NCBI GenBank assembly: GCA_020721585.1
Contig: DYMK01000005.1
Coordinates: 1-64,000 of the forward strand
DNA length: 64,000 nucleotides
Source of the DNA: Sulfuricurvum sp.
GTDB taxonomy: Bacteria > Campylobacterota > Campylobacteria > Campylobacterales > Sulfurimonadaceae
Reading direction: 5' to 3'
This document shows, piece after piece, positions 1 to 64,000 of this stretch. The translations under genes were made by a program, and so were the position numbers. How positions within the stretch are numbered: the stretch's first letter is position 1; each line of letters starts with the position of its first letter. The notes under the pieces are model-generated. The model was given only the letters and a program-made list of their open reading frames with translations, ran no database searches and was not told where the DNA came from.

Positions 1-37
1 GATTTAACAAAAATTCCTCCTCATCGTGAGGGGGAAA

Positions 38-1033
38 TTACCCCATCACCGCTTCGCGAATACCCTCTTCGAGGTGACCGATCACATATCCATCGGTTGC
101 GTCTAGTACAGCAGCGACATTAGAAGGTTGTACGACCAAAATCATCCCCACCCCCATATTGAAGGCACGGAACATTTCGTTTCGTTCAACGTGCTGACCA
201 ATCAGTTCAAAGATCGGCAAAACACGGATAGAGGATTCATTAATCACCGCACGCATCCCCTCAGGTAGGACGCGGGGAAGATTTTCGACAATTCCCCCAC
301 CTGTGATATGGGCTAAGGCTTGAATCTTATCTTTGAGTGCTTTGAACGTTTTGACGTAAATACGCGTAGGGGTTAGCAAGGTCTCAATAAGGGGTTTTCC
401 CTCAAAGGTATCCTCAAATTTCATCCCCATTTTTTCAAATAATACCTTACGTGCAAGGGAGAACCCATTAGAGTGCAACCCTGAGCTAGGAAGGGCAATG
501 AGAACATCCCCTGCATGGACATGAGAGGTTCGATCCAATTCACTTTTCTCCCCAATACCCACCGCAAAACCGGCTAAATCATAATCATCGCTATGATACA
601 TCCCCGGCATTTCGGCGGTCTCTCCACCGATAAGGGCGCACTCTGACTCAATACACCCTTGGGCAATACCACTGACTACCGCCGTTGCTGCATTTACATC
701 GAGTTTTCCCGTGGCGTAATAGTCCAAGAAAAAGGAGGGCGTTCCGAAATTACAGATGAGATCATTGACACACATCGCGACCAAATCGATCCCAACGGTG
801 TTGTGGATACCTGAATCAATCGCCAATTTAAGTTTGGTTCCCACCCCATCGGTGGCAGCTAACATAACCGGTTCACGGTACCCGCTAGGAAGTTCAAACG
901 CCCCCGCAAAAGAGCCAATTCCCCCTAATACCCCTGCGATGTTGGTCGATTTAACCAAGGGTTTAATGTTGTCAACGAAACTGTTTCCCGCGTCAATATC
1001 GACACCGGCATCTTTGTAACTGATTTGGCTCAT
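38..1033 (-). CDS. purM: Phosphoribosylformylglycinamidine cyclo-ligase (AIR synthetase)
   Basis: PurM closes the imidazole ring of FGAM with ATP to give AIR, the fifth step of de novo purine synthesis, in the cytoplasm. At 331 aa it is close to the usual family length. The N-terminal half has the ATP-binding GVGTKLK segment, and IGGETAEMPGMY, typical of PurM, lies near residue 140; ITGGGIVENLPRV lies in the C-terminal half. The ATG at 1031-1033 is preceded by a GAGG Shine-Dalgarno on the minus strand. The next gene upstream is also on the minus strand, about 60 bp away. It belongs to the same purine pathway as purT further along the window, but no shared operon is visible. Confidence 0.96.
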   Translation of the reverse strand: MSQISYKDAGVDIDAGNSFVDNIKPLVKSTNIAGVLGGIGSFAGAFELPSGYREPVMLAATDGVGTKLKLAIDSGIHNTVGIDLVAMCVNDLICNFGTPSFFLDYYATGKLDVNAATAVVSGIAQGCIESECALIGGETAEMPGMYHSDDYDLAGFAVGIGEKSELDRTSHVHAGDVLIALPSSGLHSNGFSLARKVLFEKMGMKFEDTFEGKPLIETLLTPTRIYVKTFKALKDKIQALAHITGGGIVENLPRVLPEGMRAVINESSIRVLPIFELIGQHVERNEMFRAFNMGVGMILVVQPSNVAAVLDATDGYVIGHLEEGIREAVMG

Positions 1034-1091
1034 GGGATTTCCTCACCTATTGTAATGGCGAAATTATAACCAAGCGGATGTTAGTCTAAGT

Positions 1092-1802
1092 TTATTTGGT
1101 GGAGACGGCTTCCATTTGGATGAGACGAAACCCAATCATATAAAAACGGCTCTCAGGGGTATCGGGGACACGAAACGCTGTGCGCATGAAATCGACACTA
1201 TTACTCCAACTCCCCCCGCGTGAGGTTTTGAGCTGTTTGAGGCACGGTGATCCATACGTGTTGGTATAACAACTTTTTGTCCACTCCCACACGTTTCCAT
1301 TCATGTCATACAGACCAAAACCATTGGGCTGTTTGTGCGCCACAGGGTGGATGGTCTCTTGCGCGTTTTTGTCGTACCATGCGATGGTCGCCACACACGA
1401 AGGATCATTGCCACATGACCATGCAGTCGTGGTTCCTCCCCGTGCGGCGTATTCCCATTGCGCCTCTGTGGGAAGGGCGTAGTGGGCATGATTGAGACGA
1501 TTGAGTTTTTGGATAAAGGTTTGAATATCGTTCCAACTCACACTCTCTACGGGACACTCTTCCCCACATGAGGCAAAGGCACTGGGATTGCTCCCCATGA
1601 CCGCACGCCACTGCCCTTGGGTCACCTCCGTTGTCCCCATCTTGAACCCTTTGAGGGTGACATAATGGCGCGGAAGGGTATCCTCACCCCCATCACCCCC
1701 CATCCAAAAACTCCCTGCGGGGATGGAGACCATGGGTATCTCCACCGCATATCCCCCCATGACTAACCCCATCAACCACCCCATTATGCTACCAATTGGC
1801 AT
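1092..1802 (-). CDS. SUMF1/formylglycine-generating-enzyme-like protein, probably exported
   Basis: 236 aa. An N-terminal hydrophobic stretch (about residues 4-20) looks like a signal peptide or membrane anchor. The rest is one FGE-sulfatase (SUMF1) domain: IPAGSFWMGG near the start, TEVTQGQW, ALPTEAQWEYAARGG, MNGNVWEW and a final RGGSW followed by RTAFR. True formylglycine-generating enzymes carry active cysteines in the segment after RGGSW; here it reads RGGSWSNS with no cysteine, so oxidase activity is unlikely and a structural or binding role is more plausible. Four other cysteines (CGEEC and CGNDPSC) could form disulfides in the periplasm. An AAGGAG ribosome binding site precedes the ATG. 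Its partner is unknown. Confidence 0.8.
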   Translation of the reverse strand: MPIGSIMGWLMGLVMGGYAVEIPMVSIPAGSFWMGGDGGEDTLPRHYVTLKGFKMGTTEVTQGQWRAVMGSNPSAFASCGEECPVESVSWNDIQTFIQKLNRLNHAHYALPTEAQWEYAARGGTTTAWSCGNDPSCVATIAWYDKNAQETIHPVAHKQPNGFGLYDMNGNVWEWTKSCYTNTYGSPCLKQLKTSRGGSWSNSVDFMRTAFRVPDTPESRFYMIGFRLIQMEAVSTK

Positions 1803-1902
1803 ACCCCACTCCTTTTAAAAATGATCCATTCGCACTGCTTCAATGCGATTTAATCTCTACGTGTTACAATCGCTTCAAAATTCCACACGAGAACCCAAAA
1901 AC

Positions 1903-2457
1903 ATGAAATCTTTTATTTATCCCGAAATGCTTGTCCATATTCCGATGTGTACGCACAAATTGCCCTCCCACGTACTCCTTGCCAGTGATGATACCTCCCT
2001 TCTCACCCCTGAGCTAGATCGTTATCGCGAGTCAACGGTCACTACGATCCCAACGACCTCTTTATTGGAGTCATTACGAACCCTTGAGGATAACCGTAGT
2101 GATGTGATCCTCATCGATGGTCACGTTTCCGATGCTGCCACCCTTGCCCACATTAACCGCATTCTCAACGAAACAGGTTTGATGGTAATGGCGCATCCCT
2201 CTTTGGATGATGTTGCTGCCAACACCACACTTATCCAACTATTGGGTCATTATTTTAAAATCATTATGCCCTATTATGCGGGAAATGGATCAACCCTCCT
2301 GTTATGTTCCAAAGAATATCACCCCACCGCTGACATCATCTTACAACGCAGTGACCTCCTTGAGGGGCTTGAGTTTTATAACTGTGATGTCCATACTGCG
2401 GTCTTTGCGATGCCCAATTATGTGCGCAAAAATTACTTGGGCATTATCCGTAACTAA
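1903..2457 (+). CDS. Spermidine synthase-like protein lacking the N-terminal domain
   Basis: 184 aa from the ATG at 1903. An ATG at 1843 is in frame but lies upstream of a plausible TACAAT -10 (1865-1870), so 1903 is preferred. DVILIDGH resembles the Rossmann-like core of SpeE, and the C-terminal YNCDVHTAVFAMPNYV matches the polyamine synthase pattern YYN-DIH-AAFALP. SpeE of Helicobacter and Campylobacter is about 260 aa and starts with a small beta-strand domain that is missing here, so aminopropyl transfer is doubtful. It overlaps coaE by one base (TAATG), and a speE-coaE arrangement also occurs in Helicobacter. Either a reduced SpeE or a paralogue with another role. Confidence 0.65.
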   Translation: MKSFIYPEMLVHIPMCTHKLPSHVLLASDDTSLLTPELDRYRESTVTTIPTTSLLESLRTLEDNRSDVILIDGHVSDAATLAHINRILNETGLMVMAHPSLDDVAANTTLIQLLGHYFKIIMPYYAGNGSTLLLCSKEYHPTADIILQRSDLLEGLEFYNCDVHTAVFAMPNYVRKNYLGIIRN

Positions 2458-3062
2458 TGGCATTTGAGTATGCCATTGCCCTCACGGGGGGGATTGCCAC
2501 GGGTAAAAGTACCGTTGCGTCGTTGATGGGGCTTAATGGTCTTCGTATTATCGATGCCGATGCCATTGCCCACCGTCTTTTGGAGGAGAACCGCGCATGG
2601 GTCGTTGCGTCTTTTGGGGAAGAATTTGTTACCAATGGCAAGGTAAACCGTCCCGCACTGGGTAACGTGATTTTTTCCGATCCGTTGGCAAAACAAGCTC
2701 TTGAAACGTTTTTGCACCCCAAAATCCGCACCGCCATCGAAGAAGCCAGCGAAAAACAAGATCGTCTCAACTACCCCTATCTCATCGACATCCCCCTCTT
2801 TTTTGAGACCAATTCCTACCCCATCACCCATTCGGTCGTGGTCTATACCCCCAAAAACATTCAATTAGAGCGATTTATGAAACGTAATGGTTTTTCACAT
2901 GAGGAATCACTACGCCGTATCGAGAGTCAACTGGATATTGAAACCAAAAAACAGCGTGCTACATGGGTCATCGATAATTCACTCAATCTCAAACACCTCC
3001 AAAAAGAGTGCGAAGCGTTTGTCGAGACCATCAAAACGCTCTATCCTGCACCAAGGGTGTGA
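2457..3062 (+). CDS. coaE: Dephospho-CoA kinase
   Basis: Phosphorylates the 3'-hydroxyl of dephospho-CoA, the last step of coenzyme A synthesis, in the cytoplasm. 201 aa, normal length. The P-loop GGIATGKST is at about residues 11-19, followed by the IIDADAIAHRLL substrate-binding segment and PLFFE near residue 117, all typical of the family. The start codon overlaps the stop of the speE-like gene by one base, so the two are translationally coupled. In related genomes coaE is usually followed by dapF; here a two-gene cassette (3117-5122) intervenes. Confidence 0.95.
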   Translation: MAFEYAIALTGGIATGKSTVASLMGLNGLRIIDADAIAHRLLEENRAWVVASFGEEFVTNGKVNRPALGNVIFSDPLAKQALETFLHPKIRTAIEEASEKQDRLNYPYLIDIPLFFETNSYPITHSVVVYTPKNIQLERFMKRNGFSHEESLRRIESQLDIETKKQRATWVIDNSLNLKHLQKECEAFVETIKTLYPAPRV

Positions 3063-3075
3063 ACGAAATTTAAGT

Positions 3076-3081
3076 TATACT
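3076..3081 (+). promoter_or_regulatory. Possible -10 element for the AAA/TOPRIM-like cassette
   Basis: TATACT at 3076-3081 lies in the short gap after coaE, about 36 bp before the ATPase start. No good -35 is visible, which is common in Campylobacterota. It would let the cassette be expressed on its own. Confidence 0.35.
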
Positions 3082-3116
3082 ATTGTTTCTATAAACTAGT
3101 GAGATGAGGAGTGCTT

Positions 3117-4379
3117 ATGATTAGTAAGTTTAAGTGTACCAATTATAAACAGTTAATCCTACCTGAGGATGGATTGGAATTTAAACGTGTCAATCTTTTT
3201 ATTGGGTCTAATAACTCGGGGAAGACAAATCTTTTAGAAGCTATCTCATTTTTTTCGGATGTCGTTAAGTACGGTGCCAGTAATGCACTGGGAAAACGGA
3301 GTTTTTCAAACATTTTAAACAAATACAGTGATACCAAAAAAGTCTCTTTTGAGATGGAATTCAATGATAATGTGACTCAGGATTCCGCTTCACCCATGGA
3401 ATTACTAAGCTTAAAATATGACACTGAAATACAATTTACTGAGTCTAATGGGTATTACTTTTCAAAAGAAATTTTATCCAACGAAAAACCAAGATCGACG
3501 AAATTTCCAAAGCCCTTTGAATATTTTACGTTTACGTCGACCAATCCTGCCAGTAGTTATGGTTATTGTTCGTTTCAAGACCCAAAAAAACATCATACTA
3601 GTAAAAGTCTCACTATTCAAAGTCCCGAAACGTTTTTTCGACAAACAGAATCAATAATGGGTCAGTTAAATAAGGGCAAAGATAGAGATGGATTTTTAGA
3701 TAATTTAAATCCTACCATTAAGAATGTACGTGCTTATTTAGATGGATGGTTCCATTATAATATGGCACGCATATCAATCAAAGAGGTTGTTAAACCCTCA
3801 AAAATGACCCAAAGTGATACGTACCTTTCACTCGATGGTACTAACTTTCAGAATCTGATGCGTTTATTTCATGATGATCATCGGATTGAACAAATCGAAG
3901 CATTTTTAAAAGAGGAAAATATTCTTCCAAAACTCGTACGAATGTATACCCCCACCATACAAGCTGAAAACACCGTCACCGAGTTTAGTATTGACAATAA
4001 AATTTTTAAACTTTCTGAGTTATCCGATGGAACCATACGGTTATTGTTACTTTTATTGATCACAAAATTTCAAAAAACACCCACCGTCTTTTTGGATGAA
4101 CCAGAGAGCAACTTACATCCCGCATGGTTAGCTAAAGTCTATAAGATGGTGGATGAATCGACAAATCAACTCTTTATTTCCACCCATTCAGCTGATTTAT
4201 TGGATAAATTTACCAATGACTTTATGGCGGATAAGATTAATATTTTTGTGGTCGAAGAGGGAAGTATCACACTTTTAAATCAGCATCGTGACATCATCGC
4301 AGAAAGAATAGAAGAGGGGTGGGAACTGGGTGATCTTTATCGCGTGGGAGATACCCTTATAGGTGGTTGGCCTTGGTAG
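3117..4379 (+). CDS. AAA (ABC-type, OLD/AriA-like) ATPase, candidate defence protein
   Basis: 420 aa from ATG 3117; a GAGGAG at 3106-3111 fits this start better than the GTG at 3111. Walker A GSNNSGKT is at residues 30-37, directly after an N-terminal strand KFKCTNYKQL as in RecF/OLD/AAA_15-type ATPases. A signature-like LSDGTIRL, Walker B TVFLDEPESNLHP and the switch segment FISTHSADLLDKF follow in the last third. This is the ATPase type that pairs with TOPRIM or HNH effectors in OLD, Gabija, PARIS and Septu systems. The next gene overlaps its stop codon. Base composition is more AT-rich than coaE and dapF on either side, suggesting later acquisition. The biological role is inferred from architecture only. 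Confidence 0.85.
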   Translation: MISKFKCTNYKQLILPEDGLEFKRVNLFIGSNNSGKTNLLEAISFFSDVVKYGASNALGKRSFSNILNKYSDTKKVSFEMEFNDNVTQDSASPMELLSLKYDTEIQFTESNGYYFSKEILSNEKPRSTKFPKPFEYFTFTSTNPASSYGYCSFQDPKKHHTSKSLTIQSPETFFRQTESIMGQLNKGKDRDGFLDNLNPTIKNVRAYLDGWFHYNMARISIKEVVKPSKMTQSDTYLSLDGTNFQNLMRLFHDDHRIEQIEAFLKEENILPKLVRMYTPTIQAENTVTEFSIDNKIFKLSELSDGTIRLLLLLLITKFQKTPTVFLDEPESNLHPAWLAKVYKMVDESTNQLFISTHSADLLDKFTNDFMADKINIFVVEEGSITLLNQHRDIIAERIEEGWELGDLYRVGDTLIGGWPW

Positions 4380-5122
4380 TGTGGTTTTATACCTCTTTTG
4401 GTTGGACGGAAATTAAATTTGATACATTTTTACAAAAAATTCTTCCCAATAGTACCATTATACGACGAGGAAGATATTACAATAAAGGGGCAAAGCCAAC
4501 TATTCAAGCAGGTCAAGATGGTGTCAGTGGAATAGCTTTACTGAAACATGCTATTACGGATGTGAAAAAAGCTATTGAAGACAAAAATCTTGTCGAGCCT
4601 GATATGTTTATATTTTCGGATGATACGGATTGTAAAATCAGTCTTGAAAATGGAGTTTACATTTATCATGATCAAGAATATAAAAAGAAATTAGAAGAAT
4701 TGGTTAAGGAGTATAATAAGAACCTACCTGAAACAAAGATGGTTTTTTTATTCGCATCATCAGAAATAGAAACGTGGTTTTTAGCCGATAGTAACAACAC
4801 TTTTGAAAAAGCCTATCCTCAAATCAGCCCTTTTACGCATAAATTAAATGTATTTTGTAGCAATAAAATATTCCCAATTAATAAGCTTGAATCTTTTTCT
4901 CTTTATGATGAAAAAAATTCTTCTTGCCGTATAAAAATTTCTGAGCATTGTATTCAAAAGTTTGTCAAAAGTTTTCCTGATAGTAATTACAGTAAACGAA
5001 TTCAAGGGCAAGATTTCATCACTCTTTTAGATCCTCAAAGCCTGCTGAACTTAACCGATTTTTTTAACCCCGCCTACGATGCGATTATTCACAATCGTGA
5101 TTTTATCCCCATTACAACATAA
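4379..5122 (+). CDS. DUF4276/TOPRIM-like protein, partner of the upstream ATPase
   Basis: About 247 aa. The start is uncertain: GTG at 4379 overlaps the ATPase stop (TAGTG), but TTG at 4373 is better spaced from AGGTGG (4361-4366). Three segments recall DUF4276/TOPRIM-fold proteins: FGWTEIKF near the N terminus where TOPRIM proteins carry their EG-T-E motif, an acidic FSDDTD around residue 81 (a DxD motif), and SSEIETWFLAD followed later by QGQDFITLLDP. The first-strand glutamate of TOPRIM nucleases seems replaced (FG for EG), so metal-dependent nuclease activity is not certain. Overlap with the ATPase implies a two-component system, probably anti-phage by analogy with PARIS (AriA/AriB). Similarity is judged by eye. 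Confidence 0.6.
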   Translation: MWFYTSFGWTEIKFDTFLQKILPNSTIIRRGRYYNKGAKPTIQAGQDGVSGIALLKHAITDVKKAIEDKNLVEPDMFIFSDDTDCKISLENGVYIYHDQEYKKKLEELVKEYNKNLPETKMVFLFASSEIETWFLADSNNTFEKAYPQISPFTHKLNVFCSNKIFPINKLESFSLYDEKNSSCRIKISEHCIQKFVKSFPDSNYSKRIQGQDFITLLDPQSLLNLTDFFNPAYDAIIHNRDFIPITT

Positions 5123-5130
5123 GGATTTAT

Positions 5131-5880
5131 ATGCTCCAAATCGCCAAATATTGTGCCAGTGGCAACGACTTCGTGATCTTTCATGCGTTTGAAAAAGGGG
5201 ATCGTTCGATCCTTGCCCAAACCCTTTGTGACCGTCAAAATGGCATTGGTGCCGATGGTTTGATTGTCTTGATTCCCCATGCCCAATACGATTTTGAGTG
5301 GGAGTTTTACAATGCCGATGGTTCGACCGCATCGATGTGCGGCAATGGTTCACGTGCGTGCGCTCACTATGCGCACCGTTTTGGGTTGGCGGGTTCTGCC
5401 ATGGCGTTTGTGACGGGTGCGGGGATCATTAACGCTCACGTGGAGGGAGATAGGGTGCAAAGCGACCTCACCCCGCCGCATATCCTCAATCAAGCGATCA
5501 TCGAAGAAGGGATGACGTGGTGGTTGATTGATACGGGAGTGCCGCATCTGATCACGTTTGATGCCGATATTAACCACTTTGATCTTGATTTAGCCCGTAC
5601 ATTGCGCCATCGCTACAACGCCAATGTCAATATCGCCCATATCAATGAGGATGGAACGTTACGTGTCCGAACGTATGAACGGGGGGTGGAAGATGAGACC
5701 CTTGCGTGCGGGACGGGGATGGCAGCGAGTTTTTACCGAGCGCATCGTGAAGGAAACGTTCCTGCCTCCACCCAAGTGTTCCCCAAGAGCGGTGAAACGT
5801 TGTATCTTGGGCTTGAGAGTGGAATCATTACCTTCACAGGGGACGTAAAAGGGGTGTTTGAGACGGTGTGGAGAGGGTAA
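5131..5880 (+). CDS. dapF: Diaminopimelate epimerase
   Basis: Interconverts LL- and meso-diaminopimelate without a cofactor, for lysine and peptidoglycan synthesis. 249 aa, slightly short for the family. It starts with the substrate-binding CASGNDFV segment. The two catalytic cysteines lie in MCGNGSRACAHY (about residue 70) and ACGTGMAA (about residue 191). AAGG a few bases before the ATG serves as ribosome binding site. Its meso-DAP product is the substrate of the DAP-type MurE encoded later in the window. It is separated from coaE by the ATPase cassette. Confidence 0.95.
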   Translation: MLQIAKYCASGNDFVIFHAFEKGDRSILAQTLCDRQNGIGADGLIVLIPHAQYDFEWEFYNADGSTASMCGNGSRACAHYAHRFGLAGSAMAFVTGAGIINAHVEGDRVQSDLTPPHILNQAIIEEGMTWWLIDTGVPHLITFDADINHFDLDLARTLRHRYNANVNIAHINEDGTLRVRTYERGVEDETLACGTGMAASFYRAHREGNVPASTQVFPKSGETLYLGLESGIITFTGDVKGVFETVWRG

Positions 5881-5888
5881 AACTCCTC

Positions 5889-6743
5889 TCAAAACGTCCG
5901 ATTTTTGATGCTGTCCATCTGTGTAACGTTCCAAAAAGTCGCATCTTTGTGGGATTCAAGCTGCTTCTCTTGGGCATCGTTGAGGCGTGAAAAAAAGTCT
6001 AAGTGCGTTGCTGCTTCCACCGCATCCACCGTCGTAATATACGAGGAGATGCGTCCATTTTCCCCTACATCTTGGGGGATAATAAAGGCAAGCAGATGGA
6101 TCTCTTTTCCTTTTTTTGTTGCATAGATTTTAAAAAATGCTTCAGGAATTTGGACACCTGAGGGGAGTTTTTGGGGCGTTTTTCCAAAAATAGGTCCGGT
6201 AAAAACCGCAATTTTCCCCCCCAATTGGGTCATCTGATCCATCTCTGCTGCTTCAAGCCGTTGCCAAATTTTACGGTTAAGATTCGGGCGTTGCGGGGTG
6301 ATGTTACTCATCAAAAAGGTATCGGCTTGGGATGCTTTGCCATACAACGAGACAATCGCATGATTGGGTGCCATATGCCCTCGATCGTAGCCACTGTGGG
6401 TGTAAGCTTCTTGTGTGACACGGGCTAAGGTTCGGTTATCGACCTTGAAGTCACTGGGACGCTTAACGTGAGGGTTATCCCCCTCTAAGGGATGGATTTT
6501 ATAGACGACCCACAACGGATTTTTACGGTGTTCATCGTATTCGAGCATAAAATGGTCGTTGCGGAGGATATGACTCCATCTCCACGATTGGGTTTTGGGA
6601 ACCCCCTCAAAGGAAGCGGATGGACGAAAAGAGAACACTTCAAGACCATACCATCCCAACAGCAGGGGGAATATCATCAGTAGTATCTTAGGATACTTGA
6701 CAAGAAGACCAATAACATACATGAGCAGTTGTTCTTTACGCAT
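5889..6743 (-). CDS. Membrane-anchored DNA/RNA non-specific endonuclease (NUC1/EndoG family)
   Basis: 284 aa. A hydrophobic segment at about residues 17-35 should anchor or export the protein. The catalytic signature YDRGHMAPN is at residues 119-127, with the general-base histidine at 123; the SNITPQ segment downstream carries the metal-ligand asparagine region (beta-beta-alpha-metal fold). Such enzymes cut DNA and RNA with Mg2+ outside the cytoplasm. Possible roles are nucleotide scavenging, biofilm DNA degradation or limiting incoming DNA, as with the DNS nucleases of Campylobacter. It converges with dapF (8 bp gap) and lies 27 bp downstream of prfA on the same strand, so it may be co-transcribed with it. 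Confidence 0.88.
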   Translation of the reverse strand: MRKEQLLMYVIGLLVKYPKILLMIFPLLLGWYGLEVFSFRPSASFEGVPKTQSWRWSHILRNDHFMLEYDEHRKNPLWVVYKIHPLEGDNPHVKRPSDFKVDNRTLARVTQEAYTHSGYDRGHMAPNHAIVSLYGKASQADTFLMSNITPQRPNLNRKIWQRLEAAEMDQMTQLGGKIAVFTGPIFGKTPQKLPSGVQIPEAFFKIYATKKGKEIHLLAFIIPQDVGENGRISSYITTVDAVEAATHLDFFSRLNDAQEKQLESHKDATFWNVTQMDSIKNRTF

Positions 6744-6770
6744 ACGCTTATCCTTTAGGTCGGAGTATTT

Positions 6771-7838
6771 TTACAATCCCGCTCGTTCCATAATTTTGGC
6801 TTGAGCATCGGCAATTAAGGGTTCAATAATATCATCCATAAGTCCCCCTTGCATAATCTCTTCGAGTCGATAGAGGGTAAGATTGATTCGATGGTCAGAG
6901 ATACGATTTTGGGGATAATTGTAGGTACGGATACGCCCGCTTCGGTCTCCCGTTCCCACTTGATCTTTACGCTCTGACATCTCTTTTTCTTTTGCCTCGT
7001 TCATTTGCATCTCGTAAATACGGGCTTTGAGAATCTGCATCGCTTTGTCTTTATTTTTATGTTGCGATTTTTGATCTTGGTTGTTGACCACAATACCCGT
7101 AGGGAGATGGGTGATTCGCACAGCTGAGTCAGTCGTATTGACACTTTGTCCTCCGCAACCACTGGAACGCATTACATCAATTTTAAGGTCACTTTCATTG
7201 ATGATCACTTCGACATCATCCACTTCGGGCATCACCGCTACGGTGATAGCAGAGGTATGTACCCGTCCTTGCGATTCGGTGGCAGGGACTCGCTGAACAC
7301 GATGGGTTCCCGCTTCGTATTTAAGACGGGAGTAGACCTGCTCCCCTTTGATCAGAGCAACAATCTCTTTGAACCCTCCCGCATCGGAAGGACTGGCGTT
7401 CATGAGTTCAATTTTCCACCCCCGAACATCGGCATAACGGACGTAGGCGTTAAACAAATCACCCACAAAAATTGCCGCTTCATCGCCCCCCGTTCCCGCA
7501 CGCAATTCGATATAGATATTGCGTTTATCGTTGGGATCAGCGGGGATAAGAAGTTTTTTAATCGCTTGTTCCAGCGGTTCGATCAGGGGTTCGAGGGTAC
7601 GTAACTCCTCTTTGGCAAGTTCGCCCAGTTCCGCATCAAAGGCAAGGGCTTTATTCTCTTCGATATCCTCAAGGAGTTTTTTGTACTCTGTTGCTTTGGT
7701 GACAATGGATTGGATAGCTGATTGTTCTTTGGAGAGATCGGTCATCCGTTTGATGTCGTTTCCGATGTCGGGGGAACTCAAAAGCTCGGTTAATTCGTTA
7801 TAACGATGAATAAAAGGGGTCAGTTTGTCGGATAACAT
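6771..7838 (-). CDS. prfA: Peptide chain release factor 1
   Basis: RF1 recognises UAA and UAG stop codons and triggers peptide release. 355 aa, the normal length. The GGQ catalytic tripeptide is at about residues 229-231 within [20 protein letters not shown], and the RF1-type PAT recognition motif is in [15 protein letters not shown]. It follows rpsT on the same strand with a repeat-bearing gap of about 130 bp. The rpsT-prfA order is common in Campylobacterota. Confidence 0.97.
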
Positions 7839-7932
7839 GGGTAATTCCTAAAAAGAGGCGTTTGGGGAAATGAATGATTTTTGTGCGATTTTATCATCCT
7901 GTACGTGATACAAGATCCACTATGACAAATGG

Positions 7933-7954
7933 ATTCCGTGTCGTAGCACGGAAT
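7933..7954. repeat. Hairpin of a dispersed repeat (ATTCCGTG / CACGGAAT)
   Basis: ATTCCGTG at 7933-7940 and CACGGAAT at 7947-7954 form a perfect 8-bp stem with a 6-nt loop, in the gap after the rpsT stop. Flanking GG and GACG match the ends of the hairpin repeats near 14670 and 19310, so I read it as a member of a dispersed palindromic family. It could also help end rpsT transcription. Confidence 0.55.
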
Positions 7955-7966
7955 GACGTGGTAGCC

Positions 7967-8233
7967 TTACGCTGCGATTGCGTTGACAGCGAGGTGAAGA
8001 CGACTTACTTTACGAGAAGCAGTCTCTTTTTTCAAGACACCTTTGCTAACATATTTATGTAAGTTTGCATTTGCAATGACAAGAGCAGCTTGTGCTTCTT
8101 CTTTGTTCCCAGCATCTACTGCAGTACGAACGGCCTTAACGATGTTTTTGATACGTGTGCGGTAGAATCGGTTGCGTTCTGTACGCTTTTCCGTCTGACG
8201 GATACGTTTTAATGCTGACTTATGGTTTGCCAT
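7967..8233 (-). CDS. rpsT: 30S ribosomal protein S20
   Basis: 88 aa, starting [17 protein letters not shown], the hallmark N terminus of S20, with the usual Arg/Lys-rich helical composition that binds 16S rRNA. The reading frame is open to 8347, but the ATG at 8233 gives the family start and the extra upstream residues are not S20-like. It is divergent from glmM; the roughly 97-bp gap holds both promoters. prfA lies downstream on the same strand. Confidence 0.96.
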
Positions 8234-8330
8234 GGCATTTATCCTTATCGAATTTTTTTTAGGGTAGAATACTACCTTAAAGATAATTAAAATTAAGTTA
8301 AATTTTATCCACACAGGGAGAAGTCGCGAG

Positions 8331-9671
8331 ATGAAATTATTTGGCACTGATGGGGTACGCGGAGAAGCAGGGACATTTTTGAGCGCGCAATTGGCAATGC
8401 GGGTTGCTATGGCAGCGGGGATCTATTTTAAAGACCATGCCAAAACCAAAAAAATACTGGTAGGAAAAGATACCCGAAAAAGTGGCTATATGATCGAAAA
8501 TGCGATCGTGAGTGGGTTGACCGCTGTGGGGTACGATGTGATTCAAGTAGGTCCCATGCCTACCCCTGCCATTGCTTTTTTGACCGAAGATATGCGGTGT
8601 GATGCGGGAATTATGATCTCCGCTAGCCATAACCCTTTTGAAGACAATGGAATTAAATTTTTTGATGCCCATGGGAATAAACTCTCTGAAGAGATTGAGG
8701 GACAAATTGAAGCCATCGCCATTGACGAAGAGAAGCTTCAATTCGCCCAAGTGACCGGCAAAGAGATTGGAGCCGCCAAGCGGATTGATGATGTGGTGGG
8801 ACGCTACATCGTGCAACTCAAAAACTCCTTTTCGCGTGATTTGACCCTTCAAGGAATTCGGGTCGTTTTGGATACGGCTAATGGAGCGGGCTATAAAGTA
8901 GGGCCAACGGTATTAGAGGAGTTGGGGGCTGAAGTGATTGTCTTGCACGATAAACCCAATGGCTTTAACATTAATGAAGGGTGTGGTGCGTTGCACACCA
9001 AAGATTTGTGCCTTGCGGTCAAACAATACCGCGCCGATGTGGGATTGGCACTCGATGGAGATGCGGATCGGTTGATTGTCATCGATGAAAATGGCAAAGA
9101 GGTCGATGGCGACCAAATTTTAGGGGCATTGGGACTCTTTTTACACAAAAATGGGATGCTCAAAGGGGATGGTATCGTCTCTACGGTGATGAGCAATCAA
9201 GCCCTTGAAGACAGTATGCGTGACCATGGGTTGGTCTTGCATCGCTCGAATGTGGGGGATAAGTATGTTTTAGAGATGATGCGCAAACAGGGGATTAACT
9301 TTGGGGGGGAACAAAGTGGGCATATCATTATGCACGACTACGCCAAAACAGGAGATGGATTGGTCAGTGCCTTGCAAGTGTTGGCACTCCTGATCACCTC
9401 CAACAAAAAAGCAAGTCAGGTGCTGCGCCCTTTTGAACTTTATCCCCAAAAATTGGTTAATATCAAAGTCAAAGTCAAAAAACCGCTCGAAAAAATTACG
9501 GGATTAAAAAAAGAGCTTGAAGCCATCGAAGCCCTCCATATCCGTCATTTGATCCGTTATTCGGGAACCGAAAATAAATTACGTATTTTACTCGAAGGTA
9601 AAGATGCCAAAGTAATGGAAAAACAGATGAACCATCTCGTCCACTTCTTTCAGGGGCAGCTCAATGGTTAA
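8331..9671 (+). CDS. glmM: Phosphoglucosamine mutase
   Basis: Converts glucosamine-6-phosphate to glucosamine-1-phosphate for UDP-GlcNAc, peptidoglycan and LPS. 446 aa, full length. [10 protein letters not shown] at the N terminus, the phosphoserine loop [15 protein letters not shown] near residue 100, the metal loop [10 protein letters not shown] near residue 242 and the C-terminal phosphate-binding [11 protein letters not shown] are all present. lspA overlaps its 3' end by 8 bp, so the two are an operon. Confidence 0.97.
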
Positions 9672-10119
9672 GGCATGGCTAGCAGCGACCATCATTGCGA
9701 TGGGGATATTTTTGGTAGATCAAAACATTAAATTCTTTTTTGTCGATGGACTGCGCCTCTATACCCAGTGCATTGATCTTATTTTGGTCTATAACCACGG
9801 GGTCGCTTTTTCGTTTTTTGCTTTTTTAGGGGATAACCTCAAATGGATTCAACTGGCGTTGATTGGTGGAGTGATCGGATATGCCGTTTGGCTCAAAGAG
9901 GAGTGCTATCTCACCCCTATGGCGATTATGATTGGGGCGGCTCTTTCTAACTTGTCAGATCGTTTTATCTATGGCGGGGTGGTTGATTATGTCTATTGGC
10001 ATTGCGGATTTAATTTTGCGGTCTTTAATGCCGCCGATGTCATGATCGATATTGCGGTCGTATGGCTCCTTATTTTAAACATGAAACCAAAATTGTGCAG
10101 TGAGTTAAGTGATATTTAA
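9664..10119 (+). CDS. lspA: Lipoprotein signal peptidase (signal peptidase II)
   Basis: Inner-membrane aspartyl protease that removes signal peptides from prolipoproteins. 151 aa with four hydrophobic segments. Family motifs are visible: DQNIKFFF in the first helix region, [26 protein letters not shown] with the first catalytic aspartate, and [14 protein letters not shown] with the second. It overlaps glmM by 8 bp. The glmM-lspA pair is shared with other Campylobacterota. Confidence 0.96.
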
Positions 10120-10131
10120 CTTCACACACAC

Positions 10132-10137
10132 TATAAT
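10132..10137 (+). promoter_or_regulatory. -10 element of the tRNA-Val promoter
   Basis: TATAAT at 10132-10137 ends 14 bp before the mature tRNA-Val. It is a perfect sigma70 hexamer in the lspA-tRNA gap; no clear -35. Confidence 0.6.
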
Positions 10138-10151
10138 TTCTCTCCTAAATT

Positions 10152-10227
10152 GGTCGCATAGCTCAGTTGGTAGAGCACTACCTCGACAAGGTAGTGGTCA
10201 CAGGTTCGAGTCCTGTTGCGACCACCA
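10152..10227 (+). tRNA. tRNA-Val (GAC)
   Basis: 76 nt with an encoded CCA end. Acceptor GGTCGCA pairs with TGCGACC; D stem GCTC/GAGC and T stem ACAGG/CCTGT are perfect. The anticodon stem CTACC/GGTAG encloses loop TCGACAA, giving anticodon GAC. Position 33, almost always U in tRNAs, is C here (see findings). Confidence 0.93.
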
Positions 10228-10444
10228 TTTGAAATCGTGCATTTCAGGGCTTTAATCAAGTCAATCTCCTGCTTTCAATCCTGTTTTTTCTCCAGTGTCA
10301 CCCAACCCAAAAATATCAATTGAATGACTTATTTTTAAATGCGATCTCCTTAAATATTTTCTGTATTTTTACTTTTAGCTGGTTTAATAATAGATATGCT
10401 ATTATTCCAACTCGAAAATTTTAAATAGAAAGTAGGTGATGTGA
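10228..10444. other. Intergenic stretch between tRNA-Val and rpsU
   Basis: No open frame of note. A TATTAT at 10400-10405 may be the -10 of the rpsU promoter. T-rich runs follow the tRNA but no clean terminator hairpin is seen. Confidence 0.4.
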
Positions 10445-10657
10445 ATGCCTGGAATTATCTTACGCCAAGATGATAATTTTGATGCTGCATACCGACGCTT
10501 CAAAAAACAAACCGATCGTAATTTGGTTGTTACTGAAGCTCGTGCGCGCCGTAACCATATAACGGAAACGGAAAAACGCAAACAGTTCAAAATCAGCGCT
10601 CGCAAGAAGATGTTAAAACGTCTCTATATGATGCGACGTTACGAATCTCGCCTGTAA
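10445..10657 (+). CDS. rpsU: 30S ribosomal protein S21
   Basis: 70 aa, beginning [22 protein letters not shown] with the S21 pattern of a short acidic start followed by a very basic helical tail ([25 protein letters not shown]). S21 sits at the 30S platform near the anti-Shine-Dalgarno and aids initiation. It is monocistronic here: a strong hairpin follows its stop codon and an independent promoter lies before the next gene. Confidence 0.95.
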
Positions 10658-10660
10658 TTT

Positions 10661-10680
10661 CAAAGTGCTTCGGCACTTTG
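10661..10680 (+). terminator. Strong UUCG-loop hairpin after rpsU
   Basis: CAAAGTGC (10661-10668) and GCACTTTG (10673-10680) form a perfect 8-bp stem closed by a TTCG tetraloop, 4 nt after the rpsU stop. The immediate 3' flank is not T-rich (GTTAC), so it may act as an mRNA 3'-end stabiliser or a weak terminator. Confidence 0.6.
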
Positions 10681-10736
10681 GTTACACCTTGCACTTTTTG
10701 ATCTCCCTTTTTTTCTTCCCCCTTTTTTACCATTTC

Positions 10737-10765
10737 TTGACAATCACGCTTCTGTAGGCTATAAC
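10737..10765 (+). promoter_or_regulatory. Sigma70 promoter of the Septu-like operon
   Basis: TTGACA (10737-10742), a 17-bp spacer and TATAAC (10760-10765): one of the best sigma70 matches in the window. Expected start is near 10772, giving a leader of about 29 nt before the ptuA ATG. The defence pair therefore has its own, probably constitutive, promoter. Confidence 0.7.
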
Positions 10766-10800
10766 TTTACCGACGTAATAGTGCGGAATAAGGAAAGATA

Positions 10801-12669
10801 ATGGCAATCACCCAAGAAGAGATAGAAAAATACATTTTTGATCCCAACAATCCAAAACAATGTAAATCGTATAAACTTTTACTCAATATTGCCAAAAAAG
10901 AGAATGCCACCTTTTTTTCACCTGAGTTTTTGCAATATTTTTTTGGAGAACAAATAATAAAGAATCCCGCTATTGAAAACGAACTTTGGGACAAGCCTGA
11001 TAATTATCAACAATTGTCCATTTACGATAAGTTTTTAATTCTTAGCAAAAATATTTCTCAAAAAGAATTTCACGATATTTGTTCGTCGATGATTATCAAT
11101 GTGGATCGTTTTATACACCATGCTTTTTTGAAAAAAGTAGTTGCGCTTAAAATTCTTGAGCAAAAAATTTATAAGCAAGAAGATTTACCACTTGGAGGTG
11201 TATTCGCATCAAAACCTTATGAATTAAAAAAAAGAAAACATCTTTATTTTTATCAGGAAGATGTAAAAAACAATTTAATCAACGTCATTAATGAGACAAT
11301 TTTTACCCAAGATGATACATTTTATACGCAATACCAAAAAGACGATGAAAGTTATAACACCCATTTTGTTGTTTTTTCGAGAAAAAATTTCAGTCTATTA
11401 AATTTTAATATAGTGAGGAAATCCATTTTTATCACACTGGAAGAAAATATTGGTAAATTTCGACAAAATAATGAAAACCAAAATATCGAACCCCTTTTTC
11501 TTAAAAAAATCGAAGATGTCGACCTTCTCCTCAATATCTTAGAAAATGATTTAAAACAAGAAGCGTCTCAGCATCTGCCCAAAGAGACCATTTCGACGAT
11601 AGAATTCCTCTCCATCAAAAACTTTTTTTCTATAGAGTCAATTCTAATAGACAATCTTCAAGCCAAAAAAGAGATTTATATCGTCGGTGAAAATGGGGAT
11701 GGTAAGACCTTGCTTTTGCAAGCCATTGCCATTGCCCTCAAAGATTGTGAAGCGGATGGGCAAGGGGCATTTCGCGCCAAAAAAGGGGAGTTTGACTTAG
11801 CCATTACGACAGAGGACAAAATGCTCTATAATGGACAAGGAGCGCCGTATAAAAATCTGTTTGCGTATGGAAGCAATCGAAACAATAGTTGTAAATCCAA
11901 CGAAGAGAAAAGTGGCTATTTAACCCTTTTTAGCCATGAATTGGAGTTAATAGACCCCATTAAGTGGTTGCAATATTTGGATTATAATGAACGTTCAGGG
12001 AAAAAAAACATCCTCTCTACCTCAGACGCAAAAAAGCTTTTGAGGGAGATTTTAAATCGTGATATTGAGATTACCATCACACCTGATGGGGTAGAGTTTC
12101 TCGAAAAAGGGGCTTTGGTTACGTTTGAACACCTCTCATCAGGGTATAAAAGTGTCATTATTATTATCTGTGATCTCCTCTCACGACTTTCTCACAATCA
12201 AGCGTATGTGAAAGAACTAAAAGAATTTAGAGGTATCGTCTTGATCGATGAAGTGGAGTTACATTTACATCCTAAGTGGCAATATGATTTTATGAAAAAG
12301 CTAAGAGATATTTTTCCCCTCATTCAGTTTATCGTGACCACCCACAGTAACATGGTGATTTTGGGAGCGAGTGAGGAAGCTGTTTTTTATAAAATTTATA
12401 AAGAAGAGGGGAAAACCAAATTATCCAATCCCATTGAGAGTATCAAAAACCTTATGGCAAATAACCTCTCTACCTCTCCCTTGTTTGATATGCCCACCGC
12501 ACGGGCAAGAAACAGTGATGAGAATATCGACACAAGCGATGATTTCCTCTATACGAAAATCCATCAAGCCATAGCCAAACGGGTTGAGGGGAAAAGCGCG
12601 ATGGTGGAAGAGGAGATTGTGAGCATGATCGAGCAAGAATTGGATACATTTTTACACGAGAATGATTGA
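10801..12669 (+). CDS. ptuA: Septu-like AAA ATPase (PtuA) with a large N-terminal extension
   Basis: 622 aa. The ATPase half has Walker A GENGDGKT at residues 296-303, signature-like LSSGYKS, Walker B GIVLIDEVELHLHPKWQ and the switch histidine segment VTTHSNMVIL. The first roughly 260 residues precede the usual N-terminal strand of the ATPase (ISTIEFLSIKNFFSIE); they are charged, rich in Lys, Phe and Ile, and resemble no domain I can name. The following HNH gene overlaps by one base, the arrangement of the Septu anti-phage system, in which PtuA senses and PtuB cuts. No reverse transcriptase is nearby, so it is not a retron. The first half is more AT-rich than its neighbours. Start ATG 10801 has an AAGGAA site. 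Confidence 0.78.
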   Translation: MAITQEEIEKYIFDPNNPKQCKSYKLLLNIAKKENATFFSPEFLQYFFGEQIIKNPAIENELWDKPDNYQQLSIYDKFLILSKNISQKEFHDICSSMIINVDRFIHHAFLKKVVALKILEQKIYKQEDLPLGGVFASKPYELKKRKHLYFYQEDVKNNLINVINETIFTQDDTFYTQYQKDDESYNTHFVVFSRKNFSLLNFNIVRKSIFITLEENIGKFRQNNENQNIEPLFLKKIEDVDLLLNILENDLKQEASQHLPKETISTIEFLSIKNFFSIESILIDNLQAKKEIYIVGENGDGKTLLLQAIAIALKDCEADGQGAFRAKKGEFDLAITTEDKMLYNGQGAPYKNLFAYGSNRNNSCKSNEEKSGYLTLFSHELELIDPIKWLQYLDYNERSGKKNILSTSDAKKLLREILNRDIEITITPDGVEFLEKGALVTFEHLSSGYKSVIIIICDLLSRLSHNQAYVKELKEFRGIVLIDEVELHLHPKWQYDFMKKLRDIFPLIQFIVTTHSNMVILGASEEAVFYKIYKEEGKTKLSNPIESIKNLMANNLSTSPLFDMPTARARNSDENIDTSDDFLYTKIHQAIAKRVEGKSAMVEEEIVSMIEQELDTFLHEND

Positions 12670-13412
12670 TGATCAAAGTTGTTAAAGATTTAACTATTGT
12701 TCCTATCTCTCTTGAAGATGATAAGACACTACGAAGGCGTAATACGTGTATTAAAGATGAAAAGTACCATCAAAAAAACGATTTTCATCAACGCTTTAAA
12801 CAAGCCGATGTCAAAGAGGCATTAAAAAAAATTTACTATGGAAAATGTGCTTTTTGTGAACAAAAAATTAGTATTTGTACCAATAATCTTTTAGAAGATT
12901 GCTCCAGTACAGTAGAACATTATCGACCCAAAAGTCACTATTATTGGTTGGCGTACAGTTGGGATAATCTTTTGTGGTGTTGTCATCGTTGCAATCAAAA
13001 TAAGGCAAATAATTTTGAGCTTTTAGGTACACCAGTGGTCTATCATAAAGATTTTATTACGGCGATTCATACAAGCACCTGTGACTATCAAGCAGTCGAA
13101 CAGCCCAAAATGATCCATCCTGAACTAGAAAGTGTGCTAGATAAGGTAAATTTTGGACAGGGGGTGATGGCTTCAGAAGATGAACGCTTAAACTATACCA
13201 TCAGAAAGTGTGGACTTGCTCGAAGTGACCTTAATGAAAAACGTAAAAAAGTTATCGATGATTTTGTCAAAAAAATGAATGATGTGATATTAGCCAAGCA
13301 ACCCAAAGAGACCATTATTAAACAATTATTGGATGAGTTTAAGGATCATGAGAGTGAATTTAGAGCGTTGCGATATTGGATATTACGTAACGTTAACGCA
13401 CTGGTATCTTAA
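12669..13412 (+). CDS. ptuB: Septu-like HNH endonuclease (PtuB)
   Basis: 247 aa from ATG 12669, which overlaps the ptuA stop (TGATG). The HNH core is CAFCEQKI, then STVEHYRPK with the conserved histidine, then NLLWCCHRCNQNKANNF with the second cysteine pair; this matches the PtuB/TIGR02646 type, where the two CxxC pairs form a zinc knuckle and the histidine is catalytic. The ptuA-ptuB pair is expected to degrade phage DNA after activation of the ATPase. The remaining C-terminal half is helical and of unknown function. A gap of about 85 bp to purT holds no further cassette gene. Confidence 0.82.
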   Translation: MIKVVKDLTIVPISLEDDKTLRRRNTCIKDEKYHQKNDFHQRFKQADVKEALKKIYYGKCAFCEQKISICTNNLLEDCSSTVEHYRPKSHYYWLAYSWDNLLWCCHRCNQNKANNFELLGTPVVYHKDFITAIHTSTCDYQAVEQPKMIHPELESVLDKVNFGQGVMASEDERLNYTIRKCGLARSDLNEKRKKVIDDFVKKMNDVILAKQPKETIIKQLLDEFKDHESEFRALRYWILRNVNALVS

Positions 13413-13498
13413 ATTTTTTTATCCCATAGCCCCCTCTAACAAACCCTTTACGAACCATACGGTACACTTGCGTATCAAATTTAGTGAAGGTTATGAAT

Positions 13499-14662
13499 AT
13501 GCTTTTTAGCGCGCCTCTTAAAAATAATTCTACGAAAATAATGCTCTTAGGTTCTGGTGAACTGGGTCGTGAAGTCGCTATTGAAGCGCAACGTCTTGGG
13601 ATCGAAGTGATCGCTGTTGATCGTTATGCTCACGCTCCCGCTCACCTTGTTGCCAACCGCTCTCATGTGGTCAATATGCAAGATCGCCAAGCGGTGCTGG
13701 ATATTATCCGTCTCGAAAAACCTGATTTTATCCTCCCTGAAATCGAAGCTATCAGCATTGAAGCCCTTTTTGATGCGGAGGCAGAAGGATTTTGCGTCAT
13801 CCCTAATGCGGAAGCGGTCAATAAAACGATGAACCGCAAAAATATCCGCCGATTTGCAGCTGAGGAGTTGGGACTTAAAACCAGCCGTTACCATTTTGTC
13901 ACGACCTACGAAGATATGTGCGTTGCGGCGGATGATGTGGGATTCCCGTGTGTTATTAAACCGGTCATGAGTAGCTCAGGGCATGGTCAAAGCATCGCCC
14001 GTAGCCCTTTTGATCTCGAAAACTCATGGGAAATTGCCAAAGAGGCGCGCGGTGATGCCAGTGAATTGATCGTTGAGGAGTTTATCCGTTTTGATTATGA
14101 GATTACTCTTCTCACCGCACGCAATGGAAAAGAAACCGTATTTTGCGAGCCTATTGGACATATCCAACAAGACGGTGACTATATCTACAGTTGGCAACCC
14201 ATGGAGATGTCTAAAAAAGCGCTCAAACGTTCCCAAAGCATCGCGCAAGCCATTACCGATGGACTGGGCGGTCGGGGATTGTTTGGGGTGGAATTGTTTG
14301 TCAAAGGGGATGAGGTCTATTTTAGTGAAGTGAGTCCTCGTCCGCACGACACAGGGATGGTCACCCTCATTACCCAAAGCCAAAGCGAGTTTGCTCTCCA
14401 TGTCCGTGCGGTACTTGGATTGCCGTTGGGCTTTACGTTTTACGGAGATGGTGCCAGTGCAGCGTTTAAATCCACAGTCGAATCGGATGAACCTGTGATT
14501 GAGATTGCCGATGAGCTGTTTGATACGAAAAGTTTTGTTCGCGTATTTGGAAAACCGCAAGCGCACGTGGGACGACGTATGGCGGTGGTGTTGGTCTTCG
14601 ATAAAGTGAAAAAAGCCCTTAAAAAAGCGACCAAATTGATTCAAAAAATTCACGACGCATAG
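13499..14662 (+). CDS. purT: Formate-dependent phosphoribosylglycinamide formyltransferase (GAR transformylase 2)
   Basis: Makes formyl-GAR from GAR, formate and ATP, the folate-free route of step three of purine synthesis. About 387 aa from ATG 13499: a GTGAAGG at 13484-13490 is well spaced for this start, and the N terminus then aligns with E. coli PurT up to [13 protein letters not shown]. It is an ATP-grasp protein; [14 protein letters not shown] is the ATP-binding loop, and the metal-binding [21 protein letters not shown] follows. The 3' end is followed by a dispersed repeat hairpin. Confidence 0.96.
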
Positions 14663-14669
14663 TCTTGTC

Positions 14670-14740
14670 ATTCCCGCAAAGGCGGGAATCCAGCTAAAAA
14701 AAATAAAGGTGGATCCCTGGGTGAAGCCAGAGGATGACGA
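14670..14740. repeat. Dispersed palindromic repeat downstream of purT
   Basis: ATTCCCGC (14670-14677) pairs with GCGGGAAT (14682-14689) in a perfect 8-bp hairpin preceded by GTC. A second repeat-like segment (GGATCCCTGGGTGAAGCC, then GAGGATGACGA) lies at about 14711-14740. This is the REP-like style found between genes in many bacteria. The hairpin may also end purT transcription. Confidence 0.55.
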
Positions 14741-14748
14741 GAGAATAT

Positions 14749-14948
14749 ATGAAAATAGTTATTTTAGATGCGCTAACGTATGACGATACCGCATTAAAGG
14801 CGTTTTATGAGCTGGGAGAGGTGTCTGTTTATGCGACCACTTCGTCCGAAGAGACCCTTGAACGTGTCCGCCTAACCCTTCGATGGAAAATCTCATCTCC
14901 CATTCAGAACTGTTAGGGATGAACGATGGGGCAGTTTTGCTCAATCTT
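14749..14948 (+). pseudogene. Decayed partial copy of the D-2-hydroxyacid dehydrogenase gene
   Basis: From ATG 14749 the first 41 codons are nearly identical to the start of the intact gene at 16896 (MKIVILDALTY, then D for G, then K for E). At about 14871 the sequence jumps to a segment equal to about 17511-17588 of the intact gene (GGAAAATCTCAT, then CCCATTCAGAACTG), so about 495 bp are missing and the frame is broken. The homology stops at CTCAATCTT, near 14948. It is a remnant of a duplication; the TPR gene (15029-16873) now sits between the two copies. Confidence 0.85.
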
Positions 14949-14956
14949 TAGAAGGA

Positions 14957-14962
14957 TATAAT
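14957..14962 (+). promoter_or_regulatory. -10 element upstream of the TPR gene
   Basis: TATAAT at 14957-14962, about 67 bp before the ATG at 15029, immediately after the end of the dehydrogenase remnant. No clear -35. Confidence 0.4.
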
Positions 14963-15028
14963 ATAACGGGCTTATGCGAAACTTGGGAACGAAAAATTCT
15001 TCAACCACTAAAAAATGAAGGGAAATTT

Positions 15029-16873
15029 ATGGTGAAGTTTGGATATGGACGAAAAAAAAATGTGTCGGTCTTTGCGGTATTTGGATCGCTATTAGTGATC
15101 AATCCTGTATCAGCGGCAATGATAGAGGATTGTTCAGGGACAGCAATGGAGATTTTAAGTTGTCGGAATAAGAACCGCGTGTACAAAAGCGACGAAGCAG
15201 CGACACAGCATTACTTGCAAAAATGGGAAAATCAACGGCAATACGAAAATGCCCAAGAAGAAGCATTAAAAGCCCAAAGCGAAGCTAACTATCAGCGTGC
15301 TGAGGAGATAAAGCGGCAAAAAGCTGCTGAGGAAGCGTATCGTAATTCACCTGCGGGTAAGGCAGAAGCTGCTAAACGTGAAGCTGCTGCTTGGGGTGAG
15401 TGGTCTCGGATAATGGAGGATAATAGATATTGGCGTGACTTACGGCAGAAAGAGAAAGGTATTATGTTGATGGAGCAAGCGCGTTCACGTGCTATTATCG
15501 AAACGACACTACGAAGTTATAGTAATAAAGCGATTCCACCTGAAACCTATATACGACTGGCAACTCAAGCTGTCCCCAATTGGGCATTAACAGCACAAAT
15601 AATTAACAACGCCAAACAGGAGTACGGAGGACGTTTTGAACTCCTTTCTACGGTTATTGAAACGACTGCGTGTCCTGAGCATGATTTTATTGACAGTCAT
15701 GTTACCAATTACTATTGCGACCCAAAATATGCGGCAAATGGACGCAAAAAAATGATGGATTATTTGCCAAAAGCCAGTGATAAAGATAAGGTATTGATTT
15801 GTGGTTATATGTATGCTTCGTGGAAATCCAAATTATATTATGAGACAGAGCCAAAGTACAGTGAAGAACGAAAAAGAGCGTATTATGCAGATCTCGCCAT
15901 CCATGAAAAACAATGGCAAGCGTGTGAAGCTGGCATGGGAAACGATCCCGCGTTGGTTCGTGCACGGGAAAATTTTTATACGGCAATGAACACGCATGAT
16001 TTGCGTGATGGTTGGGGGATACATGAAAGGGGTGGTCTTTTCGGTGGTGGATTGCAACAACGCTGGTTTATGTTTGTTGACCCCCATCTCTCGACCCTTG
16101 AGGATTTTTCGGACGCTAAAAAAGTGAATGCGGCGATAAATACTGCTTATGCGCTATCCTTAGTGAAACCATGGTCGGGCAAAAAACGTCGTGAGAAATA
16201 TACGTGGCGTGAGGTTTCCCCATGGATTGATGACATGAATGCCATTGTGGATCTCTCACCTTCTCCAAACGACTGGTTGATGGAATGGGATGAATGGTTC
16301 GAGCAATACAAAAATCTTGTTTCCAGAAGAGACTATAACGATGCACTTACCAATGCACAAAAGATGTTGATGTTGGCGCAAGGCGGTCAGGGGAATCAAC
16401 GGGATGAGCGTATAGCCCGTTCGTTTGTTGCTATTGGGGAAGTTTTGAACGCCAAACAAGCGTACGGGGAAGCAGAAGAATCGTTCAAAAAAGGGATGAA
16501 AATATTTGAAAAAATCACCCCAGTCAGTATTCCCCAATCGGAAATTGGAATTTTTTATATCCATTTTGCCAGCGTATTTGTTTCACAAAAAAAATATCAA
16601 GAATCCATCGATACGATGAAAAAAGGATTGGTTTTTGTTGAAAAATATTTTGGAAAAGAACATCATATTATGGTGAGCGTTCCACAAATTCAAGGACGAA
16701 TGCACAATAATCTACAACAGTACAAAGAAGCTGCCCTCATCTTACGAAAAACGTACGATCTTAGCGTAAAACTTTATGGGGTAAACGATAATCGAACCAA
16801 GGAGATCAAAGAAGATCTTATGGATGCTTTACGACCGTTACATCGCGATAAAGAGATGAATGATTTGAAGTGA
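15029..16873 (+). CDS. Exported tetratricopeptide-repeat protein of unknown function
   Basis: 614 aa. Residues 1-30 look like a signal peptide: a basic start (GYGRKKN), a hydrophobic core VSVFAVFGSLLVIN and a cleavage region PVSAAM. A charged helical stretch rich in Ala, Glu and Lys (about residues 60-130, probable coiled coil) follows. The middle has several cysteines (CPEHDF, YYCDPKY, ICGYMY, ACEAGM). The last third has TPR-like units (DALTNAQKMLMLAQ, YGEAEESFKKGMKIF, YQESIDTMKKGLVF, YKEAALILRKTYDLS). It is probably a periplasmic or surface scaffold. It lies between a truncated and an intact copy of the same dehydrogenase gene, suggesting arrival or rearrangement with that duplication. Confidence 0.7.
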   Translation: MVKFGYGRKKNVSVFAVFGSLLVINPVSAAMIEDCSGTAMEILSCRNKNRVYKSDEAATQHYLQKWENQRQYENAQEEALKAQSEANYQRAEEIKRQKAAEEAYRNSPAGKAEAAKREAAAWGEWSRIMEDNRYWRDLRQKEKGIMLMEQARSRAIIETTLRSYSNKAIPPETYIRLATQAVPNWALTAQIINNAKQEYGGRFELLSTVIETTACPEHDFIDSHVTNYYCDPKYAANGRKKMMDYLPKASDKDKVLICGYMYASWKSKLYYETEPKYSEERKRAYYADLAIHEKQWQACEAGMGNDPALVRARENFYTAMNTHDLRDGWGIHERGGLFGGGLQQRWFMFVDPHLSTLEDFSDAKKVNAAINTAYALSLVKPWSGKKRREKYTWREVSPWIDDMNAIVDLSPSPNDWLMEWDEWFEQYKNLVSRRDYNDALTNAQKMLMLAQGGQGNQRDERIARSFVAIGEVLNAKQAYGEAEESFKKGMKIFEKITPVSIPQSEIGIFYIHFASVFVSQKKYQESIDTMKKGLVFVEKYFGKEHHIMVSVPQIQGRMHNNLQQYKEAALILRKTYDLSVKLYGVNDNRTKEIKEDLMDALRPLHRDKEMNDLK

Positions 16874-16895
16874 AAATGAGGAGAATAGGTACACA

Positions 16896-17822
16896 ATGAA
16901 AATAGTTATTTTAGATGCGCTAACGTATGGCGATACCGCATTAGAGGCGTTTTATGAGCTGGGAGAGGTGTCTGTTTATGCGACCACTTCATCCGAAGAG
17001 ACCCTTGAGCGTGTCCGTGATGCGGAGGTGATTGTGACCAATAAAGTGGTCATTACCGATGCAATTATGGAAGGCTCTCCCCATCTTCGTCTTATTTGTG
17101 TGGCAGCAACCGGCACCAATAATATTGACCATGAAGCTGCCGCGCGTCGTACCATTACGGTTAAAAATGTAGCGGGATATTCGACCGATGCGGTGGTGCA
17201 ACACACCTTCTCAATGCTGTTTTATCTCATGGGGCAGAGTCGCTATTACGATGACTATGTCAAAACGGGTGGGTGGCAAAAAGAGGCAGTTTTTACCCAT
17301 ATTGGTCCTTCCTTCAGTGAATTACGGGGGAAAACGTGGGGGATTATAGGCTTGGGTGCAATAGGTCGTGGTGTGGCGCACATCGCATCCGCCTTTGGGG
17401 TCAACGTTGTTTATTATTCGACATCAGGAAAAAATGACAATGGCGACTTTGAAAAAACGACCCTCAGTCGACTGATCGAAAACAGCGATATTATCTCGAT
17501 CCACGCACCGCTAAATGCTTTGACGGAAAATCTCATTTCCCATTCAGAACTGTTACAGATGAAAGATGGGGCAGTCTTGCTCAATCTTGGTCGGGGGGGA
17601 ATCGTCGATGAAGAAGCTCTTGCGGTCATTATTGATGTCAAACCAATTTATGTTGGTTTGGATGTGTTACGTCAAGAACCGATGAAAACGCGACATCCTC
17701 TCTTAGCGATCAAACACCCAAATCGTCTCTATGTCACCCCTCATATCGCATGGACATCCCGTGAAGCACGCGAACGATTGATTGCTTCAACGGTGGAAAA
17801 TATTAGAACGCTTACGGATTGA
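16896..17822 (+). CDS. D-2-hydroxyacid dehydrogenase (glycerate dehydrogenase/hydroxypyruvate reductase-like)
   Basis: 308 aa. It reduces a 2-keto acid such as hydroxypyruvate with NAD(P)H; the exact substrate cannot be read from sequence. The Rossmann glycine motif GLGAIGRG is near residue 150. The catalytic arginine is in LLNLGRGGIVDEEAL, the glutamate follows in VLRQEP, and the histidine is in TPHIAWTS. The N-terminal catalytic half has the family segment CVAATGTNNIDHEAA. The start ATG 16896 is confirmed by the duplicated N terminus at 14749. A hairpin carrying two regulator-type boxes follows its stop. Confidence 0.88.
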   Translation: MKIVILDALTYGDTALEAFYELGEVSVYATTSSEETLERVRDAEVIVTNKVVITDAIMEGSPHLRLICVAATGTNNIDHEAAARRTITVKNVAGYSTDAVVQHTFSMLFYLMGQSRYYDDYVKTGGWQKEAVFTHIGPSFSELRGKTWGIIGLGAIGRGVAHIASAFGVNVVYYSTSGKNDNGDFEKTTLSRLIENSDIISIHAPLNALTENLISHSELLQMKDGAVLLNLGRGGIVDEEALAVIIDVKPIYVGLDVLRQEPMKTRHPLLAIKHPNRLYVTPHIAWTSREARERLIASTVENIRTLTD

Positions 17823-17887
17823 AAGGAAGAGAATGTCGTATCTCTTTAGTCCCTTCACCTTATAATATTGAATTGGCAAGGTTTAAT

Positions 17888-17931
17888 ATTGACTCAGGTC
17901 AAGAATATAATTTGACCTGAGTCAATTTTTT
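17888..17931 (+). terminator. 15-bp stem plus T6, likely terminator of the dehydrogenase gene
   Basis: The two inverted boxes form a perfect stem (17888-17902 with 17912-17926) with a 9-nt loop, followed by a run of T to 17931. It has the form of an intrinsic terminator 66 bp after the dehydrogenase stop, superimposed on regulator sites of the next promoter. Confidence 0.6.
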
Positions 17932-17953
17932 GATCTACCGAAAATGATACAGT
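17889..17953 (+). promoter_or_regulatory. Two TTGAC-N4-GTCAA boxes and extended -10 of the porin promoter
   Basis: TTGACTCAGGTCAA (17889-17902) and its exact reverse complement TTGACCTGAGTCAA (17912-17925) are separated by 9 bp. The proximal box is centred 32 bp before the centre of TACAGT (17948-17953), which has an upstream TG (extended -10). That places it at about -41.5, the class II position for Crp/Fnr activators. The same box and spacing occur before the cytochrome c gene and napA. Confidence 0.7.
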
Positions 17954-17982
17954 TCTCTTATATTTAATATAGGGATGTAAAA

Positions 17983-19218
17983 ATGAAATATTTAGTATTG
18001 TCTACTATTTTAGCGTCGGTGTTTTTTGGTGCCGCACCTTTGAGCGCAGAGGATTTTAGCCTCTTAAGCCATCCAAAATTCAATGGCGAAGTACGCGCCC
18101 GTTATGAAAACGTCGATGACCAAAGTAATACCAAAAGTCAAGCCAACGCCTATACGGTACGCGCAACCCTTGGACTTAACGCCAATGTGTTTGGTCTGGA
18201 TGCCCTTACGATGAAAGTGGAGGGAACCACCGTACAAGCCATAGGACCACAATACTACTTTGATGGTACCTACAATGGGATGACCACCTACGATACGGTC
18301 GTAGATCCCGTTCAAACCCGATTTGACCAAGCTTATCTCCAGTACAAAGTGGGCAAAACCACCATCAAAGCGGGTCGTCAAGTGATCAATTTGGACAACC
18401 AACGGTTTATTGGATCGGTGGATTGGCGACAAATGATGCAAAGCTTTGATGCCGTACTGCTCACCGATACCACCGTCGATAATCTCACCTTAACGGGGGG
18501 GTATATCCGCAGTATCGCAGGGATTACCAATGCTCCAGTGACATTGAGAAATCGTGGTAATTCGATTGTGTTAAATGGATCGTATAAATTCAATGATATG
18601 CTCAAAGTGACCGCGTATGACTATAGGCTCGCTTCAACACACGACACAGCAGGAGTGGCACTTACGGGAGATGTCCCCCTTGGTATCGCTAAAATTGGGT
18701 ATCGTGCGGAATATGCCCGACAAGGGGATGCTTCACAAGAGAGTCTAGGGGGGATCAAAAATGCCCAAGCCGATGCCCACTATTATAACCTTGATGCCCT
18801 TGCCAATGTCAGTGGGGTCTTGGTGGGTGCAGGATACGAAGTGCTAAGTGGTTCCACCGGAAGTGATGGTAAAACCGCCTTCCAAACCCCGCTAGCAACC
18901 CTCCATGCGTTTAATGGATGGGCGGATAAATTTCTTACGACCCCAACAGGGGGATTATGCGATGCCAGTGCAACGTTTGGGTACACCTCTCCTGCGTTGG
19001 GAAAAGCAGTGATCGTCTATCATAATTTTAACACCGATCACGCCATGGCAACCAAAAGTGACCTTGGGCATGAGTGGGATATGCTCTATACCAATGCTAT
19101 CCCAAGTGTTAAAGGGTTAAGTGGTCTTATCAAAGCGGGCTATTATAAAGCAGGGGATGTTGCAACCTTTACCAAAGATGTTTCTAAAGTGTGGCTGCAA
19201 CTCGATTATAAATTTTAG
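17983..19218 (+). CDS. Outer-membrane porin-like beta-barrel protein
   Basis: 411 aa. A signal peptide covers about residues 1-22 (LVLSTILASVFFGAAPLSA). The mature part is made of alternating amphipathic strands (EVRARYENV, YTVRATLGLN, QAYLQYKVGKTTIKAGRQ, KVTAYDYRLAST) and ends in WLQLDYKF, the terminal aromatic that directs barrel insertion by BAM. It resembles OprD/alginate-export-type porins of Campylobacterota. Its promoter carries the same Crp/Fnr-type box as nap and the cytochrome gene, so it may let nitrate, nitrite or an electron donor cross the outer membrane during nitrate respiration; this is inference. Repeats follow the stop codon. Confidence 0.82.
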   Translation: MKYLVLSTILASVFFGAAPLSAEDFSLLSHPKFNGEVRARYENVDDQSNTKSQANAYTVRATLGLNANVFGLDALTMKVEGTTVQAIGPQYYFDGTYNGMTTYDTVVDPVQTRFDQAYLQYKVGKTTIKAGRQVINLDNQRFIGSVDWRQMMQSFDAVLLTDTTVDNLTLTGGYIRSIAGITNAPVTLRNRGNSIVLNGSYKFNDMLKVTAYDYRLASTHDTAGVALTGDVPLGIAKIGYRAEYARQGDASQESLGGIKNAQADAHYYNLDALANVSGVLVGAGYEVLSGSTGSDGKTAFQTPLATLHAFNGWADKFLTTPTGGLCDASATFGYTSPALGKAVIVYHNFNTDHAMATKSDLGHEWDMLYTNAIPSVKGLSGLIKAGYYKAGDVATFTKDVSKVWLQLDYKF

Positions 19219-19234
19219 GTCTCTTGTCCTGAGA

Positions 19235-19363
19235 TTGCGGATCAAGTCCGCAATGACGAAGAGGTGTCCGCAATGACAGGGTGCGTCACCCTGAACGCTC
19301 TAACCCGTCACCCTGAACTCGATTCAGGGTCTAAAAGAGGAGATGCTGAATCACGTTCAGCAT
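19235..19363. repeat. Cluster of three dispersed hairpin repeats
   Basis: Three perfect hairpins lie in tandem after the porin gene: TTGCGGA/TCCGCAA (19235-19253), ACCCTGAA/TTCAGGGT (19310-19330) and ATGCTGAA/TTCAGCAT (19343-19363), each with a 5-nt loop. A half copy of the first lies at about 19267-19277. This is a mosaic of REP-like elements. They may end porin transcription. Confidence 0.6.
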
Positions 19364-19429
19364 GGGTAACGCCCACAATTATGTGCTTTGAAAAGAATGA
19401 AATCTGAAAAGTTTTACGAGAGGACTAAT

Positions 19430-19450
19430 ATGACGTTTGAAGTACGTCAT
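19430..19450. promoter_or_regulatory. Inverted repeat ATGACGT-N7-ACGTCAT upstream of the cytochrome promoter
   Basis: A perfect 7-bp inverted repeat lies directly upstream of the TTGAC-N4-GTCAA box at 19455. Its centre is about 21.5 bp upstream of the box centre, two helical turns, like the spacing of the two porin boxes. It could be a site for a second regulator. Confidence 0.35.
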
Positions 19451-19454
19451 TAAA

Positions 19455-19496
19455 TTGACTTAGGTCAAAGCTTTTGATGTGGAAACGATCTATAAT
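19455..19496 (+). promoter_or_regulatory. Crp/Fnr-type box and -10 of the cytochrome c promoter
   Basis: TTGACTTAGGTCAA (19455-19468) is centred 32 bp before the centre of a perfect TATAAT (19491-19496). This is class II activator geometry (about -41.5). The cytochrome ATG is 27 bp after the -10. Confidence 0.75.
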
Positions 19497-19523
19497 TTTC
19501 TATCTCAACAGTAGGAACTTTGT

Positions 19524-19826
19524 ATGAAAAAAAGTTTTATGGTAGTGGCAACATTGGTTGCTCTAGGTTTTGTAAATGTTCATGCAGCAGAAGAGGGTGC
19601 GGCGCTTTATAAAAAATGTGCAGTGTGTCATGGTGCGGCGGGAGAAAAAGCGGCACTCGGCAAAAGCAAAATCATTAAAGATATGAGTGCGGCACAAATC
19701 ACAACTGCGCTTAAAGGGTACAAAGACGGAAGCTACGGCACTGCTCAAAAAGCTCTCATGAAAGGACAAGTAGCATCTCTTAATGATGCACAAATTTCTG
19801 CACTTGCTTCACATATTTCTAAATAA
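19524..19826 (+). CDS. Small periplasmic class I c-type cytochrome (c553-like)
   Basis: 100 aa. A signal peptide (MKKSFMVVATLVALGFVNVHA) is followed by one haem-binding CAVCH at about residues 35-39 and a distal methionine candidate in ALMKGQ. The size and LYKKCAVCHG start fit cytochrome c553/c6-type electron carriers. Its promoter shares the Crp/Fnr-type box with nap, and it lies directly upstream, so it probably carries electrons in nitrate-dependent respiration. It is monocistronic, with a terminator right after the stop. Confidence 0.9.
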   Translation: MKKSFMVVATLVALGFVNVHAAEEGAALYKKCAVCHGAAGEKAALGKSKIIKDMSAAQITTALKGYKDGSYGTAQKALMKGQVASLNDAQISALASHISK

Positions 19827-19833
19827 TTTCTTT

Positions 19834-19855
19834 TCACCCTTTGGGGTGATTTTTT
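19834..19855 (+). terminator. Intrinsic terminator of the cytochrome c gene
   Basis: TCACCC and GGGTGA form a 6-bp stem closed by a 4-nt loop, followed by TTTTTT (19850-19855), 7 nt after the stop codon. Confidence 0.8.
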
Positions 19856-19951
19856 CAGGCAGTATTTTCTCTCTTTTACGTGATCGCATACAAATATTAA
19901 TTGCTGTTTGGAAAGATCTTGTATACCCCCTTTTTTTAGAATGACTATCAC

Positions 19952-19993
19952 TTGACTTAGGTCAATTTTTAAAATCACTTATTATATTAAAAT
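19952..19993 (+). promoter_or_regulatory. Crp/Fnr-type box and -10 of the nap promoter
   Basis: TTGACTTAGGTCAA (19952-19965), identical to the cytochrome box, is centred 32 bp before the centre of TAAAAT (19988-19993). Predicted start is about 20000, leaving a leader of about 90 nt before napA. Confidence 0.72.
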
Positions 19994-20013
19994 TATCAGT
20001 GTCAATAAAAAAA

Positions 20014-20056
20014 GGCACTTCTAAAAAGTTTTAAAAAAGAATTTTTTAGAGGTGTC
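20014..20056 (+). other. 14-bp hairpin in the napA 5' leader
   Basis: GGCACTTCTAAAAA (20014-20027) pairs with TTTTTAGAGGTGTC (20043-20056), with two G-U pairs and a 15-nt loop. It occupies the middle of the predicted leader, ending 33 nt before the napA ATG. It could stabilise the mRNA or control translation. Confidence 0.5.
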
Positions 20057-20088
20057 GACAAAAACTAATCCACTAAAAAGGATCAACA

Positions 20089-22875
20089 ATGCAAGAAAGT
20101 CGTAGGGATTTTTTAAAAGCCAGTGCTGCAACAGCTGCTGCTGCTGCAGTGGGTATGACATTGCCAAGCGAAGTTGAAGCTGCGTCCAAGGCGGGTGAGT
20201 CAGGATGGCGTTGGGACAAAGCAGTATGCCGTTTCTGCGGAACGGGATGCGGTGTTATGGTCGCAACCCAAAATGATAAAATTATTGCGGTCAAAGGTGA
20301 CCCTGCAGCTCCAGTAAATAAAGGGCTCAACTGTATTAAGGGATATTTCCTAGCCAAAATTATGTACGGTGCAGACCGTTTAACTCAGCCGTTGTTACGT
20401 GTCGATGCAAGCGGAAATTTCAGTAAACAAGGAAAATTCCAACCCGTAAGTTGGCAAAAAGCATTTGATGTAATGGCGTATAAATTTAAAGAGACGTATG
20501 CTAAAAATGGTCCAACTTCAGTTGGTATTTTTGGATCTGGTCAATATACTATTCACGAAGGCTATGCGTCGCTTAAACTGATGAAAGCAGGCTTTCGATC
20601 TAATAATATTGACCCTAATGCACGTCACTGTATGGCATCTGCGGTTACTGGATTTATGCAAACATTCGGTATCGATGAACCGGCAGGCTGTTACGATGAT
20701 ATTGAGTTAACCGATACGATCGTAACATGGGGTGCTAATATGGCGGAGATGCATCCGATTCTTTGGTCACGCGTATCCGATCGTAAACTCACCAACAAAG
20801 CAAAAGTAAAAGTAGTCAATCTCTCTACCTATACACAACGTACTTCGGATTTGGCGGATATTGAGATTATTTTTCGACCAAGTACCGATTTGGCAATCTG
20901 GAACTACATTGCACGTGAGTTAGTTTACAACGCTCCTGAATCCATCGACTGGAAATATGTCAAAGAGAACTGTGTATTTGCGACAAGCTGGGTCGATACG
21001 GGATATGGAATGCGTAACAACGCCAACCATCCAAAATTTAAAGCATCTGAAAAAGATACGGTAGCCAAAGAGGTTGCAAAAAAAGTTGGCGCGTTAGAGG
21101 GTCCTGCACTCAAACCGTTCGGGTATGAGACAGGTGAGACCATGAAAATGACGCACAATGCAACGGCTGCGGAAAACTGGGTTATTACGTTTGAAGAATT
21201 TAAGCGTGGTTTAGCACCGTATACTCTCGATTATGTTGCGAGTGTTGCTAAAGGAAATCCAGATGAGGATACCGAAGCATTCAAGAAAAAACTCAAAGCA
21301 CTTGCCGATCTTTACATCGAAAAAGGGCGTAAAGTTGTTAGTTTCTGGACAATGGGCTTCAATCAGCACACACGTGGTACATGGGTAAATTCTCAATCAT
21401 ACATGGTTCATATGTTACTTGGTAAACAATCCAAACCAGGTTCTGGGGCATTTTCACTCACTGGTCAGCCATCAGCATGTGGAACAGCACGTGAAGTAGG
21501 AACCTTTAGTCACCGTCTCCCTGCGGATATGGTCGTTATGAATCCAAAACATCGTGAACACTCTGAACACATCTGGAAAGTTCCAGCAGGAACGATTAAC
21601 CCTGTTGCAGGTAGTCATTATGTACAAATTATGCGTGATTTAGAAGACGGTAAAGTGAAATGGGCATGGGTTCAGGTTAATAACCCATGGCAAGATACCG
21701 CCAATGCAAACCACTGGATTAAAGCAGCGCGTGAGATGGATAATTTCATCGTCTGTTCGGATGCTTATCCGGGTATTTCAGCAAAAGTAGCCGATTTGAT
21801 TCTACCATCGGCGATGATATATGAAAAATGGGGTGGATACGGCAATGCTGAGCGTCGAACTCAACAATGGAAACAGCAAGTTACTCCAGTTGGTCAAGCG
21901 ATGGGTGATTTGTGGCAAACGGCAGAATTTGCCAAACGCTTCACCCTTGCCGAAGTGTGGAAAGAGTGGAAAATTAACGATAAAGTGACGATCCCAAGTG
22001 TACTGAGTGAAGCTCAAAAAATGGGATACAAACCGACCGATACCTTGTTTGATGTTTTGTTCGCCAATAAAGAGGCAAAAAGCTACAAATGGCCAGATCC
22101 AATCGGGAAAGGGTTTGCTAATACTGAAGCGGGCGGTGATAAACGTAATGTCCTTGGTTCTGATGGCAAGCCGTTTAAAGGGTATGGTTTCTTTATTCAT
22201 AAATACATTTGGGAAGAGTATCGTAAATTCGGTCTCGGGCATGGGCATGACTTAGCCGATTTCGACACCTATCACCGTGTTCGTGGTTTGAAATGGCCGG
22301 TAGTCAATGGCAAAGAGACGCAATGGCGTTTTAACGCTAAATACGATCCGTATGCGAAGAAAACAGGGCGTGAGTTTGCTTTCTACGGTGAATTTAGCAA
22401 AGTGATCCAACAAGGAACATTGACCGGTCCTGATGCATCCAAACCAAAAGTGGATTTGCACAATAAAGCCAAAATCTTTATGCATCCATACATGGAGCCG
22501 CCTGAAACTCCGAGCAAAGAGTACCCATTGTGGCTTTGTACCGGTCGTGTGCTTGAGCATTGGCACTCTGGAACGATGACCATGCGTGTACCTGAACTCT
22601 ATCGAGCAGTTCCAGAAGCTCTTTGTTATATGCATCCTCAAACGGCTAAAGATATGGGGGCAAAAGACGGTGAATTGGTATGGGTTGAATCACGTCGTGG
22701 CAAAGTAAAAGCCCGTGTTGAAACACGAGGACGCAACCGACCACCTAAATCATTGGTATTTGTCCCTTGGTTCGATGAAAAAGTTTATATTAATAAAGTA
22801 TGTTTAGATGCGACCTGTCCGATTTCTAAACAAACCGACTATAAAAAATGTGCAGTCAAGGTCTATAAGGCTTAA
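20089..22875 (+). CDS. napA: Periplasmic nitrate reductase catalytic subunit
   Basis: 928 aa molybdopterin enzyme reducing nitrate to nitrite in the periplasm. The twin-arginine signal SRRDFLKA is at residues 4-11, followed by an Ala-rich core. The [4Fe-4S] cysteines are C47, C50, C54 and C82. The Mo-ligand cysteine is in [11 protein letters not shown]. The C-terminal half binds the bis-MGD cofactor. The length is that of Campylobacterota NapA, longer than the E. coli form. It heads the napAGHBFLD operon; napG starts 3 bp after its stop. Expression is probably driven by the Crp/Fnr-type promoter upstream. Confidence 0.98.
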
Positions 22876-22877
22876 CC

Positions 22878-23690
22878 ATGGCAACGGAAAAACAGCCCCC
22901 GATGAGTGAACGTCGCCGATTTTTATTGCAAGCATTGCAAGGAATCGGGTTAGCAACGCTTGGGGCATTGACATGGAGTGCATACATTGATGAAGCGAGT
23001 GCTGCATCAATGGTGCTGCGTCCTCCTGGGGCATTGAGCGAAGAAGATTTCTTAGCACACTGTATTCGTTGCGGGTTATGTGTTGAAGTATGTCCATACG
23101 ATACGCTTCGTCTTGCCCGTGCTGGAGATAATATTCCGATAGGAACTCCTTATTTTATCGCGCGGGAAATCCCGTGTTATATGTGTAAAGACATCCCCTG
23201 TGTCCCACCGTGTCCTACAGGTGCGTTGGAGGAGTCATTGGTCATGAAAATGGCGAAAGACGGACACAAAGTCTTCGATATAGGTATGGCGAAAATGGGG
23301 ATTGCGGTGATTGATTCGGATCAGTGTGTCGCTTTTTGGGGTGTTCAATGTGATGCTTGTTATCGAGCGTGTCCGCTGATCAATGAAGCGATTGTGATCG
23401 ATCATAGTCGAAATGATCGGACGGGGAAACATGCCCTGCTGGTGCCTCGTGTCATCGGTGATGTGTGTACCGGATGCGGAATGTGTGAAAAAGCGTGTAT
23501 TACCGAAAAAGCCTCTATTTTTGTCTTGCCGTTGTCGGTTGCAAAAGGGAAAGCTGGAAGCAATTACATCAAAGGGTGGGATGAAAAAGATGAAAAACGG
23601 CTGGAGACTCAAAAAGGGGGCGGTGAAACGACCACAACCCCGACCAGTTCTCAAAAACCGGTCGATTATCTTAATGATGAGGAGTTTTAA
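22878..23690 (+). CDS. napG: NapG ferredoxin-type quinol dehydrogenase subunit
   Basis: 270 aa periplasmic iron-sulfur protein that with NapH passes electrons from menaquinol towards NapB/NapA. A Tat-like signal (ERRRFLLQ, then a hydrophobic stretch) covers residues 1-40. Four cysteine clusters for [4Fe-4S] centres follow: CIRCGLCVEVCP, CYMCKDIPCVPPCP, CDACYRACP with C in SDQC, and CTGCGMCEKAC. The C-terminal tail is polar and low complexity. It overlaps the napH start by one base. NapC is absent from the operon, so NapGH must be the quinol route, as in Wolinella. Confidence 0.97.
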   Translation: MATEKQPPMSERRRFLLQALQGIGLATLGALTWSAYIDEASAASMVLRPPGALSEEDFLAHCIRCGLCVEVCPYDTLRLARAGDNIPIGTPYFIAREIPCYMCKDIPCVPPCPTGALEESLVMKMAKDGHKVFDIGMAKMGIAVIDSDQCVAFWGVQCDACYRACPLINEAIVIDHSRNDRTGKHALLVPRVIGDVCTGCGMCEKACITEKASIFVLPLSVAKGKAGSNYIKGWDEKDEKRLETQKGGGETTTTPTSSQKPVDYLNDEEF

Positions 23691-24508
23691 TGGAGTGGCT
23701 AAAAAAACACCAATTTTTAATTCTTCGCCGTTTGACACAAATTTCAATGATAGTTCTTTATTTCGGATCACATGCATGGGGATGGAAAGTTCTCGAAGGT
23801 AATTTAGGGAGTTCATTGGTTATGGGGACAATCCCTTTAGCAGATCCGTTTGCGGTAGTGCAAATGTCTGCTGCGGGTGCGTTGCTAGGATTGGATGTAC
23901 TTATCGGAGCTGCCATCATAACGCTATTTTATGCCATTGTCGGCGGGAGAGCTTTTTGCAGCTGGGTGTGCCCGATCAACATGGTGAGTGATGCTGCCAA
24001 TGGGTTACGCCGTGTCTTACGGATTAACGAAGTGGAGCGTCGAGTTGTCATCAGCCGGCATCTTCGCTATTGGGTATTAGTGCTCTCTATCGCCCTTTCA
24101 GCGATTTTTGGAGTTGCGGCATTTGAATTTATCAGTCCTATCGGGATGCTCAATCGTGGACTTATTTTTGGAATCGGATTTGGTGGAGCCGTAGTGGCAG
24201 GTGTTTTTCTCCTCGATTTATTTGGGGTGAAAAACGGATTTTGCGGTCATCTGTGTCCGTTGGGGGGATTGTATTCGCTCATCGGCCGATTCAGTGTGAT
24301 CCGTGTAAAACACAATCAGGAAAAATGTACGTTGTGTATGAAATGCACCGCTATTTGTCCTGAAAAACCGGTTTTGCATATGATCGGTAAACGAAGCGAA
24401 TTTGTCGCCATGGGTGAGTGTACCAACTGCGCTCGCTGTATTGAAGTGTGTGATGATGACGCTTTAAATTTTGATATTCGCTTATTTAAACAACAAAATA
24501 AGGAGTAA
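23690..24508 (+). CDS. napH: NapH membrane quinol dehydrogenase subunit
   Basis: 272 aa integral membrane protein with about four transmembrane helices (around residues 15-30, 65-85, 120-145 and 155-175). Two CxxxCP loops (CSWVCPIN and CGHLCPLGG) face the cytoplasm in known NapH/NosR-type proteins. Two [4Fe-4S] motifs, CTLCMKCTAICP and CTNCARCIEVC, are at the C terminus. It oxidises menaquinol and hands electrons to NapG. It is translationally coupled to napG, and a good AAGGAG site precedes napB just downstream. Confidence 0.97.
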   Translation: MEWLKKHQFLILRRLTQISMIVLYFGSHAWGWKVLEGNLGSSLVMGTIPLADPFAVVQMSAAGALLGLDVLIGAAIITLFYAIVGGRAFCSWVCPINMVSDAANGLRRVLRINEVERRVVISRHLRYWVLVLSIALSAIFGVAAFEFISPIGMLNRGLIFGIGFGGAVVAGVFLLDLFGVKNGFCGHLCPLGGLYSLIGRFSVIRVKHNQEKCTLCMKCTAICPEKPVLHMIGKRSEFVAMGECTNCARCIEVCDDDALNFDIRLFKQQNKE

Positions 24509-24512
24509 ACAC

Positions 24513-25097
24513 ATGAAACGTAATGTGATTAGTATCGTAACCACCGTAATATTAGGGAGTACATTACTCTTGGGTGCAGGTAAAGAGGTTCAGATCGCTG
24601 AAGAGTCGTTAGGACTTTCAAAAGTAAGTGTTGATGCAGATAGCGGTTTGGTTGAAAAACCTTTTGTCTATAAAGGAACGGCTCCAGGAGCTGGGAACAA
24701 ACGGATTCCAAGAGCGTATGACAATGCACCACCGATGATTCCGCATGACATCAGTGAGTTGCCAATTATCACTCAGGAAGAAAACACGTGTACCTCGTGT
24801 CATATGCCAGAAGTTGCACCGAGTGTTGGAGCTATACCGATTCCTAAAACGCATTTGACCAATCTTCGGAATATGACGGATCTCAAAGGGGAACTGTATC
24901 AAGGACGATGGAATTGTACACAGTGTCATGCACCCCAGGCTGTACTTGATCCTGCAGTAATGAATAAATTCAAAGGGGCGTATCATAAGAAAATCGGTGG
25001 CGAATATAAAACAAACTTGATTAAAACTCTCCGTGAAGGTGTAATGGAAGATGCCTCAGGCTTGTTTGATCTTAATAAAGATTTGGTAGCAGAGTAA
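24513..25097 (+). CDS. napB: NapB dihaem cytochrome c subunit of nitrate reductase
   Basis: 194 aa from ATG 24513 (the frame is open further upstream, but AAGGAG at 24500 and a signal peptide fix this start). A signal peptide covers residues 1-20. Two haem sites are visible, CTSCH near residue 93 and CTQCH near residue 133; NapB carries two bis-His haems and delivers electrons to NapA. The C-terminal region after the second haem is longer than in E. coli NapB. NapF starts 2 bp downstream. Confidence 0.97.
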   Translation: MKRNVISIVTTVILGSTLLLGAGKEVQIAEESLGLSKVSVDADSGLVEKPFVYKGTAPGAGNKRIPRAYDNAPPMIPHDISELPIITQEENTCTSCHMPEVAPSVGAIPIPKTHLTNLRNMTDLKGELYQGRWNCTQCHAPQAVLDPAVMNKFKGAYHKKIGGEYKTNLIKTLREGVMEDASGLFDLNKDLVAE

Positions 25098-25098
25098 T

Positions 25099-25602
25099 AT
25101 GGATTCACGTCGCGGATTTTTTACCTCGTTGGTTGCACTCGCTATGGGAGGAGGGAAGAAGAAAAAACCTTTTCATCCCTTTCTTCCTGGCTTTATCACC
25201 GAGAATAGTGATAACTGTCTGAGCTGTACGACCTCTGCTTGTAAAAAAGTTTGCGAAGAGGGGATTATTGTTCATGAAGATGCAAGGATCCCTTATCTTG
25301 ATTTTTCACGACGTGGATGCACCTTTTGCGGTGAGTGTATCACTGCGTGTGAAAGTGATTGTTTTGTTGCAGAGCCAATTACGTCGCTAAAAGCTGAAGT
25401 CAAAATCGGTATTTTAAGCTGTTTGGCGTGGAATAAAACTATCTGTCGCAGTTGTGCTGACGTCTGTAACGATAAAGCGATACAATTTACCGGATTATGG
25501 AATCCTGAGATTGATTCAAACGCATGTACTGCATGCGGCTTTTGTGTTGGTGTATGTCCAGCCTTTACGATCACACTCCATCCTCTAAAGGAGAGAGTGT
25601 GA
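25099..25602 (+). CDS. napF: NapF cytoplasmic ferredoxin-type protein
   Basis: 167 aa. It starts MDSRRGFF with no signal peptide and has four cysteine groups for [4Fe-4S] clusters: CLSCTTSACKKVC, CTFCGECITACESDC, CRSCADVC and CTACGFCVGVCP. NapF interacts with NapA in the cytoplasm in enteric bacteria and is thought to help its iron-sulfur or cofactor maturation. Its stop overlaps the GTG start of napL by 4 bp (GTGA). Confidence 0.95.
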   Translation: MDSRRGFFTSLVALAMGGGKKKKPFHPFLPGFITENSDNCLSCTTSACKKVCEEGIIVHEDARIPYLDFSRRGCTFCGECITACESDCFVAEPITSLKAEVKIGILSCLAWNKTICRSCADVCNDKAIQFTGLWNPEIDSNACTACGFCVGVCPAFTITLHPLKERV

Positions 25603-26534
25603 AATCTTTTTTGTTTGTATTGTATTTCTCTCTAACACTTTATGCAGGGGTGATTTTTCCGAAAGTGAGTGTGAAAACCTCTTCACCAGTTTTGGATTTT
25701 GTGGTGAGAGGAGGAGATATTTGGGCAGGAACCGCAAACGGTGAAGCTTTGCAAATCACCGCAAAAGGTAAAATCATTTCCAAAAAAATGCTTCCGACTA
25801 TCGAAGATTCATGGGGTAAAAAAATAAAGCAAAAAATTATGAGTATCGATCTCTCATTAGATACTAAAACCCTAATCGTAGCAGGAGAAGATGGATGGCT
25901 GTACACGATTCGTGAGGGGAAAATTACTAAAACTACTTATTCCACCAAAACGGTCGTGAAAAAAATAGCCTTTATTTCGGATACGAAAGTGATGTTGGCA
26001 TTGTTGAGTAATGAGGTGGTATTTTTTGATCTGAAAACCAATCGGATTATGAAAACGCTCAGTGGAGGGACTTCACCGCTGAGTGATATGGCGTTATCTA
26101 CAGATAAAAAAACAGCGGTTATTGTAGGAGAGGCAGGAATTGTTTCAGTGATCAATACGGCTGCAATGAAAATCACGCGTCGTATTCAGGGGGGGAATGT
26201 CGATAATATTTATAAAGTAGATATCCAAAACAATCGTGTTCTCACCGCCGGTCAAGATCGCCGAGCGATACTCTACACCTTAGATGGAAAAAGTTATTCC
26301 CGTTTTGATGGTTCTTTTTTAATCTACACCGTAGCCCTCTCACCGAGTGCAGGCGTGATGGCAGCTGCGATGGATGAAGAGAACCTTATCAGTGTTTTTG
26401 ACACGATCAAACGTCAAAAATTTTTTACGGCAAAAGGGCACAGTGCGACGCTGAATCGTATAGCGTTTATCGATGAAAAACGGTTCGTATCGTGTGCTGA
26501 TGAAAATAAAATTCTATTTTGGGAGTTACCATGA
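25599..26534 (+). CDS. napL: NapL, WD40-like periplasmic protein of the nap operon
   Basis: 311 aa from GTG 25599, which overlaps the napF stop. A signal peptide covers about residues 1-17 (VKSFLFVLYFSLTLYA). The rest is a repeated beta pattern typical of a WD40/YVTN propeller (VAGEDGWLYTI, VIVGEAGIVSVIN, TAGQDRRAILYTL, SVFDTIKRQKF, SCADENKILFWEL). NapL is specific to Campylobacterota nap operons; its role is not established, with assembly or NapA maturation suggested. The operon position is as in Wolinella. It overlaps napD by 4 bp. Confidence 0.92.
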   Translation: MKSFLFVLYFSLTLYAGVIFPKVSVKTSSPVLDFVVRGGDIWAGTANGEALQITAKGKIISKKMLPTIEDSWGKKIKQKIMSIDLSLDTKTLIVAGEDGWLYTIREGKITKTTYSTKTVVKKIAFISDTKVMLALLSNEVVFFDLKTNRIMKTLSGGTSPLSDMALSTDKKTAVIVGEAGIVSVINTAAMKITRRIQGGNVDNIYKVDIQNNRVLTAGQDRRAILYTLDGKSYSRFDGSFLIYTVALSPSAGVMAAAMDEENLISVFDTIKRQKFFTAKGHSATLNRIAFIDEKRFVSCADENKILFWELP

Positions 26535-26878
26535 ATATATCAAGTGTTGTCGTTAAATGTGCGCCAGAGTATATAGCATTCGTGCTAGAACAATTACAAA
26601 CAAGTAATCAGTGTGAGGTTTACGCTCACGATGAGTTGGGTCGAATCATTATCATTTTAGAGGGTGAAACGACAGAAGAAGAGTCTGAAAAACTCCGTAT
26701 TATTCAAGACATACCCCATATTTTATCGGCTGAAATGGCGATGGCTTACAGCGAAAGTGAATTCTCTGATGAAGAGGGGAAATTAGAACGCGTTGATGAG
26801 CAGCTTATGGAACGTTTGAACGCAGATGATGTGGATGCCAAAGACATCGTTTATCATGGACACCTAAAGGATAAATAA
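26531..26878 (+). CDS. napD: NapD chaperone for the NapA Tat signal
   Basis: 115 aa from ATG 26531, which overlaps the napL stop (ATGA). It starts MNISSVVVKC and has the small ferredoxin-like alpha-beta fold pattern of NapD (IIILEGET, then AEMAMAYSE). NapD binds the twin-arginine peptide of NapA and holds back export until the cofactor is in place. It has a charged C-terminal extension of about 30 residues. The next gene starts on its stop codon (TAATG), so the operon does not end here. Confidence 0.94.
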   Translation: MNISSVVVKCAPEYIAFVLEQLQTSNQCEVYAHDELGRIIIILEGETTEEESEKLRIIQDIPHILSAEMAMAYSESEFSDEEGKLERVDEQLMERLNADDVDAKDIVYHGHLKDK

Positions 26879-27399
26879 TGAAAACCCTCTGTATCGAAAC
26901 AGAAGTTCCCAGCGATGAGCTGATTGTATCGCATACGAATCTTTATGGAATCATTACCTATGCTAATGACACTTTTGCTGATATTAGTGGATATGAGATG
27001 GAAGAGCTGATTGGAAAACCGCATAATATCGTTCGTCATCCCGATATGCCTTCATCGTTGTTTGCCAATCTATGGGAAACCTTGGGTGAAGGAAAAATGT
27101 GGTCAGGCTATGTGAAAAATCTTCGTAAAGATGGTGGATTTTACTGGATATACGCACAAGTTTCAGGGTTATTGGATAAAAATGATAATTTAATCGGGTA
27201 CAAATCGCTTCGCGCACCGGTTGAGAGTACCAAGCGCCATGAACTCGAAGGTAATTACGCTCGACTCAAAGAGATGGAAGAAAATATAATCAAGCTCAGT
27301 GAGTGGATTGATCATGAAACATTCAAGAAACTTGAAGCACTTTCACAGCAAAAAAATTGTTCTATTAGTGAAATTCTTAAAGAGATAATAAGTCAATAA
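26878..27399 (+). CDS. Stand-alone Aer/CetB-type PAS protein, probable flavin redox sensor
   Basis: 173 aa, soluble. Residues about 18-115 form a PAS domain strikingly like the FAD-binding PAS of the aerotaxis receptor Aer: ANDTFADISGY, GKPHNIVRHPDMP, WSGYVKN-RK-G and YWIYAQV all have counterparts there. A helical tail and a final CSISEILKEIISQ follow, without HAMP, kinase or chemotaxis domains. In Campylobacter jejuni the PAS-only CetB works with the membrane protein CetA in energy taxis. Here the gene is coupled to napD and followed by a Crp/Fnr regulator and a membrane sensor, so it may report redox state to nap control. FAD binding is inferred from similarity. Confidence 0.8.
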   Translation: MKTLCIETEVPSDELIVSHTNLYGIITYANDTFADISGYEMEELIGKPHNIVRHPDMPSSLFANLWETLGEGKMWSGYVKNLRKDGGFYWIYAQVSGLLDKNDNLIGYKSLRAPVESTKRHELEGNYARLKEMEENIIKLSEWIDHETFKKLEALSQQKNCSISEILKEIISQ

Positions 27400-27403
27400 C
27401 ACA

Positions 27404-28057
27404 ATGAATTTTGACCAAGTGGCTAAAAAATTAGCTTTGTTTCAGGGACTCTCTTCTCGTGATTTGGAGTTGATTGCAGCACAATCATCAACAAAAACGT
27501 TTGAGAAAGGAGAACTCCTTTTCTACGAGGGAGATGATCTTCTGTATTGGTATTTTGTAGTTGATGGAATTTTACGTTCGTATAAACTCTCCCATGACGA
27601 GCATGAAATCTCTATTTGCTATAACGAATCGTCGATGGCACTCAGTGATATTCGTTTTGAGAACCATCGCTATGTCACTAGAATGTTTGGTACTATCGAA
27701 GCACAAACCAAAGGGACGCTGATTGGGATAAAAACATCGGCTTTATCGCTGTTGTTTACCCAAAGCCCTGAGTTTTCTCTTCGATGTTTTCACAGTGTTT
27801 TGGTGAGTGTAGAGAACTATCAGCGTACTTTTTTTAACAATATGGTTCTCGATGCGATGGGAAAAGTTGCTTTTATGCTTTCTCATGAACTTGATAAATT
27901 TAACCGACTTAAAAAACAGGAAATCGCAGCATTGTTGAATATACAGCCAGAAACGCTGTCGCGTTTGCTGGGAAAATTGGTTCGTAAAGAGATTATTGCA
28001 CTTGATGGCTCAATCAGTGTTTTAGACCCTAACGCGCTTAAATTACTGTATAATTAG
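27404..28057 (+). CDS. Crp/Fnr-family transcriptional regulator
   Basis: 217 aa. An N-terminal cyclic-nucleotide-binding-type beta barrel (GELLFYEGDDLLYWYFVVDGILRSYK), a long dimer helix (about 110-140) and a C-terminal winged helix: KKQEIAALLNIQPETLSRLLGKL. The recognition helix has ExxSR, the contact pattern of Fnr-type proteins for TTGA half-sites. Only two scattered cysteines are present, so there is no FNR iron-sulfur cluster; the signal may be NO through haem (as in DNR/NssR-like proteins), nitrate or redox. It is the obvious candidate to bind the TTGAC-N4-GTCAA boxes at the nap, cytochrome c and porin promoters, and lies 4 bp after the PAS gene. Confidence 0.9.
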   Translation: MNFDQVAKKLALFQGLSSRDLELIAAQSSTKTFEKGELLFYEGDDLLYWYFVVDGILRSYKLSHDEHEISICYNESSMALSDIRFENHRYVTRMFGTIEAQTKGTLIGIKTSALSLLFTQSPEFSLRCFHSVLVSVENYQRTFFNNMVLDAMGKVAFMLSHELDKFNRLKKQEIAALLNIQPETLSRLLGKLVRKEIIALDGSISVLDPNALKLLYN

Positions 28058-28068
28058 AGAAAAAAATT

Positions 28069-29079
28069 ATGAAAAAAATAACCTCTCGAATCAAAATTAT
28101 CAGTTTTATCCTTTCCTTATTGCTTGTTAGTTTAATCGCTATTACCGTTTATATGAATAAGCAAAGCAAGCATGATGGCTATGTTATTCATATCGTTGGT
28201 AAAGAGCGAATGTTATCCCAAAAAATGGCAAAAGAGCTTTTTTTAAATCTCCACCGTACGTCAGCTGAATTTTCTCCTTTTAGTGAAGCTAAGAATGAAT
28301 TTATGCTCAATCTCAAATCTCTCCAAAGCGGAACTCAAGATGGAAAAATCACCCGACCTCCGACGGATGAGATCGCTTTACGTCTTGAAAAAATAAGCAA
28401 CTTAAGTGATCGATTTTTTAGGTTAGCCGAAACGATCAAAGTGAAGATTGAGTTAAAATCCCCCCCTTCTGAAGAGGAGATTTCCGAACTCTACCAGCTC
28501 AACAATCTTCTTTTAGATCAAATTGATCAAACTGTCCATATTTATACGGCTGCTTCTGAGAAGAAGATAGATCGCCTTCAGTGGATTCAGTATATTGGAG
28601 CTTTTGTAACCCTCATAGCAGTGATCGGCAGTATATTACTCAGTAAAAAGATTGATGAAGAGTTTGACCGCTTTTTAAGCAATGCCAAAGAGGTTTCTCA
28701 AATTCGTTGTGAGGATCTACATACAGAACCTCGTATCTCTACAGAATCACAAAGCGAGCTGATGCAGGCCGAATCGGATATGAAAACCTTTTTATTGCAT
28801 GTTGAAAAAGTGGTGCATAGAGCGCAAAGTGCGTTGATCGAATCGCAAAATACGTTGGTGCAAATCGAAGATGCAGCTAAAACAATGGAACAGCAGCTCT
28901 CGCAAACCTCCCTTAGTGATCCATCCAAAGCTGAAATCGAAGACTACATTGATATATCTGAAAATCTGACCATTAATTCACTTGAAAAGATAGCAAAAAC
29001 TCAGCAGATGCTCGATAAATTTCAAGGGATGTTGGAAAAAATCGTGGTTAAAATGGAGCAGAAGGATTCACCCTCTTGA
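28069..29079 (+). CDS. Orphan PilJ/NarX-type membrane sensor without output domain
   Basis: 336 aa. TM1 at about residues 9-29, a periplasmic helical domain of about 145 residues, and TM2 at about 175-195. The periplasmic part starts HIVGKERMLSQKMAKE, the PilJ_N motif that in NarX/NarQ-type sensors binds nitrate. The cytoplasmic part (196-336) is a long coiled coil (VVHRAQSALIESQNTLVQIED) with no kinase, HAMP signature, GGDEF or methyl-accepting hairpin that I can recognise. It must act through a partner, perhaps the PAS or Crp/Fnr protein encoded just upstream. It is the last gene of the nap transcription unit (11-bp gap). Nitrate binding is inferred. Confidence 0.75.
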   Translation: MKKITSRIKIISFILSLLLVSLIAITVYMNKQSKHDGYVIHIVGKERMLSQKMAKELFLNLHRTSAEFSPFSEAKNEFMLNLKSLQSGTQDGKITRPPTDEIALRLEKISNLSDRFFRLAETIKVKIELKSPPSEEEISELYQLNNLLLDQIDQTVHIYTAASEKKIDRLQWIQYIGAFVTLIAVIGSILLSKKIDEEFDRFLSNAKEVSQIRCEDLHTEPRISTESQSELMQAESDMKTFLLHVEKVVHRAQSALIESQNTLVQIEDAAKTMEQQLSQTSLSDPSKAEIEDYIDISENLTINSLEKIAKTQQMLDKFQGMLEKIVVKMEQKDSPS

Positions 29080-29207
29080 CCTATGGCAAGAAAAATTTTT
29101 CTATTTTAAGCGATACTCTTGTACCGCCAATTCAAGTAATAAGTGCAACAATAAGAATCAGCCGTGTTTATTGTTAAGGTTTCGTTGTAAAATTTAAAAG
29201 TTTTAGC

Positions 29208-29213
29208 TATAAT
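29208..29213 (+). promoter_or_regulatory. -10 element of the rpmE promoter
   Basis: Perfect TATAAT at 29208-29213. Expected start near 29220 gives a leader of about 78 nt that carries two hairpins. Confidence 0.65.
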
Positions 29214-29224
29214 TCGCGCCGACA

Positions 29225-29279
29225 ATCCGTCCCCAGGTACGGATGTAAAATTAAAACCGAGTGACGTACAACGCCGTCA
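29225..29279 (+). promoter_or_regulatory. Structured leader of rpmE, candidate L31 autoregulatory element
   Basis: ATCCGT (29225-29230) pairs with ACGGAT (29239-29244), and TGACG (29262-29266) with CGTCA (29275-29279), with further GTG/CAC pairing around the second stem. They fill the leader between the -10 and the rpmE ATG. Several unrelated L31 leaders are known in other phyla; this one is a candidate by position only. Confidence 0.45.
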
Positions 29280-29297
29280 TTCACAAGGCAATATATT

Positions 29298-29504
29298 ATG
29301 AAAAAAGATCTTCATCCTAAAGTAGTTGAATCTACTGTGAGCTGTGCGTGTGGTAACACCTTCACGACAACCAGTACCAAAGAGTCGATTCGTGTCGATA
29401 TTTGTAGCGAGTGTCATCCGTTTTATACCGGTTCTGAGCGCCAAGTAGATACGGCTGGACGTATTGATAAATTCAAAAAACGTTACGCACTTAACAACCA
29501 ATAA
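29298..29504 (+). CDS. rpmE: 50S ribosomal protein L31 (zinc-binding type)
   Basis: 68 aa. Four zinc ligands are present (CAC near residue 17, then [10 protein letters not shown]), so this is the zinc-containing C+ form. The N terminus [11 protein letters not shown] is typical. It stands alone, with its own promoter, a structured leader and hairpins downstream before rsmI. Confidence 0.96.
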
Positions 29505-29509
29505 TTGCC

Positions 29510-29563
29510 GTATGAAGAGTGAGACTTTCTTTCTCTTCGTACCATTTGCCTTTTGTAGGCAAA
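29510..29563 (+). terminator. Two hairpins between rpmE and rsmI
   Basis: GTATGAAGAG (29510-29519) pairs with CTCTTCGTAC (29533-29542) with one G-U pair, and TTTGCC (29545-29550) with GGCAAA (29558-29563). Neither has a clear T tract after it, so attenuation or mRNA processing is as likely as full termination. Confidence 0.4.
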
Positions 29564-29579
29564 CCCTTTAAGAAGAAAA

Positions 29580-30389
29580 ATGCTCTCTCTTGTCCCCACC
29601 CCCATTGGCAACATTGCGGATATCTCGTTACGTTCTCTTGAAGTATTCTCTCTTGCGGATATTATTCTGTGTGAAGATACCCGAATTACCAAAAAACTCC
29701 TCCATTTGCTTAAAGAGCGTCATAATTTGACAATGTCTGATCCCCAGTTTTTAAGCCTGCATTCCCATAATGAATCGGAGTTTGTCGCTAAGCTTACCCC
29801 TGAATTTTTTAATGCGAATGTCGTCTATGTGAGTGATGCGGGGATGCCGGGGATTAGTGATCCGGGGCAATTGTTGGTTCGGTACTGTTTGGATCATGGG
29901 GTGACGTACGATATTTTACCCGGTGCTAATGCCGTTTTGAGTGCCTTTGTCGCCAGTGGCTTTTGTGAGACAAAAATGCTTTTTTTAGGATTTTTACCGC
30001 ACAAAGGAAACGATCGAGCCAGTGCGCTTCAAGAGGCTTTATTTAACAGTTATACCACCATACTCTATGAATCTCCCAAACGTTTGGATAAACTTTTACG
30101 CGAAATTGCTATTTCTGCCCCTGATCGTCGAGTATTTTTGGCCAAAGAGTTGACCAAAAAGTATCAGCGATTTTATCAAGGAACAGCATCTGCGTTGTTA
30201 GCCCAATTCGAGGATGAAATTCGAGGTGAATGGGTTGTGGTGATTGAAGCTTCTGCAGCGTGTGGTGCGCGTTTGAACGAACAAGATATTTTAGAACTGG
30301 ATATCCCCAAAAAAGTGGCGTCCAAATTGATTGCCAAGATTACCGGTGAAAATCCAAAAGAGTGCTATAATCGCCTCTTAACTTTATAA
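29580..30389 (+). CDS. rsmI: 16S rRNA (cytidine1402-2'-O)-methyltransferase
   Basis: 269 aa. A tetrapyrrole-methylase-fold enzyme that methylates the ribose of C1402 in the 16S decoding centre. It begins LVPTPIGNIADISLRSLE with LCEDTR a little later and VSDAGMPGISDPG near residue 85, all diagnostic of RsmI. It is followed closely by a SpoU-type methyltransferase gene, so two rRNA modification genes form one unit. Confidence 0.95.
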   Translation: MLSLVPTPIGNIADISLRSLEVFSLADIILCEDTRITKKLLHLLKERHNLTMSDPQFLSLHSHNESEFVAKLTPEFFNANVVYVSDAGMPGISDPGQLLVRYCLDHGVTYDILPGANAVLSAFVASGFCETKMLFLGFLPHKGNDRASALQEALFNSYTTILYESPKRLDKLLREIAISAPDRRVFLAKELTKKYQRFYQGTASALLAQFEDEIRGEWVVVIEASAACGARLNEQDILELDIPKKVASKLIAKITGENPKECYNRLLTL

Positions 30390-30401
30390 GGAATTGTAAT
30401 T

Positions 30402-31079
30402 ATGCTCATTTACGGTAAACAACCGGTCTTTTATGCAATTGAACGGCATAAAGATCGGATCAAAACCCTCTATCTTGCCAAAGAAGTGGATAAAAAAGAG
30501 TACGGTCTTTTGATGAAGATGGGCTTTGAGGTCAAACGGATCCCCGAAAATGCGGCGCAGTCGATGGTCAAAGGGGGAAATCATCAAGGGTACATTGCGG
30601 AAATTTCGCAAATTGTCCCGTACGCTTCCCCCTTTTTGAAAAAGTGTGGTTTTATTGTCGTCTTAAGTGCGATTACCGATATGGGAAATATGGGGTCATT
30701 GGTACGCAGTGCCTACGCCCTTGGAGTCGATGCGCTGGTGATTACCGGCATTCGAGAACCCAATTTGGAAGCATTAATTCGCACCAGCAGTGGAGCAGCC
30801 CTTGATTTACCCATCGTGGTGATCCATAATATTCATGATTTGATGCACGAACTCAAACAATCAGGATTTACCCTTTATGGGGCAACGCTAGCGGGAACCA
30901 ATGTGCGCGATGTGACGTTTGATGCGAAGCGGGTCTTGATTTTGGGCAGTGAGGGTGAGGGACTCAGTGGCCGTGTTGAAAAAGGGCTTGATTGTGGTGT
31001 CTCTATTGAGATGGCACACGATTTTGATTCGCTCAATGTAGGTGTAGCAGGGGCAATTTTAATGGAGAGAATGCGATGA
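30402..31079 (+). CDS. rlmB: SpoU/TrmH-family 23S rRNA 2'-O-methyltransferase (RlmB-like)
   Basis: 225 aa. YGKQPVFYAIE matches the start of the RlmB N-terminal substrate-binding domain. The SPOUT catalytic domain has DMGNMGSLVRSAYALG, ILGSEGEGLS and VEISMAHDFDSLNVGVAGAI-like motif 3 (here SIEMAHDFDSLNVG). It probably methylates G2251 of 23S rRNA; other SpoU targets cannot be excluded. It overlaps the next gene by 4 bp. Confidence 0.88.
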   Translation: MLIYGKQPVFYAIERHKDRIKTLYLAKEVDKKEYGLLMKMGFEVKRIPENAAQSMVKGGNHQGYIAEISQIVPYASPFLKKCGFIVVLSAITDMGNMGSLVRSAYALGVDALVITGIREPNLEALIRTSSGAALDLPIVVIHNIHDLMHELKQSGFTLYGATLAGTNVRDVTFDAKRVLILGSEGEGLSGRVEKGLDCGVSIEMAHDFDSLNVGVAGAILMERMR

Positions 31080-31888
31080 GTAGGATAACAACCTTTGAAG
31101 AATTACAGGAATTGGGTATTGCCAGTATTCATGAACAGACCCATATTTCTCGGGCTAAATTAACATTATTATTTGATAAGTCTTTTGATGAGATCACTCG
31201 AATGCAATTTATGGGATTTCTCTCTATTTTAGAGCGGGAGTATGCGCTTGATTTAACGCCATTACGTGAGGAATATGATGCTCATCATGCGGTTAAGATC
31301 GAAGAATCTTCTATTCTTGAGACCCCTTCGGTTGTCCTTCATCCCTCTAAAGATCCACGTAAATATTGGATTTTTGGTGCGGTGGGGGCGGTTGTCCTTT
31401 TGATCCTTATTGGCTTTATGACCCAAAAAGAGGTGAGCGTTGCTCCCAAAGAGGAGACCCTTAATCTAAGCACTACTGTCCCTGAAACCGATACTCTCCC
31501 TGCAGATAAGCCCATTGCTGCTACCAGTGTAGCTGAGACCAATAGCACAGTAACGCCTGAGACCAATAGTAGCATAGGGAGCGAAGAGGGGGCATTAAGC
31601 AATTTTGGTAAAGTGACGATGATTAAACCAACGTACAAAGTGTGGGTAGGGATGATTAATGTTGCAACAGGGGAGAAAGCTCAAAAAATCACTAAAGACC
31701 CGATTGCCTTAGACGGTACCAAGAATTGGCTTATTTTATTTGGTCATGGTCGTTTAGAGATGATTTCTCCTCAAGGAAGCACTAAGCTCAATGAAGGGGA
31801 CAAAGTATGGTTCTCGTACCAAAATGGGGTTTTGCAACAAATTAGCGCGGAGGCGTTTAACGCTAAAAATCATGGCAGTAACTGGTAA
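31076..31888 (+). CDS. Single-pass membrane protein, conserved in this Campylobacterota locus
   Basis: 270 aa. A cytoplasmic N-terminal part of about 95 residues (helical, possibly HTH-like: THISRAKLTLLFDKSF), one transmembrane helix at about 100-119 (WIFGAVGAVVLLILIGFM), a Ser/Thr-rich linker (ETDTLPADKPIAATS, then ETNSTVTPETNSS) and a periplasmic C-terminal domain. This topology recalls RodZ, but no RodZ signature is seen. The rsmI-rlmB-this gene-aminotransferase-hom order is shared with Campylobacter jejuni (around Cj0154c-Cj0149c). Function unknown. Confidence 0.7.
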   Translation: MSRITTFEELQELGIASIHEQTHISRAKLTLLFDKSFDEITRMQFMGFLSILEREYALDLTPLREEYDAHHAVKIEESSILETPSVVLHPSKDPRKYWIFGAVGAVVLLILIGFMTQKEVSVAPKEETLNLSTTVPETDTLPADKPIAATSVAETNSTVTPETNSSIGSEEGALSNFGKVTMIKPTYKVWVGMINVATGEKAQKITKDPIALDGTKNWLILFGHGRLEMISPQGSTKLNEGDKVWFSYQNGVLQQISAEAFNAKNHGSNW

Positions 31889-32012
31889 AAAGAGCTTTTG
31901 ATTGATAAAGTAGGAGACGAATAGAATAAGAATTTTACCCCCAGTGGCTCTAAGCTTGAGAGCAGAGGAAAAGTGCTAGAATGGCGCAATTTTTTAATGG
32001 TAGGTAAATATC

Positions 32013-33233
32013 ATGTTTGATGAAATTCAGTTTGATCGTATCAAACGTCTCCCAAAATACGTCTTTGCTGAGGTGGGTGAACTCAAAATGGCGCGCAGAC
32101 GTGCGGGTGCAGATGTGATCGATTTTAGTATGGGTAATCCTGATGGAGATACCCCCACCCATATTCGCGAAAAATTGATTGAATCGGCGAAGAAGACCAA
32201 GGTACATGGTTACTCGGCTTCCAAAGGGATCCCTAAATTACGTCAGGCAATTTGTGATTGGTACAAACGTCGTTATGATGTTGATCTTAATCCTGATACT
32301 GAAGCAGTCGCAACCATGGGTTCCAAAGAGGGATATGCCCATTTGGCGTATGCCATTACCAATCCGGGCGATGTGGCGGTTGTTCCTGACCCTACCTATC
32401 CGATCCACTCCTACGCATTTATTTTGGCAGGGGGAAATGTCCAAAAAATGGAACTTCCCTTTGATGAAGATTACAAAGTGGATGAAGACCTCTTTTTTGA
32501 GCGTTTGGAACAGACCTTTCATAACTCTTTTCCTAAACCCAAATACGTCGTGGTCAATTTTCCCCATAACCCTACGACCGCAACCGTAACACCCGATTTT
32601 TATACCCGTATTGTGGCGATGGCAAAGCGGGAACGTTTTTACATTATCAGTGATATTGCGTATGGGGATTTAACGTTTGATGGGTACAAAACTCCCTCCA
32701 TTATGTCGGTACCGGGGGCTAAAGATGTGGCGGTTGAGAGCTTCACCCTCTCCAAAAGCTACAATATGGCAGGCTGGCGCGTAGGATTTTTTGTGGGGAA
32801 TGCCAAACTCATCGGAGCCTTGCAAAAAATTAAAAGCTGGTTGGATTATGGGATGTTTACCCCCATTCAAGTGGCTGCTACCGTTGCGCTTAATGGGGAT
32901 CAAACGTGCGTTCAAGAGATTACCGACAAATATGACCATCGTCAAACTATTTTGATTGAGGCATTTAACCGTGCGGGGTGGCCAATGCGACGCAATCAAG
33001 CATCCATGTTTGTGTGGGCAAGAATTCCCCAATGCGCTCGTCACTTGGGGAGTTTGGAATTTTCTAAGCGACTGTTGGTAGAAGCCAATGTAGCGGTCTC
33101 TCCGGGGATTGGTTTTGGGGAGTATGGGGACGAATATGTCCGCATTGCGTTGATCGAAAATGATAAGCGTATCCGACAAGCTGCCAAAAATATCAAACTT
33201 TTTTTACAACAATTTAGTGGAAAAGGGGTCTAA
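32013..33233 (+). CDS. Class I/II PLP aminotransferase (AlaC/LL-DAP aminotransferase-like)
   Basis: 406 aa fold-type I aminotransferase. The PLP lysine is in SFTLSKSYNMAGWRVGF, and NPHNPT-like PHNPTTA, FSMGNPDGDTP and VRIALIEN with the substrate arginine fit the family. It is the counterpart of Cj0150c and is often annotated as an alanine or LL-diaminopimelate aminotransferase; the amino acceptor cannot be decided by eye. It ends 1 bp before hom, suggesting coupling to aspartate-family amino acid synthesis. Confidence 0.88.
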   Translation: MFDEIQFDRIKRLPKYVFAEVGELKMARRRAGADVIDFSMGNPDGDTPTHIREKLIESAKKTKVHGYSASKGIPKLRQAICDWYKRRYDVDLNPDTEAVATMGSKEGYAHLAYAITNPGDVAVVPDPTYPIHSYAFILAGGNVQKMELPFDEDYKVDEDLFFERLEQTFHNSFPKPKYVVVNFPHNPTTATVTPDFYTRIVAMAKRERFYIISDIAYGDLTFDGYKTPSIMSVPGAKDVAVESFTLSKSYNMAGWRVGFFVGNAKLIGALQKIKSWLDYGMFTPIQVAATVALNGDQTCVQEITDKYDHRQTILIEAFNRAGWPMRRNQASMFVWARIPQCARHLGSLEFSKRLLVEANVAVSPGIGFGEYGDEYVRIALIENDKRIRQAAKNIKLFLQQFSGKGV

Positions 33234-34493
33234 GTGATCCGTATTGGTGTGTTAGGGGTAGGGACGGTTGGTCGTGCTGTCGTGGAGATTTTGGAACAAA
33301 ATAAGGCGATTATTACTGCCCGTTCAGGCGAAGAGATTGTGGTTACGCGGGGAGCTGTCCGTGATGTGAATAAAGTAGCTGATCTAACAATTGCCATGAC
33401 ACGTGATCCCTATTCGATTGTCAATGATCCCGAAATTGATATTATTGTGGAACTGATGGGGGGAATTGACCTCCCTTTTGACCTTCTTCAAAAAGCCTTA
33501 GCCAATAAAAAAGCGGTGGTGACTGCCAATAAGGCTCTCCTTGCGTATCACCGTTACGAACTTCAAGAGAGTGCAGGGGATATCCCTTTTGAATTTGAAG
33601 CCAGTGTCGCAGGGGGGATTCCCATCATTAATGCACTGCGGGATGGCCTCTCTGCCAATCATATCCTCTCGTTGCAGGGGATTATGAATGGGACGTGTAA
33701 TTTCATGTTGACCAAGATGATGTCCGAGGGGGCAGAATTTGATACCGTTTTAGCTGAGGCACAACGATTGGGGTATGCAGAAGCGGACCCTACGTTTGAT
33801 ATTGGGGGATTTGATGCTGCTCATAAACTCCTTATCCTTGCCTCGATCGCGTATGGAATTGATGCCAAACCTGAAGAGATTTTGATTGAGGGGATTGAGG
33901 GAATTACCCAAACCGATATTGCTTTTGCCAAAGAGTTTGGTTACACCATTAAACTGCTTGGCATTGCCAAACGGGATGGAGATGAGGTAGAACTCCGTGT
34001 GCATACCGCTTTGGTGAAAGAAGTAGAAATGATTGCCAAAATTGATGGGGTGATGAATGGGATTAGTGTCATTGGTGACCGTGTGGGCGAAACCCTCTAT
34101 TATGGGGCAGGAGCAGGGGGGAATGCCACCGCCAGTGCGGTCGTTGCCAATATTATCGATATCGCGCGTGCTGGTAAACGCTCCCCTATGCTTGGATTTA
34201 ACCACCCCCTCGAAGAGGGGTTGCGCTTAAAACACCGTGATGATATTTACTCTAAATATTATTTGCGTCTTCGTATCACCGATAAAGCGGGAATTCTCGC
34301 CAAAATTACGCAGTTATTTGCCAATTATGGAATTTCCATTGAAGCCATGATTCAACGCCCTTTTGCCCAAGAATGTGCGCATCTTTTAATTTCAACTCAC
34401 GAAGCGCGTGAGAAATCGATCTGCGAATTGATGAAGGAACTTGAAACCTTAGATACCGTCCTTGAAAGCCCTTACCGAATAAGAATCGTCTAA
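33234..34493 (+). CDS. hom: Homoserine dehydrogenase
   Basis: 419 aa. Reduces aspartate semialdehyde to homoserine for threonine and methionine. The NAD(P) motif GVLGVGTVGRAV is at the N terminus; EFEASVAGGIPIINALRDGL and GIMNGTCNFML form the catalytic domain. A C-terminal ACT domain (about residues 345-415) allows allosteric control, probably by threonine. GTG start directly after the aminotransferase stop. Confidence 0.96.
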   Translation: MIRIGVLGVGTVGRAVVEILEQNKAIITARSGEEIVVTRGAVRDVNKVADLTIAMTRDPYSIVNDPEIDIIVELMGGIDLPFDLLQKALANKKAVVTANKALLAYHRYELQESAGDIPFEFEASVAGGIPIINALRDGLSANHILSLQGIMNGTCNFMLTKMMSEGAEFDTVLAEAQRLGYAEADPTFDIGGFDAAHKLLILASIAYGIDAKPEEILIEGIEGITQTDIAFAKEFGYTIKLLGIAKRDGDEVELRVHTALVKEVEMIAKIDGVMNGISVIGDRVGETLYYGAGAGGNATASAVVANIIDIARAGKRSPMLGFNHPLEEGLRLKHRDDIYSKYYLRLRITDKAGILAKITQLFANYGISIEAMIQRPFAQECAHLLISTHEAREKSICELMKELETLDTVLESPYRIRIV

Positions 34494-34554
34494 AAACGGC
34501 TCTTGTTCGCCTCTTTTCCCTAATATCTTAATAAAACTTTAACGTATTTTTTTG

Positions 34555-34560
34555 TAAAAT
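34555..34560 (+). promoter_or_regulatory. -10 of the rpmJ-rplQ ribosomal operon
   Basis: TAAAAT at 34555-34560. Transcription would start near 34567 and give a leader of about 120 nt before rpmJ. A second TATAAT (34670-34675) lies only 15 bp before the ATG and could give a very short-leader transcript. Confidence 0.5.
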
Positions 34561-34604
34561 GCGCGTCCGCTTTGCTTTCTTGGACAACAACCATTGAATG
34601 TTTC

Positions 34605-34651
34605 TAACTGCATGAATGTAGTTACAAGTATTGGTGCGTGTGATGTGCACC
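34605..34651 (+). promoter_or_regulatory. Structured leader of the rpmJ-rpsMKD-rpoA-rplQ operon
   Basis: TAACTGCA (34605-34612) pairs with TGTAGTTA (34617-34624) with one G-U pair and a TGAA loop; GGTGC (34633-34637) pairs with GCACC (34647-34651). They lie in tandem in the leader. In E. coli the alpha operon leader binds S4 for autorepression; S4 is encoded here too, so a functional analogue is plausible. Confidence 0.45.
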
Positions 34652-34689
34652 TACAAGAGAGTAAGGGACTATAATATCGGAGCTTGACA

Positions 34690-34803
34690 ATGAAAGTTCG
34701 TTCTTCAGTGAAGAAAATGTGCGACGATTGTAAAATCATTAAACGCAAAGGGGTTGTTCGCGTAATCTGCAAAACCCCAAAACATAAACAAAGACAAGGA
34801 TAA
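34690..34803 (+). CDS. rpmJ: 50S ribosomal protein L36
   Basis: 37 aa, start ATG 34690, stop TAA 34801-34803. The sequence begins [19 protein letters not shown], continues with [14 protein letters not shown] and carries the zinc ligands Cys-x2-Cys, Cys and His of the zinc-type L36. It opens the rpmJ-rpsM-rpsK-rpsD-rpoA-rplQ operon. infA, which often precedes rpmJ, is not present in the gap upstream. Confidence 0.95.
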
Positions 34804-34805
34804 GC

Positions 34806-35177
34806 ATGGCACGTATTGCTGGTGTGGACTTACCTAAGAAAAAACGTTTGGAGTATGCTTTAACTTATATCTATGGTATTGGTTTGCACACTTCTCGAAA
34901 AATTTTGGATGCAACTGGACTCGATTACAATAAACGTGTATATGAGCTTTCAGAAGACGAAGCGGCTATTATCGCTAAAGAGATCCGAAGCAGTGGTATC
35001 GCTGTTGAGGGAGATCTTCGTAAGCAAGTTGCTATGGATATTAAAGCGTTGATGGATCTTGGTTCGTACCGTGGTCTTCGTCACCGTAAAAGTCTCCCAT
35101 GCCGTGGTCAAAAAACCAAAACCAATGCTCGTACCCGTAAAGGTAAGAAGAAAACTGTCGGCTCAGCCACAAGATAA
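34806..35177 (+). CDS. rpsM: 30S ribosomal protein S13
   Basis: 123 aa, starting [21 protein letters not shown], with the conserved [21 protein letters not shown] near the C terminus. S13 sits in the 30S head and contacts L5 and tRNA. The start is 2 bp after rpmJ. Confidence 0.97.
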
Positions 35178-35188
35178 GGGATTAGCGT

Positions 35189-35581
35189 ATGGCAAAAAGA
35201 AAAGCAACCCGTAAAAAAATTATAAAAAAGAATATTGCTAAAGGTATCGTCCATATCTTAGCATCGTTTAATAACACGCTTGTAACGGTAACCGATGACA
35301 TGGGTAACATGATCGCTTGGAGTTCAGCGGGTTCACTTGGCTTTAAAGGGTCAAAAAAATCGACTCCTTTTGCTGCGCAACAAGCAGTTGAAGATGCGAT
35401 GGGTAAAGCAATGGTCCACGGAATTAAAGAAGTGGGAATTAAAGTTCAAGGTCCAGGTTCTGGCCGTGAAACTGCAGTTAAAAGTGTTGGTGCGATTGAG
35501 GGCTTGCGTGTTTCGTATATGAAAGATGTAACTCCTCTACCACACAATGGTTGTCGTGCGCCTAAGCGCCGACGCGTGTAA
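35189..35581 (+). CDS. rpsK: 30S ribosomal protein S11
   Basis: 130 aa. [32 protein letters not shown] and the C-terminal [18 protein letters not shown] are diagnostic of S11, which lines the 30S platform at the E site. It is in the operon between rpsM and rpsD with short gaps. Confidence 0.97.
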
Positions 35582-35592
35582 GGAGCGAAACT

Positions 35593-36219
35593 ATGGCAAG
35601 ATATAGAGGACCCGTAGAAAAAATCGAAAGACGATTTGGTGTAAGCCTTGGCCTAAAAGGTGAGCGTCGTCTTGCAGGTAAAAGTGCCTTAGATAAACGT
35701 CCGTATGGACCAGGTCAACATGGTCAACGTCGTACAAAAATTTCTGAGTATGGTACTCAGCTTCGTGAAAAACAAAAAGCGAAATTTATGTACGGTTTGA
35801 GTGAAAAACAAATGCACTCATTGTTTGATGAAGCAAAACGTAGTCAAGGAAATACGGGTACGAACTTGATCATGTTGCTTGAGCAACGTCTTGACAATGT
35901 CGTATACCGTATGGGATTTGCAACAACGCGTCGTTTCGCACGTCAATTGGTTAATCATGGTCACGTGTTGGTAGATGGTAAGCGTGTGGATATCCCTTCG
36001 TACCGTATTAAACCGGGGCAAAAAGTGGAAATCAACGAAAAAAGCAAAAAAAATAATCAAGTTGTTCGTGCAATGGAATTGACCAATCAAACAGGTCTTG
36101 CTTCATGGGTTGATATTGATCAAGCAAAAGTCTTTGGTATTTTCACACGTCTTCCAGAGCGTGAAGAGGTAGTTATTCCTGTTGAAGAGCGTCTAATCGT
36201 TGAGCTTTACTCGAAATAA
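35593..36219 (+). CDS. rpsD: 30S ribosomal protein S4
   Basis: 208 aa. [16 protein letters not shown] start and an S4 RNA-binding domain in the middle ([19 protein letters not shown]). It lacks the N-terminal zinc cysteines. It is a primary 16S rRNA binder and a likely autoregulator of this operon by analogy with E. coli. It is 24 bp before rpoA. Confidence 0.97.
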
Positions 36220-36243
36220 TCACTAATATAAAGGGCATTCAGC

Positions 36244-37239
36244 ATGAAAAAAATTAAAACTTCTCCGCTTCTGCCAAAAGAGTTTGTTGTTGAGCAAATC
36301 AGCGCGAATGAAGCGAACATTATTGCCTATCCTTTTGAAACGGGATATGCAGTATCGATTGCTCATCCGATCCGCCGTTTTTTGCTTAGCAGCTCGGTAG
36401 GGTTTGCCCCAATCGGTATTAAAATCGAAGGTGCCAAACATGAGTTTGACTCGGTGCGTGGTATGCTTGAGGATATTTCAGATTTTATTATCAATCTTAA
36501 AGGGATCCGTTTTAAATTAAAAAACGGTCTTAAAGAGAAAGAAATTTCGTATTCTTTTACCGGCCCTTGTGAAATTCATGGGAGTGATTTGGAGAATGAC
36601 GATGTTGAGATCGTGACTCCAAACGGATTTTTGGCAACGCTCAATGAAGACGCGAGTCTTAACTTTTCCATTAAAATTTATCAAGGTATTGGTTACACTC
36701 CCAGTGAGGACGTACGTGATTTGCTTGGAGATGGTTACATCGCCTTGGACGCGTATTTTACACCAGTTCGTCGTGCGACGTATGCCATTGAGAATGTTTT
36801 GGTGGAAGATAACCCCAATTTTGAAAAACTTGTGATTAATGTTGCGACGGATGGACAAATCTCTCCTGTTGACGCATTTAAAAATGCTTTGGATGTTATG
36901 TATGCACAAATGGCTGTTTTTAACAGTGAAGTGAGCATTAAATCGACCAATCCTATGGTAGAGAGTAGTGATGAGCATCCTGAACTTAAACGTTTGGGCG
37001 CGCGTATTGAAGAGCTTGGGTTAAGCGCGCGTAGTTTTAATTGCTTGGATCGTTCCGCGATTAAATACGTGGGTGAAATTGTTATGATGAGCCAAAATGA
37101 TTTAAAAGAGGTAAAAAACCTTGGTAAAAAATCATTTGAAGAAATTTTAGAGAAAATTACCGAATTTGGTTACGCTGTAGGTCAAGAACTTTCGGATGAT
37201 TTGGTAATAGCCATTAAAAAGAAAATCGAAGCAGAATAA
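36244..37239 (+). CDS. rpoA: RNA polymerase alpha subunit
   Basis: 331 aa. The N-terminal dimerisation domain ([20 protein letters not shown]) drives beta/beta' assembly. The C-terminal domain ([38 protein letters not shown]) binds UP elements and activators such as Crp/Fnr proteins at class II promoters. It is co-transcribed with the upstream ribosomal genes; rplQ follows after about 90 bp. Confidence 0.97.
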
Positions 37240-37328
37240 GGGCACGGTAGATTTAGATTAAATCGAGTGTTAACATAGGCAAAGGGATGTTTTTTCTTTG
37301 TCGTATAAAAATAGAGTAGGAGTATCTC

Positions 37329-37679
37329 ATGAGACATCGCCACGGATACCGTAAGTTAGGTCGAACAAGCTCACATCGTGAGGCTTTGTTGACGAACTTG
37401 AGTATTTCATTGTTTGAGCATGGTAAAATTGAAACCACGTTGATTAAGGCAAAAGAACTCCGTTCATTTGCTGAAAAATTAATTACTACAGCACGTGTGG
37501 GTGATGCTAATGCGCATCGTTTGGTCTTTGCTGTTTTGCAAAATAAAGAGGCAACGAAGAACCTTTTAGGTGTGGTTGCTCCTAAATATACAGAACGTAA
37601 TGGTGGGTATACCCGTATCATTAAAACCCGTATTCGTCGTGGAGATGCCACCCATATGGCAACAATTGAACTCGTTTAA
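37329..37679 (+). CDS. rplQ: 50S ribosomal protein L17
   Basis: 116 aa. [21 protein letters not shown] start, [14 protein letters not shown] and the C-terminal [21 protein letters not shown] are diagnostic. A 7-bp hairpin (GAACTCG/CGAGTTC, 37668-37686) spans its stop codon and may mark the operon end. Confidence 0.96.
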
Positions 37680-37806
37680 CGAGTTCAAGAACACTTTCCC
37701 CTTAAAAAAAACTTCATCTGAAAACTATCATTGTTGCGTTACTCCTTGTTTAGTCCAAATTTCTTATAGTGTCATGATGAATTCGTAGTAAAAAAGGCTA
37801 AAAAAT

Positions 37807-38082
37807 ATGATCCCTTTCACCGATGAAGAGTTAATGCAACCGGTGCGTAATGTTATTGATAAAGTACGCCCTTCGTTGGCATTAGATGGTGGCGATATCG
37901 CTTTTTTAACGGTTAAAAATGGAACCGTTTATGTGCAATTACAAGGTGCCTGTGTTGGGTGTGGTAGCAGTGGTAACACCCTTAAGTATGGAGTCGAACG
38001 TCAGCTTCGTATGGACATTCATCCTGAATTGACCGTTATTAATGTCCCTCAGGGTATGGAAGATTCTATTGAGTCGTACTAA
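37807..38082 (+). CDS. NifU C-terminal-like iron-sulfur scaffold (Nfu)
   Basis: 91 aa single-domain protein. VIDKVRPSLALDGGDIAFL and GACVGCGSSGNTLKYGVE carry the family pattern with the CxxC that holds a [4Fe-4S] cluster for delivery to target proteins. Many iron-sulfur proteins in the window (Nap proteins, ferredoxin, radical SAM) are possible clients. It probably starts the nfu-TPR-murE unit; a 127-bp gap separates it from rplQ. Confidence 0.92.
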   Translation: MIPFTDEELMQPVRNVIDKVRPSLALDGGDIAFLTVKNGTVYVQLQGACVGCGSSGNTLKYGVERQLRMDIHPELTVINVPQGMEDSIESY

Positions 38083-38125
38083 TTTTAGGTTATGACGATA
38101 TAGTTTTACTTTTAGGAGGGATCAG

Positions 38126-38713
38126 ATGAAGACAAAAAAATACGCCAAAGCACTCATGGCTGCTGGTGAGCATTTTATGGCGGGTCATTACCCCGATGCA
38201 CTTAAGGGATATTCCCATATTTTACACGAAGATCCTTCCTCCAAAGAGGCGTATAATGGGGCGATCTTATCTGACATGGCCATGAGTGGTGAAAGTGGGG
38301 CTGAGGCACTGTTTGCTTATTACGCTATTTTGCGCAGTGAAGATGAGCAACAAGCTGATACCATTATTGCCGAAATCCTTGAGACCATGGATGGTACGCT
38401 GGAACAATTGGCAGGGTTATTTAGCGAAGGGATCGTTCAACGACTTGAATTTGCTGATGGGATTATGTATTCGGAATTTAAGGCATTGGTGCTAGATGAG
38501 AATGATTTTAAACGTATTTTTGAAAATATTATGTTCTCAACACGGGTCATTATTACCGAAAAAGAAGATTTTGTCGATTTTCTCGATAATTTAATCGATC
38601 ATGGTTATAAAGAGATGGCGTTGAGTTATTTGGAAAATGCGCTGGGCGTTTACCCTAATGATACACAATTGCGCAATTTACTCCGTCGTTTGGCAAAAAA
38701 AGGGAAAAAATGA
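38126..38713 (+). CDS. TPR-like protein upstream of murE, unknown function
   Basis: 195 aa, no signal peptide or membrane segment. It is helical, with TPR-like pairs at the start (AGEHFMAGHYPDALKGYSHIL, split here as AGEHFMAGHYPDAL and KGYSHILHED) and the end (YKEMALSYLENALGVYPND). An AGGAGG precedes the ATG. It overlaps murE by 4 bp, a coupling that suggests a cell-envelope role, but nothing in the protein shows one. Function unknown. Confidence 0.7.
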   Translation: MKTKKYAKALMAAGEHFMAGHYPDALKGYSHILHEDPSSKEAYNGAILSDMAMSGESGAEALFAYYAILRSEDEQQADTIIAEILETMDGTLEQLAGLFSEGIVQRLEFADGIMYSEFKALVLDENDFKRIFENIMFSTRVIITEKEDFVDFLDNLIDHGYKEMALSYLENALGVYPNDTQLRNLLRRLAKKGKK

Positions 38714-40023
38714 GCTTAGAGATAGACAATCAGTCTTTTCAGTGTATTTCAGAAAATTCGACGCAATGTGATGCGTCTACCGCTTTTTTAGTAACCAAGC
38801 AAAATGAAAAATTTACCGCCGATGCTCAAAGCAAAGGGGTTAAAACCCTCTTAACCCCAGAGGCGTGTTGGGAACTTTTGGATCTTAGTCGCATTAAAGT
38901 GATTGGGATTACGGGAACCAACGGTAAAACAACCACCGCCAGTGCTATTTATTCTATTTTATTGGACTTAGGTCACCCTTGTGCAATGCAGGGGACGCGG
39001 GGATTTTTTATGAATGATACGTTGGTGGAGGGCAAAACCCTTACTACCCCAACGGTGCTTAATACCTACAAGCATATCCTCCATGCCCTTGAAAAAGGGT
39101 GTGAATACTTTATCATGGAAGTGAGTTCGCACGCCATTGAGCAAGAACGGATTGCAGGAATCCCTTTTGATCTTAAAATTTTGACCAACATTACCCAAGA
39201 TCATCTGGATTATCACGAAAGCATTGAAGAATATACCCGTATCAAAAACCTTTTTTTCGCCGATGCGTCTAAAAAATTGATCAATAAAGATGAACCCAAA
39301 GCGCAGTTTAATGTCAAAAATGCGTTTACCTATGGGGTTGAAAATCCCGCTACGTACAAAATTGTCGCTTATTCGCTTAACAATGGAGTGAGCGGTATTC
39401 TCAAAAATTTTGAAGAGCATATCCCCTTTGTCACCTCATTGCATGGATTTTTTAATCTCTACAATATCACTGCCGCTATGGCAGCGGTCCATTTGGTGAG
39501 TGGGGAATCGTTGGAAAAAATCACCGATGCGGTCGAAAATTTCGGTGGTGTGAGTGGTCGAATGGAAGTGGTGAGTGAGTTACCGCTGGTCATTGTTGAT
39601 TTTGCCCATACCCCCGATGGGATGGAACAAGTTCTTAACGCCCTCAAAGAAAAAGAGGTCTTGGTTGTTTTTGGTGCAGGGGGGGATCGTGATCGTTCTA
39701 AACGCCCTTTGATGGGGCGTGTTGCCTCAATGTATGCCAAAAAGGTATATGTGACCAGCGATAATCCCCGATTTGAAGACCCTGATGCGATTATTGAAGA
39801 TATTCTCTCTGGGATGAACGATCCGACGAAAGTTATCATTGATGTGAATCGACGCAGTGCGATTGCTCAGGCATTAAACGATCGACAAGGGGATGAAGTG
39901 GTCTTGATTTTGGGTAAAGGGGATGAAACCTCCCAAATTATTTACGATCAATACCTCCCTTTTGATGACCGAGTGGTTGCACGTGAGATTTTAGATCAAT
40001 TGGCATTGGCGCACCAATCGTAG
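38710..40023 (+). CDS. murE: UDP-N-acetylmuramoyl-tripeptide synthetase (DAP-adding)
   Basis: 437 aa Mur ligase that adds meso-diaminopimelate to UDP-MurNAc-L-Ala-D-Glu. The P-loop is GITGTNGKTTTAS (about residue 62). The DNPR motif in YVTSDNPRFEDP is the meso-DAP-selecting signature, consistent with dapF in this window. It is shorter than E. coli MurE (about 495 aa), as in other Campylobacterota. It overlaps the TPR gene. Confidence 0.94.
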   Translation: MSLEIDNQSFQCISENSTQCDASTAFLVTKQNEKFTADAQSKGVKTLLTPEACWELLDLSRIKVIGITGTNGKTTTASAIYSILLDLGHPCAMQGTRGFFMNDTLVEGKTLTTPTVLNTYKHILHALEKGCEYFIMEVSSHAIEQERIAGIPFDLKILTNITQDHLDYHESIEEYTRIKNLFFADASKKLINKDEPKAQFNVKNAFTYGVENPATYKIVAYSLNNGVSGILKNFEEHIPFVTSLHGFFNLYNITAAMAAVHLVSGESLEKITDAVENFGGVSGRMEVVSELPLVIVDFAHTPDGMEQVLNALKEKEVLVVFGAGGDRDRSKRPLMGRVASMYAKKVYVTSDNPRFEDPDAIIEDILSGMNDPTKVIIDVNRRSAIAQALNDRQGDEVVLILGKGDETSQIIYDQYLPFDDRVVAREILDQLALAHQS

Positions 40024-40052
40024 GAGTTTCACGTCGTAGCACTGAATTTCGC

Positions 40053-40092
40053 TATAATTGCGTCATTATTTTTACTAGGGTGTGAAACCCTA
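40053..40092 (+). promoter_or_regulatory. -10 element and leader hairpin upstream of the ferredoxin gene
   Basis: Perfect TATAAT at 40053-40058, then TAGGGT (40076-40081) pairing with ACCCTA (40087-40092) in the short leader of the 40112 gene. The promoter likely serves ferredoxin-panD and perhaps ispA-tkt. Confidence 0.5.
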
Positions 40093-40111
40093 AATTTTTA
40101 AGGAGTGTGCG

Positions 40112-40486
40112 ATGGGTGTTCCACAACCAGCGTTTTATATTTTCAAATGTGAGCAAAGTTCCCCTCCCGGAATGCCAAAACCAAGTTGTGTCAATCCACA
40201 AACGCAAGATTTATTTCAACATTTAGCCCAAACGTTGATGCAAAAAGGGATTATCGGGACGGTACAACCCATCCGAACCTCGTGCATGAACCGTTGTAAT
40301 GTCGGACCTATTATGTTGGTCGAACCCGGTCATGTGATGTACGCGGGATTAACCAAAGAAAAAATTACTCAGATTATTGAGCGCCATATTATTGGGGGAG
40401 AGATTGTACAAGAGTACGTGATCTCCTCAGAACTTTGGGATGAAGCGATTAGTCCTGAAGCGATGATGAAGCAGATGGGGCGCTAA
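40112..40486 (+). CDS. Thioredoxin-like [2Fe-2S] ferredoxin
   Basis: 124 aa. Four cysteines in the pattern of thioredoxin-fold [2Fe-2S] ferredoxins related to NuoE: FKCEQSSPPGMPKPSC, then TSCMNRCNVGP. A C-terminal extension of about 35 residues is specific to this group. It is a low-potential electron carrier of unknown partner. It lies 3 bp before panD. Confidence 0.88.
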   Translation: MGVPQPAFYIFKCEQSSPPGMPKPSCVNPQTQDLFQHLAQTLMQKGIIGTVQPIRTSCMNRCNVGPIMLVEPGHVMYAGLTKEKITQIIERHIIGGEIVQEYVISSELWDEAISPEAMMKQMGR

Positions 40487-40489
40487 TTT

Positions 40490-40855
40490 ATGTTGATAGA
40501 AATGCTCTACAGTAAAATTCATCGTGCTACGGTGACCGATGCCAATCTCAATTATGTGGGGTCAATTACCATTGATGAGGGGTTGTTGGAAGCCTCTAAA
40601 ATGCGCGTTGGTCAAAAAGTGGAAATTCTCAATATTAATAATGGGGAGCGATTTTCAACCTATATCATTTTGGGTGAGCGGGGACAAGGGGATATTTGTC
40701 TTAATGGTGCGGCGGCTCGAAAAGTGCATAAAGGGGATAAAATTATCATCGTTGCGTATGCGACGTACAATGAAAGTGAACTCAAAACCTATCAACCCAC
40801 CGTTGTTTTGGTGGATGATGAGAATCGTATTACCGACATTATCGACACGATATAA
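40490..40855 (+). CDS. panD: Aspartate 1-decarboxylase
   Basis: 121 aa. Makes beta-alanine for pantothenate and hence CoA, linking to coaE at the start of the window. The self-cleavage site is Gly-Ser in [10 protein letters not shown] (about residues 24-25), which yields the pyruvoyl group. [11 protein letters not shown] and [13 protein letters not shown] are typical. Confidence 0.97.
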
Positions 40856-40892
40856 GTGTTAATACGGTCAATTTTAAACAATATGGGGAATT

Positions 40893-41750
40893 ATGGAACA
40901 ATTTGAAGCATATCTGTTGGAAAATTTACCCTCAGCTGCGAGTTTCCACCCCTATTATGAAGTTGCGCTACGGCAAATGCTTGTAGGGGGTGGGAAACGG
41001 TTTCGTCCTGCACTCCTTTTAGGGGTTGTCCGTGCTTATAACCCTCTTCTTCTCAACAGTGCTTATGGGGTCGCTTTGGCGATTGAACTGCTCCATACCT
41101 ACTCCTTGATCCATGATGATTTACCCGCGATGGACAATGCCGATCTTCGACGCGGTATCCCTACGTTGCACAAAACGTATGATGAAGTGAGTGCTATTTT
41201 GGTGGGAGATGCCCTTAATACCTACGCGTTTGAGGTACTTTCTAACGTTCCCTTGAGTGCGACAACGGTGGTGAAACTGGTTCGCGAACTCAGTTCCAAT
41301 GGGGGATTGAATGGGATGGTGTTGGGTCAAGCGATTGATTGCCATTTTGAAAACACTCCGTTGACTTTGGAACAAATCAAAGTATTACACCTGCATAAAA
41401 CGGGGAAACTCATCGCCGCATCGTTAAAAATGGGGGCAATTATAGTAGGGCGAGACGATATTGCCCCCATGCTTTATGAATTTGGATTGGATTTGGGATT
41501 ACTTTTCCAAATTCAAGATGACATTTTGGATGTTACCCACGATCCGATCCGTGCGGGAAAAACGACCCAAAACGATCAGGCTAAAAACAGTTTTGTGACC
41601 CTTTTGGGGTTAGAAAAATCACGGGAGGAAGCCAATGTGTTAGCCTCCAAGTTGACGCACCAAATGGAGCGTTTTGAGGATCATTTACGCAATGAACTCT
41701 CACCAACCCTCATCCACTATATTAATCGACATAAGGAAAATACCCAATGA
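40893..41750 (+). CDS. ispA: Geranyl/farnesyl diphosphate synthase (polyprenyl synthase)
   Basis: 285 aa. Condenses IPP with allylic diphosphates to short prenyl chains. The first aspartate-rich motif is HDDLPAMDNADLRRG and the second is FQIQDDILD; GGKRFRPALLL precedes. Two residues between the aspartates of the first motif (DDxxxxD) are characteristic of bacterial FPP synthases. It overlaps tkt by 4 bp. Confidence 0.93.
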   Translation: MEQFEAYLLENLPSAASFHPYYEVALRQMLVGGGKRFRPALLLGVVRAYNPLLLNSAYGVALAIELLHTYSLIHDDLPAMDNADLRRGIPTLHKTYDEVSAILVGDALNTYAFEVLSNVPLSATTVVKLVRELSSNGGLNGMVLGQAIDCHFENTPLTLEQIKVLHLHKTGKLIAASLKMGAIIVGRDDIAPMLYEFGLDLGLLFQIQDDILDVTHDPIRAGKTTQNDQAKNSFVTLLGLEKSREEANVLASKLTHQMERFEDHLRNELSPTLIHYINRHKENTQ

Positions 41751-43666
41751 GTAATGCAATGCGCCAAAAAATGGCCAATACCATCCGATTTTTAGCCGCT
41801 GATATGATCCAACACGCCAATTCAGGTCATCCCGGTGCCCCTATGGGACTTGCCGATATTGCGGTGGTATTATCCGAATACATGCATCATAATCCCAAAG
41901 ACCCTACGTGGCTTAACCGTGACCGTTTGGTCTTTTCGGGGGGACATGGGACAGGATTGATCTATTCTCTTAACTATTTATGGGGATATGGATTGGAGAT
42001 TGAGGATCTAAAACAGTTTCGCCAACTCCACTCAAAAACCCCCGGTCATCCCGAATACGGTCACACCGCAGGGATCGAAATTACCACAGGACCTTTGGGT
42101 CAGGGGATTGCCAATGCGGTAGGATTTGCGATGGCATCACAGTTTGTGGGGCATAAAGTCAATTCCGAAACAGCGAAGATGATTGATCACAGTGTCTATT
42201 GTCTGTGTGGTGATGGTGACCTTGAAGAGGGGATTAGCTATGAGGCGTGTTCCCTTGCGGGTCACTTGGGATTGGATAATTTGGTCGTTATTTACGATTC
42301 CAATCGTATTACCATCGAAGGTTCCACTGCGTTAAGCCTTAGCGAAGATATGCGCAGCCGTTTTGAGTCCCAAAACTGGGCGGTATTAGAGATTGATGGT
42401 CACGATTTTGACGAGATTGATGGGGCATTTGCCCAAGCGCAAGCGATTAAACGCCCCGTATTGATTATTGCTAATACGGTGATTGCCAAAGGTGCGGGGA
42501 AACTCGAAGGGTCGCATCATGCCCATGGTGCCCCATTGGGTCATGAGATCATTAAAGCGGCCAAAATTGCCGCAGGGTTTGACCCTGAAGCCACGTTTGC
42601 GGTGAGTGAGGATGTGTTGGCACGTTTCCGTTGCGCGATTGAAAAAGGGGACTTGGCACAACGCGAGTGGAATCATCGTCTTAAAACGTTGCCTTTAATG
42701 GAACAAAATGAGGCGTATGACCAATTACTTAACCCCGATTTTAGCCGTATCCAATGGCCAACGTTTGCCAAAGCCGATGCGACCCGCAACACGAATGGGA
42801 TTATCCTCAATGCCATTGCCAAAGCGATTCCCGGATTTTTAGGGGGATCGGCGGATTTGGCCCCTTCTAATAAAACCGAACTCATCAATATGGGTGATTT
42901 TCCTAAGGGTAAAAACATCCATTTTGGGATTCGAGAACACGCCATGGCATCGATTACCAATGCGATGGCATTGTATGGGACACTGATCCCCTTTAGTGCG
43001 ACCTTCTTTGTCTTTAGTGATTATCTCAAACCCTCTGCCCGTATTGCGGCATTGGCAGGGATTCAACAGTTTTTTATCTGGACACACGACAGTATCGGGG
43101 TAGGAGAAGATGGCCCAACCCATCAACCCATTGAACATTTGAGTCAATTCCGTGCTTTACCTAATTTTTACGTCTACCGTCCTGCGGATGGGGCGGAAAA
43201 TGTCAAATGTTGGCAAAAAGCGTTGACCATGACACACTCCCCCAGTGCGTTTGTCTGTTCACGTCAAAACCTCCCCGTATTACCCGAAGCGATTAGAGGG
43301 GATGTGGAAAATGGGGGCTATTTGCTTGAAGCACGCGACCATGCGACCGTGACCTTGATGGCATCTGGCTCTGAAGTTGCCCTTGCCCTTCAAACCGCCC
43401 AAAAACTCGAAGCACGTGGTGTGATGGCAAATGTCGTAAGTGTCCCGTGTTTTGATCTCCTTTTGGAACAACCCCAAAGCTATATCGATACGATCATCCA
43501 ACCCAATACCCAAAAAGTAGCCATCGAAGCCGCACGTGGTTTGGAGTGGTACCGATTTGCCCAGAGTGTCATTGCAATGGATGGCTTTGGTGCTAGCGCA
43601 CCGGCGGATCAACTTTTTGAAACTTTTGGATTTACAGCAGAGCGTATTGCTGACCATATTGGATGA
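41747..43666 (+). CDS. tkt: Transketolase
   Basis: 639 aa thiamine diphosphate enzyme of the pentose phosphate pathway and, in autotrophs, of carbon recycling. ANSGHPGAPMG, the ThDP motif CGDGDLEEGISYEAC-SLAGHLGLDNLVVIYD and FGIREHAMASI are present. The stop overlaps the next gene's ATG by 4 bp. The ispA-tkt-rRNA methyltransferase genes are all coupled by overlaps. Confidence 0.96.
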   Translation: MSNAMRQKMANTIRFLAADMIQHANSGHPGAPMGLADIAVVLSEYMHHNPKDPTWLNRDRLVFSGGHGTGLIYSLNYLWGYGLEIEDLKQFRQLHSKTPGHPEYGHTAGIEITTGPLGQGIANAVGFAMASQFVGHKVNSETAKMIDHSVYCLCGDGDLEEGISYEACSLAGHLGLDNLVVIYDSNRITIEGSTALSLSEDMRSRFESQNWAVLEIDGHDFDEIDGAFAQAQAIKRPVLIIANTVIAKGAGKLEGSHHAHGAPLGHEIIKAAKIAAGFDPEATFAVSEDVLARFRCAIEKGDLAQREWNHRLKTLPLMEQNEAYDQLLNPDFSRIQWPTFAKADATRNTNGIILNAIAKAIPGFLGGSADLAPSNKTELINMGDFPKGKNIHFGIREHAMASITNAMALYGTLIPFSATFFVFSDYLKPSARIAALAGIQQFFIWTHDSIGVGEDGPTHQPIEHLSQFRALPNFYVYRPADGAENVKCWQKALTMTHSPSAFVCSRQNLPVLPEAIRGDVENGGYLLEARDHATVTLMASGSEVALALQTAQKLEARGVMANVVSVPCFDLLLEQPQSYIDTIIQPNTQKVAIEAARGLEWYRFAQSVIAMDGFGASAPADQLFETFGFTAERIADHIG

Positions 43667-44415
43667 ACGACTCTCCTGAATATTTACGAAAAAAAGCGTT
43701 TTTTGATTCGCTCATTACCCTCTATGGGCGTAATGTAGCGGTCGAAATTTTACGCGATCCTAGCGTTACCATCCACAAACTCCATCTCTCCAAAACCAAT
43801 CGCAGTGATGAGACCATGGAAGAGATCCTCTCTTTGGCGCACTCCCGTGGTATCGAGATCAAATACCACACCAAAGATGCCCTCTCCCGTATTTCCAAAA
43901 ACAGCGCGCAAGATCAAGGGGTCGCCTTGGATGTCGAAGCCCAAAATTACCGTGATGCGCGTAGGGTAGAGGAGGATTTTCCCCATGATTTTCGTCTTTT
44001 AGCCCTCGATGGAATTAATAACCCCCAAAATTTGGGGATGATTGTCCGCTCTGCTGCTGCAAGCCGTATTGATGGAATTATTTTGCCAAAAAAAAATAGC
44101 ACCAAACTCTCCCCACTGGTGATGAAAGCCTCTGCTGGAACGCTTTTTAAAATTCCTATTTACTATTGTGAGACCTTAGGTGACGTGTTACCGCTTAAAA
44201 ACAGTACGGTCATCACCCTCTCTTCCCACGCGGTTGAGGATATTTATTCGTTGAAAATTCCCTCCCGTGCCATTTTTGTGTTGGGAAATGAATCCGAAGG
44301 GGTCAGTCGAGAGATCGAATCGCTCTCCTCTTTACGCGTCTCTATCCCCATGCACCGTGGCGTGGAATCGCTCAATGTCGCTATCACCGCAGGGATTGTT
44401 GCCTTTTTACCGTGA
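43663..44415 (+). CDS. SpoU/TrmH-family RNA 2'-O-methyltransferase
   Basis: 250 aa, the second SpoU-type methyltransferase of the window. The N-terminal 90 residues form the substrate-binding domain (YGRNVAVEILRDP). The catalytic SPOUT motifs are LDGINNPQNLGMIVRSAAASR, FVLGNESEGVSREI and SIPMHRGVESLNVAITAGI. The RNA target is unknown. It closes the ispA-tkt unit; the toxin-antitoxin pair follows after 22 bp. Confidence 0.88.
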   Translation: MNDSPEYLRKKAFFDSLITLYGRNVAVEILRDPSVTIHKLHLSKTNRSDETMEEILSLAHSRGIEIKYHTKDALSRISKNSAQDQGVALDVEAQNYRDARRVEEDFPHDFRLLALDGINNPQNLGMIVRSAAASRIDGIILPKKNSTKLSPLVMKASAGTLFKIPIYYCETLGDVLPLKNSTVITLSSHAVEDIYSLKIPSRAIFVLGNESEGVSREIESLSSLRVSIPMHRGVESLNVAITAGIVAFLP

Positions 44416-44437
44416 GTAATAGGGTAAAATAATCATT

Positions 44438-44737
44438 ATGAACACACAAACTGAGATACTTACGTTTTTACACCATAATCGACAATTCCTTTTGGATCAC
44501 TATCATGTGACCAAAATAGGGTTATTTGGATCGTTTGCACGCAATGAACAAAAAGCCAGCAGTGACGTTGATCTCTTAATTGAGTTAGAAGAGGGTACAG
44601 ACAATATTTATGATCTTAAAGTGTCGCTTAAAGCATTCCTCAGTGCTGCATTTAATCGAAGTGTCGATTTGGCACGGGAAAAATATTTAAAGACCTATGC
44701 AAAAGATCAAATTTTGAAAGATACTGTTTATGTATGA
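44438..44737 (+). CDS. mntA: MntA-type minimal nucleotidyltransferase antitoxin
   Basis: 99 aa. The nucleotidyltransferase pattern GLFGSFARNEQKASSDVDLLIEL has GS and two aspartates (DxD) needed for NMP transfer. In MntA-HepT systems the antitoxin adenylylates a tyrosine near the active site of HepT and so inactivates it. It overlaps the hepT gene by 8 bp. It is AT-rich and sits between housekeeping genes. Confidence 0.86.
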   Translation: MNTQTEILTFLHHNRQFLLDHYHVTKIGLFGSFARNEQKASSDVDLLIELEEGTDNIYDLKVSLKAFLSAAFNRSVDLAREKYLKTYAKDQILKDTVYV

Positions 44738-45065
44738 TTCAATCGGGTTAAATCTCAAAGCTCTCCTTGAGTCAATTGATAAAATTATCCTTTATTCAAA
44801 AGAGTTTAGTGATGCGGATGATTTTTATCATGACCAAAAAAGTTTTGATGCATCAATGATGCAGTTTGTGGTCATTGGTGAAATTATTACCCGTTTGGAT
44901 GAAAAATTTAAAGCATCTACCCCGCACATTCCTTGGCAAAAAATCAAAGATTTTAGAAATATTATTGCGCATGATTATTTTGGTATTGATGCCGATGAGA
45001 TTTGGGACATTATCCATCATAAATTAGTACCATTAAAACATGATATTCGTGAGTTGTTACGATAG
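44730..45065 (+). CDS. hepT: HepT-type HEPN toxin (DUF86 RNase)
   Basis: 111 aa, all helical. The RX4HXY motif RNIIAHDY (about residues 84-91) contains the HEPN RNase arginine and histidine and the tyrosine that MntA modifies. Expected to cleave RNA when free of MntA and cause growth arrest, perhaps during phage infection or plasmid loss. The intact motif suggests an active toxin. Confidence 0.86.
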   Translation: MYDSIGLNLKALLESIDKIILYSKEFSDADDFYHDQKSFDASMMQFVVIGEIITRLDEKFKASTPHIPWQKIKDFRNIIAHDYFGIDADEIWDIIHHKLVPLKHDIRELLR

Positions 45066-45098
45066 AATAATGATGAAGTGGAAGGATGTCTTTTTACT

Positions 45099-45965
45099 GT
45101 GAAATTTCACCGTGCCTATATCGAAATCACCACCATTTGTGGATTGGCGTGCAGCTTTTGTCCCCCCAAATCACAGCCGGCGACCACGATGAGTGTGGAA
45201 CAGTTTGCGGATATTCTCCCGCAGTTAAAAGGGTACACGAATGAAATCGCATTGCACGTCATGGGGGATCCCATGGTGTTGTCCAATCTGGGAGAGTATC
45301 TGGATTGCGCTTACGCATCGGGTTTTAAGGTAATGGTAACCACCAGCGGATTTTATTTGGACGCGTCCAAACGCGCAATGTTGTTTCACCCTGCTATTCG
45401 GCAAGTAAATATTTCTCTCAATAGTTTTAACACAAACAGTGTCGCGCGAAGTTTTGAGAGTTATCTTCAACCCATTTTGGATTTTTGTGACGAAAAACAG
45501 CGACAGTCACACGATTTTTTTAGTAATTTGCGTCTTTGGAATCTCGATGAGGTGCACAGTGCGGCGGATTTTAATCGTCAACTCTTTGCGGTACTGGAAA
45601 AACACTTTTCGGTGGAGACGATCGCTTCGCAGATCGTGGGTGAGCGTCAGTCGATCCGATTGGCACCCAAGACGTTGCTCCATTTTGACCGCTATTTTGA
45701 GTGGCCCAATCTGAACCATTCATCCCTTAGCCATGGCTATTGTCAGGGTCTTATGAAACAAATCGCGATTTTGGCGGATGGTCGGGTGGTGCCATGTTGT
45801 TTGGATGGGGAGGGAATTATGACCCTTGGTAATGTGATGGAGACAAATTTGGATAAAATCCTAACATCCAAACGTGCTGTGTCGATCCGTGAAGGATTTA
45901 TGCAGGGGCAGTGCCATGAAGAACTGTGTCAAAAATGTACGTACAAAGCGCGATTTAGTAACTAA
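45099..45965 (+). CDS. Radical SAM/SPASM domain protein
   Basis: About 288 aa from GTG 45099 (a GTG at 45078 is also in frame). The radical SAM cluster motif is CGLACSFCPPK; MGDPMVLSNLGEYLDCA is typical. The C-terminal region has SPASM-like cysteines for auxiliary clusters: PCCLDGEGIMTLGN and CHEELCQKC. Such enzymes often modify peptides or act as anaerobic sulfatase- or cofactor-maturing enzymes, but no precursor peptide gene is seen nearby. Substrate unknown. Confidence 0.82.
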   Translation: MKFHRAYIEITTICGLACSFCPPKSQPATTMSVEQFADILPQLKGYTNEIALHVMGDPMVLSNLGEYLDCAYASGFKVMVTTSGFYLDASKRAMLFHPAIRQVNISLNSFNTNSVARSFESYLQPILDFCDEKQRQSHDFFSNLRLWNLDEVHSAADFNRQLFAVLEKHFSVETIASQIVGERQSIRLAPKTLLHFDRYFEWPNLNHSSLSHGYCQGLMKQIAILADGRVVPCCLDGEGIMTLGNVMETNLDKILTSKRAVSIREGFMQGQCHEELCQKCTYKARFSN

Positions 45966-45974
45966 GGTGGTGAG

Positions 45975-46928
45975 ATGATTAAATGTTTTATCAAAAATGA
46001 AAATGCTATTGTCCCCATAGAGAGTATGTCCGAGTTGGAAGGGGAGACCATCAACAGAGTCATTTGGATCGATATGTTGATGCCAACCTACGATGAAATT
46101 GTCTTTATTGAAAATACGTTCGAGATTAAATTTCCCACCAAACAAGAGACCGAAGAGATTGAGATTAGTTCACGTTATTGGGAAGAGGGGGATCGGATTG
46201 AGATTAATACGTTCTTTTTGGTCAATACGGACAATAACTCTCATAATGAGACCGTCTCGTTTATCCTTCATAAGAATCTATTGATCTCAATTCGGTATAC
46301 GTCATTGTACGCATTTGATGAGTTTAATCGCAAATTTTTTGCTACCCCAAAACAGTTTGAGAGTGGTTATGATATTTTTTGCCAAATTTTGGACATTCGT
46401 ATTGATGCGGATGCCGATATTATCGAAAAACTCTCCCGCGACATCACCCGATTACGTAAACACGTGTTTACCGATTATACCAATGATGATGAAGAGATAT
46501 TGGAGCGTATTTCGTCGTTGGAGGATTTGAACATGCAGTTGCGGGAGAATCTCAACGATAAACAGCGGATTTTCAGCTCCTTTTTGAAATCAACGAAATA
46601 TAAAAGTGCGTTAAAACATGATGTGGCTATTATGCTCAAAGACATTAAATCGTTGATTGATTATACCGATTTTAATTTTGAGCGGTTGGAGTATCTCCAA
46701 AATATTTTCGTGGGGTTGTTGAGTATTGAACAAAACAAGGTCATTAAGATGTTTACGATCATGAATGTTATTTTCTTACCACCCACCCTCATCGCCAGTA
46801 TTTATGGGATGAACTTTGCATCGATGCCCGAATTGCAGTGGCAGTATGGATACGTTATCTCACTTATACTGATGGTGGGATCGTCAATATTACCCTTATA
46901 CCTTTTCAAACGAAAAGGGTGGGTATAA
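45975..46928 (+). CDS. corA: CorA-family magnesium/divalent cation channel
   Basis: 317 aa. A large acidic cytoplasmic funnel domain is followed by two C-terminal transmembrane helices. The YGMNF selectivity signature is between them (about residue 283), and the end is basic (LFKRKGWV). It imports Mg2+ and possibly Co2+ or Ni2+. It lies 32 bp before a cation antiporter gene, forming an ion-transport pair. Confidence 0.93.
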   Translation: MIKCFIKNENAIVPIESMSELEGETINRVIWIDMLMPTYDEIVFIENTFEIKFPTKQETEEIEISSRYWEEGDRIEINTFFLVNTDNNSHNETVSFILHKNLLISIRYTSLYAFDEFNRKFFATPKQFESGYDIFCQILDIRIDADADIIEKLSRDITRLRKHVFTDYTNDDEEILERISSLEDLNMQLRENLNDKQRIFSSFLKSTKYKSALKHDVAIMLKDIKSLIDYTDFNFERLEYLQNIFVGLLSIEQNKVIKMFTIMNVIFLPPTLIASIYGMNFASMPELQWQYGYVISLILMVGSSILPLYLFKRKGWV

Positions 46929-46960
46929 TTTTTTACATCTAATTACAAAAGGATACTATC

Positions 46961-48109
46961 TTGGACAGGCGAATTCGCTATTTTATCGAAGACTATTGGG
47001 ATATTTTTATTGGAATAACAGCCGTAGGTATAGCGCTGTTTTTTAATCAGCATGGTCAAGCAATTTTTGCGACGAGTGCTGCTGCGATTGGAATTGCGTC
47101 GCTTTCACTGAGTGTCGCGGAAGTGGCGGACATTCTTTCCGAACGGTTGCATGAACCTTATGGTAGTTTTGTCTTGACCTTTAGTTCCGTTGTGGTGGAA
47201 ATCATCTTACTGTATGTTATTTTACTGGAAGTTCGACACTCCCCAGAGGTGCTTGAGACCGTTAAGGGGGGGATTATCTCTGCGGTGATTGTCGATTTGA
47301 ACGTGTTACTGGGGCTATCCGTTTTTGTGGGGGGGCTTGCGTTTAGTCAGCAACAACATAACAAAGAGACCTCCAGTGCCTACAGCACGGTATTATTTGT
47401 TGCTTCATCGGCACTTTTGGTACCAGGATTATTGACCCATACCGATCATACCCCCGAGGTGTTGACCCAAGTGAGTCGTTTGATCGCAGGACTGTTGCTC
47501 TTTTTTTATCTCATTATTTTTATTTTTCAAACGCGTACCCATACCCACTTTTTTAAAGCAACCGCACGAAGCCGTTTTTTTAGGCTTAAGCGTAAACTCC
47601 AAGAAGCGGAAGGGGAGATTGATGAAAATGATTCGAGTGATTATGTTTTTGAACATCTTAGTACGGCGGTTAATTTTATTACCATCTTTGGACTGATTGC
47701 GGTGATTGCGGTTGGGGCAGAAATCTTTGCTGGTAATGGGGTGAAAATTGCCCATGAATACAATGTTTCGGCAGGATTGGCGGGATTAATTATCGCCATT
47801 ATTAGTGTCTCTCCTGAGATTTTTACCGCCGTACGTGCCGCACGTAATGACCAGATTCAACGGGTGGTGAATATCGCCATGGGGGCATCGACCGTTTCGG
47901 TTATTTTAACGGTTCCCTTTTTAATGATTTTGGCTTATTTTTCAGGGATTAATTTGACCCTTAATTTTAACCCTCTTCAAATAGGGGCGTTGTTGTTGAC
48001 GATTATTTTGGTGTGGAAAACGACCGAGGAGGGGGAGACCAACTATTTTGAAGGAGCCTCTCACTTGATGTTTTTTCTCAGCTATGCGATCATTGTGGCA
48101 TACTATTAA
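46961..48109 (+). CDS. Ca2+/H+ antiporter-like cation exchanger (CaCA family)
   Basis: 382 aa with about ten to eleven hydrophobic segments. The two internally repeated alpha motifs each hold a membrane glutamate: LTFSSVVVEIILLYVIL in the first half and IISVSPEIFTAVRAARND in the second, as in ChaA/CAX exchangers. The TTG start at 46961 is supported by AAAGGA upstream; no ATG fits. It would export Ca2+ or Na+ in exchange for protons. Confidence 0.85.
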   Translation: MDRRIRYFIEDYWDIFIGITAVGIALFFNQHGQAIFATSAAAIGIASLSLSVAEVADILSERLHEPYGSFVLTFSSVVVEIILLYVILLEVRHSPEVLETVKGGIISAVIVDLNVLLGLSVFVGGLAFSQQQHNKETSSAYSTVLFVASSALLVPGLLTHTDHTPEVLTQVSRLIAGLLLFFYLIIFIFQTRTHTHFFKATARSRFFRLKRKLQEAEGEIDENDSSDYVFEHLSTAVNFITIFGLIAVIAVGAEIFAGNGVKIAHEYNVSAGLAGLIIAIISVSPEIFTAVRAARNDQIQRVVNIAMGASTVSVILTVPFLMILAYFSGINLTLNFNPLQIGALLLTIILVWKTTEEGETNYFEGASHLMFFLSYAIIVAYY

Positions 48110-48111
48110 CC

Positions 48112-48849
48112 ATGATGATCTTATTCTCTCCCAGTGAAGGAAAACGGCATGGCGGGGGCTTACCCCCGATAAACCCTTCGTCTTTTATTTTTCCAGAACT
48201 CTATACCAAACGATGTGAGATCATTGATACGTATCAAAAAGTGATTCAAGAGGGGGATCTTCCTACTCTCCAAACCCTCTTTGGGATTAAAGACACACGT
48301 CTCTTTGAACATTATACAACCCCTCTTCAAAGTGCATTGACCCTAAAAGCCATTGAGCGTTACGATGGGGTAGCGTATGAGTATTTAGATTATCCTACCC
48401 TCTCTTCTAAGGCACAGGGGTATATTGATGAACACGTGATTATTTTTTCCAACCTTTTTGGGGCAGTTTTAGCCAGCGATAGTCTCCCTGAGTATAAACT
48501 CAAGCAAGGTGCAACGATTACTGGGCTAGCACCGGAGAAATTTTACAAAGAGCATTTTAGTGAAGCACTGGATACGATGATAGGGGATCAGGAGATATTG
48601 GATCTTCGTGCAGGGTTTTACGATAAATTTTATACCCCAAAGCACCACGTGACGACATTAACCTTTTTAAAAGGGGGTAAGGTGGTGAGTCATTGGGCAA
48701 AAGCCTATCGAGGAGTGGTGTTACGAACGGTAGCTCAGCACACTATTTCTTCTTTAGCGTCTTTTATCGCGTTACCTATTGAGGGGTTAGCATTAGCTGC
48801 TATCAAAGAGGGAAAGAAAAAAAGGGAAATTATTTACGAAATTGTTTAA
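48112..48849 (+). CDS. yaaA: YaaA/DUF328 peroxide stress protein
   Basis: 245 aa. ILFSPSEGKRHGGG at the start and CRAGFYDKFY-like LRAGFYDKFYTPKHH near residue 165 match the YaaA family, which binds DNA and lowers free iron under peroxide stress in E. coli. The start may be ATG 48112 or 48115. It is 2 bp after the antiporter gene. It is the last gene before the tRNA cluster promoter. Confidence 0.88.
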   Translation: MMILFSPSEGKRHGGGLPPINPSSFIFPELYTKRCEIIDTYQKVIQEGDLPTLQTLFGIKDTRLFEHYTTPLQSALTLKAIERYDGVAYEYLDYPTLSSKAQGYIDEHVIIFSNLFGAVLASDSLPEYKLKQGATITGLAPEKFYKEHFSEALDTMIGDQEILDLRAGFYDKFYTPKHHVTTLTFLKGGKVVSHWAKAYRGVVLRTVAQHTISSLASFIALPIEGLALAAIKEGKKKREIIYEIV

Positions 48850-48863
48850 TTTTTTCAAATCTC

Positions 48864-48892
48864 TTGACTTATGCAAAAAAATAGTCTATAAT
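48864..48892 (+). promoter_or_regulatory. Sigma70 promoter of the tRNA-tuf cluster
   Basis: TTGACT (48864-48869), a 17-bp spacer and TATAAT (48887-48892), followed by a GC-rich discriminator (CGGCTCC) typical of stable RNA promoters. It should drive four tRNAs and perhaps tuf. Confidence 0.75.
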
Positions 48893-48914
48893 TTCGGCTC
48901 CATTTCGGATATAT

Positions 48915-48991
48915 GCCGGCATAGCTCAGTTGGCTAGAGCAGCTGATTTGTAATCAGCAGGCCCGGGGTTCAAGTCCTCGTGCCGGCACCA
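48915..48991 (+). tRNA. tRNA-Thr (TGT)
   Basis: 77 nt with CCA. Acceptor GCCGGCA/TGCCGGC; anticodon stem GCTGA/TCAGC with loop TTTGTAA gives anticodon TGT. First of a Thr-Tyr-Gly-Thr-tuf cluster with the same order as E. coli thrU-tyrU-glyT-thrT-tufB. Confidence 0.96.
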
Positions 48992-49036
48992 TACACGAAA
49001 TCGGAATTTTATCAGTGTTAGACCAGATACGGCCGT

Positions 49037-49122
<86 letters not shown>

Positions 49123-49125
49123 TCT

Positions 49126-49202
<77 letters not shown>

Positions 49203-49303
49203 CTGGGAGCTGAAGTATACATTTCGTAATAACTACTTCATCATTACCTTAAAACGTAAAATAGTTTTTAAGCTTCCAAAATAACTGTCATTATTGTCTA
49301 TAT

Positions 49304-49378
<75 letters not shown>

Positions 49379-49433
49379 GTAACAATAGTAATGATTTTTT
49401 GAAAGCTTGAAAGCTATTTTAGCTATTTTTAGG

Positions 49434-49457
49434 TATAATTCCATTTTCGTTTATAAT
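49434..49457 (+). promoter_or_regulatory. Two -10 elements upstream of tuf
   Basis: TATAAT at 49434-49439 and again at 49452-49457, 18 bp apart. The first gives a leader of about 30 nt, so tuf has its own promoter besides read-through from the tRNAs. Confidence 0.55.
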
Positions 49458-49475
49458 ATTAAGTCGGAGGACACT

Positions 49476-50675
49476 ATGGCAAAAGAAAAGTTTACGCGTA
49501 CTAAACCACACTGTAACATCGGTACAATTGGTCACGTTGACCACGGTAAAACTACATTGACTGCAGCAATTACCGCTGTTTTGGCAACTAAAACAGGCGC
49601 GAAATTTATGGATTACGATCAAATCGATAATGCACCTGAAGAGCGTGAACGCGGTATTACTATCGCTACTTCACACGTTGAGTACGAAACTGAAAATCGT
49701 CACTACGCACACGTTGACTGTCCAGGTCACGCCGACTATGTTAAAAACATGATTACGGGTGCTGCTCAAATGGATGGAGCGATTCTTGTTGTTTCTGCAG
49801 CAGATGGCCCAATGCCACAAACACGTGAGCATATCCTTCTTTCTCGTCAAGTAGGTGTTCCTTACATCGTTGTTTTCATGAACAAAGAAGACTTGGTTGA
49901 TGATGAAGAGCTTCTTGAACTCGTTGAGATGGAAATTCGTGAGCTTTTAGATATGTATGATTTCCCCGGTGATGATACTCCTATCGTTGCAGGTTCTGCT
50001 TATCAAGCACTTGAAGAAGCTAAAAAAGGTGTTATCGGTGATTGGGCTGCTAAAATCATTAAATTGATGGATGAAGTGGATCGTTATATCCCTCAACCAA
50101 TCCGTGAAACAGAAAGAGATTTCTTGATGCCTGTAGAGGATGTTTTCTCTATCTCTGGTCGTGGAACCGTTGTTACGGGTCGTATCGAGCGTGGTACTAT
50201 CAAAATTGGTGAAACTATCGAAATCGTTGGTATCCGTGACACTCAAACAACAACTGTAACTGGTGTTGAAATGTTCCACAAAGAAATGGAAATGGGTGAA
50301 GCTGGCGATAACTGTGGTGTATTGCTTCGTGGAATCAAAAAAGAAGATGTTGAGCGTGGTCAAGTTCTTTGTAAACCTAAATCAATCACTCCTCACACAA
50401 AATTTGAGGCTGAGATTTACGTATTGAGCAAAGAAGAGGGTGGGCGTCACACTCCATTCTTCAGTAATTATCGTCCACAATTCTACGTTCGTACAACAGA
50501 CTGTACAGGTGCTATCACCTTGCAAGAAGGTACCGAAATGGTTATGCCAGGCGATAACGTTAAAATTGTTGCTGAATTGATTCATCCAATCGCGATGGAA
50601 GAGGGAACGCGTTTCGCTATCCGTGAAGGTGGTCGTACTGTAGGCGCTGGGGTTGTTTCTAAAATCCTTGCATAA
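49476..50675 (+). CDS. tuf: Elongation factor Tu
   Basis: 399 aa from ATG 49476, which has a CGGAGG site; longer open frames upstream run into the promoter. The GTPase motifs [21 protein letters not shown] and NKEDL are in the first domain. It delivers aminoacyl-tRNA to the ribosome. Codon use is strongly biased, as expected for a highly expressed gene. A short hairpin (CCAACC/GGTTGG, 50682-50697) follows the stop, before rpmG. Confidence 0.98.
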
Positions 50676-50712
50676 TTTTTCCCAACCTTAGGGTTGGATT
50701 ATAGGGGTAAAA

Positions 50713-50865
50713 ATGCGCGAAAATATCCATTTAGCATGTGAAAAGTGTACACGTCGTAACTATCACACAACTAAAAACAAAAAAACTCACACTGAAAAAT
50801 TTTCAGTCAAAAAGTTTTGTAAATTTTGTCGTGAACACACGATTCATAAAGAAGCAAAACTTTAA
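50713..50865 (+). CDS. rpmG: 50S ribosomal protein L33 (zinc type)
   Basis: 50 aa, ATG 50713, stop TAA 50863-50865. It begins MRENIHLACEKCTRRNYHTTK and has two CxxC pairs (CEKC, CKFC) of the zinc-containing L33. The tuf-rpmG-tRNA-Trp-secE order is typical for the phylum. Confidence 0.95.
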   Translation: MRENIHLACEKCTRRNYHTTKNKKTHTEKFSVKKFCKFCREHTIHKEAKL

Positions 50866-50873
50866 TATCAGTT

Positions 50874-50896
50874 CCCTCTTTTGAGGGGTTTTTTTT
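50874..50896 (+). terminator. Intrinsic terminator after rpmG
   Basis: CCCTC (50874-50878) pairs with GAGGG (50883-50887) across TTTT, followed by eight T (50889-50896). It ends only 2 nt before tRNA-Trp, so the tRNA and the secE operon need read-through or partial termination here. Confidence 0.75.
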
Positions 50897-50898
50897 AT

Positions 50899-50974
50899 AG
50901 GTCAGTAGCTCCAATGGTAGAGCGCCGGATTCCAAATCCGATGGTTGCGGGTTCGAATCCCCCCTGGCCTGCCA
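50899..50974 (+). tRNA. tRNA-Trp (CCA)
   Basis: 76 nt with encoded CCA end. Anticodon loop TTCCAAA gives CCA. The acceptor has a T4-G69 wobble. There are two mismatches: C27-A43 at the top of the anticodon stem and C50-C64 in the T stem (GCGGG against CCCCC). See findings. Confidence 0.9.
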
Positions 50975-51038
50975 CACCCATTTTTAACTAATGATGCCCA
51001 AGGGCTTTATTGGTTTTAAATGTCCTAAGGATAAGATA

Positions 51039-51224
51039 ATGAAAAACAGTGTTACTCATACGTTTCGACAAGCAAAGTCGGAGCTTGCAAAAGTTATTTT
51101 TCCCACAAAACCACAAGTTAAGCAGGCTTTTTTTGCCGTTCTTATCGTTGTAAGTGTGGTTGTCTTGTTTTTGGCATTTGTCGATTTTGTTATGTCCGCT
51201 ACTGTTTCAGCGATTTTGAGTTAA
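51039..51224 (+). CDS. secE: SecE preprotein translocase subunit
   Basis: 61 aa from ATG 51039. One transmembrane helix at about residues 31-55 (AFFAVLIVVSVVVLFLAFV) is preceded by the conserved amphipathic ELAKVIFPTKPQV. It clamps SecY in the translocon. The family form here is the minimal single-helix one. nusG follows after 9 bp. Confidence 0.94.
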   Translation: MKNSVTHTFRQAKSELAKVIFPTKPQVKQAFFAVLIVVSVVVLFLAFVDFVMSATVSAILS

Positions 51225-51233
51225 GGAAAAAAT

Positions 51234-51764
51234 ATGGCACATCTTTGGTACTCAATTCAAACCTATTCAGGCAGTGAGCGTAGTGTGAAGTCGGCTATTT
51301 TAAATATGATCACTGAAAATCGTCTTGAAGATGTGATTACTGAAGTTATCGTTCCCACTGAAGATGTCATTGAAGTAAAAAATGGAAAAAAGAAAATTTC
51401 TGAGCGTTCTCTTTACTCTGGTTATGTTTTTGCTTTGATGGATTTGAGTGTTGACTTGCAACATCGGATTCAATCTCTTCCCCGTGTTGCAGGTTTTATT
51501 GGTGAATCCAATAAGCCGACTCCTCTAAGTGAGCGTGATATCGCGGTCATTTTAGATCGTGTTACCAACCGTTCTGCCCCTAAACCCAAAGTGTTTTTTG
51601 ACAGTGGGGAGATGGTTCGTATCGTTGATGGACCGTTTGCAAACTTTACCGGTACCGTGGATGAATATGACCTTGAACATGGCACATTGAAACTTAATGT
51701 TTCTATTTTTGGACGTAGTACTCCGGTGGATATTTCGTATACCCAAGTCGAAAAAATTATTTAA
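51234..51764 (+). CDS. nusG: Transcription termination/antitermination factor NusG
   Basis: 176 aa. The N-terminal NGN domain (WYSIQTYSGSERSVKSAIL) binds RNA polymerase, and the C-terminal KOW domain (GEMVRIVDGPFANFTGTVDEYD) binds S10 or Rho. It is in the usual secE-nusG-rplK order. Confidence 0.97.
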   Translation: MAHLWYSIQTYSGSERSVKSAILNMITENRLEDVITEVIVPTEDVIEVKNGKKKISERSLYSGYVFALMDLSVDLQHRIQSLPRVAGFIGESNKPTPLSERDIAVILDRVTNRSAPKPKVFFDSGEMVRIVDGPFANFTGTVDEYDLEHGTLKLNVSIFGRSTPVDISYTQVEKII

Positions 51765-51785
51765 TCTCAAAAAAAGGAAGCACAA

Positions 51786-52211
51786 ATGGCAAAGAAAATT
51801 ACGGGCTACATCAAGCTGCAAGTTAATGCTGGCGCAGCCAATCCAGCACCTCCCGTTGGACCAGCATTGGGTCAACGTGGTGTTAATATTATGGAATTTT
51901 GTAAAGCGTTCAATGAGCGTACAAAAGATAAAGCAGGTTTTAAACTCCCTGTTGTTATTACGGTGTACGCAGATAAAACGTTCTCTTTCATCACAAAACA
52001 ACCCCCTGCATCTGCCCTCATCATGAGAGCAGCAGGTCTTAAAAAAGGGACAGATAATCCCATGAAAAACAAAGTGGGTAAAATCACTAAAGCGCAATTG
52101 ATGGAAATTGTTAAGCAAAAAATTCAAGATATGAATACCGATGATGTTGATGCAGCTGCTGCAACTATTGCTGGTTCATGTCGTTCAATGGGTGTTGATA
52201 TTATCGACTAA
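51786..52211 (+). CDS. rplK: 50S ribosomal protein L11
   Basis: 141 aa. [34 protein letters not shown], given here as [17 protein letters not shown], is diagnostic. L11 forms the GTPase-associated centre with 23S rRNA and is needed for RelA sensing. A terminator-like hairpin separates it from rplA. Confidence 0.97.
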
Positions 52212-52215
52212 ATGC

Positions 52216-52240
52216 TATTCTCGTTAACGAGAATATTTTT
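52216..52240 (+). terminator. Attenuator-like hairpin between rplK and rplA
   Basis: TATTCTCG (52216-52223) and CGAGAATA (52228-52235) form a perfect 8-bp stem with loop TTAA and are followed by TTTTT (52236-52240). A second stem, CCGCAA (52255-52260) with TTGCGG (52273-52278), lies before the rplA start. Confidence 0.7.
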
Positions 52241-52303
52241 ACAGTGCTCTTCGACCGCAAAGAGATTAAACCTTGCGGCAGATTCTATGAATGGAGAATT
52301 AAA

Positions 52304-52999
52304 ATGGCTGGAAAACGTTACAAACAGCTTAGTGAAAAAGTTGATATGGCTAAAAGCTATTCCGTAGTCGAAGCTTCAGAATTCATTTCAGAGCTTAAAT
52401 CGGCAAAATTTGACGAAACCGTTGAAATTGCTTTAAACTTAAATGTCGATCCTCGTCATGCGGACCAAATGATTCGTGGTGCGGTAGTGCTTCCTCACGG
52501 TACGGGTAAAGTGGTTCGTGTTGCGGTTTTTGCTAAAGGGGTTAAAGCCGATGAAGCAAGAGCAGCAGGTGCAGACATTGTTGGAACGGATGATTTGGTT
52601 GAGCAAATCAAAGCAGGAAACATTAACTTCGATATCGTCGTTGCTGCCCCTGATTGTATGGGTCTTGTTGGGCAAGTAGGTCGTATTCTTGGACCTAAAG
52701 GGATGATGCCAAATCCTAAAACAGGAACAGTTACTGCAGACGTTGCAAAAGCGGTTGGTAACGTTAAGGGCGGTCAGGTAAATTTCCGTGTTGACAAAAA
52801 AGGGAATATTCACGCAGGTATCGGTAAAGTAAGTTTTGATGCGGATAAAATTGCGGAAAACATCAAAGCCTTTGTCGGTGCAATCAACCGTGCGAAACCT
52901 TCAACGGCGAAAGGTCGTTACATTAAAAATGCAGCACTTTCATTAACGATGAGTCCTGCCATTAAGTTCGATATTCAAGAACTTTTAGATATCCGTTAA
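52304..52999 (+). CDS. rplA: 50S ribosomal protein L1
   Basis: 231 aa from ATG 52304 (an upstream in-frame start at 52244 would lie within the leader hairpin). The signature is [17 protein letters not shown]1 forms the mobile stalk that moves E-site tRNA and is a classic translational repressor of its own mRNA. The structured gap before it could hold its binding site. Confidence 0.97.
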
Positions 53000-53009
53000 G
53001 GGTATCACC

Positions 53010-53105
53010 CAAAAATTTTATCTTATGGACTGAAGACAGTAGGGGGTGAAAGCCTTAATCGGAACCATTCCGCCCCGCTTGAAGTTGTTATGTCTGGAAA
53101 GGAGA
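53010..53105 (+). promoter_or_regulatory. L10 leader of the rplJL operon
   Basis: The rplA-rplJ gap contains the sequence pattern of the L10(L12)4 binding leader: ACTGAAGACAGTAGGGGG, then GTGAAAGCCTTAAT and a compact GC-rich helix (GGAACC and CCGCCCCGC). This autoregulatory kink-turn RNA is known upstream of rplJ in many bacteria. Position and pattern agree; the exact fold was not computed. Confidence 0.65.
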
Positions 53106-53109
53106 AATA

Positions 53110-53592
53110 ATGAATAAAACACAAAAAGCTGAGATCGTTAATGCACTAACTGAAGAGTTTACAACGGCTAAAGCGGTTGTAATGTGTGATTATCGTGGTT
53201 TGACTGTGGGCAATCTTGAGTCTCTTCGTAAAATCGCGCGTGGTAAAGAGACGAAAGTTCAAGTGGTTAAAAACACCCTTGCAACCATCGCTCTTTCAAA
53301 CGCGGGTATGACTGGTGTTGATATCGTTGATACGAATATCTTTATCTGGAGTGATGACGCGATTGCTGCGGCAAAAACGGTTGTTGAATTTGCAAAAGAG
53401 AATGATAAATTCTCGCTTCGCACCGCATACATCGATGGTCAAGCAGCGGATGAAGCAAAAGTTCGTGCGTTTGCTACCTTGCCAGGACGTGAAGAGTTGC
53501 TTGGAATGTTGGCATCCGTATGGATGGGACCTGTTCGTAACTTTACCATTGGTCTTGATGCCCTTAAACGTAAAAAAGAAGAAGCGGCTTAA
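53110..53592 (+). CDS. rplJ: 50S ribosomal protein L10
   Basis: 160 aa. VVMCDYRGLTVGNLESLRK and VQVVKNTLATIAL are typical. L10 anchors the L7/L12 dimers and represses its own operon by binding the leader. A good GGAGAA site precedes the ATG. Confidence 0.96.
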   Translation: MNKTQKAEIVNALTEEFTTAKAVVMCDYRGLTVGNLESLRKIARGKETKVQVVKNTLATIALSNAGMTGVDIVDTNIFIWSDDAIAAAKTVVEFAKENDKFSLRTAYIDGQAADEAKVRAFATLPGREELLGMLASVWMGPVRNFTIGLDALKRKKEEAA

Positions 53593-53607
53593 TACCCCCT
53601 TCAAATC

Positions 53608-53640
53608 GCCGATGTTACTATCGGCATAAAAAACTATAAT
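53608..53640 (+). promoter_or_regulatory. Hairpin and internal -10 element before rplL
   Basis: GCCGAT (53608-53613) pairs with ATCGGC (53620-53625), and a perfect TATAAT follows at 53635-53640, 18 bp before the rplL ATG. It may add transcripts for L7/L12, which is needed in several copies per ribosome. Confidence 0.45.
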
Positions 53641-53657
53641 TCCTACAGGAGAATACT

Positions 53658-54026
53658 ATGGCTGTAACAAAAGAAGATGTTCTTGAGTTTATCTCAAACT
53701 TGTCTGTTCTTGAGCTTTCTGAGCTTGTAAAAGAATTTGAAGAAAAATTTGGTGTATCTGCTCAACCCGTAGCAGTAGCTGGCGCTGCCGTTGCCGCAGT
53801 TGAAGTAGAAGAGCAAACTGAATTTGACGTTATCCTTAAAGACGCGGGTGAGAAAAAAATCAACGTTATTAAAGTAGTACGCGCAATGACAGGTCTTGGT
53901 CTTAAAGAGGCTAAAGATGCGGTTGAAGGTGCACCTACAACCATCAAAGAAGGTATCTCTAAACAAGATGCTGAAGCAGCGAAAAAAGAGCTTGAAGAAG
54001 CGGGTGCTGCGGTCGAAATCAAATAA
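53658..54026 (+). CDS. rplL: 50S ribosomal protein L7/L12
   Basis: 122 aa. An N-terminal dimerisation part ([15 protein letters not shown]), an Ala/Val-rich hinge and a C-terminal domain ([25 protein letters not shown]) that recruits translation factors. Very strong codon bias. It is followed by two hairpins before rpoB. Confidence 0.97.
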
Positions 54027-54039
54027 TTATTTGATGCTT

Positions 54040-54108
54040 GGAGGCACTTGCCTCCATATTATTCAGGGCGCTTTTCCGAATTGATTTTTTCATTTCGGAA
54101 GAGTGCCC
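54040..54108 (+). other. Tandem hairpins between rplL and rpoB (attenuator and RNase III-like stem)
   Basis: GGAGGC (54040-54045) pairs with GCCTCC (54050-54055). Then GGGCGCTTTTCCGAA (54066-54080) pairs with TTCGGAAGAGTGCCC (54094-54108), a 15-bp stem with two G-U pairs and a 13-nt loop. E. coli has an attenuator and an RNase III site at the same place, lowering rpoBC relative to rplL. About 95 bp without gene content follow up to rpoB. Confidence 0.6.
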
Positions 54109-54193
54109 ATCCGTCGTTATAGGGTTGGGGATGCTCAACTTTTAGACTTTACACTTTACCTCCCTACTTACAGGGATCAAAAATTTCGATTGA

Positions 54194-62849
<8,656 letters not shown>

Positions 62850-62852
62850 TTT

Positions 62853-62892
62853 CTCTCCCTCGTGGGAGGAAATCTCCTTTTTCTTTTTTTCC
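62853..62892 (+). terminator. Terminator after rpoC
   Basis: CTCCC (62855-62859) and GGGAG (62864-62868) form a short GC-rich stem with TCGT loop, and T-rich tracts follow from about 62875. The rest of the gap to rpsJ (to 63035) is AT-rich with no open frame of note. Confidence 0.55.
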
Positions 62893-63035
62893 TTTCCCTT
62901 TTTTTAGCTACTCTAAAACACTCTTTTGAGAGACTTTTTGATTTTTTTGCATCAGTTTTATGAAAAGTAGTTTTTAGGATTCCTTTTAATAAGGAAGTAA
63001 AAAAGTATTTTTATTCAATTTCATCCCCAAAATCA

Positions 63036-63064
63036 TTGACCAAAATCCCCTATATTGCTATAAT
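63036..63064 (+). promoter_or_regulatory. Sigma70 promoter of the S10 operon
   Basis: TTGACC (63036-63041), 17-bp spacer, TATAAT (63059-63064). The leader of about 50 nt contains a GTCAG/CTGAC stem. Confidence 0.75.
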
Positions 63065-63123
63065 TCCGCTCGCCTTATTATAGTCAGCAATTAGACTGAC
63101 GAGTTCTTTATAGAGGAAAAATT

Positions 63124-63435
63124 ATGGAAAAGATTCGTTTGAAACTTAGAGCATACGATCACCGTGTGCTTGACCGTTCAGTAGCTTCTATCGTTGAAGC
63201 CGTAAAGCGTACCGGTGCGGAAATCCGTGGCCCAATCCCTTTGCCAACTAAGATTCGTAAGTATACGGTTCTCAAATCCCCTCACGTTAACAAAAGTTCA
63301 CGTGAACAATTTGAAATTCGTATGCACGCACGTTTGATCGACATCGTTTCAGCTACGCCTGATACCGTTGATTCATTAATGAAGCTTGACTTGGCTCCGG
63401 AAGTGGACGTAGAAGTTCGCTCTATGGACAAGTAA
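63124..63435 (+). CDS. rpsJ: 30S ribosomal protein S10 (NusE)
   Basis: 103 aa. [19 protein letters not shown] start and [22 protein letters not shown], given in part as [14 protein letters not shown], are diagnostic. Besides its place in the 30S head it binds NusB and NusG in antitermination. It opens the S10-spc ribosomal operon. Confidence 0.97.
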
Positions 63436-63444
63436 GGAGTGGGT

Positions 63445-64000
63445 ATGGAATACATTGTAGAAAAAATCGGTATGAGCCGAACAATCGGTGCAAGCAGCCA
63501 AGCGGTCACTCTTTTAAAAGTAAAAGAGGTTAAAGTTTGTAGCGTAGTAGATGGCGTAGCGTTAGTCGCTTACAGCCAAGGAAAAGGACACAATAAGCCA
63601 ATTGAGGGTCAGCAAAAGAAATATAACCTTTCTGCTGAATTCAATAAATTTGCTACGTTGGAAGTGGCTAACACGGAAGCAGGGGATCAAGATATGACTC
63701 CTCTTGTCGAAGCTAAAGTCGTTAAAAGTGCCTTTAATACTAAAGGTCGCGGTTTTACCGGCGTTATGAAACGTTGGAATTTTGCTGGTGGACCAGGGGC
63801 GCACGGTCACCGTTTCCACCGTACTGGTGGATCTATCGGTAACCGCGAATGGCCAGGTAAAGTCCAAAAAGGGCGTAAAATGTCTGGTCAATACGGTGAC
63901 GAACTTGTTACCGTAAAAAACAAAGTGATGTCTTTTGACGCACAAAACGGTGTATTGGTTGTCGTGGGCGCTGTCCCAGGTGCAAACGGTGCGCTAGGTC
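63445..64000 (+). CDS. rplC: 50S ribosomal protein L3 (partial, cut by window end)
   Basis: 185 codons are present from ATG 63445 without a stop; the 3' end lies beyond the window. [15 protein letters not shown] start and [26 protein letters not shown], in part [13 protein letters not shown], identify L3. GGAGT precedes the start, 9 bp after rpsJ. Confidence 0.96.

What the first reader, a model, noticed from the sequence alone, without database searches (positions are those of the whole stretch)
17889..19993. Shared TTGAC-N4-GTCAA box at class II position in three respiratory promoters
TTGAC(Y/T)(C/T)AGGTCAA-type palindromes occur at 17889, 17912, 19455 and 19952 and, scanning by eye, at no other full match in the window. 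For the porin, cytochrome c and napA promoters the proximal box centre is exactly 32 bp upstream of the centre of a plausible -10 (TACAGT with upstream TG, TATAAT, TAAAAT). That equals about -41.5 from the start, the class II site of Crp/Fnr activators. This defines a small regulon: porin, electron carrier and nitrate reductase. The likely regulator is the Crp/Fnr protein at 27404.
Basis: partly seen in the sequence, partly recalled or inferred. Interest (0 to 1): 0.78.

Follow-up and report, generated by a model that had tools for sequence, protein, structure and literature searches.

The report
Nitrate-respiration promoters sharing one activator site
Three neighbouring promoters for nitrate breathing in a sulfur-oxidising Sulfuricurvum bacterium share one regulator-binding sequence at exactly the right distance from their start sites, and its probable regulator gene is, across many related bacteria, almost always next to a gene for a nitrate-sensor-like membrane protein, which makes the open question of how these regulators sense nitrate testable.

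Summary
TTGAC-N4-GTCAA occurs exactly four times in the window, and those four are the only ones in the whole 2.29 Mb genome. They lie before the porin, cytochrome c and napA genes. In all three promoters a TAnnnT -10 sits exactly 32 bp from the proximal box centre.

Across 41 genomes of the genus, 43 of 45 TTGACYYRRGTCAA boxes precede nap, porin, cytochrome c, nrdD, moaA or the regulator gene. In these, 91% of box-gene pairs carry TAnnnT at +32 and no other offset scores well. The geometry recurs at nap promoters of Helicobacter and Hydrogenimonas.

The regulator at 27404 belongs to a nap-associated Crp/Fnr clade whose presence tracks the box (p about 1e-10); the genome's other FNR-like paralogue does not (p = 1). 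Binding itself is untested.

The idea is not new in kind: Nss regulators and TTGA-N6-TCAA boxes are known in Campylobacterota. New to me is that 38 of 39 regulators of this clade, and none of 43 others, are encoded next to a PilJ-domain membrane protein that folds like nitrate sensors.

The parts
17889..17902 (.). distal box TTGACTCAGGTCAA; in relatives the equivalent box has its own TATACT at +32 for a divergent nnrS gene
17912..17925 (.). porin-proximal box TTGACCTGAGTCAA, centre 17918.5
17948..17953 (+). porin -10 TACAGT with TG upstream, centred 32 bp from the box centre; start predicted near 17960
17983..19218 (+). outer-membrane porin (Alginate_exp/OprD-like), regulon member; relatives sit beside nap in many Sulfuricurvum genomes
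19455..19468 (.). cytochrome c promoter box TTGACTTAGGTCAA, centre 19461.5
19491..19496 (+). cytochrome c -10 TATAAT; start predicted near 19503
19524..19826 (+). small cytochrome c gene; box 55-56 bp upstream in the four species with an exact box
19952..19965 (.). napA promoter box TTGACTTAGGTCAA, centre 19958.5
19988..19993 (+). napA -10 TAAAAT; start predicted near 20000
20089..22875 (+). napA, first gene of napAGHBFLD
22878..26878 (+). napG, napH, napB, napF, napL, napD; gaps of 4 bp or less, or overlaps
26878..27399 (+). single PAS-domain protein between napD and the regulator
27404..28057 (+). Crp/Fnr regulator (217 aa), recognition helix QPETLSR, two cysteines only; apparently co-transcribed with nap (4 bp gap)
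28069..29079 (+). PilJ-domain membrane protein without kinase or receptor output domain; fold of nitrate sensors McpN/NarQ; conserved partner of the regulator
29076..29089 (.). degenerate box TTGACCTATGGCAA at the position where the closest relative has an exact box before moaA

Best explanation
The four palindromes are binding sites for a DNR/Nss-like Crp/Fnr activator, most likely the protein at 27404. Bound at the proximal box centred at -41.5, it activates the porin, cytochrome c and napAGHBFLD promoters as a class II activator; these promoters lack a -35 element. The regulator is the ninth gene of the apparent nap transcription unit, so activation would also raise regulator and partner (positive feedback). 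Shown here: site sequences, spacing, conservation, co-occurrence with this regulator clade and not with the paralogue, and the conserved pairing with a PilJ-domain protein. Inferred: binding, activation, and that nitrate (or a related signal) reaches the regulator through the adjacent PilJ-domain protein, for example by release from the membrane. The regulon probably extends to moaA, hcp and others with TTGAT-spelled sites.
For: Four sites only in the whole genome, all here. In 41 genomes of the genus, 45 strict boxes; 43 lie 18-125 bp before napA, porin, cytc, nrdD, moaA, nnrS or the regulator, and the other two are inside coding sequence. TAnnnT at exactly +32 in 91% of 43 box-gene pairs, mean -10 score +4.4 against -1.3 or less at every other offset from 14 to 79. 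20 of 80 napA loci have a full TTGAYNNNNRTCAA box and 19 of these have TAnnnT at +32, including Helicobacter, Hydrogenimonas and Campylobacter majalis. Strict boxes occur in 23 of 24 genomes with a clade-A regulator and in none of 17 without (p 1.2e-10); the paralogue shows no association (p 1.0), and six box-bearing genomes lack it. In 23 further Campylobacterota, 18 have both the nap box and a clear homologue, 5 neither. Tree: 27404 groups with nap-associated regulators, apart from the paralogue and C. jejuni NssR. PilJ partner adjacent in 38/39 of the clade and 0/43 outside; it matches McpN and NarQ by sequence and fold.
Against: No binding or transcript data. Both FNR-like regulators of this genome carry PETLSR, so the helix does not tell them apart. 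The window's PilJ protein meets only 7 of 10 specified N-box positions, though G-x-x-R is kept. Many other Sulfuricurvum nap-linked regulators have QPATLSR instead of QPETLSR with the same box, which a simple recognition code would not predict. The genome counts are not corrected for shared ancestry.
Confidence: 0.82

Rival explanations
1. The boxes are bound by the other FNR-like regulator of the genome (G000:C3:16584-17204, 207 aa), or by both.
For: It has the same recognition-helix core PETLSR and is the only other regulator with a Crp-type HTH match in the genome.
Against: Boxes are as common with its orthologues as without them (17 of 30 genomes against 6 of 11, p 1.0); six genomes have boxes but no such orthologue, and two of them (G015, G031) have only the nap-linked regulator. 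It lies in a different, strongly supported clade and was not found next to nap.
Confidence: 0.12
2. The 17889/17912 pair is mainly an intrinsic terminator of the upstream dehydrogenase gene (16896-17822), not a regulatory site.
For: The pair forms a perfect 16-bp hairpin followed by a T run; z-score -6.9, no shuffle as stable. The upstream gene runs towards it.
Against: In two relatives the flanking genes diverge, so no terminator is needed, yet both boxes remain palindromic while the long stem carries mismatches. G010 keeps the proximal box, T run and -10 without the distal box. It cannot explain the cytochrome c and napA boxes.
Confidence: 0.06
3. The boxes are operators of a Crp/Fnr repressor rather than activator sites.
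For: A site next to the polymerase could also block it; a negative relation between a nap-linked Crp/Fnr and nosZ was reported in Nitrosophilus labii (PMC11539149).
Against: Exact -41.5 spacing with no -35 element in unrelated promoters is the hallmark of class II activation; Nss proteins upregulate nap in Wolinella (PMC6682613).
Confidence: 0.05
4. The repeated boxes are a chance or repeat artefact.
For: None beyond the short length of the motif.
Against: 0.05 expected per window; conservation across genera with fixed -10 spacing.
Confidence: 0.01

Closest known systems
Nss regulators of Campylobacterota (NssA/NssB/NssC of Wolinella succinogenes; nap-linked homologue of Nitrosophilus labii)
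   Same: Crp/Fnr proteins with a DNR-type DNA-binding domain; nap targets; TTGA-N6-TCAA sites; in N. labii the exact site begins 48-49 bp before predicted starts, i.e. centre about -42 (PMC11539149)
   Different: Here the regulator is the ninth gene of the nap unit, the targets include porin and a small cytochrome c, and a PilJ-domain partner is described. Direct orthology to Wolinella NssA was not tested (sequence not held).
NssR of Campylobacter jejuni
   Same: Crp/Fnr family, nitrogen-oxide response
   Different: Site TTAAC-N4-GTTAA (PMC1274295); separate clade; no nap box in C. jejuni loci.
DNR of Pseudomonas aeruginosa
   Same: Best match among solved structures (3dkw, E 1.8e-14); FNR-like box
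   Different: DNR answers NO; no PilJ partner is known to me; targets are nir, nor, nos.
HcpR of delta-proteobacteria
   Same: Same core site wyTTGACnnnnGTCAArw (PMC1274295); hcp also carries a class II box in this genome
   Different: The core HcpR regulon is hcp/frdX rather than nap.
NarX/NarQ and McpN nitrate sensors
   Same: PilJ-type periplasmic domain with G-x-x-R; fold match to McpN with TM 0.84 over the target
   Different: No histidine kinase or methyl-accepting signalling domain found; the neighbour is a Crp/Fnr activator.

Membership tests
Crp/Fnr superfamily | Crp-type winged HTH | tested here: met
   PF13545, E 7e-11, over cut-off
Crp/Fnr superfamily | cNMP-binding-like sensor domain | tested here: inconclusive
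   PF00027 26.4 bits against cut-off 27.5; 28.6 with neighbours in the frame; full-length match to DNR
FNR (oxygen-sensing, Fe-S) | four cysteines for a 4Fe-4S cluster | tested here: not met
   only Cys72 and Cys128
Nss family (NssA-type) | TTGA-N6-TCAA site at nap promoters | tested here: met
   consensus from PMC11539149
Nss family (NssA-type) | orthology to W. succinogenes NssA | not tested
   Wolinella protein not held; the N. labii homologue is reported 44.8% identical to NssA
Nss family (NssA-type) | nitrate-dependent activation of nap | not testable with these tools
   needs expression data
C. jejuni NssR | same clade and TTAAC-N4-GTTAA site | tested here: not met
   different clade; site is TTGAC
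DNR | haem/NO response | not testable with these tools
   sequence similarity only
Class II Crp/Fnr promoter | site centred at -41.5, no -35 needed | tested here: met
   box to -10 spacing 32 bp in 91% of 43 pairs; no -35 hexamer. The start itself is inferred from the -10.
PilJ nitrate sensors (protein at 28069) | PilJ domain | tested here: met
   PF13675 E 5.9e-13; fold match to McpN
PilJ nitrate sensors (protein at 28069) | full N-box [IVL][ND]xAGxQRML[ST]Q | tested here: not met
   VIHIVGKERMLSQ, 7 of 10 specified positions; exact in 20 of 35 partner proteins; pattern from PMC6381276
PilJ nitrate sensors (protein at 28069) | G-x-x-R nitrate contacts | tested here: met
   G44 and R47 invariant in 18 aligned partners; motif from PMC8199190

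The most novel reading that the evidence does not exclude
A nitrate-signalling pair not described in the papers I could search: a membrane PilJ/NarX-like nitrate sensor with no kinase or chemoreceptor domain directly controls a cytoplasmic Crp/Fnr activator. This would answer how Nss-type regulators of Campylobacterota sense nitrate, which a 2021 review calls unresolved (PMC8139620).
Probability: 0.42. Interest if true: 0.75.

Novelty: new member of a known kind. Interest (0 to 1): 0.55.

Why it matters
It gives a precise, sequence-level definition of the nitrate-respiration regulon of Sulfuricurvum and related Campylobacterota, a phylum said to lack FNR, ArcA and NarP orthologues (PMC6682613), with exact predicted start sites. 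The near-perfect pairing of this regulator clade with a nitrate-sensor-like membrane protein turns the open question of how Nss-type regulators perceive nitrate into a simple two-gene experiment.

Tried and rejected
FNR identity: rejected, cluster cysteines missing. The second FNR-like paralogue as main regulator: no association with the boxes. The third cNMP protein (C33, 202 aa): no Crp-type HTH match. TTGAC as an ordinary -35: no promoter-scan hit joins these boxes to the -10s. Terminator reading of the 17889/17912 pair: fits the window alone but not the relatives. One-mismatch strict boxes elsewhere in the genome (C30:29250, C58:31019): both inside coding sequence. nrdD, a target in relatives: no match in this genome. 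The only test of the literature on the PilJ pairing was keyword search of open papers; Kern and Simon 2016 could not be read.

Full report
Origin. The window lies in a 2.29 Mb draft genome. Two genomes of its genus share contigs of identical length with database records named Sulfuricurvum (45,627 and 25,774 bases), so this is a Sulfuricurvum species or close to it.

Check of the observation. TTGACNNNNGTCAA occurs at 17889, 17912, 19455 and 19952 and nowhere else in the window or in the genome. Chance expectation is 0.05 for the window. No -35 hexamer is present at 16-18 bp spacing.

Is the geometry real? I collected every strict box (TTGACYYRRGTCAA) in 41 genomes of the genus: 45 boxes in 23 genomes. 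43 stand 18-125 bp before one of a small set of genes: napA, two kinds of porin, the small cytochrome c, nrdD (anaerobic ribonucleotide reductase), moaA (molybdenum cofactor), a divergent nnrS, or a regulator gene (families). The two exceptions lie inside coding sequence. Scoring a -10 at each distance from the box centre gives one peak: TAnnnT at +32 in 91% of 43 box-gene pairs, mean score +4.4, against -1.3 or lower at every other distance from 14 to 79. The promoters involved are unrelated in sequence apart from these elements. Among 80 napA loci from several phyla, 20 carry a full TTGAYNNNNRTCAA box within 260 bp and 19 of those have TAnnnT at +32; they include enterohepatic Helicobacter, Hydrogenimonas and Campylobacter majalis, while C. 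jejuni, C. concisus and gastric Helicobacter have none.

Which regulator? The genome has three Crp/Fnr-like candidates, two with a Crp-type HTH: 27404 and a 207-aa protein on contig C3. Both carry PETLSR in the recognition helix, compatible with TTGA but not decisive. A tree of 82 relatives splits with full support into clade A (27404, the regulators directly upstream of nap in other Sulfuricurvum, Helicobacter and Sulfurospirillaceae relatives) and clade B (the C3 type, C. jejuni NssR and others). Within the genus, 23 of 24 genomes with a clade A regulator have strict boxes and none of the 17 without one does (Fisher p 1.2e-10); the exception, G020, has TTGACTTAGATCAA. The C3 type shows no association (p 1.0), and six box-bearing genomes lack it. 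In 23 other Campylobacterota, the 18 with a nap box have a clear homologue (E below 1e-20) and the 5 without have none or only a weak NssR-like hit; in a few of the 18 the homologue is of clade B. These counts treat genomes as independent, which they are not. 27404 follows napAGHBFLD and a PAS protein with gaps of 4 bp or less, so it is probably in the nap transcript.

Natural experiments. Where a target is missing, its site tends to be degenerate or gone. The closest relative G001 has an exact box at the end of the PilJ gene, 48 bp before moaA; in the window the next gene looks like ribosomal protein L31 and the same position reads TTGACCTATGGCAA. In G001 and G021 the left-hand box of the porin pair has its own TATACT at +32 serving a divergent nnrS; in the window that neighbour is different. 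A second nap cluster in G007 without an adjacent regulator has no box, though a second cluster in G001 keeps a TTGAT-spelled one with TATAAT at +32.

A wider regulon. Searching the genome for TTGAYN4RTCAA-N22-TANNNT gives nine exact hits: the three here and six others, of which five stand before hcp (hybrid cluster protein), moaA (53% identical to that of G001), a small cytochrome c, a hemerythrin-like gene and a cupin; one is unclear (the hcp, hemerythrin and cupin names are read from the sequence and were not run through a family library). All six have TTGAT in the first half-site. Whether 27404 or the C3 paralogue reads them is open. In other Sulfuricurvum species the regulator gene itself usually carries a TTGAT-type class II box (most of 21 have TAnnnT at +32 of the best match).

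A partner protein. The gene after 27404 encodes a 336-aa membrane protein with a PilJ domain. Such a gene adjoins 38 of 39 clade A regulators, including Helicobacter regulators away from nap, and 0 of 43 clade B regulators (two clade B loci hold one, but more than 10 kb away beside the nap-linked regulator). The profile matches McpN, PilJ and NarQ; the predicted structure (mean pLDDT 78) matches the McpN nitrate-binding domain at TM 0.84 over the target, then NarQ. Gly44 and Arg47, the G-x-x-R nitrate contacts, are invariant in 18 aligned partners. The exact N-box defined for McpN is met in 20 of 35 partners but not in the window's own. After the second transmembrane helix only a helical tail remains. 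The pairing is shown; that the protein binds nitrate and controls the regulator is inferred.

Compared with what is known. Nss proteins of Wolinella upregulate nap (PMC6682613), and in Nitrosophilus labii exact TTGA-N6-TCAA sites begin 48-49 bp before predicted starts (PMC11539149), so the regulatory logic is of a known kind. How Nss proteins sense nitrate is described as unresolved (PMC8139620). The regulon here is a new member of that kind; the sensor pairing may be new, with the caveat that the key 2016 paper could not be read.

Noticed in passing
window 28069-29079: PilJ-domain membrane protein without output domain, adjacent to 38/39 regulators of the same clade across Campylobacterota and to none of 43 other Crp/Fnr proteins.
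   Followed up: yes
window 29076-29089: Degenerate box TTGACCTATGGCAA where the closest relative has an exact box before moaA.
   Followed up: partly
L297, L298, L299, L300, L304 at 1501: Class II boxes with TTGAT spelling before hcp, a cupin, a small cytochrome c, a hemerythrin-like gene and moaA elsewhere in the genome; which regulator reads them is open.
   Followed up: partly
L198:7564-8178 and about 20 similar regulators: The nap-upstream regulators of most Sulfuricurvum have QPATLSR where 27404 has QPETLSR, yet their nap boxes are still TTGAC...GTCAA: a change at a supposed specificity residue without a change of site.
   Followed up: no
window 17888-17926: The two porin boxes form a perfect 16-bp terminator-like hairpin with a T run.
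   Followed up: yes
L193 and L197: Two relatives carry a second nap cluster (90-91% NapA) lacking the adjacent regulator and PilJ gene; one has a TTGAT-type class II box, the other none.
   Followed up: partly
window 19219-19370: The porin-cytochrome c gap holds palindromic repeat-like sequence (CCCTGAA...TTCAGGG); in relatives this place holds nrdD and nrdG, and nrdD has no match in this genome.
   Followed up: partly
window 26878-27399: A single PAS-domain protein between napD and the regulator, conserved in the clusters of this regulator type.
   Followed up: no
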